A DNA stretch of 64,000 bases from contig JAHEYT010000024.1 of NCBI GenBank assembly GCA_023251455.1, forward strand, positions 1 through 64,000. Direction: 5' to 3'. Of this stretch, positions 1-64,000 are shown in pieces. A model generated the notes under the pieces. That model worked only from the letters and a program-made list of their open reading frames with translations, made no database searches and was not told the DNA's origin. The DNA comes from Bacteroidota bacterium (GTDB lineage: Bacteria > Bacteroidota > Bacteroidia > Bacteroidales > Prolixibacteraceae). How positions within the stretch are numbered: the first letter of the stretch is position 1; every line of letters starts with the position of its first letter. A program made the position numbers and the translations under genes.

Positions 1-10
1 TGATTTTTAG

Positions 11-84
11 TGGAGAATATCGGAATCGAACCGATGACCTTTTGACTGCCAGTCAAACGCTCTAGCCAACTGAGCTAATCCCCC
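11..84 (-). tRNA. tRNA-Ala (anticodon GGC)
   Basis: Reverse complement GGGGGATTAGCTCAGTTGGCTAGAGCGTTTGACTGGCAGTCAAAAGGTCATCGGTTCGATTCCGATATTCTCCA folds as a cloverleaf; anticodon loop CTGGCAG; G3:U70 alanine identity pair present. Confidence 0.95.
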
Positions 85-734
85 TTTCGAGGCGACAAAT
101 ATAGAAAAATATTTCATCTGCAACGCCTTAACCAAACCCAAAATTTTATCTTTTTCTCCCCAAATCTGGCAGATACCGTGGATTTGCCAGATTTTTGCCA
201 GATAGTAACTGAAAATGAGTCAAATCTAAAATCTGAATGAACTTGCAACGTTTAGAATTAAACAAATTTTAATGCGTCATCCAAACTGAGCATCTTCATT
301 AAACAGATTTTGGAAAACTTATTGGAATATTACAGGAAGTCAGTATTATTCGGTCAAACCAACCACCCTATGCCGACTCAGATTGACCACAAAATCCTAA
401 TCGGTTCATCTTGGGAGTTAAGGGTTGGTGTAAATTACACCTTTCTCGTCCCAACATCAACTTGCTTTGCTCAATTAAATTTGAACTAAACAAAATCTTT
501 AAATACAAAAAAGAACTCAACTTTAATTCAAAATAACAACTAAGATCTCGACAAATATTTTTATATTTATGTGAATATCAACACCATAAATACTGAGATA
601 GTTTCTTGATAATTTATAACTATCTGTTTCTAAAACTCATTGAGAATAAATTGAAAAACTATCGATGTATCCCTTCTTATACTACGAAAGTAAAAGCATG
701 ATTATCCCTTGAAATACATTAAAAACAGTTTAAA

Positions 735-2048
735 ATGGGACATCTTGTTGGTAAAGAAATATTTCAGAGACTCGGAGACAAAATTGATAGCCTTCCCTGC
801 CGGATCAATAAAAACGCTGCACTATTCAATATTTTAAAGGCTCTTTATTCACCAGAGGAAGCTGAATTTGTTGTAAAAATGCCCTTTGGACTATCCACTT
901 CTGATGAGATACAGAAAGAGGTTGGGTGTGAAAAAAGCAAAATAAATTCGCTTCTCGAAATTCTGTGCACCAAAGGATTGGTAATGGACATGTGGATTGA
1001 TAATAGGTATTATTACATGCCTTCACCGATGATAGTAGGAATATTTGAATTTACCATGATGAGGATCGGTGATAATCAAAATACAAAAAAGATGGCCGAT
1101 CTATTCTATGAATATTTAAATGATAAGCAGACTTATGCGGTAAATTTCGGTAAAGGAGAAAAAATTTCCTTCATGCGAACCTTACCCCATGAAGGAACCG
1201 TTTTGGAATCTGATTTTGCGGAGATTCTAGATTATGAAAAAGCCACATCAATTGTTGAATCCCACAACCGGTTTTCTGTCGGAATATGTTCTTGTCGACA
1301 TGAAAAACTACATGCAGGGAAGAAAAAATGCAGTAATCCACTTGATACCTGTGTTTCGTTGGGAAGTACTGCTGATTTTATGATCAGACATCAATTTGCA
1401 AAAGAAATTCCCCAAACAGAGATACTTGAAAAACTATCACAATCAAAAGAATCGGGACTTGTTTTTACTTGCGACAACGTTAAAAACAATGTTACCTTTA
1501 TTTGCCAATGTTGTAGCTGTTGCTGCAATCTATTGCTGGGGATTAGTAAGTTTGGCTATGCTAATACGGTAGTCACATCAAGTTTTATTTCGAATATTAA
1601 TACTGAAACCTGTAATGGCTGTGGTAAATGTGCCAATGCCTGTCCAATCGGGGCAATTGAGATGATTCCATGTGAAGATACTGATCCAAAAAAAAGAAAA
1701 GTACCCCGTATTAATGAATCAATTTGTATTGGGTGTGGCGTTTGTTCTCTTACGTGCACCAAAACTGGATCTTTGAAATTAATTAAACGGAACAAAAGGG
1801 TCATTCATCCAGAAAATACTTTTGAACGGATTATCTTGCAAAGTCTGGAACGTGGGACAATTCAACATCAAATCTTTGGCAATCCCCAAAATATCACACA
1901 AAAGTTTATGAAGGGGTTCGTAGGGGGATTTCTAAATCTTCCTCCTGTAAAAAAAGCCATCATGGCTGATCTATTTAGGTCATCTTTCCTTGATGTAATG
2001 AAGAAAGGAGCAGCAAAACAGAATAAAGGCTGGCTTAATGAGATTTAA
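735..2048 (+). CDS. 4Fe-4S dicluster-type ferredoxin-domain protein with N-terminal winged-helix-like region
   Basis: ORF 437 aa; CNGCGKCANACP and CIGCGVCSLTCTKTG ferredoxin motifs; extra cysteine clusters CSCRHEKLHAGKKKC and CQCCSCCC. Confidence 0.8.
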   Translation: MGHLVGKEIFQRLGDKIDSLPCRINKNAALFNILKALYSPEEAEFVVKMPFGLSTSDEIQKEVGCEKSKINSLLEILCTKGLVMDMWIDNRYYYMPSPMIVGIFEFTMMRIGDNQNTKKMADLFYEYLNDKQTYAVNFGKGEKISFMRTLPHEGTVLESDFAEILDYEKATSIVESHNRFSVGICSCRHEKLHAGKKKCSNPLDTCVSLGSTADFMIRHQFAKEIPQTEILEKLSQSKESGLVFTCDNVKNNVTFICQCCSCCCNLLLGISKFGYANTVVTSSFISNINTETCNGCGKCANACPIGAIEMIPCEDTDPKKRKVPRINESICIGCGVCSLTCTKTGSLKLIKRNKRVIHPENTFERIILQSLERGTIQHQIFGNPQNITQKFMKGFVGGFLNLPPVKKAIMADLFRSSFLDVMKKGAAKQNKGWLNEI

Positions 2049-2084
2049 CTTAAAAATAGACTTCGAATGCTTAAAAATTGGTAA

Positions 2085-2552
2085 TTATTTAGACTGTTCA
2101 GTCCAACTCAACACCTTCCATTGATTATCTTTCTTTTTCAAAAGGAATTGCATTCCTAATGGATCAAGAACAACAATACTATCGTTTTTCAACTTAACCT
2201 CCCATCTCGAGTTTGCTGTATATAATACGGTTTTGGCATCCAGCACCATGTATTTTTCACTTTTTATAGTGGATTTCTGGCTGGTCACATTAGCAAAATA
2301 ACCATCCACATTTTTCAGAGACTGTCCATAATCAGCATAAACTCCCCCTACTAACGATATAAAATCCGGAGAATCCATGTACATTGATTTAAGCGTTTCT
2401 GGATCAGGGCTTTCACATGTCTGAATAATTGAACTAATCAACACTTTAGCTTCACCGACAATTTTATCTTTATCTGCATCAGTTAAAGGTTTGTTCGCAT
2501 TTGTACAGGCACAGAACAGAACAATCGCTAAAACGAATAATTTTTTGTTCAT
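2085..2552 (-). CDS. Small lipoprotein, SnoaL/NTF2-like (DUF4440-type)
   Basis: Lipobox-like signal VLFCACTN; 155 aa with NTF2-like pattern ending in ...WKVLSWTEQSK. Confidence 0.55.
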   Translation of the reverse strand: MNKKLFVLAIVLFCACTNANKPLTDADKDKIVGEAKVLISSIIQTCESPDPETLKSMYMDSPDFISLVGGVYADYGQSLKNVDGYFANVTSQKSTIKSEKYMVLDAKTVLYTANSRWEVKLKNDSIVVLDPLGMQFLLKKKDNQWKVLSWTEQSK

Positions 2553-2714
2553 CGGTTTAATTTTTAAAGGGTTTCTACAATTGAATTTACAAAATAAACA
2601 TTCTAAATATCAACGCTTTGATAGAAATTAAAACGTACATGGCATTTGGCTTATCCAATCTAAGTTGATTTCAATGCTGTTGATCTCTTTGGTCGTGGCC
2701 AAAGAATTTACATG

Positions 2715-4946
2715 TCATTCACCTGGATGATATGTTCTTTCTGCATGATTCAAAACATCCTTTTTATAAAAGTAGACATCTTTGAATTTACCCTGCGAAT
2801 ACAAGGATGCCTGATCAAAGTAATGTTGAGATTTCGGATCAGCGCTCTGTCCAAAATACATGATGGATTTTGCATTGATCTTTCTGGCAAATTCTACAAT
2901 AGCGACATAGGAGTTGCCAGAAATACCATACATTTTATTGGTGTTTGTTTGAGTTGTATTAAATGCAAAGAGAGAACCCATGTACCCGGGGGCTCCTTTT
3001 ACCGGGAAACTTGGTTTTGAGTCATCAAACTTTTCCATTTTTCCGCTGGTATGTATTCTTTGTAACCTGTTGACGTTTCCCCACTCAATAAATGATGTAC
3101 CATATCTGTTTTTAAGGGTATCAGCAGCGGCTGACATAAAAGCCAATGAAAGGCTGTCGGAGAAAGGCAGACTTTTACTGGTAAAATATTTACTCAAAAT
3201 TAGTAATAGAGGATCACTAGGTTTAATCTGTTTGAGAACCCAATTATTTGCAATATTAAACCAGAAAACTGCAAGTGTAGTTGCTTTACTATTCAGTTCA
3301 GATTGACAATCCCAATGGCGTAACGTATCCATGATATCTTTAAGCTTTTCAGATTGAAGCGGATCAAGAATAACACCCCTATCGTATGCTTTTAAAATTT
3401 GAGGAAGCCAATATTCCATCATAAACAAGTGAGTACTTGTGATCATTTTTTCAAATTGCGGAAAAGAAATCTTTTCAGGATTTGACAGAAGTTTTAAAGC
3501 TTCGGCGGCACGGAACGTTTGTGGATCATACGCCATATAACTTGGGTAATTTTTCGGGTCAGGGCTGGAAGACCCGGCACACAGGAAGGGAGTGGAGTTG
3601 CAGTTCTGCAACCAGCCAGATTCTGGATTGATTGAATGAATGATTTCATTTAAAGGATGAAGTTTATTCCATTCTGTTTCGGGATTACTCCCATCCACGG
3701 GATATTGCCAATTGAATTTAGTCGATCGTCTGGGTACTGCGTTACCTTGCCAAAATGCAATGTTGCCTGACCGATCAGTATAAATTGTATTGGGATAACC
3801 AAAAGCCCGCAAGTTTAGGGCATTTTGAAATTCAACCAGGTTTTTCGCCTTCATCATTCGCCAGCATTGAAGGATATAAACAGGAGCAAGTCCGGTCGCA
3901 TTTTTTACAGTAACATAAAAGGAATCTCTTTTGGCTACCACAGGTCCGTGGTCCGTTACCATGAAATTGACCACTTTCTTTTTCATTATTGAACCAGACT
4001 TGTACAGAATGGTGTCTGTCAAGAGTCGGGCTTTTTTATATTGATTTCCATACCTGTATTTTAAGGAGTCAGTCGGATGATTGAACCTTTCAAGATAAAC
4101 ATCAAAATAATCCACCCCTGAATTTGTATGAGACCAGCCAATATCTGAATTAAATCCACTCCATATCCAAAAATTTCCAAACATCGCAAAACCAGAGACA
4201 TTCAATCCCTGTTTGCTGATAAGATGACATTCATATCTTTGGCCATTTCCAAAAAAACTAACATGAGGATTTATAAGAAGCATTGAATTCCCGGATGCCG
4301 ATTTTGAGGGTGCAAGGACGATCATATTGCTTCCATTTTCTGCCTTTTTCATCAACTGGTTTTCGATTCCTTCAGAATCATCCACCATGTTGCTTTTCAT
4401 CACTTTTTGGATCTCCACCCGGCTAATACCATGACTTGTTGCGCTGGTACTGGCTGGAAGTATTAAGAAATACCAGGGTTCATACCTCTGGAGCAATCTT
4501 CTTTCCACACCCGGATTCCGATACAAATAATAGTTTATTCCGGCAGAAGCTGCATCGCATAACTGTTTTATGAGCGGATCCGCTTCAGCGTACATTCTTT
4601 GAGCATCCTGCCGAACACGAAACAAAGCAGCATTCCAGTCATTTTCCAGACTCCTTTCCCCGTAAATCTCTGATTCTCTCCCAAGTGCTGAAATGAAAGT
4701 TTCTTCCAGCTGCCAATAATTATCTTCACCTTGTGAATACATTAAACCGAATACCGCATCAGCGTCGGTTTTACCATAAATGTGAGGTACACCCCAATTG
4801 TCCCGTATAATAGTGACCAATTTGACCTGTTGCTTCCAACGATCAATTTCTTCATTGCTAAAGGTCTGCGCCATAAGACTTATCGGGATAAGAAACAAGA
4901 ATGTGAGGTACTTCACCATTCTGATTTGAAAAAGCATCGATTTCAT
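2715..4946 (-). CDS. Penicillin acylase family protein (peptidase S45, acylase)
   Basis: 743 aa; DNWGVPHIYGKTDADAVFGLMYSQGEDNYWQLE and an internal NGSNMIVLAPSKSASGNSMLLINPH autocleavage/Ser nucleophile region; signal peptide. Confidence 0.9.
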   Translation of the reverse strand: MKSMLFQIRMVKYLTFLFLIPISLMAQTFSNEEIDRWKQQVKLVTIIRDNWGVPHIYGKTDADAVFGLMYSQGEDNYWQLEETFISALGRESEIYGERSLENDWNAALFRVRQDAQRMYAEADPLIKQLCDAASAGINYYLYRNPGVERRLLQRYEPWYFLILPASTSATSHGISRVEIQKVMKSNMVDDSEGIENQLMKKAENGSNMIVLAPSKSASGNSMLLINPHVSFFGNGQRYECHLISKQGLNVSGFAMFGNFWIWSGFNSDIGWSHTNSGVDYFDVYLERFNHPTDSLKYRYGNQYKKARLLTDTILYKSGSIMKKKVVNFMVTDHGPVVAKRDSFYVTVKNATGLAPVYILQCWRMMKAKNLVEFQNALNLRAFGYPNTIYTDRSGNIAFWQGNAVPRRSTKFNWQYPVDGSNPETEWNKLHPLNEIIHSINPESGWLQNCNSTPFLCAGSSSPDPKNYPSYMAYDPQTFRAAEALKLLSNPEKISFPQFEKMITSTHLFMMEYWLPQILKAYDRGVILDPLQSEKLKDIMDTLRHWDCQSELNSKATTLAVFWFNIANNWVLKQIKPSDPLLLILSKYFTSKSLPFSDSLSLAFMSAAADTLKNRYGTSFIEWGNVNRLQRIHTSGKMEKFDDSKPSFPVKGAPGYMGSLFAFNTTQTNTNKMYGISGNSYVAIVEFARKINAKSIMYFGQSADPKSQHYFDQASLYSQGKFKDVYFYKKDVLNHAERTYHPGE

Positions 4947-5509
4947 ACCAGTAGATTTAAAATTTTCAATTCAAAAAGCAGCTTGCGCCTAAGATCGAAG
5001 GTTCATAAAAAAATATGAGAACCATTGTTAAGCGTAAAGCTGTCTCTACATCCAAATGATATGCGGAATGAATAGCGCGGGGAGTGGGTAGCGTATCTTG
5101 AGTACAAAAGCTAATTGAAACATTTCTTAGCCAACCAATACTTAAACCTTTTAATAAATTCATAGGAGGAAAATTTATTAACGGTTAATACATTAAATGA
5201 ATCTCAACGGATCAATTCTATATATAAAGTTATGAAAATTTAATGTAACTCTATTGGTTATCAACCCTTGATATTATTCTCGTTGTTAGAATATATTCGT
5301 TATAATTTAGTCATAAGCTGTAAATTTTAGTCAAACATTCTACCCGTACCGAATTAACTTAACAAGGCCTTGCGAATTCAAATTGATTGCAATTGAACTG
5401 GTTCATTGATGGATTTCATTCAGAGTTATTTGTATTTAATTGATTTTTTCTGTAACTTATAATACTTAATTTCAGGCAGTTATTAGATCAATCATTCAAA
5501 ACACATCCG

Positions 5510-7192
5510 ATGATGAAAAAGATCAATTTTACAACTGTGATTACGTTTTCCCTCTGCTCCATTCTTTTCCCCCTTGTCCATACAACAAATGCCATCGCAA
5601 TCAAACCAATGAATAATCCGGGAAATGTTACCGTCAATCAGGTGATGGAACAAATTCGACCAGAATCCATCAAGGCCCATACGGCCTTTTTGTCGGATGA
5701 CCAGTTAGAGGGTCGCCGAACAGGCACTCGCGGGTACATGCTTGCTGCAAAATATATCCGTTCACAATGTGAGTTGAACGGATTGTCCGGTGCCGCAGAA
5801 AATAAAACTTATTTTCAAAAGGTACCTTTTGTACGAACAATGGTATTGCCAAATGAATCCTCTCTTAGACTCACAAAGGGAAATGAAAAACGTAGTCTGA
5901 ATTACAACAAAGATTTTGTCATTCTTGATACTCACCGGGAGACCGAAGGGAGCATATCCGGTGATTTAGTTTTTGTTGGATTTGGAGTTACGGCTCCCGA
6001 GATGGGGTACGATGATTACTTTGGAGTGGATGTAAAGGGGAAAATAGTAGTTATGATTATGATGGCAGCACCCCCAACTTTTCCATCGGCGGTTAGGGCG
6101 TATTACAGTAATCACGATATCAAAAGAGCAAATGCTGCAGCACACGGCGCACAAGGTATTATTTATTTAAGGCTGCCAAATTGGAAATGGTCATCACTCC
6201 TGCGAGGTGTCAGCATTGGCTGGAATACACTTCGTTGGTTGGATGACAATGGAAAACCCAATGACATGAAGGATTCGCTTAAAATAGTTGCTGTGCTTAA
6301 TAATTCAGAAGCCGGAGCAATGTTTGCCACAGAGAACCGTTCATTAGAGGATGTATTTGCCAGTATTGATAAAGGAACATTAAAAGGATTCAGGTTGTCA
6401 ACACATGCAGATATAGCCTTTAAATCCAGACATGAGAAATTTGAATGTGTAAATGTTATTGCCTTACTGGAGGGTTCTGATCAGATCCTTAAAAAGGAGT
6501 ACGTTCTTTTCTCAGCTCATTTGGATCACTTTGGAATAGGAAAAACTATTGATGGTGATTCGATATACAATGGTGCAATAGATAATGCAGGAGGATGTGC
6601 CGAACTCATCGAACTGATGCGTGCTTATTCATCTTTATCCAAACCACCAAAAAGAAGTACCGTATTTTTATTTACCACCGCAGAAGAATGTGGGCAGCTT
6701 GGCTCGGATTACTTCGCACACCACCCGACAATTCCATTAAAACAGGTTGTCTCTGACTTAAATGTCGATGAACCCATGTCATTGATACCAGTTAGTGATG
6801 TGATTGGCTTTGGTTGTGAACATTCATCACTTGGAGCTACCGTTCAACTGACTGCGGGAAAGACTGGATTCACAGTCAATCCCGATCCCTATCCCGATGA
6901 AGGTTTATTTGCCCGAAGTGATGTTTTTCCATTAGTTCAAGAAGGCATACCATCTGTTTGGATCACTGTTGGAACCAAGAGTTCTCAACAGGGAATTGAT
7001 GGCCTTGCTGTACAAAAGAACTGGATGGTAACCAATTATCATTCACCAAAAGATGATCTTTCACAGCCAATTGACTTTAAAACAACAGCTAAATTCAATC
7101 GTTTTCTGTTTTTACTTGGCTACACCATTGCCAACAATATAGATAGACCTGTCTGGAATAAAAATGATTTTTTTGGCAATAAATTTGAATGA
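5510..7192 (+). CDS. M28 family metallopeptidase with PA-like domain, secreted
   Basis: 560 aa; signal peptide; FSAHLDHFG...GAIDNAGGCAELIEL...TTAEECGQLGSDYFA zinc-binding motifs. Confidence 0.9.
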   Translation: MMKKINFTTVITFSLCSILFPLVHTTNAIAIKPMNNPGNVTVNQVMEQIRPESIKAHTAFLSDDQLEGRRTGTRGYMLAAKYIRSQCELNGLSGAAENKTYFQKVPFVRTMVLPNESSLRLTKGNEKRSLNYNKDFVILDTHRETEGSISGDLVFVGFGVTAPEMGYDDYFGVDVKGKIVVMIMMAAPPTFPSAVRAYYSNHDIKRANAAAHGAQGIIYLRLPNWKWSSLLRGVSIGWNTLRWLDDNGKPNDMKDSLKIVAVLNNSEAGAMFATENRSLEDVFASIDKGTLKGFRLSTHADIAFKSRHEKFECVNVIALLEGSDQILKKEYVLFSAHLDHFGIGKTIDGDSIYNGAIDNAGGCAELIELMRAYSSLSKPPKRSTVFLFTTAEECGQLGSDYFAHHPTIPLKQVVSDLNVDEPMSLIPVSDVIGFGCEHSSLGATVQLTAGKTGFTVNPDPYPDEGLFARSDVFPLVQEGIPSVWITVGTKSSQQGIDGLAVQKNWMVTNYHSPKDDLSQPIDFKTTAKFNRFLFLLGYTIANNIDRPVWNKNDFFGNKFE

Positions 7193-7308
7193 GGTAGGCG
7201 TTATTAAGCCTTTAAATTTTAGAAATAATAATCGATCAAACGGACCATTTTGCCAACTTAAACGATCAGGATGAACCATGTTCATTTTGTGCTTAAGGGG
7301 AGCATAAA

Positions 7309-7341
7309 AAGAGAGCTGTTCAAATGTCGAACAGCTCTCTT
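7309..7341. terminator. Bidirectional hairpin terminator
   Basis: Perfect inverted repeat AAGAGAGCTGTTC / GAACAGCTCTCTT between convergent genes. Confidence 0.75.
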
Positions 7342-7361
7342 AAACCACAATTATATTCTAG

Positions 7362-7820
7362 CTATTTATTTTCTACTAACTTTCCTTCATCAATTAACTT
7401 TTGAATTGTTTCTGCTTCTTCCTTATTAGCAATCATTTTCGTAACTAATTGGGCTTCTATCTGATAATCAATTTCGGTATATGCATTGATTTCAAATTCT
7501 GCAGAACTCAGATTCTCCAATTTTGCTTCGCCAGTGAAAGTTGCTGCATCATCATTCGATAAAATTATCCCTTTGTCAATCAGCATTTGAATGGTTTCGG
7601 CTTCTTCGCTGTCAGCAATACTTTTGGTTACTAATTGGGCTTCCATCTGATAATCAAATCCTGCATCTTCATTCAAATCGAATCCTGTGGAATACAGGTT
7701 CTCCGATTTTACAGTTTTCACTTCTTCCGAAGTTCCATAACTTAATGTTGCATTGGCATTTAATACTCCAACTAATCCTAGTGTACAAATAATAATGAGT
7801 GATTTAATTTTCGTTTTCAT
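7362..7820 (-). CDS. Small secreted protein with two internal repeats, unknown function
   Basis: 152 aa; signal peptide; repeats FDYQMEAQLVTKSIADSEEAETIQMLIDKG and IDYQIEAQLVTKMIANKEEAETIQKLIDEG. Confidence 0.75.
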   Translation of the reverse strand: MKTKIKSLIIICTLGLVGVLNANATLSYGTSEEVKTVKSENLYSTGFDLNEDAGFDYQMEAQLVTKSIADSEEAETIQMLIDKGIILSNDDAATFTGEAKLENLSSAEFEINAYTEIDYQIEAQLVTKMIANKEEAETIQKLIDEGKLVENK

Positions 7821-8219
7821 AACTTTTTCTTTTAATTGTTTTTCTATTGTTTCTGTCTTAAATTGTTTGCATTGTCCAATTGATGTTTCAATTTCTATTC
7901 AAATATACTTTGGCTTCGGTTGGTTCTTATAATGAAATAGATGGCTGGCCTGTTTTTATCGGCAGATGGGGCGATTTTAAGTTTTATTTACTCACAATAG
8001 TATAATATTCAACCTAAAAGACATCCATGTATAGATTGTAATAATCCATGCATTACCGATTTAGGTTGATTACCTTAGTATCGGTTCGTTTGGGAATTTC
8101 ATTTAACCCCATACGAATTTAATACCTGTGATTTCAAGGTGTCAATGTGTAAAAACCTAAAAAATGATATGATATCTGATTCCCGATCATAAGTTTTTAA
8201 TTTCCAACCCTGACGCGAT

Positions 8220-8270
8220 AAAGAAAAATCAATCATTTACAACAAATTTGTAAATGATTGATTTTTCTTT
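8220..8270. terminator. Long perfect hairpin, probable terminator
   Basis: 23-bp perfect inverted repeat AAAGAAAAATCAATCATTTACAA / TTGTAAATGATTGATTTTTCTTT with 5-nt loop, downstream of the 8351-10555 gene. Confidence 0.65.
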
Positions 8271-8350
8271 TACCAGAAACTTTGCAATCTCTCAGTTGAA
8301 ATGAACTCAATTCCGATAAGCTTTATAAACTACCGACAAACAAATTTTCA

Positions 8351-10555
8351 TTAAATCTTGATAATCTTCTGCATGTAGATTTTTGAAGTAGATTTGACCT
8401 TCATTAGATAAATTCCTGAAGGCAATTCAGCTAAAAGAATCTGCATTTTTAAACCTGAACCACTGAAATACTTCAATAAGTTTCCGGTTGAGCTGAATAT
8501 TTCAACAGAAATAATCTTATCATTCACTGTTGATTGCAACTCAATATTTAACATTTCAGTGAATGGTATTGGGTAAAATATAAGCTCATTTCCTGAGTCG
8601 TCGAGATCAGAAGTTCCAATTAGATCAGGATTTGTGGGTGAAATTTTACCGGCCTTTAATAAAGTATATTCAATATGAAGCATTGCTGCTTTAGCAGGAG
8701 TTGTTTCATATGCTACGGCAGTTCTTTTACCGTTGCCTGTTCCGGTAATAATGAAGGACATGCTATTTCCAGAATTCCATAACGATCTGTTCACTATCTC
8801 CTGAACAATGGATTTCATATCTGTTGTTTGCTGTGCTGTTCCAGAATTGCCAATAGTTGTCCATGCTGCTGGCGCCCAATTCACACTGGCGGTTGTTTTT
8901 ACCCTACGCGAAACAGTTTTTGAGCTTGCTGTAAAAGCTACTGAATTATCAGAATCTTCACCTCTTATTGTCAGGTTACAATTGGTACTTGTTGCTTCAT
9001 CAACTGTAAACTGAATATAAGCTTTTGTGATGATTGCCCCTTGTGGAATTGCGATTCCATTGAAACGCAGCCCAACCACCTGGCTACCGGTAGCTTTCGT
9101 GTCATAAACCAACTCAATGTCGTCGCTCGATAAGTTAACAACACCTTTGGACGTTTCTTCCACATCATCATTGCCCGAAGCTATCTGGCGGGTAAAAACA
9201 AGCGTGGCCGGAGCTGTATTAACTGTTATTGAAACGACCGGAGAAGTTGCCATTGCGCCCACATTGTCAGTAGCAATTGCAGTTAATAAATATGTTCCTT
9301 CACTAACATTGTTCCAGTCAAAGCTATATGGACTTGAACTTGCAGAACCAAGTAAAGTTGTTCCCTGGTAAAAATCAACCTTCTGTATGGTTCCATCACC
9401 ATCGCTGGCATTGGCTGAAATCAAGATCGGATCCCCAACAATAAATGTAACATTATTGACAGGGCTTGTGATTGACACAGAAGGAGGCTGATTTGAAGAT
9501 CCCGAAATAAATATAGGTGATGAAATTGCTTCATTTCCATCAATCTGCCTAACCCTGACATAGAAATAATCGCCATTGCTGCAGACAATACTCTGACTAA
9601 TTTCAGGTTGGGCAACCAACGGATACCATGTATTCTGTACTACACCGTTTTTAACAAGCACTATTTCTTCAAATATTTCACCATCGCCATCGCTGGCTTT
9701 TATTGCCGCGTTCCATGTACCTCCAATAATTGTTGATCCCATTTCAGATCCATTGATCTTGAATGAAACAGATAGGTTCTTATCGAGAGTTGAAAAGAAT
9801 CTGCGCGCCTGAAAGGCATTCAGAATTTCGGTTCGATTCAGACTATTGGCAAGTACCCCGATCCTGTAATCATTAGCTGTTCCCCAGGTAGAGGTATGAT
9901 TATCGTCACTACCTGCTGCTCCTATTTTCCATCCGCGTACCAATGCTTCATCGAAATAACCTTTGTTCCCATCATTCGAATAATATCCATTGGAGTAATA
10001 ATATTTACTGAAGTCATCACGATCGTTCCATAACTCCATACCAACAAATTTTGCAGAAGGGGAATTTGTAAAATGATTGAATTCCTGAAGTGCAAATATA
10101 TCCCAACCGGGATGATTAAAGAATGCAATTCCATTACGTGCATTTAACCATGTAAATAATCCCGTAAAAGTACTGGTAGGGGATGTGTTCGAACAATAAT
10201 CCTCAGTATTGATTACTGCCACATGTCCGTAGCTCAAATAAGTTGTCCACTCAAAGCCATAAAATGTAGTAAAAACGCCGTCTTGATTATACGAATTAGC
10301 TGCATTTTTAACAGTTGTCCATTCTGTGCTATTCATCAGATTCGCATGTTCTGCCAATCCAAAGAAATCGAGATCCGCTTCATCCTTTGCATATGCATAG
10401 GCTTGCGCGGGTGTTCCTGTTCCATCTGAGACACCGGTGTGATTGTGCAGGTGTCCATAGTAAATATTAAACCCCCCGATTGAAGGTTGTGCCTGAATTC
10501 CGATAACAGACAGCAATCCCAATCCTGATAACAGAAGTAGTAAAATTGGTTTCAT
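8351..10555 (-). CDS. CehA/McbA-type PHP metallohydrolase with Ig-like domain, DNRLRE-like domain and T9SS C-terminal sorting domain
   Basis: 734 aa; YYGHLHNHTGVSDGTGTPAQAYAYAKDEADLDFFGLAEH; NQPPSVSITSPVNN Ig-like domain; C-terminal ...GIYLMKVKSTSKIYMQKIIKI. Confidence 0.85.
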   Translation of the reverse strand: MKPILLLLLSGLGLLSVIGIQAQPSIGGFNIYYGHLHNHTGVSDGTGTPAQAYAYAKDEADLDFFGLAEHANLMNSTEWTTVKNAANSYNQDGVFTTFYGFEWTTYLSYGHVAVINTEDYCSNTSPTSTFTGLFTWLNARNGIAFFNHPGWDIFALQEFNHFTNSPSAKFVGMELWNDRDDFSKYYYSNGYYSNDGNKGYFDEALVRGWKIGAAGSDDNHTSTWGTANDYRIGVLANSLNRTEILNAFQARRFFSTLDKNLSVSFKINGSEMGSTIIGGTWNAAIKASDGDGEIFEEIVLVKNGVVQNTWYPLVAQPEISQSIVCSNGDYFYVRVRQIDGNEAISSPIFISGSSNQPPSVSITSPVNNVTFIVGDPILISANASDGDGTIQKVDFYQGTTLLGSASSSPYSFDWNNVSEGTYLLTAIATDNVGAMATSPVVSITVNTAPATLVFTRQIASGNDDVEETSKGVVNLSSDDIELVYDTKATGSQVVGLRFNGIAIPQGAIITKAYIQFTVDEATSTNCNLTIRGEDSDNSVAFTASSKTVSRRVKTTASVNWAPAAWTTIGNSGTAQQTTDMKSIVQEIVNRSLWNSGNSMSFIITGTGNGKRTAVAYETTPAKAAMLHIEYTLLKAGKISPTNPDLIGTSDLDDSGNELIFYPIPFTEMLNIELQSTVNDKIISVEIFSSTGNLLKYFSGSGLKMQILLAELPSGIYLMKVKSTSKIYMQKIIKI

Positions 10556-11001
10556 GACATATATTATTGGTATACAATACTAAATATACAAATTCCTCAT
10601 GTATTTTCAGATGTTATAAAGACATCATAAGAAATTTCTGCATGACTATTTCTAGCTGCCGTTTTTGATTCTAAAAAAGCTAAACTGGGATTAACTGTAT
10701 CATATTCGGCCAAACCGATCAGCATGTACCGGCTTTAAAGAACCATGTGTTACCAGTTCAAATTGACCACCGAAGAATGAGTTTGTTTGGAGATTTCGTT
10801 TATAAAAAACCGAAATTTGAATTTTAATTTATGTTGAATTTCGAAAATTCAATTAGTAAACGTGAATTAAAATATGATAGATTGATTGATTGCTGATTAT
10901 TATCGTGCAGTTGATAAAAATATTTCAAACCAACTTCTGGGAAGTAGTTAGTTTTCAGCTAAGAAAAACTCTATAAAACTGATTTCGACCTCCCATCAAA
11001 A

Positions 11002-11487
11002 CTATTCTAAACATTTGATCTGTCTCAATGCTACATCAAAATTCTTCAATAAGCTAACATGTTGATTCTTTCCACCAACCTCCTGAAAAACAATTTTTTC
11101 GATATCGGCTTTTTTCAATTTTTCAATATCTGGTTGTGTTAAAGAATAAACACTCATAACTACTTCTGGTTTTTTCCCATTGGTTATTTGGCAGCTATTT
11201 AGTTTCAAGTTCAACGATTGATTATTTTTTAATGTGATAATGAGTGTTCCTCCAGATTTTACAGGCTTTTTAGCATATCTGACATTGGTATTGAAAAAGT
11301 AATTAGTCCCATTCGTTGAAATGGAAACTCCTAATTCAAAGCCATTCCCAGCACCCACAGGTTCAGAATTCAAATATTTAAAAGTTACTCCATTTGAACT
11401 TTTACTTGTTTGAACATTGCATTGCGAATATCCTTGATAGGATATTAAAAAAAACACAATCATTGCGAAGTTGATAAGATTTTTCAT
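11002..11487 (-). CDS. Hypothetical secreted protein
   Basis: 161 aa ORF with signal peptide; no recognised domain. Confidence 0.6.
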   Translation of the reverse strand: MKNLINFAMIVFFLISYQGYSQCNVQTSKSSNGVTFKYLNSEPVGAGNGFELGVSISTNGTNYFFNTNVRYAKKPVKSGGTLIITLKNNQSLNLKLNSCQITNGKKPEVVMSVYSLTQPDIEKLKKADIEKIVFQEVGGKNQHVSLLKNFDVALRQIKCLE

Positions 11488-11996
11488 TTGGGATTTGAAT
11501 TAGAGTAATCAATTTGACATTCAATATTAGATACCAAATATTCAGAGTTTTATAATTCGCCTCTGTTTAAGAGTACTCAGTCTTTTACTGACAAAGAAAT
11601 TCAGAAATAATAAAATATCTGCAACTAACAAACTGGCTTATAGCTGCATCTAATTTTAGCGGAACAATTGCTTTTATTGCACATCGTCTCATAGCTGTTC
11701 TGTTGTACAATATTCTATCGTCAAATAATACTCATTTATTAATACTAAGTTACAAAATCACACCCCATAAATTACTAAAATTAATCCGAAAATTTATCTA
11801 ACCCGCACAGGTTCTAACCCATCAAAAACTACTGAAATCATCATCATTCTCACATTCTCAGAATTTGCCAACCAAATTGATTCCGAGGCTATTGAAAAAG
11901 ATATTTTTTAAACCAAATTTGATTTTAAAATGTACATTTGATTTCAAAGAAGATCAATGCTTCAATATCACCTAAACTTATGAAGGAGGCCTGAAT

Positions 11997-13655
11997 ATGA
12001 ATAATGTTGATACCGTATCAACAGATGTGCTAATCATCGGAGGTGGACCATCTGGCTTAGCCGCAGCAATTCATTTAGCTGACACGTTTAAGCAAAAAGG
12101 GCAAAACCACCGGATATTGCTTATCGAAAAAGGAAGTTCCATTGGTGCCCATATTTTGTCGGGCGCAGTAATTAAACCTGAAGTTTTTAAAGAGTTACTA
12201 CCTGAAGTCGAATTCTCCGAGATTCCTTTCAATGCCAAAGTAGTAAAGGACAAAACGGTATTGCTGAGTGAGAATGGGCATATCACCCTGCCTTTCCATA
12301 TACCGTATATGAACAATATAGGCAACTACACCGCTTCGCTAGGGCAGATTTGCAAGTATTTAGCCACAAAGGCGGAAGAAAAGGGAGTAGAAATATACAC
12401 GGGTTTTGCTGTCGACGAGATTTTGTACAAAGACGGAAAAGTAATTGGTGCCAAAACCAAAGATACCGGTATCGATCATCATGGACATCAATTGGAGAAC
12501 TTTCAGGCAGGAACCCGCATCGAAGCGAAGATTACCATTTTTGCTGAAGGAACACGGGGAAGCCTGACCAAAATGCTCATTAAAAAATTCGAACTCGACA
12601 AAGATAAAAACGCACAGATTTACTCCTTAGGCTGCAAGGAATTGTGGTCCGTTCCACAGGGAAACATTGAACCGGGACAAATTTACCACACGATGGGATA
12701 TCCGCTCAATAACGATGAATTTGGCGGCGGCTTTATTTATGGATTGAACGACAATAAAGTAGCCATTGGCATTGTCGTGGGACTCGACTATAAAGACCCG
12801 TCGTTTGATGTTCACGATGCCATGCAGGCATGGAAAACCACTGGTTTTGTTTCGAAAATATTAAAAGGTGGAAAATTGGTGGAGTATGGTGCCAAAACCC
12901 TTCCCGAAGGTGGTTATTATTCGATTCCAAAATTGTATGTAGACAATGCGATGATCGTTGGCGACAGTGCCGGACTGGTTGTTATGCCAGCCTTAAAAGG
13001 TGTTCATCTGGCGATCAAATCCGGAATGCTAGCCGCACAAACCGCGTCAAATGCCTTATTAAACAACGATACTTCTGAAAAAAGTCTTCAGCAATACGAG
13101 ACACTTTTGAATAATAGTTCAATTCGAAAAGAAATGTATCCGGTCCGCAACTTCAGGCAAGGATTTGCGAATGGGCTTATTGCCGGAGGATTCAACTTCG
13201 GAACTCAGCTAATCACAGGCGGTGCTGGTTTCTTTGGCAGGCTAAAAACACATCCTGATTCTCAGACCACGCAAAAACTGAGCGAGTATAAAGGAAAACT
13301 GTTCAAAGAGCGGTTTAAAGGCAAGCTGGAGTTCGACAAAGTGCTAACATTCGATAAAGCAACCGACATTTACCATTCAGGAGTTTACCACGACGAGCAA
13401 CAAGTCGTGCATCTTCACATCAATAATCCGGAGAACTATAATGCCGTTAACATCGAGGAATACGGCGCGCCTGAGCAATTCTATTGTTCGTCTGAAGTGT
13501 ATGAACTTCATGTCAACAAAGATGGTCACAAAGAGCTTCGCATTCATGCTGAAAATTGTATGCATTGCCGGACTTGCGACATTAAGGCTCCCGGAGAAGG
13601 AATTACCTGGGTGGTGCCGAACGGTGGCAATGGTCCTGATTTTCAGAATATGTAA
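11997..13655 (+). CDS. Electron transfer flavoprotein-quinone oxidoreductase (ETF-QO)
   Basis: 552 aa; GGGPSGLAAAIHLAD FAD motif; EKGSSIGAHILSGAVI; C-terminal Fe-S motif ENCMHCRTCDIKAPGEGITWVVPNGGNGPDFQNM; strong SD AAGGAGG upstream. Confidence 0.95.
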   Translation: MNNVDTVSTDVLIIGGGPSGLAAAIHLADTFKQKGQNHRILLIEKGSSIGAHILSGAVIKPEVFKELLPEVEFSEIPFNAKVVKDKTVLLSENGHITLPFHIPYMNNIGNYTASLGQICKYLATKAEEKGVEIYTGFAVDEILYKDGKVIGAKTKDTGIDHHGHQLENFQAGTRIEAKITIFAEGTRGSLTKMLIKKFELDKDKNAQIYSLGCKELWSVPQGNIEPGQIYHTMGYPLNNDEFGGGFIYGLNDNKVAIGIVVGLDYKDPSFDVHDAMQAWKTTGFVSKILKGGKLVEYGAKTLPEGGYYSIPKLYVDNAMIVGDSAGLVVMPALKGVHLAIKSGMLAAQTASNALLNNDTSEKSLQQYETLLNNSSIRKEMYPVRNFRQGFANGLIAGGFNFGTQLITGGAGFFGRLKTHPDSQTTQKLSEYKGKLFKERFKGKLEFDKVLTFDKATDIYHSGVYHDEQQVVHLHINNPENYNAVNIEEYGAPEQFYCSSEVYELHVNKDGHKELRIHAENCMHCRTCDIKAPGEGITWVVPNGGNGPDFQNM

Positions 13656-13672
13656 CAATTAAAAACGCAACA

Positions 13673-15619
13673 ATGGCTTTAACGATAATAAGTTTAATCA
13701 AACAAGTTCCACTGCCCACCGAAATGCGCATGGGCGATGACGGACTAATGGACCGCACAAAAGCAAAATCAATCATCAATATCGATTGCACATTTGGACT
13801 GGAAGCAGGCCTACAACTTAAAAAACAGAATCCCGATGCACGACTGATCGTTTGCTCAATGGGGCCGGGTTCGTTTGAAGTTGCGCTCCGGACAGCTATT
13901 TCGATGGGTTATGACGAAGCCTACCTTTTATCCGACCGGAAGCTTGGAGGCAGCGATACATATGCCACTGGTCTGGCCATTTCAACCATGCTGAAACATC
14001 TCGGATTTACAAAAGATTCTAAAGAACCCTATATTATTTTAGCCGGAAGGCAAACCAGTGATGGCGATACGGCGCATGTCCCATCGCAGGTCGCTGAGGC
14101 CATTGGGATTCCACAAGCCACGTTCGTCGAGAGCGTAAAAGCTGATGGTTCGGGCAATGTCATCGCCAAACGAATCATCGAAGGCGGTTACCAAATGATG
14201 AAGTTGCCAATGCCTTGCGTGATTTCATTAACTCCAACCGGAATTCCTCCGCGCAAACCTTCGTTGAGTGGGGCCATCAAAGCACGAAACCTGAAAATTA
14301 CAACTTTCGGAATCGACGATATTGGTTTGGGAACCGAAAAAATCGGGATCAGCGGATCGCCAACCATTGTGGCAAAAGTGATCAATATCGTGAGCGAACG
14401 TCCGCCCATTACCATGTCGGAAGGCCACAATGAAACCTCTTTGGTTGACAGTTTGATCGCCAACCTGAAAAAAGGTGGAAATGTTTTGGAGAAAAAGGAA
14501 AGCGTAGCCAAAAAAGATACCGAGCGTCCCGATTTTCCTGAAAAAGACTTCCGTGATGGCGCCAGGGGAATTCTCACCTGGGCCGAAATAACCAACGGGA
14601 ACATCTCGCGGCCTTCTCTCGAACTTTTGACTCCGGCCAGAAACCTGGCTAACCAATTAGGCAACGACACCAAAGTAATGACTTTAGTTATTGGGAAAAA
14701 TGTTCAGCATTTGGCTCAAACGCTGATTGAACATGGCTCCGATGAAGTTATCCTGGTTGAAAACGATAAGCTGGAAGAATATCTCGTTCTTCCGTTTTCG
14801 TCCATTTTCGAGCAAGTCATCAAGGTCAGGAAGCCTGAAATTGCACTTTTTGCGGCAACCACTTCCGGACGTGAATTGGCTCCCCGCATAGGAATGAAAA
14901 CCGACAGCGGAGTTACCGCCGACTGCACCGGGCTTGAAATCGGCGAGTATGTCGATAAAAAAGAAAAAGTGATTTATACGCCTATCCTCGAATCGCGGCG
15001 CCCAACCTATGGAGAAAGCAAACTGGCCACTATTCTGGGTTTTGTTTGTCCACAAATTTCGACTGCACGGGCTGGCACATTTGAAGTTCCCAAACGTGTC
15101 GAAGGCCGGCAAGGCATCGTTTCAAGTTTCAGCCCGGTATTATCTGACAAAGATTTTGTGGTTGAAATCGTGAAAACAGAGAGAGGTGGCGGCGGATTAC
15201 AAAACCTTTTCGAGGCCGATATTATTGTTTCAGGCGGAAGAGGCACCACAAACGATGGTTTAGGTTTGATAAAAGCGCTTGCCGAAGCACTAAACAGTCA
15301 GGGTGTAAATGCTGAATGGTCGTGTAGCCGCCCGGTTGTTGACGAAGGCATTACTGAGTATGCCCGGCAAGTTGGACAAACCGGCAAAACGGTTCGCCCT
15401 AAAGTATATATTGCTGTAGGTATTTCAGGTGCAATTCAGCACATTGCCGGTATGAAAGAAGCCGAAAAAATTATCGCCATCGACCACAACCCAAAAGCGA
15501 ATATCTTTCACAACGCCGACTTTGGTATTGTTGGTGAATACCAGGACATTTTACCTGAATTGATTGAGCGAGTTAAAGCAGGATTCACCTTCGGAATAAA
15601 ACCCAAAACAGAACAATGA
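13673..15619 (+). CDS. Fused electron transfer flavoprotein beta-alpha subunits (EtfB-EtfA)
   Basis: 648 aa; N-terminal half EtfB-like (LIKQVPLPTEMRM...GPGSFEVALRTAISMGYDEAYLLSD); C-terminal half EtfA-like (GILTWAEITNGNISRPSLELLTPARNLA...VSGGRGTTNDGLGLIKALAEAL...YIAVGISGAIQHIAGM). Confidence 0.93.
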   Translation: MALTIISLIKQVPLPTEMRMGDDGLMDRTKAKSIINIDCTFGLEAGLQLKKQNPDARLIVCSMGPGSFEVALRTAISMGYDEAYLLSDRKLGGSDTYATGLAISTMLKHLGFTKDSKEPYIILAGRQTSDGDTAHVPSQVAEAIGIPQATFVESVKADGSGNVIAKRIIEGGYQMMKLPMPCVISLTPTGIPPRKPSLSGAIKARNLKITTFGIDDIGLGTEKIGISGSPTIVAKVINIVSERPPITMSEGHNETSLVDSLIANLKKGGNVLEKKESVAKKDTERPDFPEKDFRDGARGILTWAEITNGNISRPSLELLTPARNLANQLGNDTKVMTLVIGKNVQHLAQTLIEHGSDEVILVENDKLEEYLVLPFSSIFEQVIKVRKPEIALFAATTSGRELAPRIGMKTDSGVTADCTGLEIGEYVDKKEKVIYTPILESRRPTYGESKLATILGFVCPQISTARAGTFEVPKRVEGRQGIVSSFSPVLSDKDFVVEIVKTERGGGGLQNLFEADIIVSGGRGTTNDGLGLIKALAEALNSQGVNAEWSCSRPVVDEGITEYARQVGQTGKTVRPKVYIAVGISGAIQHIAGMKEAEKIIAIDHNPKANIFHNADFGIVGEYQDILPELIERVKAGFTFGIKPKTEQ

Positions 15620-15684
15620 TCGCGGGTAATATTTGAACAGATACCATTTAATGATTGGCAGTCTTGCCATTAGCTATATAAAAC

Positions 15685-15720
15685 CTCCATCCGTGTATGT
15701 TTGCGGATGGAGTCTTTTTT
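15685..15720 (+). terminator. Rho-independent terminator of the ETF operon
   Basis: CTCCATCCG-(N10)-CGGATGGAG followed by TCTTTTTT. Confidence 0.85.
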
Positions 15721-15895
15721 GCACTTACAAATACATTAATATTAAATAGACATATCTGAAATGCAGGCAACTAATATCTTGTTCCTTTGTTTTAACTTTA
15801 TATATACGAATCCTATGAAACAAACATGTTGTCGGCAACAAAAGCACCGATACATATAAGTTTCATCTGACAATTAAAAAACCAATTATATACTG

Positions 15896-16951
15896 ATGAA
15901 AACAAATTTCTCAATTTTATTAGGTTTCCTGCTAATCATTTCTGGATGTTCAAAAAATGATGGCAGTTTGTTAATAGATCCTGTCGCTCAAATTAACGCC
16001 ACGGCTTCCTCTGGTTCGGTGAAAGCCAGTAACAAAATGCTCATCGGGGATCCCGCTGATGTATCGAAAGTCACAACTGGCGGCACCTGCCTGATGGGTG
16101 GAAGTACCGATGTGGATGCTGCATTCAAATGGATGATCGGAAAATCCGGAGGTGGCGATTTTGTGGTCATCCGGGTTGATAACTCTACAGGCTATAATTC
16201 CTATATTTACAATATGGGTGGTGTCAATTCGGTTGAAACAGTAATTATTGCTAAACCTACTGATGCCCAGAGTCAAACAATAGCAAACAAAATCCGAGGT
16301 GCTGAGGCTTTATTTATTGCGGGCGGCGATCAGGCAAACTATGTTAAGCTTTGGAAAAACACCCCAGTGGAAGATGCTATTAATTTTCTGATCAATGCGA
16401 AAAAAGTACCGGTTGGCGGAACCAGTGCTGGTTGTGCGATACTGGGTTCATCTTATTTTGCTGCATTAAACGGATCGGTAACTTCCGCTGAAGCGATGAG
16501 TAACCCTTACAATTCGCTGGTTTCACTTGGTCATGATGATTTTCTTAATATTCCCTATCTGCAAAATACAATCACCGACCAACATTTTTCACAACGCGGC
16601 CGCGAAGGACGACTTGTAACTTTTATGGCTCGTATGAACAAGGATTATGGTAAAAACGCACGAGGCATTGCTTCGGATGAACAAACAGCTGTTTGTGTTG
16701 ACGAAAATGGAATCGCAAAAGTGTTTGGAATCAACAATGCTTTCTTTCTTCAAATCACGTCATCAGGTCCTGAGACTTGTGTTTCAGGGTTCCCTTTAAC
16801 CTGGAACCTAGGCATGCAGGCAATTAAAGTTTACCGCATTGCCGGTTCATCTACAGGTAATGGTTCTTTTGATTTGAAAGATTATAGCACTGCCACAGGA
16901 GGAAACTGGTTGTATTATTACGTCAATAACGGAAGTTTCTTTACAAATTAA
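15896..16951 (+). CDS. Cyanophycinase-like peptidase S51 lipoprotein
   Basis: 351 aa; lipobox LIISGCSKND; ALFIAGGDQANYVKLW and VGGTSAGCAILG motifs. Confidence 0.88.
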   Translation: MKTNFSILLGFLLIISGCSKNDGSLLIDPVAQINATASSGSVKASNKMLIGDPADVSKVTTGGTCLMGGSTDVDAAFKWMIGKSGGGDFVVIRVDNSTGYNSYIYNMGGVNSVETVIIAKPTDAQSQTIANKIRGAEALFIAGGDQANYVKLWKNTPVEDAINFLINAKKVPVGGTSAGCAILGSSYFAALNGSVTSAEAMSNPYNSLVSLGHDDFLNIPYLQNTITDQHFSQRGREGRLVTFMARMNKDYGKNARGIASDEQTAVCVDENGIAKVFGINNAFFLQITSSGPETCVSGFPLTWNLGMQAIKVYRIAGSSTGNGSFDLKDYSTATGGNWLYYYVNNGSFFTN

Positions 16952-17112
16952 GATCACATCAAATTAGCTCAATATTGAACACCTGCACAAATTTGTGTGG
17001 GTGTTTTGCTTTTTATTCGTAAAAATCAAAACCATTTGATGATCAAATCAATGGAAAAGAAAAGAGCACGATTAGGTTAAAAATTAGGAAATCACAATTT
17101 CGGGCAATGCAG

Positions 17113-17141
17113 TTGTTGCATTTAAGATTGTCTTATCTTTG
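17113..17141 (+). promoter_or_regulatory. Putative Bacteroidota-type promoter upstream of hflX
   Basis: TTG (-33 like) and TATCTTTG (-7 consensus TAnnTTTG) separated by 18 nt. Confidence 0.45.
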
Positions 17142-17207
17142 ACCGCTCAAATAAATTAAATATTCAAACGATTTCTCGTTCCCGTTTATCCGGAATCAGG
17201 ATTTCAA

Positions 17208-18440
17208 TTGATAATTGTTAAAAATATGATCGAAAACTCACCCATTATAGAAACTGCTGTTTTAGTCGGACTGATTACACAAAATCAGGACGAAAGTCAG
17301 GCAAAAGAATATTTGGAGGAACTTGAATTTTTGGCCGATACCGCTGGCGCCGAGGTAAAAAAGCATTTTCTGCAAAGGCTCGATATGCCTAACCATGCCA
17401 CTTTTGTTGGTACCGGAAAACTTCAGGAAATTGGAGAATACATCAAAGCAAACGATGTTGGTACGGTTATTTTTGATGATGACCTGAGTCCAACTCAGCT
17501 CCGGAACATCGAAAAAGCATTGGAATGCAAAGTCCTGGACCGGACATTCCTGATCCTCGATATTTTTGCACGGCGGGCTCAAACTGCCCACGCCAAAACG
17601 CAGGTAATGCTTGCTCAATACCAATATATGTTGCCGCGCCTGACCAGAATGTGGACCCACCTGGAACGGCAACGCGGTGGTATTGGAATGCGTGGTCCCG
17701 GTGAATCGCAGATTGAAACCGACCGCCGAATCATTTTAGATAAGATTGCCCTCCTGAAAGAACAACTGATAAAAATAGACAAACAGAAGGCCACACAACG
17801 CAAAAACCGTGGGAAACTGGTTCGTGTTGCATTGGTTGGTTACACCAACGTGGGCAAATCGACCATGATGAATTTGCTGAGCAAATCGGACGTTTTTGCT
17901 GAAAACAAACTGTTCGCGACGCTCGATACCACCGTCCGCAAAATGGTGGTTGGAAACCTGCCATTCCTGCTGGCTGATACGGTTGGATTCATCCGTAAAT
18001 TACCTCACGGACTGGTCGAATCGTTCAAATCAACTCTCGACGAGGTACGCGAATCGGACATTTTGATGCACATCGTGGATATTTCGCACCAGGGATTTGA
18101 AGAGCAAATTGAAGTGGTGAACCGCACACTGAAAGAGATTAATGCCGGCGACAAACCTACCATTTATGTGTTCAACAAGATTGACGCGTTCACTTACGTC
18201 GAAAAACATCAGGACGATTTAACTGCCAGAACGAAACAGAATGTTTCGCTTGAAGAATGGGAAAGTAGCTGGATGGCAAAAAATAACACGCCATCCTTGT
18301 TTGTCTCGGCCAAAACAAAAGAGAACATTGACGGATTGAAGAAAACTTTATATGAAGAAGTGAAGAAAATTCACATTACCCGCTTTCCTTACAACGACTT
18401 TCTCTACGATGAAAATTGGACAGTAAAAATTGAACAATAG
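17208..18440 (+). CDS. hflX: GTPase HflX
   Basis: 410 aa; ALVGYTNVGKSTMMNLL, DTVGFIRKLPHGLVESFKSTL, GGIGMRGPGESQIETDRR. True start may be the ATG at 17226. Confidence 0.96.
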   Translation: MIIVKNMIENSPIIETAVLVGLITQNQDESQAKEYLEELEFLADTAGAEVKKHFLQRLDMPNHATFVGTGKLQEIGEYIKANDVGTVIFDDDLSPTQLRNIEKALECKVLDRTFLILDIFARRAQTAHAKTQVMLAQYQYMLPRLTRMWTHLERQRGGIGMRGPGESQIETDRRIILDKIALLKEQLIKIDKQKATQRKNRGKLVRVALVGYTNVGKSTMMNLLSKSDVFAENKLFATLDTTVRKMVVGNLPFLLADTVGFIRKLPHGLVESFKSTLDEVRESDILMHIVDISHQGFEEQIEVVNRTLKEINAGDKPTIYVFNKIDAFTYVEKHQDDLTARTKQNVSLEEWESSWMAKNNTPSLFVSAKTKENIDGLKKTLYEEVKKIHITRFPYNDFLYDENWTVKIEQ

Positions 18441-18489
18441 TTTTAGTGAGGGCATCTTTAGGTGAAATCCTCGCTCGATAAGAAATATG

Positions 18490-18517
18490 AAAAGCCAATC
18501 GAAATCGATTGGCTTTT
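18490..18517. terminator. Bidirectional terminator between hflX and asd
   Basis: Perfect palindrome AAAAGCCAATCGA-AA-TCGATTGGCTTTT between convergent genes. Confidence 0.85.
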
Positions 18518-18540
18518 CATATTTTAGCTTTAAGCGTTTT

Positions 18541-19551
18541 TTATTTGATATCTCCGTTTTTAATCAGCCATTCGGCAATCTGAACCGCATTCAGCGCAGC
18601 GCCCTTTTTAATCTGATCGCCTACGCACCAGAATGTCAAACTTTTAGGATTCGAAACATCTTTACGGATACGGCCAACGTAAACATCATCTTTTCCCGAA
18701 ACGAACAAAGGCATCGGGTAAACTTTCTGTGATGGATTATCCAGCACGGTTAAACCTTCCAGTTTTTCCATCGCCGCTTTCACTTCCTGAATGTCCAAAG
18801 CTTCTTCAGTTTCCACCCAAATAGCTTCGGAATGTGCGCGGGCAACCGGAATACGGATACAGGTGGCACTAACTTCAGCATCGGTGTGCATGATTTTTTT
18901 GGTTTCCCAGTTCATTTTCATTTCCTCTTTGGTGTAATCGTTTTCGAGGAAAACGTCAATCTGAGGAATGATATTCATGGCCAACTGATAAGGAAATTTC
19001 TGGATTGTTGGTTCTTCTCCGTTGGCAACTTGCTGAATCTGATTTTCAAGTTCGGCAATTCCCTGAGCACCAGCACCACTGGCAGCCTGATAGGTAGCCA
19101 CATGAACACGCACAATTTTCGACAAATCGTTAATCGGCTTCAGCGCCACAACCATCTGGATTGTTGAGCAGTTCGGGTTGGCAATAATATTACGTGGACG
19201 AACCAATGCATCCTCAGGATTCACTTCAGGAACTACCAATGGCACATCGCTATCGTAACGGAAAGCGCTTGAATTATCGATCATGATAGCGCCATATTTG
19301 GTAATGGTATCTGCAAAATCTTTCGAGATAGATGCACCTGCCGAAGTTAAGGCAATATCAATATCCTTAAAATCATCATTATGCTTGAGTTCCTTTACAA
19401 CCAGTGTTTTGCCTTTGAATTCATACTCGTTTCCAGCCGAACGGCCAGATCCAAACAAAACCAGTTCATCGAGCGGAAAATTCCTTTCAGCCAAAACCTT
19501 CAGGAATTCCTGGCCTACCGCACCACTTGCACCTACTACTGCAACTCTCAT
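18541..19551 (-). CDS. asd: Aspartate-semialdehyde dehydrogenase
   Basis: 336 aa; [30 protein letters not shown] active-site Cys. Confidence 0.96.
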
Positions 19552-19679
19552 GTCAATTTTTATTAATTTGTTATCTAAACTTCTGTCTTACAAAACGATT
19601 TGGAGATTTGTTCAATTTTTGTTAAATTGAATCGATTTTCGCCTGCGCTTGTACTAAATAAGGATTCAAAAATAACGCT

Positions 19680-21593
19680 TTGCTTTTAATTTTTCAAAAT
19701 ATGGCCAGATTTATTTTTATTTCTTCAATATTACTTGTCTATTTTTTAACAATCGTAAGTTGCGATGTTTTTTCCAAGCCTAAACCTGACCTCAATGTGC
19801 TTGCAAAAATAGAAACCTTCTCTGGAAATGATACCACTTCCACCATTTTCAGCGACGACTTCGAAAACAACAACATTTCAGAATGGAAACAAACAACAGA
19901 CTGGGAAGTTTCGTCTACGGAAAAAATCTCAGGAGCACTCTCGCTAAAACACTCACCCACAGCATCAAGCGGCATTTCATCCATCTTTCATCCAGCCAAT
20001 TCTGATTTAGATTTTTCAGATATTGAATGGTCGATCAAACTTAAAAATGGGAACTGGGATCCATCATCATCCAACCGGTTTTGGTTCTATTTGAGTGCCG
20101 ACACAATCAGAACTGACCTGATAAACGGTTGGGCGATGGGTGTAAATATCTCCGGAAGCAGCGATTTGCTTGAACTTTGGCGAATCAGGAATGGGAAAGC
20201 TGATAGTTTGATCGTTCAATCCGATCTTGATTGGAATGCTTCAATTTTGGCAACCATCACGACCAAACGAACAGTTCGTGGTACCTGGACACTTCAATAC
20301 CAGAAATCAGGAGAAGAAAAAAGCAAAACCTTCTCTGGAAGTGATCCATCAATTTCAACATTCAAAAACATCGGCATCAATTTCAACTACACTCCCACCC
20401 GAGCCGGACAATTGTGGATCGACGATATTTCTATAATACAACTTGCTTCTGAACTTTTCATGCAGAAACTTACACTAATCAATTCAAACACAGTAACGCT
20501 AACTTTCAATAAATCCATCAATCCGGCATCCATCCACTCCGGAAATTTCAGGCTAACCGACGAAAACAATCAAAGCATTCCCATCATTCAGGCAATTCCA
20601 ACCAAAGGCTCTGACAAATCGGTAGATGTCAATTTTGGAAAAACCAGCGGAATTGAGCTGAAACTATCCATTTCGGGCATTTCAGATCTCTCCGGAAAAA
20701 CTATGAATCCCGATACTCATTCATTTTCCTATTCATTTTCTCCGGAAGTTGGCTCAATACTGATCAACGAAATTCTGTTCAACCCGTTTTCAGGAGGCGT
20801 TGATTTTGTTGAGCTAGTGAATGTTTCGGAGCAGACCATTCCGGTTAACCGCCTGATGTTAGCTACCCGGGACGACGCGTTGGCACTGAAACAAATCTAT
20901 CCGGTTAGCACCGAAAAACAGGTTCTGAAACCCGGTGAATTCCTGGTTTGTACAAAAGATCCGGCAATTGTTGCCTCACAATACATCACCAGTAATCCGG
21001 CAAGTTTCTGCACGATGAAGTCTTTCCCAAGTTATTCGGATGATGCAGGAACGGTAGTTCTACTGAACGATTCCCTGGATATTCTGGATGAATTCAGCTA
21101 CTCAGCTAAAATGCACTCGTCGTTTTTAACCGAAGAAGAAGGCGTTTCGCTTGAACGCATTTCATTGGAGAAGCCAACCAACGATCGCACCAATTGGGCA
21201 TCGGCCGCGGCTTCTGTTAGTTTTGCAACTCCCGGATTACCAAACTCGCAAGCCGGAACTGAAACTGAAATTCAGGATGAAATAACTCCCGAGCCAAAAG
21301 CCTTTTCGCCAAATGGCGATGGCTACAATGATGAACTTTCCATCAAATTCAAGTTAAGCAAACCCGGCTACATCGCCAATGTTCGTATTTTTGATGCTGT
21401 TGGGAAACAAGTGCGTTTTCTGATTAAAAACCGGTCTCTGGCGCAGGAAGGAAACTGGTTGTGGGATGGCAAAAGTGAATCAGGACAAAAGCGAAACATT
21501 GGAGTTTACATTATTCTGGTCGAAGTTTTTGATCAGGAAGGGCACACTAGAACATTTAAGAAAACGTGTACATTAACTGACCGATTGGAATGA
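19680..21593 (+). CDS. Lamin-tail-domain surface lipoprotein with FlgD-Ig-like C-terminus
   Basis: 637 aa; signal with VSCDVF; ILINEILFNPFSGGVDFVELVN lamin-tail motif; SPNGDGYNDEL...WDGKSESGQKRNIGVYIILVEV. Confidence 0.75.
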   Translation: MLLIFQNMARFIFISSILLVYFLTIVSCDVFSKPKPDLNVLAKIETFSGNDTTSTIFSDDFENNNISEWKQTTDWEVSSTEKISGALSLKHSPTASSGISSIFHPANSDLDFSDIEWSIKLKNGNWDPSSSNRFWFYLSADTIRTDLINGWAMGVNISGSSDLLELWRIRNGKADSLIVQSDLDWNASILATITTKRTVRGTWTLQYQKSGEEKSKTFSGSDPSISTFKNIGINFNYTPTRAGQLWIDDISIIQLASELFMQKLTLINSNTVTLTFNKSINPASIHSGNFRLTDENNQSIPIIQAIPTKGSDKSVDVNFGKTSGIELKLSISGISDLSGKTMNPDTHSFSYSFSPEVGSILINEILFNPFSGGVDFVELVNVSEQTIPVNRLMLATRDDALALKQIYPVSTEKQVLKPGEFLVCTKDPAIVASQYITSNPASFCTMKSFPSYSDDAGTVVLLNDSLDILDEFSYSAKMHSSFLTEEEGVSLERISLEKPTNDRTNWASAAASVSFATPGLPNSQAGTETEIQDEITPEPKAFSPNGDGYNDELSIKFKLSKPGYIANVRIFDAVGKQVRFLIKNRSLAQEGNWLWDGKSESGQKRNIGVYIILVEVFDQEGHTRTFKKTCTLTDRLE

Positions 21594-21689
21594 CAATATT
21601 CTCAAAACAAATTCATCAAATCAGAAACAACAATTGTAACAAAACATAACTTTGGCACACGAATATCCAAAAGCAAAAAAATAACCCCA

Positions 21690-23165
21690 ATGAACCAAAA
21701 CCTCTTTTCACTCGCCTGGAACGAAACTGTCCGGTCAGCCTACTGGGGCAAAAGTATTGCCACCAACATCGGACTTGGGTTTCTGGCCTTGTACTTTTCG
21801 GCCACTTTTCTCGTGTTGGGACTTGCAATTCCTGAAATACTGACCAAAGATTTTCCCAACGACGATCCGGTCAGCAAATTCAACAGCATTTTGCTAGCCT
21901 ATTTTGCCATCGACCTCATTATTCGTCAACTGATGCAGAAGCTGCCAACAGTCAGTTTCAAACCATTACTGCTAATGAACATCCGTCGCCCCAAAATTGC
22001 TAAATACCTGATGATTCGCTCGGTATTTAATTTCTTCAATGTATTGCCATTTTTCCTGCTGGTTCCGGTTACCTTTTCGCTCGTCGCTGGTGCACATTCA
22101 GGAATGGCAACCACCGCATGGTTTCTGGCTATATTTATCCTGATTTTCAGCAACCATTTTCTGGCCATTTACCTGAAATGGCGCTTCAATGAGGCCGAAT
22201 ATGGATTCTTTTTCTTACTCGCAGCAATTGCAGGACTGTTTGCTATCAACCATTTCGGAATCGTTGATCTTTCAGGAGGAATGGGCAAACTGCTCGACCT
22301 GATCTTGGTTTATCCGGCATTTTCCGTTGTACTGGTTTTACTTCCGGTGCTGTTTTATTTCCTGAACGTCAGGTTTCTGCTGAGCCGAATGTTCATCAAT
22401 ATGCTTTCAGGAAAACAAAAGGAAGAAACCATACGCGATTACTCGTGGCTCGACCGTTTGGGCGAAAACGGACGATTTATTGCGCTCGAACTGAAGCTAA
22501 TCTGGCGAAACAAACGGCCACGATCGGTAGCCATGATGACCGTAATTATGCTGTTTTACGGATTGTTGATTTATCGCACACAACCTGGTCACGATGTCCC
22601 CGGATTTGCTTTTATTCTGGGAGGAATCATCATGGTGGGTATGTTTTCTATTTCGTACGGACAATTTTTCCCGGCCTGGCACAGCAATTACTTTTCGATG
22701 CTGATGTGCCAGCGTTTAACCATGAAACAGTTTTTGCGTTCGTTCTACATGTTGGTTACCGTTATTTCGGTGGTATGTTATTTACTTACATTGCCTTATG
22801 CGCTGATTTACCCCAAAATTATATACACCCATTTGGCCATGCTGCTCTATAATTTGGGCGTCAACATCCCAATTATGTTTTGGGTGGGAATGTACAGCAA
22901 AAAACGACTCGACCTGAACCAATCGTCGGTAATGAATTACCAGGGAGTGAGCGCTTCGCAGTGGCTGGGAGCACTACCGCTTATGGTCGGCCCCATTTCA
23001 TTATTCTATTTATTTAAACTGGTATTTGGAGACCCCGGAAGCTATGTTGCCCTCGGAACTCTTGGGCTCATTGGAATACTGTTCCATTCAATCATCATCG
23101 ATTTTTTCTCGAAACAATACCGCAAACAAAAACATCAACTCATTCGCAACTACAAAAACTCCTGA
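21690..23165 (+). CDS. DUF5687 family membrane protein (probable ABC transporter permease)
   Basis: 491 aa polytopic membrane protein directly upstream of an ATPase gene (2-nt gap). Confidence 0.8.
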   Translation: MNQNLFSLAWNETVRSAYWGKSIATNIGLGFLALYFSATFLVLGLAIPEILTKDFPNDDPVSKFNSILLAYFAIDLIIRQLMQKLPTVSFKPLLLMNIRRPKIAKYLMIRSVFNFFNVLPFFLLVPVTFSLVAGAHSGMATTAWFLAIFILIFSNHFLAIYLKWRFNEAEYGFFFLLAAIAGLFAINHFGIVDLSGGMGKLLDLILVYPAFSVVLVLLPVLFYFLNVRFLLSRMFINMLSGKQKEETIRDYSWLDRLGENGRFIALELKLIWRNKRPRSVAMMTVIMLFYGLLIYRTQPGHDVPGFAFILGGIIMVGMFSISYGQFFPAWHSNYFSMLMCQRLTMKQFLRSFYMLVTVISVVCYLLTLPYALIYPKIIYTHLAMLLYNLGVNIPIMFWVGMYSKKRLDLNQSSVMNYQGVSASQWLGALPLMVGPISLFYLFKLVFGDPGSYVALGTLGLIGILFHSIIIDFFSKQYRKQKHQLIRNYKNS

Positions 23166-23167
23166 CC

Positions 23168-23884
23168 ATGATCAAGATAGAAAACCTTATCAAAGCATAC
23201 AATAAAGAAATTGTACTGAATATTCCTGAATTGACCATCGAAAAAGGTGAAATTTTCGGTTTGGTTGGCAACAATGGCGCCGGAAAAACTACCATGTTCA
23301 ACATCGTTCTCGACCTGATTACCGCCAGCAAAGGCATCGTGGTAAGCAAAGGCATCGTGGTGCGCGAATCGGAAGACTGGAAAGATTTTACCGGTGCGTT
23401 TATCGATGAAACGTTCCTGATTGGCTACCTAACCGCCGAAGAATATTTTGGGTTTATTGCCGGTTTGCGCCGGATGAGTAAAACAGAAACCACCAATTTT
23501 CTGGACGGATTTGCCGACTTTTTCAACGGCGAAATAACCGGCAAAAAGAAGTTTATCCGCGACTTCTCGAAAGGAAACCAGAAGAAAGTGGGCATCGTGG
23601 CTGCGCTGATGGGCAAACCCGAAATTGTTGTTCTGGACGAGCCATTTGCCAACCTCGACCCGAGTTCGCAATATAAACTCCGGAAGCTGATCAAGGATTT
23701 CGCTGCCGCGAGCGGAGCTACTTTCCTGATTTCGGACCACACGCTCGAAAACATTGCCGACGTTTCAACCCGGTTAATTATCCTCGAAAAAGGTAAAATC
23801 GTTCGCGATGTTCCTAAGACTGAAACTACGCTGCAAGAAATCGAAGCTTTCTTTAAGCCGGTGGTTGAAGCTGATTTGGTTTAA
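23168..23884 (+). CDS. ABC transporter ATP-binding protein
   Basis: 238 aa; Walker A GLVGNNGAGKTT, signature-like FSKGNQKKVGIVAALMG, Walker B VVLDEPFANLDP. Confidence 0.95.
   Translation: MIKIENLIKAYNKEIVLNIPELTIEKGEIFGLVGNNGAGKTTMFNIVLDLITASKGIVVSKGIVVRESEDWKDFTGAFIDETFLIGYLTAEEYFGFIAGLRRMSKTETTNFLDGFADFFNGEITGKKKFIRDFSKGNQKKVGIVAALMGKPEIVVLDEPFANLDPSSQYKLRKLIKDFAAASGATFLISDHTLENIADVSTRLIILEKGKIVRDVPKTETTLQEIEAFFKPVVEADLV
23327..23362 (+). repeat. In-frame 18-bp tandem duplication within the ATPase gene
   Basis: AGCAAAGGCATCGTGGTA / AGCAAAGGCATCGTGGTG, encoding SKGIVV-SKGIVV. Confidence 0.97.
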
Positions 23885-23950
23885 ATTGAGGTGTTGGAAA
23901 GTGCCTAATTAAAAAGTTTTAGTTTTGGAAATGTATTAATTCGACTAGCG

Positions 23951-24523
23951 ATGATAGAAAAAGAGTATCATTATTGGTTTGAGCCTGATGAAAGAATTGA
24001 AGGGTTAAAGGCCATGTTCGAAGGCTTTGATAAAGCAATAAAGATATTCGAAAAGAAATACGAAGAAATTAGTTGGTATGATGCTGATTTCTACTATGAA
24101 GAGACAGATCTGATTTATGGAGTTGTATTGGTAAGTCTCCAGAACTACATAAATAAGTGGTGCACAGTTTTCGTGGAATCAAAATTTTTTGGTTATACAA
24201 AAACCTATCAATTCTATGAGAAGGGTTCGAAAATAATTAACAATGGCATAACTCAAATTCGACTTATCATTGAGCTTGCAAATTATTTTAAGCACAGGGA
24301 TGATGAAGGTAATCTGCAGTTTCACGCAACAGATTGTCTCACAAAATTAAAGCTTAATGAATTATCAAAAAAAGAGAACGAAAGAAATCCAAATAGATTA
24401 GAAATTGAGGGATTGCTTCTATTATGTTCTAACGAAATAAATCTTTTCGAATTATTGCAAATAGTAATTGATTGGAGAGAGAATGTGATCAAACATTCAA
24501 AAATGAATACTAGAACAAATTAA
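23951..24523 (+). CDS. Hypothetical protein
   Basis: 190 aa ORF; no confident domain; contains IELANYFKHRDDEG, faintly HEPN-like. Confidence 0.65.
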   Translation: MIEKEYHYWFEPDERIEGLKAMFEGFDKAIKIFEKKYEEISWYDADFYYEETDLIYGVVLVSLQNYINKWCTVFVESKFFGYTKTYQFYEKGSKIINNGITQIRLIIELANYFKHRDDEGNLQFHATDCLTKLKLNELSKKENERNPNRLEIEGLLLLCSNEINLFELLQIVIDWRENVIKHSKMNTRTN

Positions 24524-24615
24524 AACATTTTTCGATTATTATAAATAATGATTCCCAAACAATCCTTTGAACCCTTGTGTTCTATCCCTGAAATAAAGAA
24601 CATTCCCCAATTCCA

Positions 24616-25254
24616 ATGATGAACAAACTCAAAAAGACTTTACTTTTCCTGTCTCTCGCAGGATTACTTGCCTTCACATCCATAGCGCCCAAAATTAAAC
24701 TCCAATCGGGGGATCTTCTGTTCCGTGAAAAGTCGTCCGAAAACATTTCGGAAGCAATCGATCAGGTGACACAAACTTCCGGATCAACCCATTTTTCGCA
24801 TGTGGGCTTGGTTGAAGTTACCGATTCCGGAGTTGTGGTGTTACATGCTTATCCCGACGGAGGAAGCTGCATTGTTTCACTCAACGAGTTTCTGCACCCC
24901 AAAGGCGATTCGGTGAGGGTGATTGCCTACCGGTTAAAAAAGGATGGACAAAAAGCAATTTCGGCCGCCATCCAAAAAGCGCATTCGATGCTGGGCAAAT
25001 CGTACAATTTCAGTTATGTCCTATCCGAAACAGTCCACTATTGTTCCGAGTTTGTGTATCTGGCCTTTGCTGCCGACTCAGTTTTTAAGCTTGAACCAAT
25101 GACATTTAAGGACCCAAAAACCGGAAATTTTCCTACCGCTTGGGTGGAATACTATCAGAAAATGGGAATTGAAATTCCGGAAGGCAAACTGGGTTGCAAT
25201 CCCAATGGACTGGCGGCTTCCGGAAAATTGGAAAAGCTTGGAGAAATCCAATAA
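24616..25254 (+). CDS. YiiX/permuted papain-like (NlpC/P60 superfamily) enzyme
   Basis: 212 aa; LQSGDLLFREKSSENISEAIDQVTQTSGSTHFSHVGLV and HYCSEFVYLAF. Confidence 0.82.
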   Translation: MMNKLKKTLLFLSLAGLLAFTSIAPKIKLQSGDLLFREKSSENISEAIDQVTQTSGSTHFSHVGLVEVTDSGVVVLHAYPDGGSCIVSLNEFLHPKGDSVRVIAYRLKKDGQKAISAAIQKAHSMLGKSYNFSYVLSETVHYCSEFVYLAFAADSVFKLEPMTFKDPKTGNFPTAWVEYYQKMGIEIPEGKLGCNPNGLAASGKLEKLGEIQ

Positions 25255-25264
25255 CTAATTGGAG

Positions 25265-25419
25265 CTAAAGCCCGGAAATCTTTTCACATCAATACCCGTC
25301 AGCTAAAGCAGACGGCAAAGAATAGTGCTTTGAATAAGTGTGTCGTTTGATTAGGGGCGATATCCTTTGCCGTTGGCTTGAGCCAACGGACAGAATCGAA
25401 GAACGATTCCGGGCTTTAG
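25265..25419. repeat. Composite palindromic REP/BIME-like element upstream of the RAYT (hairpins 1 and 2)
   Basis: Outer inverted repeat CTAAAGCCCGGAAATC / GATTCCGGGCTTTAG enclosing hairpins CCGTCAGCTAAAGCAGACGG+CAAAGAATA (25296-25324, +) and CCGTTGGCTCAAGCCAACGG+CAAAGGATA (25361-25389, -). Confidence 0.9.
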
Positions 25420-25509
25420 CCCCAACCAGTAACAGAAATAAAAAGAATGTCTATAAATTATCTGGCTAACATTCACTAAATTAGTACTTCAACCCAAAAA
25501 TCACTCATC

Positions 25510-25944
25510 ATGTCATACGTCAAAATCTGGCTGCATTGTGTCTGGAGCACCAAAAACAGAGACCAAATTATATCCCATTCGTTTCGTCCGGAGCTACTGA
25601 AACATTTCAGGGAAAATGCTGATGAAAAGAACATTATTCTGGATTATATCAATGCACATGAGAATCATGTTCATGCCCTTATCAATTTGGGGAAACAGCA
25701 AAATCTGGCTACCATCATGCAGTATTTAAAAGGTGAAAGTTCGTTCTGGATCAATAGCAAAAAAATCCTTTCCTCTCAATTTTCATGGCAGGACGATTAT
25801 TTTGCAGTTTCAGTCGGCCACTCGCAGGTAGAACGAATTAGAAACTACATCAAAAATCAGGATGAACACCACCAGAAAATGAGTTGGGAGGAAGAGGTTG
25901 ATCTATTCATGAAAAAATATGGATTTGAGCAGATAAAGGGCTAA
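25510..25944 (+). mobile_element. IS200-like / REP-associated tyrosine (Y1 HUH) transposase CDS
   Basis: 144 aa; HENHVHALINL HUH-type motif; VGHSQVERIRNYIKNQDEHHQKMSWEEEVDLFMKKYG typical C-terminus with catalytic Tyr candidate. Confidence 0.9.
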
Positions 25945-25970
25945 AGCACAATCATGGCAGTCCTTTCAAT

Positions 25971-26064
25971 CCGTCCCATAAATGGGACGGCAAAGGATAA
26001 TCACTTCTTACAGCAGCTAACTTTATTCATGGCATTATCCTTTGCCGTCTGCTTTAGCTGACGG
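25971..26064. repeat. REP/BIME-like inverted hairpin pair downstream of the RAYT (hairpins 3 and 4)
   Basis: CCGTCCCATAAATGGGACGG+CAAAGGATA (25971-25999, +) and reverse-strand CCGTCAGCTAAAGCAGACGG+CAAAGGATA (26036-26064, -). Confidence 0.9.
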
Positions 26065-27280
26065 ATGGCGAAACTGAATTCTGCTTCAATGCCTTTTTCG
26101 CATTGTGCCTTGCCGAAACATACAGTGCTCCAGCCGCCGTACAAAAATAAAAACACATCAGGATAAGCATTTGCCAGTATTCGTGCCTGATTTCAGATAT
26201 ACCAACACCCATGCTACGAATACGCAGATAGGCCGGAATCATAATGGTTGAAGGGAATAAATGTGCCAGGTTATACAGGAAAGGAGGAATGGATGAGGCA
26301 GGCCAGGATACTCCGCTCAGGAAAATAACAATGGGCGACAAAAATACCATGAACATGATCGAAGATTCGCGCCGTTTGAACAGAACCGAACAGGTAATTC
26401 CCATAAATATAACCGACAACAAAAATGGCAATGTCAGCATCAGAACAGTGAGGTAGTTACCCTGATTGGGGTAATTGAACCACGAATGAATCCAGATCAT
26501 GGTAAAAACGCAGTTTACCGCGTAAATGGTGAGGTACGACAAGGACTTCCCAAATAAAATGGGCAAAACTCCGCCCTTTGTCAGCGCCACCGGAACCAGA
26601 AAACTGTCCTGTTTCTTTTCTTTAGCGGTTCCGCCGAGCATCCCGATTCCGATCAGCAAAGTTTGCTGAAGGATGATGATAATGATTCCGGGCATCATCG
26701 ACGAACCATATCCTGACGAAGGATTAAACCAATAATGAATATCGGCGACCAACGGATCGCGCAATTGCGCCGCCTGATTATACGTTTTCCCTTCCATCAT
26801 CAGCTTTTTGATTTCAACACCCGCAGAAAACGTTCCAACGGTTTTAACCGAACCACTAAGCAATTGGCGATAAATCAGGAAATAACTTCCATCGGCAAAC
26901 ACCGAAACATTTGATTGTTTCCCGTTCAGGATGTCCTTTTCGAAATCCTCCGGAATGACCAGAATTCCGCCTGAATTACCTTCAAAGAAATCTTTTTTGG
27001 CTTCATCCAGACTGGTGGCAACCCGATTAATTTCAATCTGTTCGGCACCTTCAAGCATTTTAATCAACTGGTGACTGGTGGTTGTGCGATCCAAATCAAC
27101 GATGGTGGTTTTCAGTTCGCGAACGACTTCATTTTTATAGGCAATGGCATAAACAATCGGGTAAATCATCAACGCCCCGACCAAAATCAGGATCGCACCG
27201 CTGTCTTTGCGGATATCCCTCAATTCGTCGCGGTAGAATTTTCCCGTCATTTGAATGCCTTTGTGTATTTTCTTGAACAT
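26054..27280 (-). CDS. ABC-2 type transporter permease (YhgE/DrrB-like)
   Basis: 408 aa; N-terminal TM, periplasmic domain, C-terminal TM cluster; paralogous architecture to the next gene. Confidence 0.87.
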   Translation of the reverse strand: MFKKIHKGIQMTGKFYRDELRDIRKDSGAILILVGALMIYPIVYAIAYKNEVVRELKTTIVDLDRTTTSHQLIKMLEGAEQIEINRVATSLDEAKKDFFEGNSGGILVIPEDFEKDILNGKQSNVSVFADGSYFLIYRQLLSGSVKTVGTFSAGVEIKKLMMEGKTYNQAAQLRDPLVADIHYWFNPSSGYGSSMMPGIIIIILQQTLLIGIGMLGGTAKEKKQDSFLVPVALTKGGVLPILFGKSLSYLTIYAVNCVFTMIWIHSWFNYPNQGNYLTVLMLTLPFLLSVIFMGITCSVLFKRRESSIMFMVFLSPIVIFLSGVSWPASSIPPFLYNLAHLFPSTIMIPAYLRIRSMGVGISEIRHEYWQMLILMCFYFCTAAGALYVSARHNAKKALKQNSVSPSVS

Positions 27281-27408
27281 GATTCTTTGTGTTTCTATCT
27301 TTTCACAGGGCGATGCCGTTCGACTGAACTCACGCCGAAGCCCTGCGCTGATATATGTCGCCCCTTCAGGGCTAACTCATAACTTATCACTTATAATTAA
27401 TAACTTCC

Positions 27409-28635
27409 TCACACCTTTCCCCAATATTTTTCATTCCTTAAAACCTTTTTCAGTCGGGGCAAAAAACTCACCGAAAGCAAGATAAACGACACAAATATCG
27501 CCATCGGAATAAGAGCATTAACCACCGCTTCACCGCGAATGGCCTGTGAAATAAAGATCTTCACCCACTGTGTAAACGGGAAAAGATATGAAAATACCCT
27601 GGCTACAACCGGCATCGCAAACTGAGGAAAAGTCAGCCCGGAGAAAGTCAAAGCCATCATGGCATAGGCACTTGCTAATGACAGAGCCAACCTCAGATTT
27701 GCTGTAACTGAAACCAATAAAACCGCCAACATCTGGTAGGTAAAAATCAATCCCATTTCGCCCAGAACAATGAAGACGAAACTGCCCTGAAGTGGTGTTC
27801 CCATCCGGATAAACAAAACCACATTCATTACAACTGCATCGATCATTAATAAAATGGTGTACGGAAAAAGTTTCCCGGCCAAACCAACAATGAGGCTTCC
27901 ACCCGAATGTTCCAGCCATTCCGGACCAGTTCCTTCGCGAACTTCGGTACCCACAGCGAACACGTTAGAAAGTAGGGTGAAAATCACGAGCATCAGTGGC
28001 AGAAGCGCACTCAGCAGGAAATAGGAATAGTTCCCAAAAGGATTAAACAGAATGTGCTGCTGAAGCCTAACCGGTTGGGCCTTCGCTTTTGCCAGTCGTT
28101 CGGGCAAACCGCTTTTCATCACGAATTGCAGTTTTATTCCTCCTGAAAGAGTTGCCAGCGATTTGTAAATTCCTTTTTGGAGGTATCCGCCTTTCAGGAT
28201 ATTGGTATTGTTGATGAACACCGGAATTCTCTCACTGCTACCTTTCAGTATATTTTTTTCAGTTCCCTCCGGAATAATGACCACGGCATCCAGCTTTCCT
28301 TCGGCCATTTGCTGATAGGCTTCTTCCTGATTGGGGATGTGCATCGCAATTTCCGCTTCGGGAGTTGCATCAATCCACATCACAACTTTGCGCGATAAAA
28401 CCGTGTTGTCAAGATCGACAATGCCAACCGGAAGATTTCGTGGAACCCCGTCAGCAAAGATCAGCAGAAGAATCACAAACGAGATGAGCGGGCCAATCAA
28501 CGTTGTAAATAGATAAATCGTTGAACCCGACATCCGGTCGATTTCGCGCAGAAAAACCTTAAAAAAAGGATTCTTCCGGAAGAATGATTCGCTGTTCCCT
28601 ACAATATCTGACACTATTTTTTGTTTCTTCTTCAT
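27409..28635 (-). CDS. ABC-2 type transporter permease
   Basis: 408 aa; same topology (GIVDLDNTVLSRKV; DAVVIIPEGTEKNILKG). Confidence 0.87.
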   Translation of the reverse strand: MKKKQKIVSDIVGNSESFFRKNPFFKVFLREIDRMSGSTIYLFTTLIGPLISFVILLLIFADGVPRNLPVGIVDLDNTVLSRKVVMWIDATPEAEIAMHIPNQEEAYQQMAEGKLDAVVIIPEGTEKNILKGSSERIPVFINNTNILKGGYLQKGIYKSLATLSGGIKLQFVMKSGLPERLAKAKAQPVRLQQHILFNPFGNYSYFLLSALLPLMLVIFTLLSNVFAVGTEVREGTGPEWLEHSGGSLIVGLAGKLFPYTILLMIDAVVMNVVLFIRMGTPLQGSFVFIVLGEMGLIFTYQMLAVLLVSVTANLRLALSLASAYAMMALTFSGLTFPQFAMPVVARVFSYLFPFTQWVKIFISQAIRGEAVVNALIPMAIFVSFILLSVSFLPRLKKVLRNEKYWGKV

Positions 28636-28685
28636 TGAACTCTTTTTTCGGGAGTTTCCGAAATCCCTTAAAAATCATTGGTCAA

Positions 28686-28753
28686 GTCATCCTGAACTTG
28701 TTTCAGGATCTCTCTGGACTTAATTACAGACCCCGAAATAAATTCGGGGTGAC
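28686..28753. repeat. Paired hairpin repeat (family 2)
   Basis: GTCATCCTGAACTTGTTTCAGGATCTCT (28686-28713, +) and CGTCACCCCGAATTTATTTCGGGGTCTG (about 28728-28754, -). Confidence 0.85.
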
Positions 28754-28768
28754 GAGTTTCGCAAACTA

Positions 28769-29761
28769 TTACCTTTTAAACTGTTTCCAGTTAACCAAAA
28801 CGCTCATGCCGGGGCGAAGCCCTTCGATGGGAGACGCTTGCACCGCATGGATTTCGAACGATTTCATATCAAAACCTCCGGAACTTTTAGTGGCTGTCCA
28901 GGTGGCAAAATCGGCCAGCGGACTGATGTAATTCACTTTCAGAACTACTTCTTTATTTCCCAGCGCCGGAATCTTTGCCTTGATTTCGCTGCCCATGCGA
29001 ACATCGGACATCAGGTCTTCGCGGATGTAAAGTGTTGCCCAGCTATCTTTCAGATCAACCAAAGTGATGACCGGATAACCGGTTGGAACCAGTTCTCCCC
29101 GTTCAGAAATGATGTTGGCTACCTCGCCTGAAGCCTGGGCTTTCACCTGAGTTTCGGCCAGGTAAGCTTCCACTTCCTTTATTCCGCCCTCAGCCTGATT
29201 TACCAGTTCCTGAGCCGAACGTTTATCTTCGAACCGCGCACCTTTCACCGCTTTTTCCCATTGCGATTTGGCGGCGTTGGCTGTTTCGCGGCCAGCTTTG
29301 CTCTGTGTTTCAGCTTCGTCCCGCTTTTGTTCCGAAACTACGCCATCTTTATACAGGTTCTCCACCCTCGTAAATGTCTTTTCATACAATCGGGCAGCAG
29401 CTTCGGCTTTCACATACAGGTTGTAAGCCGCCGCAATATCTTCAGCCTGGGCTCCGTTTTGCGCCTTCAGACTTTGTGCCTGAGCTGCATTCCTGAGAGC
29501 AGTTACCTGCAACAATTTGGCATCAATTTCCGGACTGCTGATCGAAAACATGAAATCGCCTTTGACCACTTGCTGACCACGTTTCACCGCAATAGTGTCA
29601 ATCCTTCCAGGTATTTTGGAGGCAACCTTGAACTGTGTTGCTTCAATTTCGCCCTGCACTTCGAGAGGCAACGGGCGGGTAATTAACCAGGTGGTATAAA
29701 GCAGAAAAATCAGCAGGGCGGTGAAAAACAGCCCGATAATAAAATTTCTTGTCTTGTTCAT
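28769..29761 (-). CDS. HlyD-family periplasmic adaptor (membrane fusion protein)
   Basis: 330 aa; GEIEATQFKVASKIPGRIDTIAVKRGQQVVKGDFMF biotinyl-lipoyl-like domain and coiled coil. Confidence 0.92.
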   Translation of the reverse strand: MNKTRNFIIGLFFTALLIFLLYTTWLITRPLPLEVQGEIEATQFKVASKIPGRIDTIAVKRGQQVVKGDFMFSISSPEIDAKLLQVTALRNAAQAQSLKAQNGAQAEDIAAAYNLYVKAEAAARLYEKTFTRVENLYKDGVVSEQKRDEAETQSKAGRETANAAKSQWEKAVKGARFEDKRSAQELVNQAEGGIKEVEAYLAETQVKAQASGEVANIISERGELVPTGYPVITLVDLKDSWATLYIREDLMSDVRMGSEIKAKIPALGNKEVVLKVNYISPLADFATWTATKSSGGFDMKSFEIHAVQASPIEGLRPGMSVLVNWKQFKR

Positions 29762-29782
29762 TGTATTCGGTATTATACTGTT

Positions 29783-31303
29783 TTAAAATGATTCAATAAT
29801 TACCTGACTGCTCGACTGGTAGGCCAGGAACATATCAGGACTTCCACAAATTTGAAGCAAAGTTGCCAGTGTCACATCATAGTTGTACATGGCCTGAAGG
29901 CGATCGATTTTCACTTTGGCCAACAACAAATTGGCGTCAACCAACTCGGTTGATGTAGAAAGTCCTTCGTGGAAAGCTTTGTCGCGGCTTTCGACATAGG
30001 TTTTGGCAAATTCCAGGGTTTTGTCGAGTTCTTCCAGTTGTTCCACCTGCATTCCAAGCTGTTGGTGCATCTTTTTGATCACCGTTTTAATATCTTCTTC
30101 AGCTTTTAGTCCGGCTTGTTCCACCTGGTCTTCTTTAAACTGCGCTGCCTGAAGTTTCCGGTGGCGGGCATTTCCTTCAAAAAGCGACCAGTTTAATCCA
30201 ACTCCAACCAACCATTGCGGAACGTATGGCGACAAATCTTTGTCGGCCAAATCGTAAGTTCCGGTTAGTGCAACTGTGGGCAGGTAATTGCTTTTTTCTA
30301 ATTTTACTCCGGTAGCTGCCAGTTCCCTTTTTGAGTCAACCTGTAGCAACTGCGGATTATTGCGTAAAGCCAATTCAATGAAAAAGCCCTCGTCTTCAAC
30401 GCTTTTCAGGATAAATAATTGACTTGCCGGCGACAGATCGCTGCTGTCGCTAACTGCCATTGTATTCTGAAGTGCACGTTTTACGATGGTAGCCTCGCGG
30501 TTGGCTTTTTTCAGTTCGCGTTCGGCATCCGAATTGGCCACCTGGGCATGCAAATATTCAACTTTAGCAATTTGGCCTTGTTCGCTCAGTTTCTGCGAAT
30601 CGAAAAGATGTTTTTTCATGGCTTCGGCCACCTGACCGCGCACTTTGCTGGCCTGTTCTGCCAAAACCAGTCCGTAATAACGGGTGGCCAACTCGCTTAG
30701 CAATTCACCTTCTTTTTGTTTTTGATGAAGTCCGGCTTCCTCTTCATAAATTTGCGAGGCTTTGTTGGCTGCATATATTTTTCCGCCGGTATAAAGTGGC
30801 CACACAAAGTTGGCATTTACCGATGCAAATTGTTTTTCCTGAATCATTTTATTCCATTCAGCAGCATTAATCGAAGCCTCTCCTGCTAAAATCTTGGAAC
30901 GTATAGCCCCGGTACTGACGTTTTCAGGTAGGGTTGGCATTACGCCGGAAGTCTTCGGATCGGGATTCGGAACTCCGGAGAAGTTACCGTATTTACCCAA
31001 AGCTTCGTAAAGTGGTGTGATGGCATCGCGCACCGGAGTGAGGTCGAGCGTAAGCGGATCGGCCATCTGAACCGCAGTTGCAGTAACAAAAACCCTTGGA
31101 GCACGCAGTCCGAATGCAGCTTTTTTATCAGCTTCCTTTTCGCGAATCTCGAATCCGGCCTGCTTCAACACATGGCTATTCTGATTCATTTGCCCATAGG
31201 CTTCAGAAAAAGTAAGCGACACTGCAGTTTTATCCTGACTAAAAACACTGACATTGAACACTATCAGGATGAGAATGAAAATAATTTCTGAATTTCGTTT
31301 CAT
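29783..31303 (-). CDS. TolC-family outer membrane efflux protein
   Basis: 506 aa; signal peptide; paired OEP repeats with coiled-coil segments. Confidence 0.92.
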   Translation of the reverse strand: MKRNSEIIFILILIVFNVSVFSQDKTAVSLTFSEAYGQMNQNSHVLKQAGFEIREKEADKKAAFGLRAPRVFVTATAVQMADPLTLDLTPVRDAITPLYEALGKYGNFSGVPNPDPKTSGVMPTLPENVSTGAIRSKILAGEASINAAEWNKMIQEKQFASVNANFVWPLYTGGKIYAANKASQIYEEEAGLHQKQKEGELLSELATRYYGLVLAEQASKVRGQVAEAMKKHLFDSQKLSEQGQIAKVEYLHAQVANSDAERELKKANREATIVKRALQNTMAVSDSSDLSPASQLFILKSVEDEGFFIELALRNNPQLLQVDSKRELAATGVKLEKSNYLPTVALTGTYDLADKDLSPYVPQWLVGVGLNWSLFEGNARHRKLQAAQFKEDQVEQAGLKAEEDIKTVIKKMHQQLGMQVEQLEELDKTLEFAKTYVESRDKAFHEGLSTSTELVDANLLLAKVKIDRLQAMYNYDVTLATLLQICGSPDMFLAYQSSSQVIIESF

Positions 31304-31466
31304 GATTGATCTGATTTCAGGGACAAAGAAACTAACTTTATCGAACGTATTTGTTTTTTGGTCGAATTAATTGCAATTGCCATCCAGAAATTAAACTTCT
31401 TTTAATATTACTTTCTGTACATTTGAAGTATCAAGTGAGCTATCAACACTCAAACCCAGCGTTACG

Positions 31467-31934
31467 ATGGAACTAACTCAGGATCAAATAATCGCATACA
31501 ACAAAGCAGCTTTTTTATGCAGCCGGTCAGAACATTGCACTTCCGACATTCAGGAAAAGCTAAAGCTTTGGGGAGTTTCATCTGAAGATTCGGAGTTGGT
31601 CATTGCAAAACTGGTCGAAGAAAAATACATTGATGATGAGCGATTTGCCCGGGCATACGTGAAAGACAAGTTTAGGTTCAATCATTGGGGTAAACAAAAA
31701 ATTGCCTTTATGTTGCGATCAAAAAACATTTCGTCGGAAATTATGGAGCTCGCATTCGAGGAAATTGAGGACGAAGGTTACTCCAACGAACTCCGGAAAC
31801 TACTGACCGATAAGGAAAAATCGATTAAATCGAAAGATCAGTACGATAAACGAAATAAACTGATGCGTTTTGCCATGGGGCGCGGGTTTGAATCGGGCCA
31901 GATTTATGCGGTTTTAAAAGAATTGGGAATTTGA
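31467..31934 (+). CDS. recX: Regulatory protein RecX
   Basis: 155 aa; LVEEKYIDDERFARAYVKDKFRFNHWGKQKIAFMLRSKNIS. Confidence 0.92.
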   Translation: MELTQDQIIAYNKAAFLCSRSEHCTSDIQEKLKLWGVSSEDSELVIAKLVEEKYIDDERFARAYVKDKFRFNHWGKQKIAFMLRSKNISSEIMELAFEEIEDEGYSNELRKLLTDKEKSIKSKDQYDKRNKLMRFAMGRGFESGQIYAVLKELGI

Positions 31935-32043
31935 ATACTAAATTTTGAGTACTAAATAAAAACCATATAGGCACATTGAAAAAGGGTTTAAGGATAAACT
32001 ATGTGTTCTATTGTGCCTATGTGGTTCAAAACGAATAGAATAT

Positions 32044-33078
32044 ATGAAAATCATACTTTTAGCGCTTATCGTCTTGCTGACTATGACCAGCCAGGCCATT
32101 CGGATTCCTAAATCGTGCAAGATTATAACCAGCGAATATATTTTTGAGGATGCTCCATTTAAACAATGTCACGCTTCGACCATCATTGAGCTAAAAGATG
32201 GATCGATGATGGCAGCCTGGTTCGGCGGATCGCACGAAAGCAATAAAGACGTAGAAGTATGGGTATCTGATAAAAAGGCCGGGTCGTGGACTGCTCCGCG
32301 TAGCATAGCGAATGGAATTATTAACGATTCGTTACGTTATGCCTGTTGGAATCCGGTATTGTTCCGCAATCCAAATGGCTTGCTTTCGTTATATTACAAG
32401 GTTGGCCCAAATCCACGCGAATGGTGGGGAATGGTGATTCATTCGTCCGACGAAGGCAAAAGCTGGTCGACTCCTGAAAAGCTTCCGGATGGGATTTTAG
32501 GCCCAATCAAAAACAAGCCGATAACATTGGCTTCCGGAGTTATTCTGAGCCCATCGAGTATTGAAACGAAAACCGAAGAATGGCATGCACACATTGAACG
32601 CTCAACCGATAACGGAAAATCTTGGGATAAGATCGCCATCGATCCTCAAAATCCGGCCAAAGTCATACAGCCAACGCTTTTGCTTTATCCTGAAGGTAAA
32701 ATTCAGGCTTTGTTGCGGAGTGATCAAACCTGCATCATGGAAAGTTGGTCGGATGACGAAGGAAAAACATGGAGCGCGCTGGCTAAAAGCAATGTTTTAA
32801 ACCCGAATTCAGGAATTGATGCCGTAACACTTTCTTCAGGCTTGCAGGTTATCGTGTATAACCCCAAAAAAGGTGGCGGAGATTGGGTAAACGGGAGAAA
32901 CAAATTGAATGTGGCTGTTTCGGGCGATGGAAAAATATGGAAGGATGTGGCAGTTCTTGAAGATCAGGCTAGCGGTGAATTCAGTTATCCGGCAATTATT
33001 CAAACTTCAGATAAAGCGGTTCACGTGGTTTATACTGCCAACCGCAAATCGATTAAACATGTTGTGCTCGAGTTTTAA
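32044..33078 (+). CDS. Sialidase-like (BNR-repeat) secreted glycosidase family protein
   Basis: Start placed at internal Met with signal MKIILLALIVLLTMTSQA; SDEGKSWSTPEKL, STDNGKSWDKI, SDDEGKTWSAL Asp-box repeats. Confidence 0.85.
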   Translation: MKIILLALIVLLTMTSQAIRIPKSCKIITSEYIFEDAPFKQCHASTIIELKDGSMMAAWFGGSHESNKDVEVWVSDKKAGSWTAPRSIANGIINDSLRYACWNPVLFRNPNGLLSLYYKVGPNPREWWGMVIHSSDEGKSWSTPEKLPDGILGPIKNKPITLASGVILSPSSIETKTEEWHAHIERSTDNGKSWDKIAIDPQNPAKVIQPTLLLYPEGKIQALLRSDQTCIMESWSDDEGKTWSALAKSNVLNPNSGIDAVTLSSGLQVIVYNPKKGGGDWVNGRNKLNVAVSGDGKIWKDVAVLEDQASGEFSYPAIIQTSDKAVHVVYTANRKSIKHVVLEF

Positions 33079-33090
33079 GCGAATGTCATA

Positions 33091-33133
33091 AAAAGAGAAA
33101 AGGTTTGCAATGACTACAAACCTTTTCTCTTTT
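33091..33133. terminator. Bidirectional hairpin terminator
   Basis: AAAAGAGAAAAGGTTTG / CAAACCTTTTCTCTTTT between convergent genes. Confidence 0.85.
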
Positions 33134-33148
33134 AGTAACAAATTCAGT

Positions 33149-34069
33149 CTAAAATGAATCCACTTCCCTGTAGGCATTTATGAAGGCAACTTCGCCTTCT
33201 TTCCCTTTGATGCTTCTTCCATGCTCGCAACATAAAACGCCATCGTATCCTTTGCTGTGTATGTGTTTGAACACATTCTTGTAATTAATCTCCCCGGTTG
33301 TTGGTTCGTTACGGCCCGGATTATCGCCAATATGGAAAGCAGCAATGTTATTCCATGCTTTGTCGATATTCGGAATCAGGTTGCCTTCGGTAATTTGCTG
33401 GTGATACAAGTCATCAACAATTTTGCACGACGGATGATTCACCGCCTGGCAAATCAGATGCGCCTGTGATATTTTTGTCAGGAATAAACCTGGGTGGTTC
33501 GTCCACGCGTTGAGCGGTTCCATCACCAATATCAACCCACTTTTTTCGACCACCTCGCAACACATTTTCATGTTGTCGATTACATTGGCAGTCTGGTAAT
33601 CCCATTCCAATCCTTCGTCGAAATGGCCGGGAACAACCAGCGCCCATTTTGCTCCGGTACGTTTTGCACATTCAACGCCCTCTTCCATTTTCTTTTTCAG
33701 CATCTCTTTGATGGCCGGATCCTGGGTCACCATCGACTTCACCGGAAAATCGGCATATAAAACGAATGGACCTAAATCCATGTTGCGGCGAGCAAGTTCA
33801 GCAGCAATTTTTTCCTGAATGGCGGGCTCTTTTTTCATCAAACCATTGTCGAAAATTGCACGAAAACCCTGATCGCCAATAAATTTGATCTGATCGAACA
33901 AGTCTTCGCCTGCACTTTCTTTAAAAGTACCGAAACTCGGTGCATATTTCAGTTTAAACTGTGATTCGTTTGAAACCTTTCCTTCGGAAGCGAAGGTTTT
34001 GGTTGAACCTGCAAGGCTAACAGCAGCAATGGTTCCGGCTGCGTTTCGTAAAAATGATCGTCTTTCCAT
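33149..34069 (-). CDS. TIM-barrel sugar isomerase/hydroxypyruvate isomerase-like protein with Tat-like signal
   Basis: MERRSFLRNAAGTIAAVSLAG leader; EPLNAWTNHPGLFLTK, KIVDDLYHQQITEGNLIPNI. Confidence 0.85.
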   Translation of the reverse strand: MERRSFLRNAAGTIAAVSLAGSTKTFASEGKVSNESQFKLKYAPSFGTFKESAGEDLFDQIKFIGDQGFRAIFDNGLMKKEPAIQEKIAAELARRNMDLGPFVLYADFPVKSMVTQDPAIKEMLKKKMEEGVECAKRTGAKWALVVPGHFDEGLEWDYQTANVIDNMKMCCEVVEKSGLILVMEPLNAWTNHPGLFLTKISQAHLICQAVNHPSCKIVDDLYHQQITEGNLIPNIDKAWNNIAAFHIGDNPGRNEPTTGEINYKNVFKHIHSKGYDGVLCCEHGRSIKGKEGEVAFINAYREVDSF

Positions 34070-34262
34070 GTTGGTATAGTTTAGTTTGAGCATCCGAAGA
34101 TAAGAATCTGAACATCCCTGCGCAAATCTAATCGATAAAAAACCGGTCTGGTCTGGTATGTTTTTCTTAAATTATAATTACTTCATCTAAAAAAGTTTTC
34201 TAATTTTAACGAGCCTAAAAAAGGCCTAACTATAATTTATAAACCAACTAAATTAATCCAAT

Positions 34263-35420
34263 ATGATGAATCGTAAATTACGCATGGGAATGGTCGGTGG
34301 CGGCAGTGACGCTTTTATCGGAGCCATTCATCGTCTGGCAGCTTTTATGGACGGACAAATCGAACTGGTCTGCGGCTGCTTCAGCATCAATCCTGAAATT
34401 TCACTTTCCTCCGGAAAATCGTATTATCTTCCTGAAAATCGCGTGTACAAAACCTACCAGGAAATGTTTGAAAATGAAGTCAAACTCCCCGAAGGAGACC
34501 GCATGGATTTCGTAACCATCGTTACTCCAAACTTCGCGCACTTTGGTCCGGCCATGATGGCTTTGGATAATGGATTCAACGTAGTAATCGATAAACCCAT
34601 CACTTTTACTCTCGAAGAAGCGCTTCAACTTCAGGCCAAATTACAGGAAACCGGATTATTGCTCGCTTTAACTCATACTTACTCCGGATACCCAGCCGTG
34701 AAACATGCCAAACAAATGGTTGCCGAAGGTCAGCTAGGCAAAATCCGTAAAATATTTGTGGAATATCCGCAGGGATGGCTTTCGTCAAAACTCGAAGACT
34801 CCGGAAATGCACAGGCATCGTGGCGCACCGACCCTAAACGCTCCGGAAAGGCTGGCGCTATGGGCGACATAGGAACTCATGCGCACCACCTGGCCGAATA
34901 CATTACCGGCTTAAAAACAACTGAACTGTGTGCCGAACTGAATGTTTTCGTTCCCGGACGTTTGCTTGATGACGATGGCGCCGTTCTGCTTCGTTTCGAC
35001 AATGGCGCCAAAGGCGTTTTGATCGCTACACAAATTGCAGCCGGAGAAGAAAATGCAATTAAAATCCGCGTTTATGGCGACAAAGGAGGACTGGAATGGG
35101 CTCAACACGAACCCAACACCCTGATTGCCAAATGGACAAGCAAACCTACCGAAATATTACGCGTTGGCACTTCGATGGGAGCAGCAGCCAATGCCAATAC
35201 CCGCACACCCGGAGGTCATCCGGAAGGTTACCTGGAAGCTTTTGCCAATATCTACCGCAATTTTTCGTTTACGCTTCGGGCCAAAATGAATGGCGAAGAA
35301 CCAAAAGCCGAATGGCTCGATTACCCCGGCGTTGAAGACGGCATCCGTGGCATGCAATTTATCGATGCTGTAGTTGAAGCGGGATACAACGACGACGTAA
35401 AATGGGTTCCCTTCGGGTAG
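34263..35420 (+). CDS. Gfo/Idh/MocA family oxidoreductase
   Basis: 385 aa; [16 protein letters not shown] Rossmann; [30 protein letters not shown]. Confidence 0.93.
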
Positions 35421-35525
35421 TTCCAAGTTCAAAATTCCAGGTTTCAAGTTTCGGGCGCCACCTGGAACTTGAAACCTGAAACTTGAAACAATTTTTTGAA
35501 ACAATAACCAATTAAAAAAGATATC

Positions 35526-36518
35526 ATGGGCAGACCAGTAACACTATTTACCGGACAATGGGCCGACCTTCCCTTTGAAACGATGTGCGAAAAAGCGCTT
35601 GAGTTTGGCTACGACGGCCTCGAACTTTGTACTTGGGGCGATCACATGGAAATCGACAAAGCCGATCAGGCATATTGCGATGCACGCAAAGAAACGCTTG
35701 CTAAATACGACCTTCAGTTGTTCGCTATTTCAACGCATTTGGTTGGACAGTGCGTTTGCGACCGCATCGACGAACGTCATCAAGGCATTGTTCCTGCATA
35801 TATTTGGGGCGATGGCGATCCGGAAGGAGTGCGCCAGAGAGCAGCCGCCGAAATCATTAAAACCGGGAAAGTAGCCAAAATGCTTGGACTCGATACCGTC
35901 ATAGGTTTTACCGGAAGCTCAATTTGGCATATGCTGTATTCATTTCCGGCAGTTAGTCAGGAAATGATTGACAAAGGTTATGCAGATTTCGCCAAGCGAT
36001 GGACTCCGATATTGGATGAATACCAGAAAATGGGAGTCAAATTTGCACTGGAAGTGCACCCGACTGAAATTGCCTTCGACATTGCAACAGCCCGTCGCGC
36101 ATTGAAAGCAGTGAATTATCATCCTGCATTTGGGTTCAATTTCGACCCAAGCCACCTCGGATACCAGGGTGTTGACTACGTGAAATTTATTTACGAATTC
36201 TCCGACCGAATTTTCCATGTTCACATGAAAGATGCCTATTGGAGCGAACACCCGATGGAAATTGGCGTTTTCGGTGGTCATACCGAATTTGGGGACAACC
36301 GTCGCTACTGGAACTTCAGGAGTTTGGGCCGCGGAAAAATCGATTTCGAAAACATCATTCGCGCTCTGAACGATATCAAATACTCCGGACCACTTTCTGT
36401 TGAATGGGAAGACAGCGGCATGAACCGCGAAGCCGGAGCCGTTGAAGCCTGCGATTTCGTTCGTTACAGCGACTTCGATCCTTCGGATGTGGCGTTCGAC
36501 GATGCCATGCAGAAATAG
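35526..36518 (+). CDS. Sugar phosphate isomerase/epimerase (TIM barrel, xylose isomerase-like)
   Basis: 330 aa; [39 protein letters not shown]. Confidence 0.92.
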
Positions 36519-36596
36519 GTTTCAGGTTCCAAGCTGGAGCTTTGATTCATTATTCCTGTATCTAATATCTTTCATCTAATATCTAAAAAAACTATA

Positions 36597-37913
36597 ATGA
36601 CCAACCGACGAAATTTTCTAAGAACTACATCAACGGCGGCAGTAGGACTGAGTCTTGCGGCCACCATGCCAATTCCGATGAGCGCCTGTGCAGGTGCAAA
36701 CGATAAACTTCGCTGTGGAGTAATCGGTATCAATGGAATGGGATTTGCCGATCTGGCGGCCTTCTTGCGCCAAAAGAACACCGAATGTGTTGCTATTTGC
36801 GATGTGGATAGCAATGTGATGAACAAACGTGCTGCAGAAACTGAAAAAGCTCAAGGCTTTAAACCCAGATTATACAGCGATTACCGCAAATTGCTCGAAG
36901 ACAAAGATGTTGATGTGGTAATCATTGGCACTCCCGACCACTGGCATTGTTTGCCGATGGTTGAAGCCTGTCAGTCCGGGAAAGATGTGTATTGCGAAAA
37001 GCCGCTGGGCAACTCCATCGAAGAAATCAACATCATGGAGCGCGCAGCCAACAAATACAAAACCGTTGTTCAGGTGGGCATGTGGCAACGCAGCGATCCG
37101 CACTGGATGGCAGCTGTTGACTTCGTAAAATCCGGAAAACTCGGTAAAATCCGCACCGTTCGAACATGGGCTTATCAGGGTTGGATGGAACCAGTTCCAG
37201 TACAGCCTGATGGTGAAGCTCCTGCAGGAGTTGACTACGATTTCTGGCTCGGACCTGCTAAAAAACGTCCGTTTAATCCAAACCGTTTCCATTTTAATTT
37301 CCGCTGGTTTTACGATTATGCCGGAGGTTTAATGACCGACTGGGGCGTGCACATCATCGATTACGGTCTATTCGGAATGGGCGATCCATCGCCAAAATCA
37401 ATCATGTCGATGGGTGGGAAATATGCTTATCCGGATGATGCTGCCGAAACTCCTGACACCTTGCAGGCTTTGTTCGAATTCGACGGACATACTATGCTTT
37501 GGGATCATGGAACAGGTATCGACGGTGGTTACTATGGTCGTAATCACGGCGTCGGCTATGTTGGAAACAACGGAACTTTGGTTGTTGACCGCAATGGATG
37601 GGAAGTCATTCCGGAGCGGAAGAAAGATAAAGACCTGATTGAGCGTGTTCCTCTACAAAAAGGAACCGGCAAAGGGCTCGATTATCATATGGCGAATTTC
37701 ATTGATGGAGTAAAAAACCGCAACCGTGACCTGAATGCCAGCATTACCATTGCTGCAAACACTGCACGTGTGGCTCATTTAGGAAATATTGCACTTCGTA
37801 CCGGACGCCGTTTATACTGGGATGCTGAAACTAGCAAATTTATTAACGACGAGGAAGCCAACAAATTTCTGGTGCCTGAATACCGTGCACCATGGGCGCT
37901 GCCTAAGATTTAA
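36597..37913 (+). CDS. Gfo/Idh/MocA family oxidoreductase with Tat-like signal
   Basis: 438 aa; MTNRRNFLRTTSTAAVGLSLAATMP leader; VYCEKPLGNSIEE; WGVHIIDYGLFGMG. Confidence 0.93.
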   Translation: MTNRRNFLRTTSTAAVGLSLAATMPIPMSACAGANDKLRCGVIGINGMGFADLAAFLRQKNTECVAICDVDSNVMNKRAAETEKAQGFKPRLYSDYRKLLEDKDVDVVIIGTPDHWHCLPMVEACQSGKDVYCEKPLGNSIEEINIMERAANKYKTVVQVGMWQRSDPHWMAAVDFVKSGKLGKIRTVRTWAYQGWMEPVPVQPDGEAPAGVDYDFWLGPAKKRPFNPNRFHFNFRWFYDYAGGLMTDWGVHIIDYGLFGMGDPSPKSIMSMGGKYAYPDDAAETPDTLQALFEFDGHTMLWDHGTGIDGGYYGRNHGVGYVGNNGTLVVDRNGWEVIPERKKDKDLIERVPLQKGTGKGLDYHMANFIDGVKNRNRDLNASITIAANTARVAHLGNIALRTGRRLYWDAETSKFINDEEANKFLVPEYRAPWALPKI

Positions 37914-37933
37914 ATCTTTAATTATGAGATATG

Positions 37934-37966
37934 AAAACCCGGTTGATAGCCGGGTTTTATTTTTTA
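37934..37966 (+). terminator. Rho-independent terminator
   Basis: AAAACCCGG-TTGATAG-CCGGGTTTTATTTTTT. Confidence 0.85.
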
Positions 37967-37993
37967 GCAAAGGTTTGTCAGGAATAACCCAAT

Positions 37994-40501
37994 CTATTTT
38001 AAATCATCATTCTTAATACTCTTTTTAGACTTCTTTACCTGGTCTTTCATCTGCCCAAAACTGTATGATAGTTTGAAGGATAAAACCTGTGCTGAAAATC
38101 TGTTGGTCAGGGTTTCATAAAAGTACTGATTATACTTTTTGTATGAATAGTTGATGTATTTATTAAACGGGCCATCGAGGCGGGTTTCTAGCTTTAACTT
38201 TTTATTCCAGAAATCATGTTGGTAAGTAACATACGACCATAACCAGCGGGGCCATGTTCCCTGCAGATAAATGGATCTGGAATTTATTCCTGCACCTGCC
38301 AGAAGCGTTGCATTTTTCCACGGATTAAGTTTCAGGTTGAAATTTCCGCTGTTGCTCCATCCGCTATTCTTCAATCCGGAGTTGTTATTACTTTCAATAT
38401 CCCTGTAATTCAACCCGACAGTGGCGTTAAAATTTAATTTTTTGGTCACTTGTACCGACCCGTAAACAGTGCCTCCAACCATGTGATCGTTACCTATGTT
38501 TTTGTAAGTAGTTACTTTAACTCCGTTGGGCTGAACGAAAGAAACATCACTGATCAGATTGTCCGAGAAAGCTGCGTTTGTGTTCAAACTGAAATTAAAT
38601 TTCTCGGAAAACTTGCTGAATGAGAATTCGAAATTGTTGGAAACTTCCGTTTCCAATTGTGGATTCCCCATACTGATATTCCTGGGATCAGTATCATCAT
38701 AATATGGATTCAGGTACCAGATACCGGGGCGTGCCAACCTTTTGGTGTAAGATAACTTCAGGCTTTTTCCATTTTCAAAATCCCTCGTCACCAGCAGAAA
38801 AGGGACTAGGTTAAACATTCTATTGGTAAACGTTGTATCGTCAGTTGATTTAAAAAATCCACGATTGACCGTATTTTCAGCCCTTAATCCTGCCTTGAAA
38901 ATTCCTTTCTTTAGCTTTAACTGGTAAGTCAAATAAATACCAAGTACTCTTTGTTTATAATCGAGATTATTACTTCCGTAATCACTGTGGACCCAGTTGT
39001 CCAGATTATCGTCAAACATGTTCCTGTCGGTAAGCGTGTTATTCTTCCGCCAAATTTGTTTGAAGCCGGTTTCCAGCTGGCTTTTTTTACTGAAAGGATC
39101 CACATAATCCATTTGCAAAGTCTGCTCGATGTTGTTGCCATCGATGTTTATCAATTGCCAGTAATCCGGAAAATTCAGTAATCCAACAAATTTGTCGTTG
39201 TGATTTTCACCGTTCTTTGATTGATCGTAACGGTAAGAAAAGGTAAATATCCGGTCTTTTCGTTTGAATAATTTCTGATAATCAAAGGTTCCCGTAAAAT
39301 TTTTCCAGTCACCAATAAATTTGCCGGTTTTTTCATTCCGGCGTGTTGCAACACGAGTTCCGTCAAAATCTTCTGTCGTTGAAAGCCATAAACTTTCATT
39401 GTCAGTTAAGCTTCCGTTGAATGATACACTGACCAGATTCAGGGTATCGACTTCATAGCTGGCTTCACTGTTAAAGGAATTCCAGTTGCCAAAACCTTTT
39501 GTTGATCCCTTTGATTCAGTATACTTATTGGTTGTGCTAAAGAAATTTTCTCGTGTCGATTCTGAGAATGATATTGGACCTTCAAAATGGTTCATAATCG
39601 CATTCAGGGAATAAATAAACTTATTGAACTTTGATGCAAAATTGACATTTCCGTTATACTGCCCAAAAGTATTTATACCTGCACTAACACTACCATTATA
39701 CCCATCCGAAACTCTTCGCGTTGTAATAATATTGATTATCCCCGCTGAACCTTCTGCTTCGTATTTCGACGAAGGATTGGTCATAATTTCTATATCCTTT
39801 ATGGTATTTGAAGGCATACTGCGCAAAACTTCCATGGTATTTCGGTCAAGCGCAGCCGAACTTTTACCATTAACCAGAAATTTAACTCCCGAAGTTCCGC
39901 GTAACTTAACCTTATCTTCGCCATCGACTGATACCAAAGGAACTTTCCGGAGCATGTCGAGTACGTTTCCGGTTTTCGATTCAGGATCAGTTTCAACGCT
40001 GTAAACCAACTTTTCAGATTCATTTCTTACCAATGGTTTTATGGCAGAAACAGTAACTTCATCCACCTGTTCGCTTTTGGGTGACAAGGCAACTTTCCCA
40101 AAATCAATCATTGAACTGGATTCTCCGGAGGTGATTTCTGTCTTTTTCTGATGATATCCAATGGAATGAAACAGCAGATCGTATTTACCTGAGGAGTTCA
40201 AAACAAAACTGAAATTTCCGGAATCGTCACTTGAGAGCCGTTTTATTATTTCGGCTCCGTTTTGAATCTGGATGGTGACAAACGGCACACTTTTCCCTGA
40301 CAAAGAATCGACGACCATTCCTTTTACCTTAAAATCAGGTCTTGGTGCCTGAGCATAACTTAAATCAATGTTTAGTCCGGTTAAGCAAATTGCAAACACT
40401 ATCCAAAAAACTTTCCGACTGAAGCTTTTAACATCAATTGGCGATTTCAATACATTTTGTCCAGTAATTTCAGAATGACGAGAGTTGAGGTAATTGTCCA
40501 T
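37994..40501 (-). CDS. TonB-dependent receptor-like outer membrane beta-barrel protein (carboxypeptidase-regulatory-like N-terminus)
   Basis: 835 aa; KGMVVDSLSGKSVPFVTIQIQNG; plug-like VLDMLRKVPLVSVDGEDKVKLRGTSGVKFLVNGKSS; OMP_b-brl_3-like C-terminus. Confidence 0.9.
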   Translation of the reverse strand: MDNYLNSRHSEITGQNVLKSPIDVKSFSRKVFWIVFAICLTGLNIDLSYAQAPRPDFKVKGMVVDSLSGKSVPFVTIQIQNGAEIIKRLSSDDSGNFSFVLNSSGKYDLLFHSIGYHQKKTEITSGESSSMIDFGKVALSPKSEQVDEVTVSAIKPLVRNESEKLVYSVETDPESKTGNVLDMLRKVPLVSVDGEDKVKLRGTSGVKFLVNGKSSAALDRNTMEVLRSMPSNTIKDIEIMTNPSSKYEAEGSAGIINIITTRRVSDGYNGSVSAGINTFGQYNGNVNFASKFNKFIYSLNAIMNHFEGPISFSESTRENFFSTTNKYTESKGSTKGFGNWNSFNSEASYEVDTLNLVSVSFNGSLTDNESLWLSTTEDFDGTRVATRRNEKTGKFIGDWKNFTGTFDYQKLFKRKDRIFTFSYRYDQSKNGENHNDKFVGLLNFPDYWQLINIDGNNIEQTLQMDYVDPFSKKSQLETGFKQIWRKNNTLTDRNMFDDNLDNWVHSDYGSNNLDYKQRVLGIYLTYQLKLKKGIFKAGLRAENTVNRGFFKSTDDTTFTNRMFNLVPFLLVTRDFENGKSLKLSYTKRLARPGIWYLNPYYDDTDPRNISMGNPQLETEVSNNFEFSFSKFSEKFNFSLNTNAAFSDNLISDVSFVQPNGVKVTTYKNIGNDHMVGGTVYGSVQVTKKLNFNATVGLNYRDIESNNNSGLKNSGWSNSGNFNLKLNPWKNATLLAGAGINSRSIYLQGTWPRWLWSYVTYQHDFWNKKLKLETRLDGPFNKYINYSYKKYNQYFYETLTNRFSAQVLSFKLSYSFGQMKDQVKKSKKSIKNDDLK

Positions 40502-40594
40502 TTTTCGTTCCTCCTGTTTATAGTTTTCAGGACAAAACTACTTCGGGCAAAATCGCCAAATGTCACACGTTTGTTTTAATTGTGTCAAATTGTG

Positions 40595-41305
40595 TCATGG
40601 AGATAAATCAGATTTCAATCCTGAAACAAACCGATAGCCAATGCCGCGCACACTAATAATATGCTTTGGTTTCGAAGGATCTGCTTCCAGTTTTTTTCTA
40701 AGGTCCAGGATAAAATTATCAACGGTGCGGGTGGTTGGCATCACCTCGTAACCCCAGACCTCGTCCAGCAATTCGTGGCGATGAATGACTTTATTTTCAT
40801 GGCTGATGAAATACTCCATGATCTCAAATTCCTTGTTAGTCAGGCTAACTTCTATCTTCTTAAAAAAGGCCTGAAAATTCTTAAAATCAAGAAATACATG
40901 GTCGTATGAAAAACTGCGCAGGGGCGCTGTATCTTTTTTTACCCTCCGGAAAGCAGCCCTTATCCGGGCCAGTAGTTCAGGTAAACTGAAAGGTTTGGTC
41001 ATGTAATCGTCGGCGCCAATATCGAGACCGGCCACTTTGTCCATTTCAGAGCCGCGGGCTGTCAGCATGATAACAGGAAGTCCCGGCTTATCCGCTTTTA
41101 CTTTCCTGCATATCTCGAACCCATTTGTTCCAGGCAACATGATATCCAGAATCAGTAAGTCAATTTCCTTTTCAAGGGCAGTTTTTAACCCCTGAATTCC
41201 GTTTGTAGCAGTGAGAACATGATACCCTTCCATGTTTAAATTGTCTTCCAAACCCATCAGGATATTCGGATCGTCCTCAACTACCAAAATGACTTTTTGT
41301 TTCAT
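40595..41305 (-). CDS. OmpR-family response regulator
   Basis: 236 aa; receiver ILVVEDDPNILMGLEDNL...LLILDIMLPG...MLTARG; wHTH C-terminus VDNFILDLRKKLEADPSKPKHIISVRGIGYRF. Confidence 0.95.
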   Translation of the reverse strand: MKQKVILVVEDDPNILMGLEDNLNMEGYHVLTATNGIQGLKTALEKEIDLLILDIMLPGTNGFEICRKVKADKPGLPVIMLTARGSEMDKVAGLDIGADDYMTKPFSLPELLARIRAAFRRVKKDTAPLRSFSYDHVFLDFKNFQAFFKKIEVSLTNKEFEIMEYFISHENKVIHRHELLDEVWGYEVMPTTRTVDNFILDLRKKLEADPSKPKHIISVRGIGYRFVSGLKSDLSP

Positions 41306-41315
41306 CGCCTTAATG

Positions 41316-43301
41316 TTAGGAATTTAACCAAATGGTGAATTTACTTCCTTTATTTATTTCGCTTTCAACCGAGATTTCGCCCTTGTGTGCTTTCACAATA
41401 TCACGCGTCACACACAATCCCAACCCGGTGCCTGTGGTCGATTCATTTTCCTGGCTCCGGATTCGGTAAAACTTTTCAAAGATCAATTTTAGCTGATCGC
41501 CCGGAATACCTATTCCTGTATCTTCCACTTCGATTACGATTTTTTCAGCATTTTTCTTCAAACACACGAACAAATTTTTATCGTCAGGAGAATATTTTAT
41601 CGCATTCCCAATTAAGTTAGTTAGTGCTTGCTTGATGGCCTCCGGATCGACCTGCGCAACAATATCTGCCTCCAGTTCCGTCTTCACCTCAAACTCGTTG
41701 ATGTCGAGCCAATATTTCATTTCATCCATCACTTCCTCAACCAGAAGGGTTAAATTGGTTTCCTTCATCCGGTATTTGGCGCTTTCATTTTTCCTGACCG
41801 AATACTCCAGAATGTTATCGATTTTACGTTTCAGCACTTCGCTTTCCTTCATAATAATGTTGGCGTATTTTTTCCGGATTTCCTCCGATTTGGCGCGGTC
41901 GAGAAAGATGGTTTCGGCAAACATGTTGATTGAAGTAAGCGGGGTTTTTAGTTCGTGTGTTACGTGCGAAACAAATTCCGACTGCATGTCAGCCATCTTT
42001 TTGTCTCTTTTGATATCCCTTAAAATTAGAACTATACCCAGCAACATGCCACCCAAAAGTAAAACCAGGGCAATGCCATATGTCCAGCTTCTTTTCCTGA
42101 CAAATTTTTCGACCAGTTCTTCATTGGCAGGTTTTATGACTATCCGGTGCGACGGAAAATAAGGCGATAATTCTGTTCTCACAACAAGTTCGTCAGGTTG
42201 AACTGGTGTATTTCCAGAGACAAGGTCAACCGAATATTCAAAATCTTTTGCTTCGGGCAGTTGGCTGGTTACCTCACTCCACAAATTGTTCAGACTTACC
42301 ACAAAACCGGATGGTAAATCACTTTCTGCAGACATTACCAATAACTCCGGATTCTCGTTTACAGTCATTGCATAAACCGCGTATTTGCCTGAAATGGCAG
42401 GGAGTTCCGACTTTCTGCCGGAAGCCGTAATTTCCCTGATTTCGTTACTGTAACCTGCAATAAAACCAAGTTCGGAATTTATGTTTTCAACAAGGACGCT
42501 TATCTTTTTTTTTCGTGATTCCTGCAGTTGAACGGTGGAAAACCATCCTGTCAATTCATCAAGAACAGTTTGGGTTCCCGGAGTTAAGGGAATTTCATTT
42601 TCGGCCAGTTGTTCGATGAAGTTTTCAGCCAAAACCACGATTTCATTCTGTTTTACGGGTAATTGTAATTTGATTAACTGACTGATGGCCAAATAGGAAA
42701 AAGGGATTCCTAAAGAACTCAATTCACCACTAAAATTTACCAGAACAGATTTGTACCACGAATAAGCTTTTTCGGTTTGTTTCATTTTGACAGCAACACG
42801 CCCCAGCGAATTAACCACTTTGGCCGAATCGCCCGGTGTGCGCGATTTGGAAAGAGCTGAAAGATAATGATCCATTGCATTTTTAGGATTTTCTTTCTGA
42901 AATTCATCGGCTTCTCCATTCATAAAATCGTCCGAAATATTGATACCGTTGTTCGCAAAATGCTGTCCGGATTCGATGAATAACGGATACAAAAATTCTT
43001 TCTCTTTTGACATCAGGAAAGGCCTGATTTGTGGTGCGGAGCGTACTATTGAATCAAAACCGGTGGAACCGGATAAAACTGTTTTGCTGAACTCTTCTGC
43101 CAGACTATTTAGTTTTTCCTGAAATTGAGCAGAAATCTGCCCGGCAATTCGAAGCTGTGTCTCCTGAATCCTCTTTTCGGTCAACATCCGTAAATTGGAA
43201 ATATTGTTGATGCTGAGGAACGTAAGTATCCCTCCCGACACCACCACCATCAGGATAAAGAGGAGAATCAGCCTCGAAACCGGTTTTTTCAGTTTTGTCA
43301 A
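41316..43301 (-). CDS. Sensor histidine kinase with periplasmic TPR-like sensor region
   Basis: 661 aa; FVSHVTHELKTPLTSINMFAETI H-box; N/G boxes (NLIGNAIKYSP, DTGIGIPGDQL, GTGLGLCVTRDIV). Confidence 0.93.
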   Translation of the reverse strand: MTKLKKPVSRLILLFILMVVVSGGILTFLSINNISNLRMLTEKRIQETQLRIAGQISAQFQEKLNSLAEEFSKTVLSGSTGFDSIVRSAPQIRPFLMSKEKEFLYPLFIESGQHFANNGINISDDFMNGEADEFQKENPKNAMDHYLSALSKSRTPGDSAKVVNSLGRVAVKMKQTEKAYSWYKSVLVNFSGELSSLGIPFSYLAISQLIKLQLPVKQNEIVVLAENFIEQLAENEIPLTPGTQTVLDELTGWFSTVQLQESRKKKISVLVENINSELGFIAGYSNEIREITASGRKSELPAISGKYAVYAMTVNENPELLVMSAESDLPSGFVVSLNNLWSEVTSQLPEAKDFEYSVDLVSGNTPVQPDELVVRTELSPYFPSHRIVIKPANEELVEKFVRKRSWTYGIALVLLLGGMLLGIVLILRDIKRDKKMADMQSEFVSHVTHELKTPLTSINMFAETIFLDRAKSEEIRKKYANIIMKESEVLKRKIDNILEYSVRKNESAKYRMKETNLTLLVEEVMDEMKYWLDINEFEVKTELEADIVAQVDPEAIKQALTNLIGNAIKYSPDDKNLFVCLKKNAEKIVIEVEDTGIGIPGDQLKLIFEKFYRIRSQENESTTGTGLGLCVTRDIVKAHKGEISVESEINKGSKFTIWLNS

Positions 43302-43312
43302 TTTCCTTTTAT

Positions 43313-45421
43313 CTATTTCTGAACTATATTTTCAACTGCCCAATATTCAGTAATACGTCCTCCGTTTTGCATGGTCAAATAAACCTCGTCTCCAACGTGG
43401 CTGATTTTTAATCCATCTGCTCCTTTAAACAGTTTGAGTTTTTCGGGAGAAAATATTTCTTTTGGAGTACCTTCCCCCAGCGGGACTTCCCAAAGACTGA
43501 GCCCTTTGTTTTTATCATCTTTAGCCACATAAACAGATTTATTATCAGAACTCCACCCAACAGGATTTCCGTGCAACTTTTCAAAACTTTCAATTTTTTT
43601 CTTTTCTCCGCTTCCGTCAGCAGACAAAACCCAAAGTGAGTCCGCGTATTGCACAGCAAGGGTTTTTCCATCGGGAGATAACAGAACCTTATCAACCCAA
43701 AGTGGATACTCTGTTAAAACCTTCTCTTCTCCTGATTTTAATGATCGGGCAACGACTTTCTGTTTTGACTCAAATCCTTCCTGAGTTACAAAATATTGAG
43801 TCTCTCCATCTGGATAGAACTGTAGCCATCTCCATTCCCATCCGAGATGTTCCATTGCTTTATACAGACTAACCTTTCCAGTCATAACATCAATCTGGTA
43901 AATACCCTTTGTACCTTCTTTATTCACACCTTTAATTAAAATTGACTTTTCATCGGGAGCCCATTGAGGTTCAATCCACCAAAGTAAAGTGTAGGAATTT
44001 AGATCAGGAAAAATTTCCGTCTCATCTCCAGTCAGAATATTCTGAATAACAAATTTTAAAGGAGCCAATTTTGTTTCGGAATTGACGGGTGTTTGTAAAA
44101 GACCAGCAAGATAATTGAATGAAGGAGACCAGATTACCTTCAATATTTTTCGGGTTGAATTACGTTTTATACTAACAGGTTCTGCTTTAACTTCATTGGT
44201 GTTAAAATCTAACCTGGCATTATAAATTTCAGGATTTTGCCTTGAGGAAGTATAAAACAATGTACCGGAATTATTTGTCCCAACAATTCCGCATGTCTGA
44301 TCAAAATCATTTTTCAAAATACCTGGTTCACCCTGTAGCTTTCCATCATTTAAAGTGATAGTCCACAGATCTTTGGTGCCTGAATGATTGCTAAAATAAA
44401 CCATCTGATTGGTGCCTGGTATCCGGAATGGGGCGCCATCATCTTCTTTGTTAGTAATTAATGGCCTAACAGCACCACCCTCTTTTGAGACAATAAATAG
44501 ATTGTAGTTTTCCGAGCCTTTTTCGGCACGTGCCCGAAAGACGATAAAATTACCGTCATCAGTAAAGTTTGCATTTATGTTGCGTACGCTCCCAATATCC
44601 GCAACAATTTTTTTTGAACCATCATTCACAGATATTAAAACAATACTACTTGAATCGGCTATATTATGTTCAGCACATAAGATCGTCGATCCATCTTTAC
44701 TCCAATCTGCTGCCCATAAATGCTTATTTCCATTTCTAATAATTGTTCGGTCGTTCGAGCCATCTTTATCTACGATATGGAGTTCGTAATTATAAGTGCT
44801 TTTATCTTTCCCAGGCTCTTCAATGTTCCAGTCATATGCAATTTGTTTGCTATCAGGTGACCAGATTGAATATAGCGGGTAATGCATTTTGGATGTATAC
44901 CAGTCACCGTCTTTGGTAATTTCCCATTTCCCTCCTGATTTCAAGTCAACCACACCTATTTCCTGATTGTCCCAATTAATATAGTTGGCATAACGACCAT
45001 CAGGGGAATAATTGTGAAGGTCAACATCAAAAAATGGAACTTGTCGAATAGTAATTCCTGAATTATCTTCTGTTTGGTCAGCATTAAGTTTACTAAGTTG
45101 CCTTTTTGCATTGGGCACCAGCTCCGGTTGGTCGCTGTAGTTTGCTACCAGACTTTCATAAACACCACGGGCATCCTGCTGACCGAGCTTTTCGTAGCAA
45201 TTTCCCATCTGGTAAAGCGCTTTGGCACGCAGCGCACGGTAGGCTTGTGCATTGTCGGCAACCGATTTGTACAAATCAATGGCTTCGCGAAGTGAACCTT
45301 CGCCTTCTTCTTTCATGATTCCTTTCTGGTAAAGCTGTTCGGCGGTTTGTGACCAGGAATTCCCAGCAATAAGCGCAACAAGGGCAAACATGAATACAGT
45401 TTTAATAATTAAAGCTTTCAT
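43313..45421 (-). CDS. TPR plus WD40-like (PD40) beta-propeller protein, exported
   Basis: 702 aa; signal peptide; TPR-like LREAIDLYKSV...ALYQMGNCYEKLG; propeller repeats SPDSKQIAYDWN, SPDGKTLAVQYADSLWVLSADGSGEKK. Confidence 0.85.
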   Translation of the reverse strand: MKALIIKTVFMFALVALIAGNSWSQTAEQLYQKGIMKEEGEGSLREAIDLYKSVADNAQAYRALRAKALYQMGNCYEKLGQQDARGVYESLVANYSDQPELVPNAKRQLSKLNADQTEDNSGITIRQVPFFDVDLHNYSPDGRYANYINWDNQEIGVVDLKSGGKWEITKDGDWYTSKMHYPLYSIWSPDSKQIAYDWNIEEPGKDKSTYNYELHIVDKDGSNDRTIIRNGNKHLWAADWSKDGSTILCAEHNIADSSSIVLISVNDGSKKIVADIGSVRNINANFTDDGNFIVFRARAEKGSENYNLFIVSKEGGAVRPLITNKEDDGAPFRIPGTNQMVYFSNHSGTKDLWTITLNDGKLQGEPGILKNDFDQTCGIVGTNNSGTLFYTSSRQNPEIYNARLDFNTNEVKAEPVSIKRNSTRKILKVIWSPSFNYLAGLLQTPVNSETKLAPLKFVIQNILTGDETEIFPDLNSYTLLWWIEPQWAPDEKSILIKGVNKEGTKGIYQIDVMTGKVSLYKAMEHLGWEWRWLQFYPDGETQYFVTQEGFESKQKVVARSLKSGEEKVLTEYPLWVDKVLLSPDGKTLAVQYADSLWVLSADGSGEKKKIESFEKLHGNPVGWSSDNKSVYVAKDDKNKGLSLWEVPLGEGTPKEIFSPEKLKLFKGADGLKISHVGDEVYLTMQNGGRITEYWAVENIVQK

Positions 45422-45567
45422 TGTGGTTTCCTCCTATTTTAAGGTTTACCATGCAAAGCTACAATCACTCCTAACGTCCAATGTCACTGGATTGTTTGTG
45501 TATTGTAAAATTACGTCACAGAAATGTTAAAAGCGCTTATTTGAGGAAAATTTATCACGAACTGAAC

Positions 45568-45662
45568 CCCGATTCCGAAATTAAAAAGTTTATCATTGAT
45601 GATGAAGCCAACAATTCCTGGTGCCTGAATACCGTGCTCCATGGGCGCTGCCTAAGATTTAA
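45568..45662 (+). pseudogene. Frameshifted 3' remnant of a Gfo/Idh/MocA oxidoreductase gene
   Basis: LNPDSEIKKFIIDDEAN then a 1-nt deletion; last 44 bp match 37870-37913 with one mismatch. Confidence 0.85.
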
Positions 45663-45683
45663 TTCAGCATTCTCTAAATATAA

Positions 45684-45710
45684 AAACCCGGTTAACAGCC
45701 GGTTTTTTTG
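45684..45710 (+). terminator. Terminator, partial copy of the 37934-37966 element
   Basis: AAAACCCGG-TTAACAG-CCGGTTTTTTT. Confidence 0.75.
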
Positions 45711-45905
45711 TTGATTATTAGTATCCTAAAAATAAAAAGTATGTCAATAAACACTTCTTGTTGCTAATACAATAAGAATATCCCATTTTTGAATTTTATT
45801 TCGAAAAGATTATTGATATTTGATTTTAAATGTGCGGAGCTTATCACACTTTTGTATCAATTTAAAATAGTACAATCATCATAACTAACTCTAAAACACA
45901 TTCTT

Positions 45906-47507
45906 GTGGAAAAACTTTCATTAAAAGAGAAAATTGGGTATGCACTTGGAGATGGTGCTGCGAATATTGCCTGGCGTGGCGTTGCCACTTTCCTGTTTAT
46001 TTTCTACACCGATGTTTTTGGACTGAATCCAGCGGTCGTTGGGGTGCTTTTCCTGATTGCCCGCTTCGGTGATGGAATAATCGATATTCTGATGGGAGTA
46101 GTCTGCGACCGTACAAATTCGAAATACGGAAAATTTCGTCCATGGATTCTGTGGACAGCCATCCCATTAGGAATCACTTTATCAATGCTGTTTACCACTC
46201 CGAATTTAAGTCCAACAGCTAAAGTTGTTTATGCCTACTCTACCTACCTGTTGTTTTTCCTGATTTACACCGCGAATAATATTCCATACGGCGCCCTAAT
46301 GGCGGTAATGAGTCCCGACGACAAAGAACGAACAAGCCTTGGTTCGTATCGCATGGTTGGTGCATTTACCGGCGGAATGGTCGTTCAGGGAGCATTGTTG
46401 TTTTTAGTCGCTCACTTCGGAAACATCAATCCAACGATAAATGTGGAGAAACTGGATGCCAAGAAATACGAAGTTACAGTATCGACTCATGAAGACATAA
46501 AGAATGTAAACATCAAGACCAAAGATGGAATTGCCTTGTTTACCTGGGCCGACACCACGGTTAATGCCGCAGCCAATGTTGCTACAGTTGGCAAAAGTTT
46601 TTCAATGGAAGCGGATAAACCTTATTCATTCATCGTAACCGGAGAAGAAAACCTAGAGTCAAAAAACATAAGTATCATCGACCAAAAGAGAGGCTACAGC
46701 TCAGCTATTTACATCATGTCTGTTTTCTTGTCGCTCTTCCTGATGGTGACTTTTGCAACTACAAAAGAACGCGTTCAACCGCCAAAAGATCAGGAAACAA
46801 ACTTACTGAAGGATATAAAAGACCTCATCAAAAACAGACCATGGCTAGTGCTTCTTTTCATCGGAATCCTTTTCAATGTTTACAACTCGATCAAACAAGG
46901 CATTGTAGTTATCTACTTCAGCCATTATCTGCATAACCAGTTCCTGGCAGCTTCGTACATGATTGGATTAATGCTCGCCTCCATTGCAGGAGCGATGATC
47001 ACATCTCCTTTGGGAAAGAAATACGGGAAACGGAATTTGTTTATCGGAGCCTTGATTTTCTCGGGTTTTGTAAACGCATTACTTGTTTTGTGCGGCCCCG
47101 GCGATACCATTGGCATTTTCACGATTGGGATCATCTCAGAATTTGGAGCCGCAGTATTCCCAACCCTGTTTTTTGCCATGCTTGGCGATGCTGCCGATTA
47201 TTCAGAATTTAAAAACGGACGCAGGGCCACAGGACTGGTGTATTCAGCTGGCTCCTTCGCCACCAAATTTGGCGGAGGAATTGCAGGCGCTATCATCGGC
47301 TGGGTACTTGCAGTTTACGGCTATAACGGGCAAAATGAAGTTTCCATTCAGGGTGCAGTTCCCGGTATCATCATGCTGATGAGCTGGATTCCAACTATTG
47401 TTGCAGTAATAACAGCAGGTGTAATGACTCTGTATCCATTAAATCAAACCAAAATGGATGAAATCACTCATGAATTGAATGCCAGAAGAGCAAACGAATT
47501 GGCTTAA
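45906..47507 (+). CDS. GPH-type MFS sugar:cation symporter with extracytoplasmic insertion
   Basis: 533 aa; EKIGYALGDGAANIAWRG, FGDGIIDILMGVVCDRTNSKYGKFRPWILW. Start is GTG. Confidence 0.9.
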   Translation: MEKLSLKEKIGYALGDGAANIAWRGVATFLFIFYTDVFGLNPAVVGVLFLIARFGDGIIDILMGVVCDRTNSKYGKFRPWILWTAIPLGITLSMLFTTPNLSPTAKVVYAYSTYLLFFLIYTANNIPYGALMAVMSPDDKERTSLGSYRMVGAFTGGMVVQGALLFLVAHFGNINPTINVEKLDAKKYEVTVSTHEDIKNVNIKTKDGIALFTWADTTVNAAANVATVGKSFSMEADKPYSFIVTGEENLESKNISIIDQKRGYSSAIYIMSVFLSLFLMVTFATTKERVQPPKDQETNLLKDIKDLIKNRPWLVLLFIGILFNVYNSIKQGIVVIYFSHYLHNQFLAASYMIGLMLASIAGAMITSPLGKKYGKRNLFIGALIFSGFVNALLVLCGPGDTIGIFTIGIISEFGAAVFPTLFFAMLGDAADYSEFKNGRRATGLVYSAGSFATKFGGGIAGAIIGWVLAVYGYNGQNEVSIQGAVPGIIMLMSWIPTIVAVITAGVMTLYPLNQTKMDEITHELNARRANELA

Positions 47508-47556
47508 TCGTAATTATCACAGAATATATCATTGATAAAAATAAAAACACAGAATT

Positions 47557-49995
47557 ATGAAATTCGGACATTTCGACGATCAGAATAGAGAATATGTAAT
47601 TACCGATCCAAAAACTCCCTGGCCCTGGATCAATTACCTCGGCAATGAAGATTTTTTCTCCCTGATCTCAAATACCGCCGGCGGATATACCTTTTACAAA
47701 GATGCCAAGTTCCGTCGCCTGACCCGCTACCGCTACAACAATGTTCCGATGGACAGCGGTGGCAAATATTTCTATATCAAAGATGGTGATACCACCTGGT
47801 CGCCGGGTTGGAAACCCTGCAAAACAGAACTCGACAACTACGAGTGCCGTCACGGGATGAACTATACTTCAATCAAAGGAGAGAAGAATGGAGTTTCAGC
47901 CACTGCACTGTATTTTGTTCCGCTAAAGACTTGGGCTGAGGTTCAGAAACTGACCCTAACCAATAACTCCAAGGAAGTCAAAAAGCTGAAAATTTTTTCG
48001 TTTGTGGAATGGTGCTTGTGGAATGCCGCAGCTGATATGGAAAATTTCCAGCGTAACTTTTCGACCGGCGAAGTTGAGATTGAAGATTCGGTTATTTACC
48101 ACAAAACGGAATACAAAGAGCGCCGCGACCATTTTGCTTATTATTCGGTAAATGTTCTGGTTCAGGGATTCGATACCGACCGGGAATCATTCTTCGGATT
48201 GTACAATGGCTTTGACGAACCTCAGGTTGTTGCTGAAGGAAAATCGCGCAATACCGAGGCTCACGGCTGGTCGCCAATTGCTTCGCATTATCTGGAAGTG
48301 GAATTGCAGCCCAGCGAAACCAAAGAATTCGTTTTCGTTTTGGGTTATGTCGAAAACAAGGAAGACGAAAAATGGGAATCGAAAAACATCATCAACAAGA
48401 CCAAAGCGAAAGAAACGATTGCCAAATTCGATACTGTTGCCAAAGTTGATGCTGCCTTGGCCGAATTGCGCGAATATTGGGACAATCTGCTGAGTGTTTA
48501 CACGGTAGATTCAGGCGACGACAAACTCGACCGGATGGTAAACATCTGGAACCAGTACCAGTGCATGATTACCTTCTGCTTCTCGCGTTCTGCGTCATAT
48601 TTCGAAAGCGGTATCGGTCGTGGAATGGGATTCCGCGATTCGAACCAGGACTTAATTGGATTCGTTCACCAGATTCCGGAACGTGCCCGCGAACGCATCA
48701 TCGACATTGCCTCGACCCAATTTCAGGATGGAGGCTGCTACCACCAGTATCAACCCTTGACGAAGAAAGGGAACAACGACATCGGCGGTGGATTTAACGA
48801 TGACCCGATGTGGCTAATTTTAGGAACCGTAAGTTACATCAAAGAAACAGGCGATTTTGGTATCCTGACCGAAATGGTGCCATTTGACAATGATATGTCG
48901 GTTGCCCGCACGCTTTTTGAGCATTTAACCGTTTCGTTCGATCACGTGGTAAACAACCTCGGACCTCACGGATTGCCACTCATTGGCCGTGCCGACTGGA
49001 ACGACTGCCTCAACCTGAACTGTTTCTCGAACGACCCAAATGAATCATTCCAGACCACTGAAAATAAGACTGAAGGTACAAAAGCGGAATCACTCATGAT
49101 TGCCGGATTATTTGTCATCTATGGCCGCGATTATGTGACTTTGTGTACAAAACTTGGACTGACAGAAGAAGTTGCCCGTGCACAATCGCACATTGATGCA
49201 ATGATCGAAGCGGTGAAAAAATACGGTTGGGATGGCGATTGGTTCATCCGTGCTTACGACTATTACGGAAACAAAATCGGTAGCAACGAAAACGAGGAAG
49301 GTAAAATCTTTATCGAATCGAACGGTTGGTGCACTATGGCCGGGATTGGCAAAGAAGAAGGCCTTTGCGAAAAAGCTTTGGATTCAGTGAAAGACCGCCT
49401 CGATTGCGAACACGGAATTGTGCTCAACAATCCTGCCTTTACAAAATACTACATCGAATACGGCGAAATTTCGAGTTATCCTGCTGGTTACAAGGAAAAT
49501 GCCGGAATTTTCTGCCACAACAACCCGTGGATCATGATTGGCGAAACGGTGGTTGGCAATGGAAACCGGGCATGGGAATATTACCGGAAGATTTGTCCGT
49601 CGTACCTGGAAGAGGTCAGCGAATTGCACAAAACGGAACCATACGTATATGCACAAATGATTTCAGGGAAAGACGCATTTAAGCCGGGCGAAGCCAAAAA
49701 TTCCTGGTTAACCGGAACTGCTTCATGGAATTTCTACGCCATTACTCAGTTCATCCTGGGCATTCAGCCCGATTACGATGGATTGCTTGTAGATCCGTGT
49801 ATTCCAAACGACTGGAAAGGCTTTAAAGTAAGCCGCAAATTCAGGGGAGCCGAGTATCATATTGAGGTTCAGAATCCGAATGGCATTTCGAAAGGCGTGA
49901 AAGAAATAATCGTTGATGGCCAATCACAAGCTTCGAACCTGATTCCGCTTTTTGAAGATGGAGAAGAACATTCAGTAATTGTTAGTATGGGTTAA
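47557..49995 (+). CDS. GH94 glycoside phosphorylase (cellobiose/chitobiose phosphorylase-like)
   Basis: 812 aa; [55 protein letters not shown]. Confidence 0.94.
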
Positions 49996-50018
49996 ATAGT
50001 TTTTTTTGAGTTGTATGA

Positions 50019-50050
50019 AGCCTGATGCATAATTTGCATCGGGCTTTTTT
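50019..50050 (+). terminator. Rho-independent terminator after GH94 gene
   Basis: AGCCTGATGCA-TAATT-TGCATCGGGCTTTTTT. Confidence 0.8.
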
Positions 50051-50259
50051 ATGCCCTGAGGTAAATAACTGCTAATATTTACGACCTCATTCCGCATTGC
50101 TAAACAACTCCTTACTACAGAACATCAGCCATTTAATACAAATAATCAACTTCATATTTTATAAACTATTTAAGTACATTTCAGGTATAAAAACCTGTAA
50201 ATGGTATATATTTTGTGGCGACATAAATCGTAAATAAAAGTATAAAGGAGGACAGAAAA

Positions 50260-50718
50260 ATGAAAAATCTGATGAATTTAAAGCACGTGATTTTCTTATT
50301 TATTCTGGTTTCTGGAGGTGCACTTTTACACAGCTGTGCAGTGTATAGTCCTGAAGTTAAGCCTGTGACTCTACCTGATATTGTGCAGATGAGTAAAGAC
50401 AAAGTGTCATCAAAGAATATTATCAATGAAATAAAGAAATCACACACAGCTTATACGCTAAAAGCAAGTGAATATGCTAAGCTTCAGCAGCAAGGTGTAG
50501 CCGATTCGGTTGTGAATTACATGCTAAAGACCCATATCAATTTAATTCAGTACAATTCACAAATGTGGGATTCATACTACTGGTCGCCTTGGTACAGAGG
50601 ATACTGGTATGGTGGGTTTGGCTATGGTTGGCCTTATAGTTACTGGGGGTGGCGTACGGGACCGACCATTATCCACCTGAATGGCGGTGGACACGAACAC
50701 CACGGTAGAGTAAAATAA
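50260..50718 (+). CDS. Small lipoprotein with aromatic/Gly/His-rich C-terminus
   Basis: 152 aa; lipobox LLHSCAV; C-terminal YWSPWYRGYWYGGFGYGWPYSYWGWRTG. Confidence 0.75.
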   Translation: MKNLMNLKHVIFLFILVSGGALLHSCAVYSPEVKPVTLPDIVQMSKDKVSSKNIINEIKKSHTAYTLKASEYAKLQQQGVADSVVNYMLKTHINLIQYNSQMWDSYYWSPWYRGYWYGGFGYGWPYSYWGWRTGPTIIHLNGGGHEHHGRVK

Positions 50719-50829
50719 TCCAGGATTAAACAGCGCCGTACACTTTTTGTAGTAACAAGAAGAAAGTATCGCGGCAACTTTTAGTTAGGGTTTCGACTCG
50801 CACGAAACCCAAAGCGAATGATTATGCAA

Positions 50830-52140
50830 TTAAATTTCCGTTACCCGTACTTTTTTACTTTTCAATTTGCTGTTGTCTACCAGTTTAATCAGCCGATTCA
50901 CTTCGGAAGCCTGAACCGCAACAAAAGCACAATCAGTCTTTATTTCAATGGTTCCGAGCTGATCCGAACTGAGTTTGCCCTGTTTCATAAATAAACCGGC
51001 AATGTCACCTTTCGAGATTTTGTCTTTTCGCCCTCCGGAAACAAACAAAGTTTTCCAGATGGAAGGCGATGGAATCGGCGCTTTTTGTATTTCTTCAATT
51101 TCCGCGTTTTCGACAAAATCCGGCAGATTTTCGTTTTTCCCTTTGATAACATACGCTGTTCCATCATTGAACATCCGGGCCGTGCGGCCATTCCGGTGAG
51201 TAAATTCGTGGGCCCTTAGCGGAAGTTGAAAATGAATAATAAATTTAATCTCCGGAACGTCAATTCCACGTGCAGCTAAGTCAGTGGCAACAATCAACTG
51301 GTGAGTCCCATTCCGGAATTTGATGAGCGCCCGTTCCCGGTCTTTTTGCTCCATTCCTCCGTAAAATAATCCGTGTCCGATGTTGTGGTAGTTGAGAAAG
51401 TCGCTGACATCCTGAATGGTATCTTTGAAATTGCAAAACACGATTCCGGGCTGATTCCCTAAGTGACAAAGCAATTCGGCCAGCGTTTCCAACTTATCAG
51501 GTGAATTAGAAAGTATTGTTTTTACTTTGAGCTGTAAATTTCCCTCATGCAAATAATCAATGACAATTGGATCCGACAAACCAACAAACTTCGGAATCTC
51601 TACTTCCTGAGTGGCTGAAGTCAATATCTTCTTCTGAACCTTCGGCAATAATGCCAGTATTTCTTTCATTTCAACTTCAAACCCGATTTCCAGCGATTTG
51701 TCGAATTCATCGAGTACCAATGTGGTAATAAAATCCGGAGAAAAATTTTCCCTTCGCAAATGATCGGCAATCCGTCCGGGAGTACCGATTAAAATGGCTG
51801 GGCGGTGTTTAATTTCCGTTTTGTCTTTCGAACCGGCTCTTCCGCCATAAACTGCATTAGCTTTGTAACCCGATCCCATTTCGCGGATCACCTGCTCGAT
51901 TTGAATGGCCAATTCGCGTGAAGGTACAACAATCAGAACCTGAACTTCGGGGCAATTAATATCCAGTTCGGCGATAATTGGCAACAGAAAAGCCAGGGTT
52001 TTACCAGTTCCTGTAGGGGAAAGTAATACTATTTCAGGATTGGAAAGAATAACTTCCTGAGCCTCTTCCTGCATGGCATTGAGGTTTTCGATGCTCAGTT
52101 TCTCCAGAATGTTCGTTTGATTTTTAATCGGACTTGTCAT
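50830..52140 (-). CDS. DEAD/DEAH-box RNA helicase with DbpA-like C-terminal domain
   Basis: 436 aa; SPTGTGKTLAF, LVLDEFDKSLE, TSATQ, ATDLAARGIDVPEI; RNA-binding-like C-terminus. Confidence 0.92.
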   Translation of the reverse strand: MTSPIKNQTNILEKLSIENLNAMQEEAQEVILSNPEIVLLSPTGTGKTLAFLLPIIAELDINCPEVQVLIVVPSRELAIQIEQVIREMGSGYKANAVYGGRAGSKDKTEIKHRPAILIGTPGRIADHLRRENFSPDFITTLVLDEFDKSLEIGFEVEMKEILALLPKVQKKILTSATQEVEIPKFVGLSDPIVIDYLHEGNLQLKVKTILSNSPDKLETLAELLCHLGNQPGIVFCNFKDTIQDVSDFLNYHNIGHGLFYGGMEQKDRERALIKFRNGTHQLIVATDLAARGIDVPEIKFIIHFQLPLRAHEFTHRNGRTARMFNDGTAYVIKGKNENLPDFVENAEIEEIQKAPIPSPSIWKTLFVSGGRKDKISKGDIAGLFMKQGKLSSDQLGTIEIKTDCAFVAVQASEVNRLIKLVDNSKLKSKKVRVTEI

Positions 52141-52468
52141 CCGGCAAAGGTACAGTTAATTAAATTGCCCCATGGTGTTTAAATATTGAGATTCACTCGT
52201 TCTATGTGAGTTGGTGTAGAACGTTAAATTAACAAGGGAGAAACTTCAGGGTAAATTTGCCTTCAAAACAAAGGACGAAGGATATTGATTCAAGATATAT
52301 CGCTATTTTTTCATCCTTATTTTCCTCAGCGGCACTGGTAATTCAACTGTGTTACCGGGGATTTTCCTGACATTCAGGAATATTATGCCTAATGTTTAAA
52401 AAAAAGTAAATTGTTAACTCAATTTTTAATAATTTTGTGAATACTTTTCCACTTTAGATTAATCCACT

Positions 52469-52849
52469 ATGGAATACAACTTTATCGGCAAAACCATTTT
52501 AATTGCTGAAGACGAAGCCGTCAGTCGTTTTCTGTTTGAAAAAGCTTTAAAGAAGACTAAGGCGAATCTTTTCTTTGTGAAAAATGGAGTAGAAGCAGTG
52601 GAAATGATTAAGGAAAACACGGAAATTGATGCTGTAATCATGGATATCAGGTTACCTCTGATGGATGGACTTGAAGCGACATCTATAATAAAAAAATTAA
52701 TTCCTGAGATGCCGATCATAATTCAATCTGCTTATGCGATGCAATCGACCAAGGAAGAAGCCATTGAAAGCGGTTGCGACGATTTTATAACCAAACCGAT
52801 TAAAGTAGAAACTTTACTTGCTATTCTCCACCGACACCTGATCTATTAA
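52469..52849 (+). CDS. Single-domain response regulator (receiver only)
   Basis: 126 aa; ILIAEDEAVSRFL...AVIMDIRLPLMDGLEA...ITKPI. Confidence 0.93.
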   Translation: MEYNFIGKTILIAEDEAVSRFLFEKALKKTKANLFFVKNGVEAVEMIKENTEIDAVIMDIRLPLMDGLEATSIIKKLIPEMPIIIQSAYAMQSTKEEAIESGCDDFITKPIKVETLLAILHRHLIY

Positions 52850-52870
52850 TCATCGGCAAATCAATATTCC

Positions 52871-53236
52871 TTATCCGATAGGTGGATAAAAGGCATCTTT
52901 GAAATGCTCAATTTCAAATCCCCTGTTCTGGAAGATGATCGATATTACATCAAACCGGGTATCTAAATTAATATCTTTCAACTGAATATAGGCTTCAGCA
53001 GCATTCACCAGAAAACGAATTTTCTTGTTCGAAACTGCTTCCGACGGATGCTCGTATGAATCCGTTCCACGGGCTTTCACTTCCACAATAACCAGTTCGT
53101 TACCATCTTTTGCAATGATATCGATTTCAAGATGATGCGAAAACCAGTTCACTTCCAGGATTTCGTATCCAAGTGATCGGAGGTGTTCAACCGCTAGCTC
53201 CTCACCTTTTCGTCCGAGTTCGTGCCCTTTACTCAT
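52871..53236 (-). CDS. YraN/UPF0102 family endonuclease-like protein
   Basis: MSKGHELGRKGEELAVEHLRSLGYEILEVNW...HLEIDIIAKDGNELVIVEVKAR. Confidence 0.9.
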   Translation of the reverse strand: MSKGHELGRKGEELAVEHLRSLGYEILEVNWFSHHLEIDIIAKDGNELVIVEVKARGTDSYEHPSEAVSNKKIRFLVNAAEAYIQLKDINLDTRFDVISIIFQNRGFEIEHFKDAFYPPIG

Positions 53237-54138
53237 AGCTGAATCCGTTTTAACGTGCAAGTTTCTCCTACTTCCATCTTATAATTGGCACCTAGCACTA
53301 AAGACAGGTTTTTGGGAATATGTCCTGATGGGAAATCAAAACACACAGGAAAATGACAACCGTCGACTGCTTCCCGAATGATTTCGTAAGCCGATTTTCC
53401 ATATGGACTTTCATTGTCCTGCATTTCGGTAAAACCACCCACAACAAGTCCGGCCAATTCGTTCATCTGTCCCGATAGTCTGAAATTCTGCATCATCCGG
53501 TCGAGGTGATAGAGGTATTCCGATAAATCTTCGATCAACAGGATTTTACCTTTGGTATCCAATTGCCAGGGTGTACCCTGAAGACTATAAAGCAGCGATA
53601 AATTACCGCCAACCAGTTCACCGGAACAGCTCCCTTTAAAATTCAATGCATGAGATTCAAATTTCACCTCTGAATTTCCGGAGGTAAGCACTTCCATTAA
53701 GCTGTGGAAGCTTTTGGTAATTTTCTTGTTTTCCAGGAAGAAGGCTGGCATTGCACCGTGAATACTGGCCAATTCAAGCTTATTCAGTACCGAATGAAAC
53801 ACGGTGATATCGCTGAATCCGACCAACCATTTTGGACTTTTCAGTAAAGGTGAAAAGTCGAGTTTTTCGATTATCCGAACAGAGCCGTAACCGCCACGCG
53901 CACAAATTATAGCCTTGGTTTGAGGATCATTTATCGCTTCCTGAAAATCGGCAGCCCGTTGCTGGTCATTACCCGCATATTGAAAATGGCGATCGAAAAC
54001 ATGTTTGCCAAGAATTACTTCATATCCAACATCCTGCAACAACTCAATTCCCGGAAGCACCTTTTCTTTCGAAACTTTACCGGCGGGAGCTACAATTCGG
54101 ATGCGATCGCATTTTTGAAGGTATTCAGGAAAAATCAT
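53233..54138 (-). CDS. LD-carboxypeptidase (peptidase S66)
   Basis: RIRIVAPAGKVSKE; AIICARGGYGSVRI; SDITVFHSVLNK. Confidence 0.92.
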   Translation of the reverse strand: MIFPEYLQKCDRIRIVAPAGKVSKEKVLPGIELLQDVGYEVILGKHVFDRHFQYAGNDQQRAADFQEAINDPQTKAIICARGGYGSVRIIEKLDFSPLLKSPKWLVGFSDITVFHSVLNKLELASIHGAMPAFFLENKKITKSFHSLMEVLTSGNSEVKFESHALNFKGSCSGELVGGNLSLLYSLQGTPWQLDTKGKILLIEDLSEYLYHLDRMMQNFRLSGQMNELAGLVVGGFTEMQDNESPYGKSAYEIIREAVDGCHFPVCFDFPSGHIPKNLSLVLGANYKMEVGETCTLKRIQL

Positions 54139-54222
54139 TAGTGAGTTGTTAAATTCCAGGAGAATCAAATGTCGTGAAAAAAGTATTGTCAGGCAAACTA
54201 TTCGTTACCTGATTTAGAAAAA

Positions 54223-54254
54223 GCAACGACGACCTGTTTCCAGATCGTCGTTGC
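54223..54254 (-). terminator. Terminator downstream of mscL
   Basis: GCAACGACGA / TCGTCGTTGC followed on the minus strand by CTTTTTC. Confidence 0.75.
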
Positions 54255-54275
54255 ATCTATATCAAATGATATGTG

Positions 54276-54704
54276 TTATTTATTCTTCAGAATGTCTCTG
54301 ATCTCAGCAAGCAACAATTCTTCTTTAGTAGGTGGTGGTGGAGCTGGAGCCTCAACAGGTGCAGCCACTTCCTTTTTCTTCATGCTGTTCATGCCTTTTA
54401 TCATCATGAAAATGGCAAAAGCAATAATCAGAAAATCGACCAAGGCCTGTACAAAATTACCGTAATTGATTGAAACAGCTTGTTTCGTGATTACTCCGGC
54501 AGCATCAACGACGGGATCTGTCAGCAAAATTTTGAGATCGGTAAATTTAACACCGCCCAACAGAAGGCCTATTGGAGGCATAATTACATCGGCAACAACC
54601 GAACTTACTATTTTCCCGAAAGCACCACCAATGATGATACCCACTGCCAAATCGACGACATTACCGCGCATGGCAAATTCCTTGAATTCCTTCGCTAGAC
54701 TCAT
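54276..54704 (-). CDS. mscL: Large-conductance mechanosensitive channel
   Basis: 142 aa; [40 protein letters not shown]. Confidence 0.97.
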
Positions 54705-54767
54705 AATGCTAAAGTTTTAGTTTTTTTAAAATAGAACTATTTAACATGCTAAAATGTTCAGATAAAT

Positions 54768-55727
54768 TTAGTTTTCCTTTAGATATCTTTCAGGATTATA
54801 AATTACGGATAATTTCTGAGAAAAAATATCGATCTCGAATTTATTATCGCCTAAGGTCTCACCATCAGCTTCTCCTGCAATATTATGAGCTGAACTGATT
54901 GATATGTTTTTCGCCTGAAAAGTCGAAACACGATAGTCGTTCACATATTTGCCTGAATACAATCCTGCCAGATTACGAAGTATTCCAAACAGTCCGATTT
55001 TCCGGATAATAGATACCTGAAAAAGCCCATTATCTGGAACAGCTTCTGGCGCCTGCATCATCCCTCCTCCATTGTATTTCCCAATACCAATACTGACCGA
55101 AAAAATCAGCTCATCGATCTCCTGTCCATCAATTGTAACGTGGGTTTTAGCCGTTTGATAATTCAAAAAACTTGAACCGAGTGCTTGAAGGTAAAGTGTA
55201 ATTCCGGTTCGCCCTTTATTTTTGAGACGATTGGTTTTTTCAGCTACCATCGCATCGAAACCGAAACCGGCCATGTTTGCGAAATAGCAGGTCTTCTTCA
55301 CATCATCTTCAGCAAAAATGATCCGGCCTACATCCTGACGCATAACTTTTTCCTGTTTGAGAACTTTAATGGCTTCTTTGTAGTAGTTCGGAATCCCAAA
55401 GGTTTTAATCCAGTCATTTCCAGTCCCAACCGGAATCATTCCAACTGTAATTTCTTCTGGAGGACAAACTGTTTGTTTAAAAATACCGTTTACAACTTCA
55501 TTCAAACTACCATCACCTCCGGCAATAATAAGCTTGCGAAAACCCTTATCAATGGCATCAATGGTTAATTGAATGATGTGTTTCGGGAATTCTGAAACCG
55601 CTAATTCATAATGAAAATCAACTTTGGTAAGCCTTTTGAGTATTTCCGCCTGATCTTTTTTGCCCCGGCCCGATCCGGCATGAGGATTCAGAATAACAAA
55701 CCACTTTTTTTGCAACGGTTTTTCCAT
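54768..55727 (-). CDS. Diacylglycerol kinase/YegS-like lipid kinase
   Basis: 319 aa; FVILNPHAGSGRG; IIAGGDGSLNEVVNGI; PVGTGNDWIKTF. Confidence 0.93.
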   Translation of the reverse strand: MEKPLQKKWFVILNPHAGSGRGKKDQAEILKRLTKVDFHYELAVSEFPKHIIQLTIDAIDKGFRKLIIAGGDGSLNEVVNGIFKQTVCPPEEITVGMIPVGTGNDWIKTFGIPNYYKEAIKVLKQEKVMRQDVGRIIFAEDDVKKTCYFANMAGFGFDAMVAEKTNRLKNKGRTGITLYLQALGSSFLNYQTAKTHVTIDGQEIDELIFSVSIGIGKYNGGGMMQAPEAVPDNGLFQVSIIRKIGLFGILRNLAGLYSGKYVNDYRVSTFQAKNISISSAHNIAGEADGETLGDNKFEIDIFSQKLSVIYNPERYLKEN

Positions 55728-55851
55728 ACCCGTAAATTGAGTTGATCAACAGGCATTCAAGATAGAGAAAAAAGTGATTATTAATCCGTCGCAGGCTGAA
55801 ACAAAAAAGTATCAGCCGTGGTATTACAGATATGAAAACTGAAACTGAATA

Positions 55852-56505
55852 CTAGCCAAGCAGCAGCTCTGCCAATTCATCCACAGAATCGACCAGGTAA
55901 TTCGGGCTGTAACTACTCAACGATTCAGCAGTTCCAAATCCATAGCCTACGGCAATGCTCGAAATCTCGTTCTCTTTGGCGCCAATCAGGTCGTAATGAG
56001 TATCGCCCACCATAACTACAGAACCCGAAGCAGGAATTCTGTTTCGTTCCAGGAGCTGTTCTATGAGCAGGCCTTTTCCTGAGTGCTTCCCGGTAGCCTC
56101 AGCGCCTTGCAGATCGTCGAGATACCGATCGAATTCAAAATGCCGCATAATCATTTTGGCATATTTCTCCAATTTCGAGGTAACTACATAAACACGTTTC
56201 CCCGACAAATGCAACTCTTCCAGCAATTCGCTTATTCCCTGATATGGTTCGTTTTCGAACAAACCTTTTTCGCCAAAATAAGTCCGGAAATGCTCAACAG
56301 CCAGATTTGTGTCTCGTTCATTCATCCCAAACAGGTTTTTCAAACCATCCTGAATTGGCGGGCCAACAAAACGTTCGAGAATTTCGTCACTGTAACCGTC
56401 AATATGCATTTGACGGAGGGCATATTTCAGCGAATTGCCGATACCCAACCGTGGATTGGTCAGTGTTCCGTCGAGATCGAAAAGGACGTGCGTGAATTGG
56501 GGCAT
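55852..56505 (-). CDS. HAD-family hydrolase (phosphoglycolate phosphatase-like)
   Basis: 217 aa; LFDLDGTLTNP; VVTSKLEKYA; MVGDTHYDLIGAKEN. Confidence 0.92.
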   Translation of the reverse strand: MPQFTHVLFDLDGTLTNPRLGIGNSLKYALRQMHIDGYSDEILERFVGPPIQDGLKNLFGMNERDTNLAVEHFRTYFGEKGLFENEPYQGISELLEELHLSGKRVYVVTSKLEKYAKMIMRHFEFDRYLDDLQGAEATGKHSGKGLLIEQLLERNRIPASGSVVMVGDTHYDLIGAKENEISSIAVGYGFGTAESLSSYSPNYLVDSVDELAELLLG

Positions 56506-56660
56506 AAAATAAGTTTCAAATTCAAAATTCCAAGTTTCAAGTCTGCTCAGAAATAAAGAGTTCCGCCTTGTATAATCAGTATGAAAAAGCCTTCCAGTGG
56601 AAGTTTAATGTCCAATTCCCCGATACCAAATTCTTGGACCTTGGAATTAGAAACCTTAAA

Positions 56661-56969
56661 CTATTCCTCCTCTGGATTCAGGTTAATAAAGATGCGTTTT
56701 TTGGTGCGGCTGGCGGCTTTTGCCTTTTCTTCCAGAAGATCGTAGTCAGCTTTTCGGCTCATTATAAATTCGTTATAAGCTTCTTCCGACGACCACTCAT
56801 CAATCACCAGAAAGATTCCATCGCCCTCGCCACTTTCGAGCACATCGGTTCCTTGATATTCGGGCGACTTACCAAAAAATTTCACCCATTCGCCTTTTGC
56901 GTCGTAAAACTGCTCGAATTTTTCGCGTTCCTTAAATTTTACTTTCAATTCCCAAATAACCTGAAACAT
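56661..56969 (-). CDS. Antibiotic biosynthesis monooxygenase (ABM)-like domain protein
   Basis: 102 aa ferredoxin-like fold pattern VIWELKVKFKEREKFEQFY. Confidence 0.65.
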   Translation of the reverse strand: MFQVIWELKVKFKEREKFEQFYDAKGEWVKFFGKSPEYQGTDVLESGEGDGIFLVIDEWSSEEAYNEFIMSRKADYDLLEEKAKAASRTKKRIFINLNPEEE

Positions 56970-57070
56970 AGCGTATCGTTTTAGAGGTCAGCAAAGATGA
57001 AGAAAATTCCGGAGCAGGCAAAAAGAGAAGACCGATTATTCTGCCACCGCCAATGACTCTTTAAGTCGAG

Positions 57071-59389
57071 TTATAGTTTTTTCAAATCTCCGTCAAACGA
57101 ATAAGTTTTGCCCTTTTCTGTAGCCAATTCAACAACTTTATCTCCATAATGAAGTTTGCATTTCTGGCCAGCTTTCGACAATACCTGCAATTTCTGAAGT
57201 TTACGACCTTCCCAACTGAAGGTTAATTCGAACCCGCCACGGGCACAGACTCCCACAATTTTTCCGGAAGGTAAAGCATCAGGTAGGGCAGGTAAAATCG
57301 CAATTTCGTTGAGCTGGCTCTGAATGAGCATTTCAATCATCCCGGCCGGAGCGCCAAAATTTCCGTCTATCTGGAATGGCGGATGTGCGTCGAACAAATT
57401 GGTGTATGAACCTCCGCCACCGGTGTAAACTACATCATCAATCTGTACAGGTCGGAAAAGCAGTTTCACCATATCGTAAGCATGATTGCCATCCAGAAAA
57501 CGCGCCCAGAAGTTGATTTTCCAGGCCAGACTCCAGCCAGTTCCATCATCGCCGCGATAAATCAGCGACTGGCGGGCCGCTTTCATCAGGTCAGGGGTTT
57601 GCTGCCAGTTAATTTCATTGCCCGGATAAACCGCCCACAAGTGCGACACATGTCGGTGTTTGTTGGTTGGGTCATCCGTGTCTTCCATCCATTCCTGCAA
57701 TTGTCCATGTTTGCCAATCTGATTGGGAGCCATTTTCGGAAGCATTTCTTTCAATTTTTGGGCAAATACCTGATCGGTTCCCAATAGTTCAGAAGCATCG
57801 ATACACGAACGAAACAATGCCCTGATAATCTGGTGATCCATCGTCGGACCGGCAACCAAACCACCGTTTTCAGGAGAATTTGACGGACTGCTTATCAGGT
57901 AACCTGACTTTGGGTCAATGGTTAAGAACTGGGTAAAAAACTCGGCAGCACCTTTCATTATTGGGTAAGCCTTTTCGGCCAAAAATGCTTTGTCAAGTGA
58001 AAACAAGTAGTGTTCCCACAAATGACGACTCAGCCAGGCCCCGCCGCTCACCCATATTCCATGGTTTGCATGGTTAATCGGAGCAGCTCCGCGCCAGATG
58101 TCGGTATTGTGATGCAGCACCCAACCTGTTGCATTGTAATGTTCTTTGGCCACTGATTTCCCGGTTTCTGCACAATCGGCAATCATGCTGTAAAGAGGCT
58201 CCTGACATTCCGCCAGATTAGCAATTTCAACTGGCCAGTAGTTCATTTCGGCATTAATATTCACGGTCCATTTGCTGTCCCACGCCGGTGCCAGCTGGTC
58301 GTTCCATATTCCCTGAAGATTGGCCGGCTGCGTTCCGGGGCGACTGCTCGAAATCAACAAATAGCGGCCATATTGAATATACAAAGCCAGCAACTGCGGG
58401 TCGTCAGCATTCTTGCTAAATTCGATAATGCGTTCGTTGGTGGGTAATTTAACCCGATCGTTCTCAGCAAACTGAATATCGAACCGGTTGAATAATTTCT
58501 GATAATCGGAAATATGTGCGCCATAAACCTGGGCATATTTTTTTGTCTCAACTTTGGCCAGTGTTTCTTGTACTTTTTTCTCCGGATTGCCGCTTACATC
58601 CTTGTAGTTGACGTAATTGGTTGCCGCCGCCAGATAAATAGTTGCTGTTTTAGCTCCTGAAACCGAAAGCTGGTTCTCTTTTACAGAAACAGTTCCGTCA
58701 GAAACCACTTTTAAAGTGGCAACTCCGTGCAAAACCCCGTCTTTCACCTGAACTTTCAGTGTAAGGCTATTGCCACTGGCAGTCGTCGTCTTTGTTTCGT
58801 GGAGCGCATCCATGTCCAGCGTAAAATTCAACGCCTTTTTCTGATCGGCTGTCAAACGGATTGCAATCACCTGATCGGGATTTGATGACAAATATTCGCG
58901 GGTAAAATTCACTCCGTTCGATTGATAAGACACACGGCAAAGTGCATCTTTTAAATCCAGTTCGCGATAATAATTGGTGAAAACGGCCTGATTGGAGAAA
59001 TGCAGATTCAGGTCGCCAAAAGCCTGATAAGTTTTTTGTTTCAGTGGCACGCTCATAAATTCGGCCATGGCCAGATCTTCCGCCTCCTTTTGCTTCCCAT
59101 CGGCCAGTAATTGCCTGATTTGTGCAAGGTACTTTGATGCACCCTTGTGGGCATAATCGTTGGGCGCTCCAGTCCAGAGTGTCTCTTCATTAAACTGAAT
59201 GCGGTCGTTTTCAACTCCGCCAAAAATCATGGCGCCAAGCCGTCCGTTACCAATGGGTAAAGCTTCAGTCCATTTCTGGGCAGGTTTATTGTACCAAAGT
59301 TTGAGCTGGCTGGAAGTTTCATTTGCCGAAATGAAAATCGAACAAATCAGAAATAGAAACAAGAAATGCAGAGTTGGTTTTGTTTTCAT
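57071..59389 (-). CDS. GH95 family alpha-L-fucosidase/galactosidase
   Basis: 772 aa; LKLWYNKPAQKWTEALPIGNGRLGAMIFGG; LQGIWNDQLAPAWDSKWTVNINAEMNYWP; GWSLAWKINFWARFLDGNHAY. Confidence 0.94.
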   Translation of the reverse strand: MKTKPTLHFLFLFLICSIFISANETSSQLKLWYNKPAQKWTEALPIGNGRLGAMIFGGVENDRIQFNEETLWTGAPNDYAHKGASKYLAQIRQLLADGKQKEAEDLAMAEFMSVPLKQKTYQAFGDLNLHFSNQAVFTNYYRELDLKDALCRVSYQSNGVNFTREYLSSNPDQVIAIRLTADQKKALNFTLDMDALHETKTTTASGNSLTLKVQVKDGVLHGVATLKVVSDGTVSVKENQLSVSGAKTATIYLAAATNYVNYKDVSGNPEKKVQETLAKVETKKYAQVYGAHISDYQKLFNRFDIQFAENDRVKLPTNERIIEFSKNADDPQLLALYIQYGRYLLISSSRPGTQPANLQGIWNDQLAPAWDSKWTVNINAEMNYWPVEIANLAECQEPLYSMIADCAETGKSVAKEHYNATGWVLHHNTDIWRGAAPINHANHGIWVSGGAWLSRHLWEHYLFSLDKAFLAEKAYPIMKGAAEFFTQFLTIDPKSGYLISSPSNSPENGGLVAGPTMDHQIIRALFRSCIDASELLGTDQVFAQKLKEMLPKMAPNQIGKHGQLQEWMEDTDDPTNKHRHVSHLWAVYPGNEINWQQTPDLMKAARQSLIYRGDDGTGWSLAWKINFWARFLDGNHAYDMVKLLFRPVQIDDVVYTGGGGSYTNLFDAHPPFQIDGNFGAPAGMIEMLIQSQLNEIAILPALPDALPSGKIVGVCARGGFELTFSWEGRKLQKLQVLSKAGQKCKLHYGDKVVELATEKGKTYSFDGDLKKL

Positions 59390-59510
59390 TGGTCATAGGT
59401 TTTAAGCGACCAACGAAAGTAATCATTTTAGGAATGCGACTATCCTGAACTATGCTGTCAGGAATACAAAATTTTAAAATCTTTGAAGAATCTTTATTTT
59501 GAACCCGATT

Positions 59511-60302
59511 TTACCATTTACCGTTAAGTCCTTCATCAAGCGCCTTCTGATAACTTTCTAAATTGAATTTATACAACCCGGGTGATTTGTGAGCAACTCC
59601 CTGTCGAACCTCATCCAATCGGGACAATATGTCGTATGCAAGCATTTTTCGTTGGAAATTGCGCCGGTCAAGCTCCTTTCCAAAAATAGTTTCATACAGT
59701 TTCCGTAATTCCGACATGGTGAATTTTTCAGGAAGCAGATTGTAGCCAATTGGCTGAAAAGTTAATTGCAAACGAAGCGTTTCCAGAGCTTTATTCAGAA
59801 TTGCATTGTGGTCCATCATCAACTTACCGATTTTGTCCAGATTAACCCATTCGCAAATATCCGAAAGCTCATCGGGCTGCGGTTGAACCTGTGAGTACTC
59901 GACCAAAGCATAAAAACCTACTGAGATAAAGCGTTGATTAAACCAGGAAGCTTCCGGATGATCCTGCCCCGACATTAGCAAATCAGCTACGGTAGGATTT
60001 CGATTTGATCGCTGCGGATCGCTGAAAACATTAAATTGCCGTAAAAAAATCTGATCTAAGCCCGTCCGTACTTTTAAAACCCGATTAGCAGCAACTTCAA
60101 TTGATTCATCTTCATAAACAAAACCTCCAGGCAAAACCCATTCACCTGTTTTTTTCATGTGTAGTACAAGCACTTTCAACTGATTTGAATGAAAGCCAAA
60201 CACAACACAATCCAACGAAATATGATCCAGATAATTGCGAGATTCCTTTTTTATATCCATTTCAACGGGGGATGTCATTAGATTCCTGTATTTTGATAAC
60301 AA
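59511..60302 (-). CDS. NUDIX hydrolase domain protein with C-terminal winged helix (NrtR-like)
   Basis: 263 aa; WVLPGGFVYEDESIEVAANRVLKVRTGL; C-terminal FTMSELRKLYETIFGKELDRRNFQRKML. Internal start MDIKKE is possible. Confidence 0.85.
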   Translation of the reverse strand: MLSKYRNLMTSPVEMDIKKESRNYLDHISLDCVVFGFHSNQLKVLVLHMKKTGEWVLPGGFVYEDESIEVAANRVLKVRTGLDQIFLRQFNVFSDPQRSNRNPTVADLLMSGQDHPEASWFNQRFISVGFYALVEYSQVQPQPDELSDICEWVNLDKIGKLMMDHNAILNKALETLRLQLTFQPIGYNLLPEKFTMSELRKLYETIFGKELDRRNFQRKMLAYDILSRLDEVRQGVAHKSPGLYKFNLESYQKALDEGLNGKW

Positions 60303-60365
60303 AGAAACAAAATTCTGCGGTCAGTTTCTATTCCTTAAATCATAAAACCCGCACAATCCGAATGT

Positions 60366-60740
60366 TCAGGGTTTTTTCTTTATCAGGAAGTAGTTATAAA
60401 GGAAAACAAGCCCTACCACAAATGGAAGTCCGATCATTATCCATGATCCACCGCCTATTTCTGATGGGCCACCAAAGAAAAAAATCATTGAAATGCTCAT
60501 CCCAACCAGAAGAAAGCCCGCCAGATTCTCACTTTCCCATGCAATATACAAAATCAAAAACATGACGAGGGTGTAGATGTTATGGATCAAAAAATATTCG
60601 AATTTTTGCCAAAAGGAAACCTCAATTGAAAATACGTCAAAAGAAAATAACAAATAAAAAAAGGCTACCAAAAACAAAGACCCCCGCAAGATCCACGAAA
60701 CGTAACGATTTCCACGAGTAGATTCTTTAATAGTCTTCAT
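60366..60740 (-). CDS. Hypothetical small membrane protein
   Basis: 124 aa, several TM segments. Confidence 0.7.
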   Translation of the reverse strand: MKTIKESTRGNRYVSWILRGSLFLVAFFYLLFSFDVFSIEVSFWQKFEYFLIHNIYTLVMFLILYIAWESENLAGFLLVGMSISMIFFFGGPSEIGGGSWIMIGLPFVVGLVFLYNYFLIKKKP

Positions 60741-60842
60741 AAACCTTTGATTTGAAGTGCTATTAAAGATAAGGAAAAATTGAAATATTCCAGAAGTAAT
60801 TTTAAATAAACCTTTGAAGTTAAAACATTGAGCATATCAAAT

Positions 60843-60873
60843 AAAAACCCGCCTTCTCGTAAGAAAACGGGTT
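60843..60873 (-). terminator. Probable terminator
   Basis: Minus strand AACCCGTTTTCTTACGAGAAGGCGGGTTTTTA; CCCG/CGGG stem with inner TTCT/AGAA, then T-tract. Confidence 0.65.
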
Positions 60874-60973
60874 CGATTTATAGAGAGTAAGCAACCGATC
60901 CGCCGAAGCGGTACTGAGGCTTACGAAAATCGCACCAACAGTAGTTGGCGCAATTATATTTTATGCCTTTTTC

Positions 60974-61039
60974 GTCATCCCGAATCTATTTCGGGATCTG
61001 TCAGTATAACGAGAGATCCTGAAATAAGTTCAGGAAGAC
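60974..61039. repeat. Paired hairpin repeat (family 2), second locus
   Basis: GTCATCCCGAATCTATTTCGGGATCTGT (60974-61001, +) and GTCTTCCTGAACTTATTTCAGGATCTCTC (61011-61039, -). Confidence 0.85.
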
Positions 61040-61052
61040 CAATTCACCGTTG

Positions 61053-63086
61053 TTATTTTATTTCTGAACCGTTTTTAACTGGGGTGGTTGGTGTAACAAA
61101 CTTCAGCGAACCGTCGGCATCCTGAGCCATCAGTATCATTCCCTGCGACTGTATTCCTTTCAGCTCTTTGGGTTCGAGGTTGACCAGAATACTCACCTGC
61201 TGTCCAATCACTTCTTCCGGACTGTAATATTCGGAAATGCCCGAAACTACAGTACGTTTGTCGATTCCGGTGTCGATGGTCAGTTTCAGCAACTTTTTGG
61301 TTTTGGGTACACGTTCGGCTTCCAGAATAGTTCCAGTTCGAATATCCATTTTGTTGAAATCGTCGAACGTGCAGTTTTCTTTTGCCGGAGCAACCTGTGC
61401 GTTAGCGGCTTCGTTGGCTTTTTTGGTAGCCAGCAGTTTATTTACCTGCTTTTCGATTACCTCATCTTCAATCTTCTCGAACAACAATTCCGGAGTATTG
61501 GTTTGATGACCAACCAGCAACAAATCGGTGCGACCCAGATTGCTCCAGTTCAGTTCGTCCATATTCAGGAATATGCGAAGTTTATCCATGCTGAATGGAA
61601 GGAATGGCGCCAGAATGATGGTTAGGTTGGCAGTGATCTGCAAGCACACATTCATAATGGTTTCCACGCGAGCCGGATCAGTTTTTACTACTTTCCAGGG
61701 CTCTGCATCGGCCAGGTATTTGTTACCCAAACGAGCCAAATCCATGGCGTATTTCAGTGCTTCGCGGAAACGATATTGCGAAATACTCTTTTCAACTTCA
61801 GCCTTAATGACTGAAATTTCGGCCAAAGCAAGCTGATCGGCTTCGGTCAAAACTCCGGCAGCCGGAACTTTTCCGTCGTAATATTTTTGAGTCAGAACCA
61901 GTGCGCGATTAACAAAATTGCCCAGCACTGCAACCAATTCGTTGTTATTGCGGGTCTGGAAATCTTTCCAGGTAAAATCGTTGTCTTTGGTTTCAGGAGC
62001 ATTGGCAGTTAGCACATATTTTAAAACATCTTCCTTACCAGGAAATTCTTCCAGGTATTCGTGCAGCCAAACTGCCCAATTGCGTGAGGTCGATATTTTG
62101 TCGCCTTCCAGATTCAGGAACTCATTGGCCGGAACATTTTCAGGCAAAATGAACGAACCTTCAGCTTTTAGCATAGCCGGGAAAATGATACAATGAAATA
62201 CAATATTGTCTTTCCCGATGAAATGTACCAGTTTCGTTTCCGGATCTTTCCACCATTTTTCCCATTCCGGAGTTAATTCTTTAGTGGCCGAAATATATCC
62301 AATAGGCGCATCGAACCAAACGTAAAGCACTTTGCCGTCGGCCTCATCCAATGGAACCGGCACGCCCCAGTTAAGGTCGCGGGTTACGGCGCGCGGCTGC
62401 AAACCACCGTCGATCCACGATTTGCACTGGCCGTAAACATTCGATTTCCATTCTTTGTGACCTTCCAAAAGCCATTCTTTTAGCCAGCCTTCGTATTGAT
62501 CGAGTGGCAAATACCAGTGTTTGGTTTCTTTCAATTCAGGAGTATTCCCGCTGATCATCGATTTTGGATTGATCAATTCGTTGGGACTCAACGAGGTTCC
62601 ACAGCTTTCGCACTGATCGCCGTAGGCTTTTTCGAAACCACATTTCGGACAGGTTCCGGTGATATAGCGGTCGGCCAAAAACTGTTTATTTTCGGCATCG
62701 TAATATTGTTCTGAAGTTTTTTCAATGAATTTTCCGTCGTTGTACAATTTGGTAAAAAAATCGGAAGCAGTATCATGATGAACCTGATTACTGGTACGCG
62801 AATAAATATCGAACGAAATTCCAAAACGCTCAAATGAATCTTTTATCATTCCGTGGTATTTGTCCACGATATCTTGCGGAGTAACTCCTTCATTCTTGGC
62901 TTTCAAAGTGATTGGTACACCATGTTCGTCGGAACCACCGATAAAAGCCACATCCTGTCCGTTCATGCGGAGGTAGCGGGCATAAATATCAGCAGGAACA
63001 TACACACCAGCGAGGTGCCCAATGTGAACCGGTCCGTTGGCATACGGCAAAGCCGAAGTAATGAGGGTACGTTTAAAGTCTGTCAT
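61053..63086 (-). CDS. metG: Methionine-tRNA ligase with C-terminal tRNA-binding domain
   Basis: 677 aa; [29 protein letters not shown]; zinc knuckle [19 protein letters not shown]-terminal [28 protein letters not shown]. Confidence 0.97.
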
Positions 63087-63197
63087 TATACAATGATTTT
63101 ATTGAGGGTGACAAAGATAGTTGATTTTTTGAGTCGGAAGAAAAAGTAGGCAGTCACAGTCAATAGTATTTGGGATAAAAAACAATCGGAAAACAAT

Positions 63198-64000
63198 TTA
63201 TCTTTCAACATTTGATTTGTATTCAAAAAACTCGTCGGTTGATTGTATCCTTATTTGTCCGCTGCCTCCGGAAGTTGACCAGCCAAAAGCTGAAGGACCT
63301 GATTGACCTGATGAGCCACTGCGCCCGCTTGGATTTCCAGCACCGCCAGCACCACCATTTCCTCCAAATCCACCAGAACCATTCAGTCCTCCGGGTCCAC
63401 CTTCGCTGCGGGCAGTGATCAAATAGCTAAAGGGCATTGCGTCCCGGGTAAAATGTAAGGTAATATTTCCACCATAGCCACCAGGGGCACCTAGTCCACC
63501 CGGGGCGCCCCATCCGCCATCACCACCATCTTCGCCCGGACCCTGACGAATCACTTCAACCACAACATCAATAACCACATCCACGTATTCGGTTTCAGTT
63601 GATTCAACCTCAACTTCAACATCATATTCTTTTCCTTCGGCGTCTTTCCGTTTATGTATTTCCTTTCGGACAACCTTTTTAGTTATTGGTTTTTTGACGG
63701 TTTGCTTTTCAATGTGTTTTTCGATCCATTTTTCTCCTTCACGTCCACTTCCACCTGAACCGCCATTGCCACCGTTGCCGCCATTACCACCAGATCCACC
63801 GAAGGAAGTAACGTTCAGGCTTCCTCCTTCCGGATTAATCAGGTAACGGTATTCCTTGTTTGTGAACAGATTTTGAGCATAAACATAAAGCAGATCAGCA
63901 TTCAACACCGAATCGCGGTAAAGGTCAACCCATACGCCAATGTCGGGACCGTCAATGCCAAACTCGCCATTTTGACCATCGCCACCATCGCCACCATTGC
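63198..64000 (-). CDS. Glycine-rich collagen-like protein, 5' end beyond the window
   Basis: Reading frame stays open to the window edge (NGGDGGDGQNGEFGIDGPDIGVWVDLYRDSVLNADLL...); Gly-rich blocks flank a charged EKHIEKQTVKKPITKKVVRKEIHKRKD segment. Confidence 0.8.
   Translation of the reverse strand, partial: NGGDGGDGQNGEFGIDGPDIGVWVDLYRDSVLNADLLYVYAQNLFTNKEYRYLINPEGGSLNVTSFGGSGGNGGNGGNGGSGGSGREGEKWIEKHIEKQTVKKPITKKVVRKEIHKRKDAEGKEYDVEVEVESTETEYVDVVIDVVVEVIRQGPGEDGGDGGWGAPGGLGAPGGYGGNITLHFTRDAMPFSYLITARSEGGPGGLNGSGGFGGNGGAGGAGNPSGRSGSSGQSGPSAFGWSTSGGSGQIRIQSTDEFFEYKSNVER

Follow-up and report, generated by a model that had tools for sequence, protein, structure and literature searches.

The 64,000-nucleotide stretch of DNA analyzed here, hereafter the window, carries a small Y1 transposase gene that stands between two pairs of short hairpins. 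The locus raises two questions: to which class of transposase the enzyme belongs, and whether the hairpins are repeats that belong to it. A preliminary description had read the gene as a RAYT flanked by four 20-nt hairpins in two inverted pairs, and all four hairpins were recovered where they had been placed. The features of the locus are listed below, with the hairpins and their tags labeled REP 1 to REP 4.

25254..25277, plus strand: left arm of an outer inverted repeat, ACTAATTGGAGCTAAAGCCCGGAA; 88% complementary to the right arm
25296..25324, minus strand: REP 1, tag TATTCTTTG (25324-25316) and hairpin (25315-25296); covariance model, 48.1 bits
25361..25389, plus strand: REP 2, tag TATCCTTTG and hairpin CCGTTGGCTTGAGCCAACGG (25370-25389); pattern and covariance model
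25407..25430, minus strand: right arm of the outer inverted repeat (TTCCGGGCTTTAGCCCCAACCAGT on the plus strand); 88% complementary to the left arm
25510..25944, plus strand: tnpA-like gene, 144 aa, putative Y1/HUH nuclease assigned to TnpA-Y1 subclass 1.2; Pfam, NCBIfam, alignment and AlphaFold
25971..25999, minus strand: REP 3, tag TATCCTTTG (25999-25991) and hairpin (25971-25990); pattern and covariance model
26036..26064, plus strand: REP 4, tag TATCCTTTG and hairpin CCGTCTGCTTTAGCTGACGG (26045-26064); pattern and covariance model

The pattern CCGTN4TNNAN4ACGG was matched four times in the 64-kb window, each time at the transposase locus, a number never attained in the shuffled window (mean, 0.06). 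REP 1 and REP 2 form one inverted pair and REP 3 and REP 4 the other, both with a tag-to-tag gap of 36 nt, and the tails (CAAAGAATA once, CAAAGGATA three times) face inward in each pair. An A-A mismatch at stem pair 6 was confirmed in two of the four hairpins; in REP 1 it is the single mismatch, read on the plus strand. The proposed layout of two 9-nt arms around a 2-nt loop is better described as 8 bp with a TNAA tetraloop whose T and A are able to bond. On the strand that carries the tag, each unit has the sequence 5'-TATYCTTTG-CCGTNNNN-TTNA-NNNNACGG, so that what had been called a tail lies 5' of the hairpin. Known REPs carry GTAG on the 5' side of the hairpin, the same side as the tag complementary to CAAAGRATA here. 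The inverted repeat that had been seen to enclose the upstream pair exists and is longer than claimed, with 24-nt arms.

Three other readings of these hairpins were tried and set aside. Rfam gave no match above the gathering score in 25000-26300, and the hairpins have no T-run following them as terminators would. A promoter was considered because TATCCTTTG is similar to the -7 box of Bacteroidota (TAnnTTTG), but it contains an extra base, and the tags of other clades are unlike that box.

The transposase gene and its class

The window protein scored 94 bits against Pfam PF01797. It passed the NCBIfam IS200 model (70 bits; cut-off, 55), which was matched by all 48 homologues scanned, and failed the REP-transposase profile NF047646 (27 bits; cut-off, 80). 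Its HUH motif is NHVH (H53/H55), and the nucleophile Y113 lies within YIKNQDEHH. On alignment, H53, H55, Y113 and Q117 match the catalytic residues of IS608 TnpA; the catalytic set, whose absence had been named in advance as grounds for rejecting the preliminary reading, is intact. The AlphaFold model (pLDDT 91) had ISDra2 and IS608 TnpA as its top PDB matches (E ~1e-9 to 1e-8, 19-23% identity), with TnpA-REP 4er8 ranking lower (E 5e-6, 12% identity). Y-x3-NP is absent from the protein, in which the Y motif takes the form YIKNQ..HH, and the corresponding signature Y-x3-Q-x2-HH was found in 119 of 120 proteins. In Table 1 of PMC6006769, this signature defines subclass 1.2, for which the REP column reads 'no'; the text of that paper describes the subclass as generally without IS200 terminal structures and gives its traits as ~148 aa, occurrence in Bacteroidota and Cyanobacteria, and low copy number. 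Because the IS200 profile was passed, the REP-transposase profile failed and the motif is that of subclass 1.2, RAYT is the wrong class, and the modeled fold is likewise nearer to the ISDra2 and IS608 TnpAs than to TnpA-REP. Judged from sequence, the window protein belongs to TnpA-Y1 subclass 1.2 and is IS200-like.

The gene has a C92 peptidase gene and ABC-2 transporter genes as neighbors, and no tnpB occurs among the neighboring open reading frames (ORFs) examined, as the preliminary description had noted. The host genome (G000) contains three full-length Y1 genes, all with the subclass 1.2 signature, and one short fragment; it holds no Y1 gene outside subclass 1.2. The clade of the window protein is present in single copy, and the other two full-length genes encode proteins 28-29% identical to it. 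Multiple near-identical gene-containing copies, the mark of IS200 in subclass 1.1, were absent from this genome.

Repeats in the host genome and its relatives

The 5.55-Mb host genome was surveyed by pattern and covariance searches. Exact matches to ACGGCAAAGRATA numbered 56, and the reversed control pattern gave none. A 29-nt covariance model built from 19 distinct copies returned at least 71 copies at E<0.05, with 150 of 4015 first-look candidates scored, such that weak copies may be missed. Three of the 56 exact copies fell inside ORFs of at least 150 aa, compared to 70% of random positions. Thirty-eight of the 71 copies make up 19 head-to-head pairs, and the gap between tags was 35-38 nt in 13 of these and 23-25 nt in 5; further copies are single or in tandem arrays (C31, C77 and C90). 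In the stems, 94.7% of cells were paired, and the covariation score of 0.423 exceeded that of shuffled alignments (0.132), none of 500 being as high. The locus therefore combines what characterizes a REPtron, a single-copy Y1 gene between hairpins of a family dispersed in intergenic DNA, with what characterizes REPINs, an inverted REP pair of defined spacing as the main unit. The further host copies anticipated in the preliminary description were thus found, almost all intergenic and over half paired. Its proposal of a distinct Bacteroidota REP family holds insofar as the repeats are dispersed, mostly paired, carry a tag specific to Bacteroidota and behave like REPs and REPINs, but not for the enzyme, which is not a RAYT.

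Several other properties of the host repeats were recorded. The two spacer classes differ by about one helical turn. A logo of the flanks displayed a weak ACA/ATA preference adjoining the hairpin, with no clear cleavage site evident from it. Two alternative outer modules lie at a fixed distance, 19-23 nt outside the REP hairpin: GGGCTTTA(G), at 21-23 nt, in 9 of 45 host genomic copies, and CCGTCCG in 6 of 45. A 28-nt GTTCGACTGAGCTCACGCCGAAGTCTGA sits within the hairpin loop of several repeats (L013, L015, L016, L018 and L030, on C29, C31 and C48), a pattern that resembles repeated insertion of a second small palindrome at the identical spot. The two other full-length subclass 1.2 genes (on C7 and C90) are accompanied by short hairpins of another kind, based on CCGCTACGCGG; of the 19 occurrences of this sequence in the host genome, 12 are at the C7 and C90 genes. 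One of them (L003, G000:C90:78728-82072) has a near-identical block of ~290 nt on both sides (1130-1420 and 1875-2170) containing several ACCGCTACGCGGT hairpins, which amounts to a large direct repeat around the gene.

Comparison was then extended to the family Prolixibacteraceae. Genomes of the window's genus held 1 to 127 copies of the CAAAGRATA motif, and most other genera held 0-3, the background level. Within the genus, the median copy number was 51 with a close orthologue and 15 without (Mann-Whitney p=0.004), an association to which shared ancestry, repeat assembly gaps and gene loss can contribute. The expectation that repeats would be present only in genomes carrying the transposase was accordingly borne out in part: genus members without an orthologue have fewer copies but do not lack them. 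Many copies were present with no recognizable cognate gene in G009 (73), G004 (35), G011 (32) and, outside the genus, G055 (63), and the enzyme is thus not needed for the repeats to persist. For G055 and G009, the explanation is either gene loss, assembly gaps or cross-mobilization by another subclass 1.2 enzyme. A candidate for a decayed cognate gene in G009 (C60:46413) turned out to be a truncated gene of the other subgroup, 43-45% identical to L002 and L003. At the end of this truncated subclass 1.2 gene (L254, G009:C60:46400-46700) stands a CCGT/TATCCTTTG repeat that may be an insertion. Apparent in-frame stops in L045-L051 were likewise discarded, as they proved to be the true stop codon, a few codons earlier.

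Two orthologue copies each were found in G006 and G012. In G014, the gene occupies the same place with the same neighbors as in the window, which argues that it does not move with the repeats in the short term; elsewhere, gene neighborhoods differ. This G014 locus (L036) has two repeat pairs per side compared to one in the window, with a period of ~183-186 nt, an arrangement that is a local tandem amplification at the transposase locus.

Empty sites were sought by comparing 11 sites with up to four genus members, with intergenic DNA mostly too diverged for alignment. The sole clean case of presence and absence was site 3, between G000 and G014, where a whole framed unit was gained or lost; several other sites were shared between genomes, and no consistent target sequence or cleavage site emerged from the 11 sites compared. 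The unit missing from the G014 site is framed by the GGGCTTTA module, and its outer modules are left unaccounted for by the REPtron-like model favored below. At sites 9, 10 and 12, single copies were kept at orthologous intergenic positions, with diverged flanks and compensatory stem changes between species; at site 12, an orthologous single repeat has a different stem sequence in each of several genomes, four species in all, and its stem stays paired.

Hairpins across subclass 1.2

To place the locus among its relatives, 84,980 species genomes were scanned with a 20-row alignment, which yielded 80 loci, mostly from Bacteroidota with some from Ignavibacteria, Pyrinomonadaceae, other Acidobacteria, Calditrichia and Neomarinimicrobiota. 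Scan and family loci together gave a test set of 117 nonredundant subclass 1.2 loci, in which a hairpin was defined as 20 nt with a T..A loop at most 300 nt from the gene. Hairpins were present upstream at 97 loci, downstream at 84, on both sides at 73 and on either side at 108, whereas dinucleotide shuffles gave 0.25, 0.35 and, for both sides, 0. In windows 800-1100 nt away, a hairpin was found in 4 of 217. The result is not circular, because loci were chosen by protein only, and the counts include close relatives that are not independent of each other. Forty of 118 sampled Bacteroidota genomes, about a third, had a match at E<=1e-30.

The hairpins are of a common design: a stem of 8 bp, a loop of TRAA, which is TTYA when read on the strand with the tag, and a tag particular to each clade. 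The loop was TAAA or TGAA in 179 of the 184 nearest hairpins. Orientation was also consistent: the nearest upstream hairpin was on the minus strand in 85 of 99 cases and the nearest downstream hairpin on the plus strand in 76 of 85, with tags directed away from the gene. The 5' tag is TTTG in the window clade and ATTG, CTAA or ATTA in others. Four loci labeled Acidobacteria or Pyrinomonadaceae (L102, L159, L122 and L148) form one group inside the Bacteroidota tree and have the same hairpin design, which suggests either horizontal transfer of the gene plus its hairpins or an error in MAG binning.

Tags and feet follow the enzyme. On the protein tree, tag class required 29 changes, compared to a shuffled mean of 69.7 (minimum, 63), and CCGT foot versus other required 5, compared to 33.0 (minimum, 27); the tree was built on few columns and leaves many forks open, and the contrast with the shuffles is nonetheless large. 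In 56 of 73 loci, the tags of the two flanks had their first three bases in common (permuted mean, 24), and tag and foot were common to both flanks far more often than in permuted flanks. Genome-specific counts agree with the tree. CCCC..GGGGTTAGT occurred 19 times in G110, never in the window's genus and 1-3 times in other carriers, often at the gene; CACC..GGTGTAA occurred 24 times in G055, 8 times in G048 and never in the window's genus. In G095, where the flanking hairpins bear the tag CAATGGATA, there were 64 matches to CCGT..ACGGCAAWGRA, which covers this tag, versus 11 to CAAAGRATA. The same pattern was found 131 times in Adhaeribacter soli, 57 times in Mucilaginibacter endophyticus and not at all in the Runella, Flavobacterium and Cyclobacterium carriers, which have other feet. 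Each transposase type thus has its own repeat family, as in REPtrons, and with foot and tag particular to each enzyme clade, the enzyme and its repeats seem to have diverged in step. Amplification is not universal, however, as the strict motif is nearly confined to the transposase locus in many carriers of other clades.

Competing explanations and likeness to known systems

Together, the comparative evidence makes a REPtron-like system with an IS200-type transposase (class 1, subclass 1.2) in place of a RAYT the probable explanation of the locus; it would be REPtron-like in function without being a RAYT by descent. A dimeric enzyme would bind the hairpins as single-stranded DNA (ssDNA), probably at replication forks, and would recognize them through the foot and the conserved T of the loop. 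Next, Y113 would nick the DNA adjoining the hairpin and form a covalent link. By analogy with the guides of IS608 and the GTAG of REPs, the nick site may be picked by the 5' tag, which is TTTG in the window clade and ATTG or CTAA elsewhere, and the paired unit would be copied or moved in trans as ssDNA while the gene itself stays put. The GTAG tag of REPs has been reported to stand where IS200/IS605 elements have the guide sequences that determine their cut site, and in the loop of the Marinomonas Mb REP, T12, T13 and A15 are essential and N14 is free, which is the TTNA pattern (PMC8266576).

An ordinary IS200-type insertion sequence would also place hairpins beside such a gene. Gene and flanking hairpins would then be mobile together, and the dispersed hairpins would be the ends of deleted copies. 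IS200/IS605 TnpAs do have subterminal hairpins, the NCBIfam match is to IS200, G006 and G012 have two orthologue copies each, and gene neighborhoods differ outside G014. We nevertheless regard this explanation as unlikely: the host has ~70 hairpins for one gene copy of this clade, its other Y1 genes are 28-29% identical and have different hairpins, the repeats are paired at fixed short spacers and not 600-700 nt apart, and the gene has stayed in place in G014. It is similarly improbable that selection retains the hairpins for a regulatory or terminator function in the host, or as sites bound by one of its proteins, and that the transposase is incidental to them. Terminators would be expected to have a T-run, hairpins flank the transposase at 108 of 117 loci and occur in 4 of 217 windows farther off, the transposase tree is mirrored in foot and tag, and non-carrier genera are at background counts. 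The single copies kept with compensatory stem changes between diverged flanks at sites 9, 10 and 12 speak for host selection, and regulatory and structural roles have been given to RAYT-associated REPs (PMC8266576); co-option of some copies by the host is compatible with a REPtron-like system.

We consider it very unlikely that another enzyme mobilizes the repeats, be it a class 2 RAYT or, in the manner of MITEs, a DDE transposase that uses the outer CTAAAGCCCGG repeat, with the Y1 gene serving as an insertion target. Some units are framed by an outer inverted repeat, and repeats persist without the orthologue, as such an enzyme would allow. The host, however, has no Y1 gene outside subclass 1.2, the outer modules occur in a minority of copies while hairpin and tag are constant, and it would be a strange preference to target the vicinity of one gene in 117 loci, each time with the hairpin specific to the clade.

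If the REPtron-like reading is right, REP and REPIN populations extend beyond class 2 RAYTs and tags of the GTAG type, a group listed as REP-less is among the more widespread such systems (about a third of sampled genomes of the phylum), and common unexplained intergenic palindromes of Bacteroidota genomes gain an origin. Measured against the open-access literature, a conserved hairpin partner for a subclass reported as REP-free is a new claim; ISfinder or subscription papers may hold earlier mentions. More tentatively, and with somewhat less than even confidence, we propose that subclass 1.2 may be a second, independent REPtron-like origin, from class 1 (IS200) transposases, common across Bacteroidota and with members in other phyla. 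The subclass would have had its tag rewritten repeatedly (TTTG, ATTG, CTAA, ATTA), and its clades would form a naturally occurring set of ssDNA nucleases with new targets, the cleavage site having changed along with the tag. Tag swaps between such matched enzyme-hairpin pairs, with their natural tag differences, could test how Y1 enzymes choose a cleavage site and whether REPs do spread through the action of a domesticated transposase.

Among known systems, IS608 and ISDra2 TnpA of the IS200/IS605 family share their fold and catalytic residues with the window protein, and in their published mechanism the enzyme recognizes the hairpin by a T in its loop and guides determine the site. The window system differs from them in lacking multiple near-identical elements and in having short-spaced hairpin pairs dispersed without the gene. 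CGTC-tagged REPs, which include some from Bacteroidetes, similarly have 8-9 bp stems and 4-5 nt loops and occur in pairs (PMC3733652), but they bear an unpaired CGTC tag and a CCA tail, neither of which occurs in the tag and tail sequences here, and they are reported to be without an associated transposase. Subclass 2.6 (RAYT group 5, Bacteroidetes) and class 3 resemble the present case in their atypical, non-GTAG hairpins near a Y1 gene, some of them multicopy, and class 3 has been described as resembling both an insertion sequence and a REPtron (PMC6006769). Subclass 2.6 proteins are distinguished by a length of ~179 aa and Y-x3-NP, and class 3 members by their occurrence in Planctomycetes, Acidobacteria and Proteobacteria, a length of ~178 aa and a CnGA foot. 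With subclass 1.2 as published (PMC6006769), the window system agrees in signature, length (~144 aa), a mainly Bacteroidota distribution and low copy number, but that subclass is listed without REPs, whereas nearly all loci sampled here are hairpin-flanked and the hairpins are amplified in several genomes. RAYT/TnpA-REP REPtrons of Escherichia coli, Pseudomonas and Stenotrophomonas (PMC3116915, PMC8266576) likewise have a Y1 gene in single copy with REPs of its own on its flanks and, with REPINs or BIMEs, the same dispersed intergenic inverted pairs with fixed spacing and a tag 5' of the hairpin; the TTNA loop here also resembles the TTTA loop of the Marinomonas Mb REP, in which T12, T13 and A15 matter. 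The window system departs from them in its class 1 protein, in the TTTG, ATTG, CTAA or ATTA that stands at the 5' hairpin foot in place of the GTAG/GTRG tetranucleotide of RAYTs, and in a uniform 20-nt hairpin throughout the subclass.
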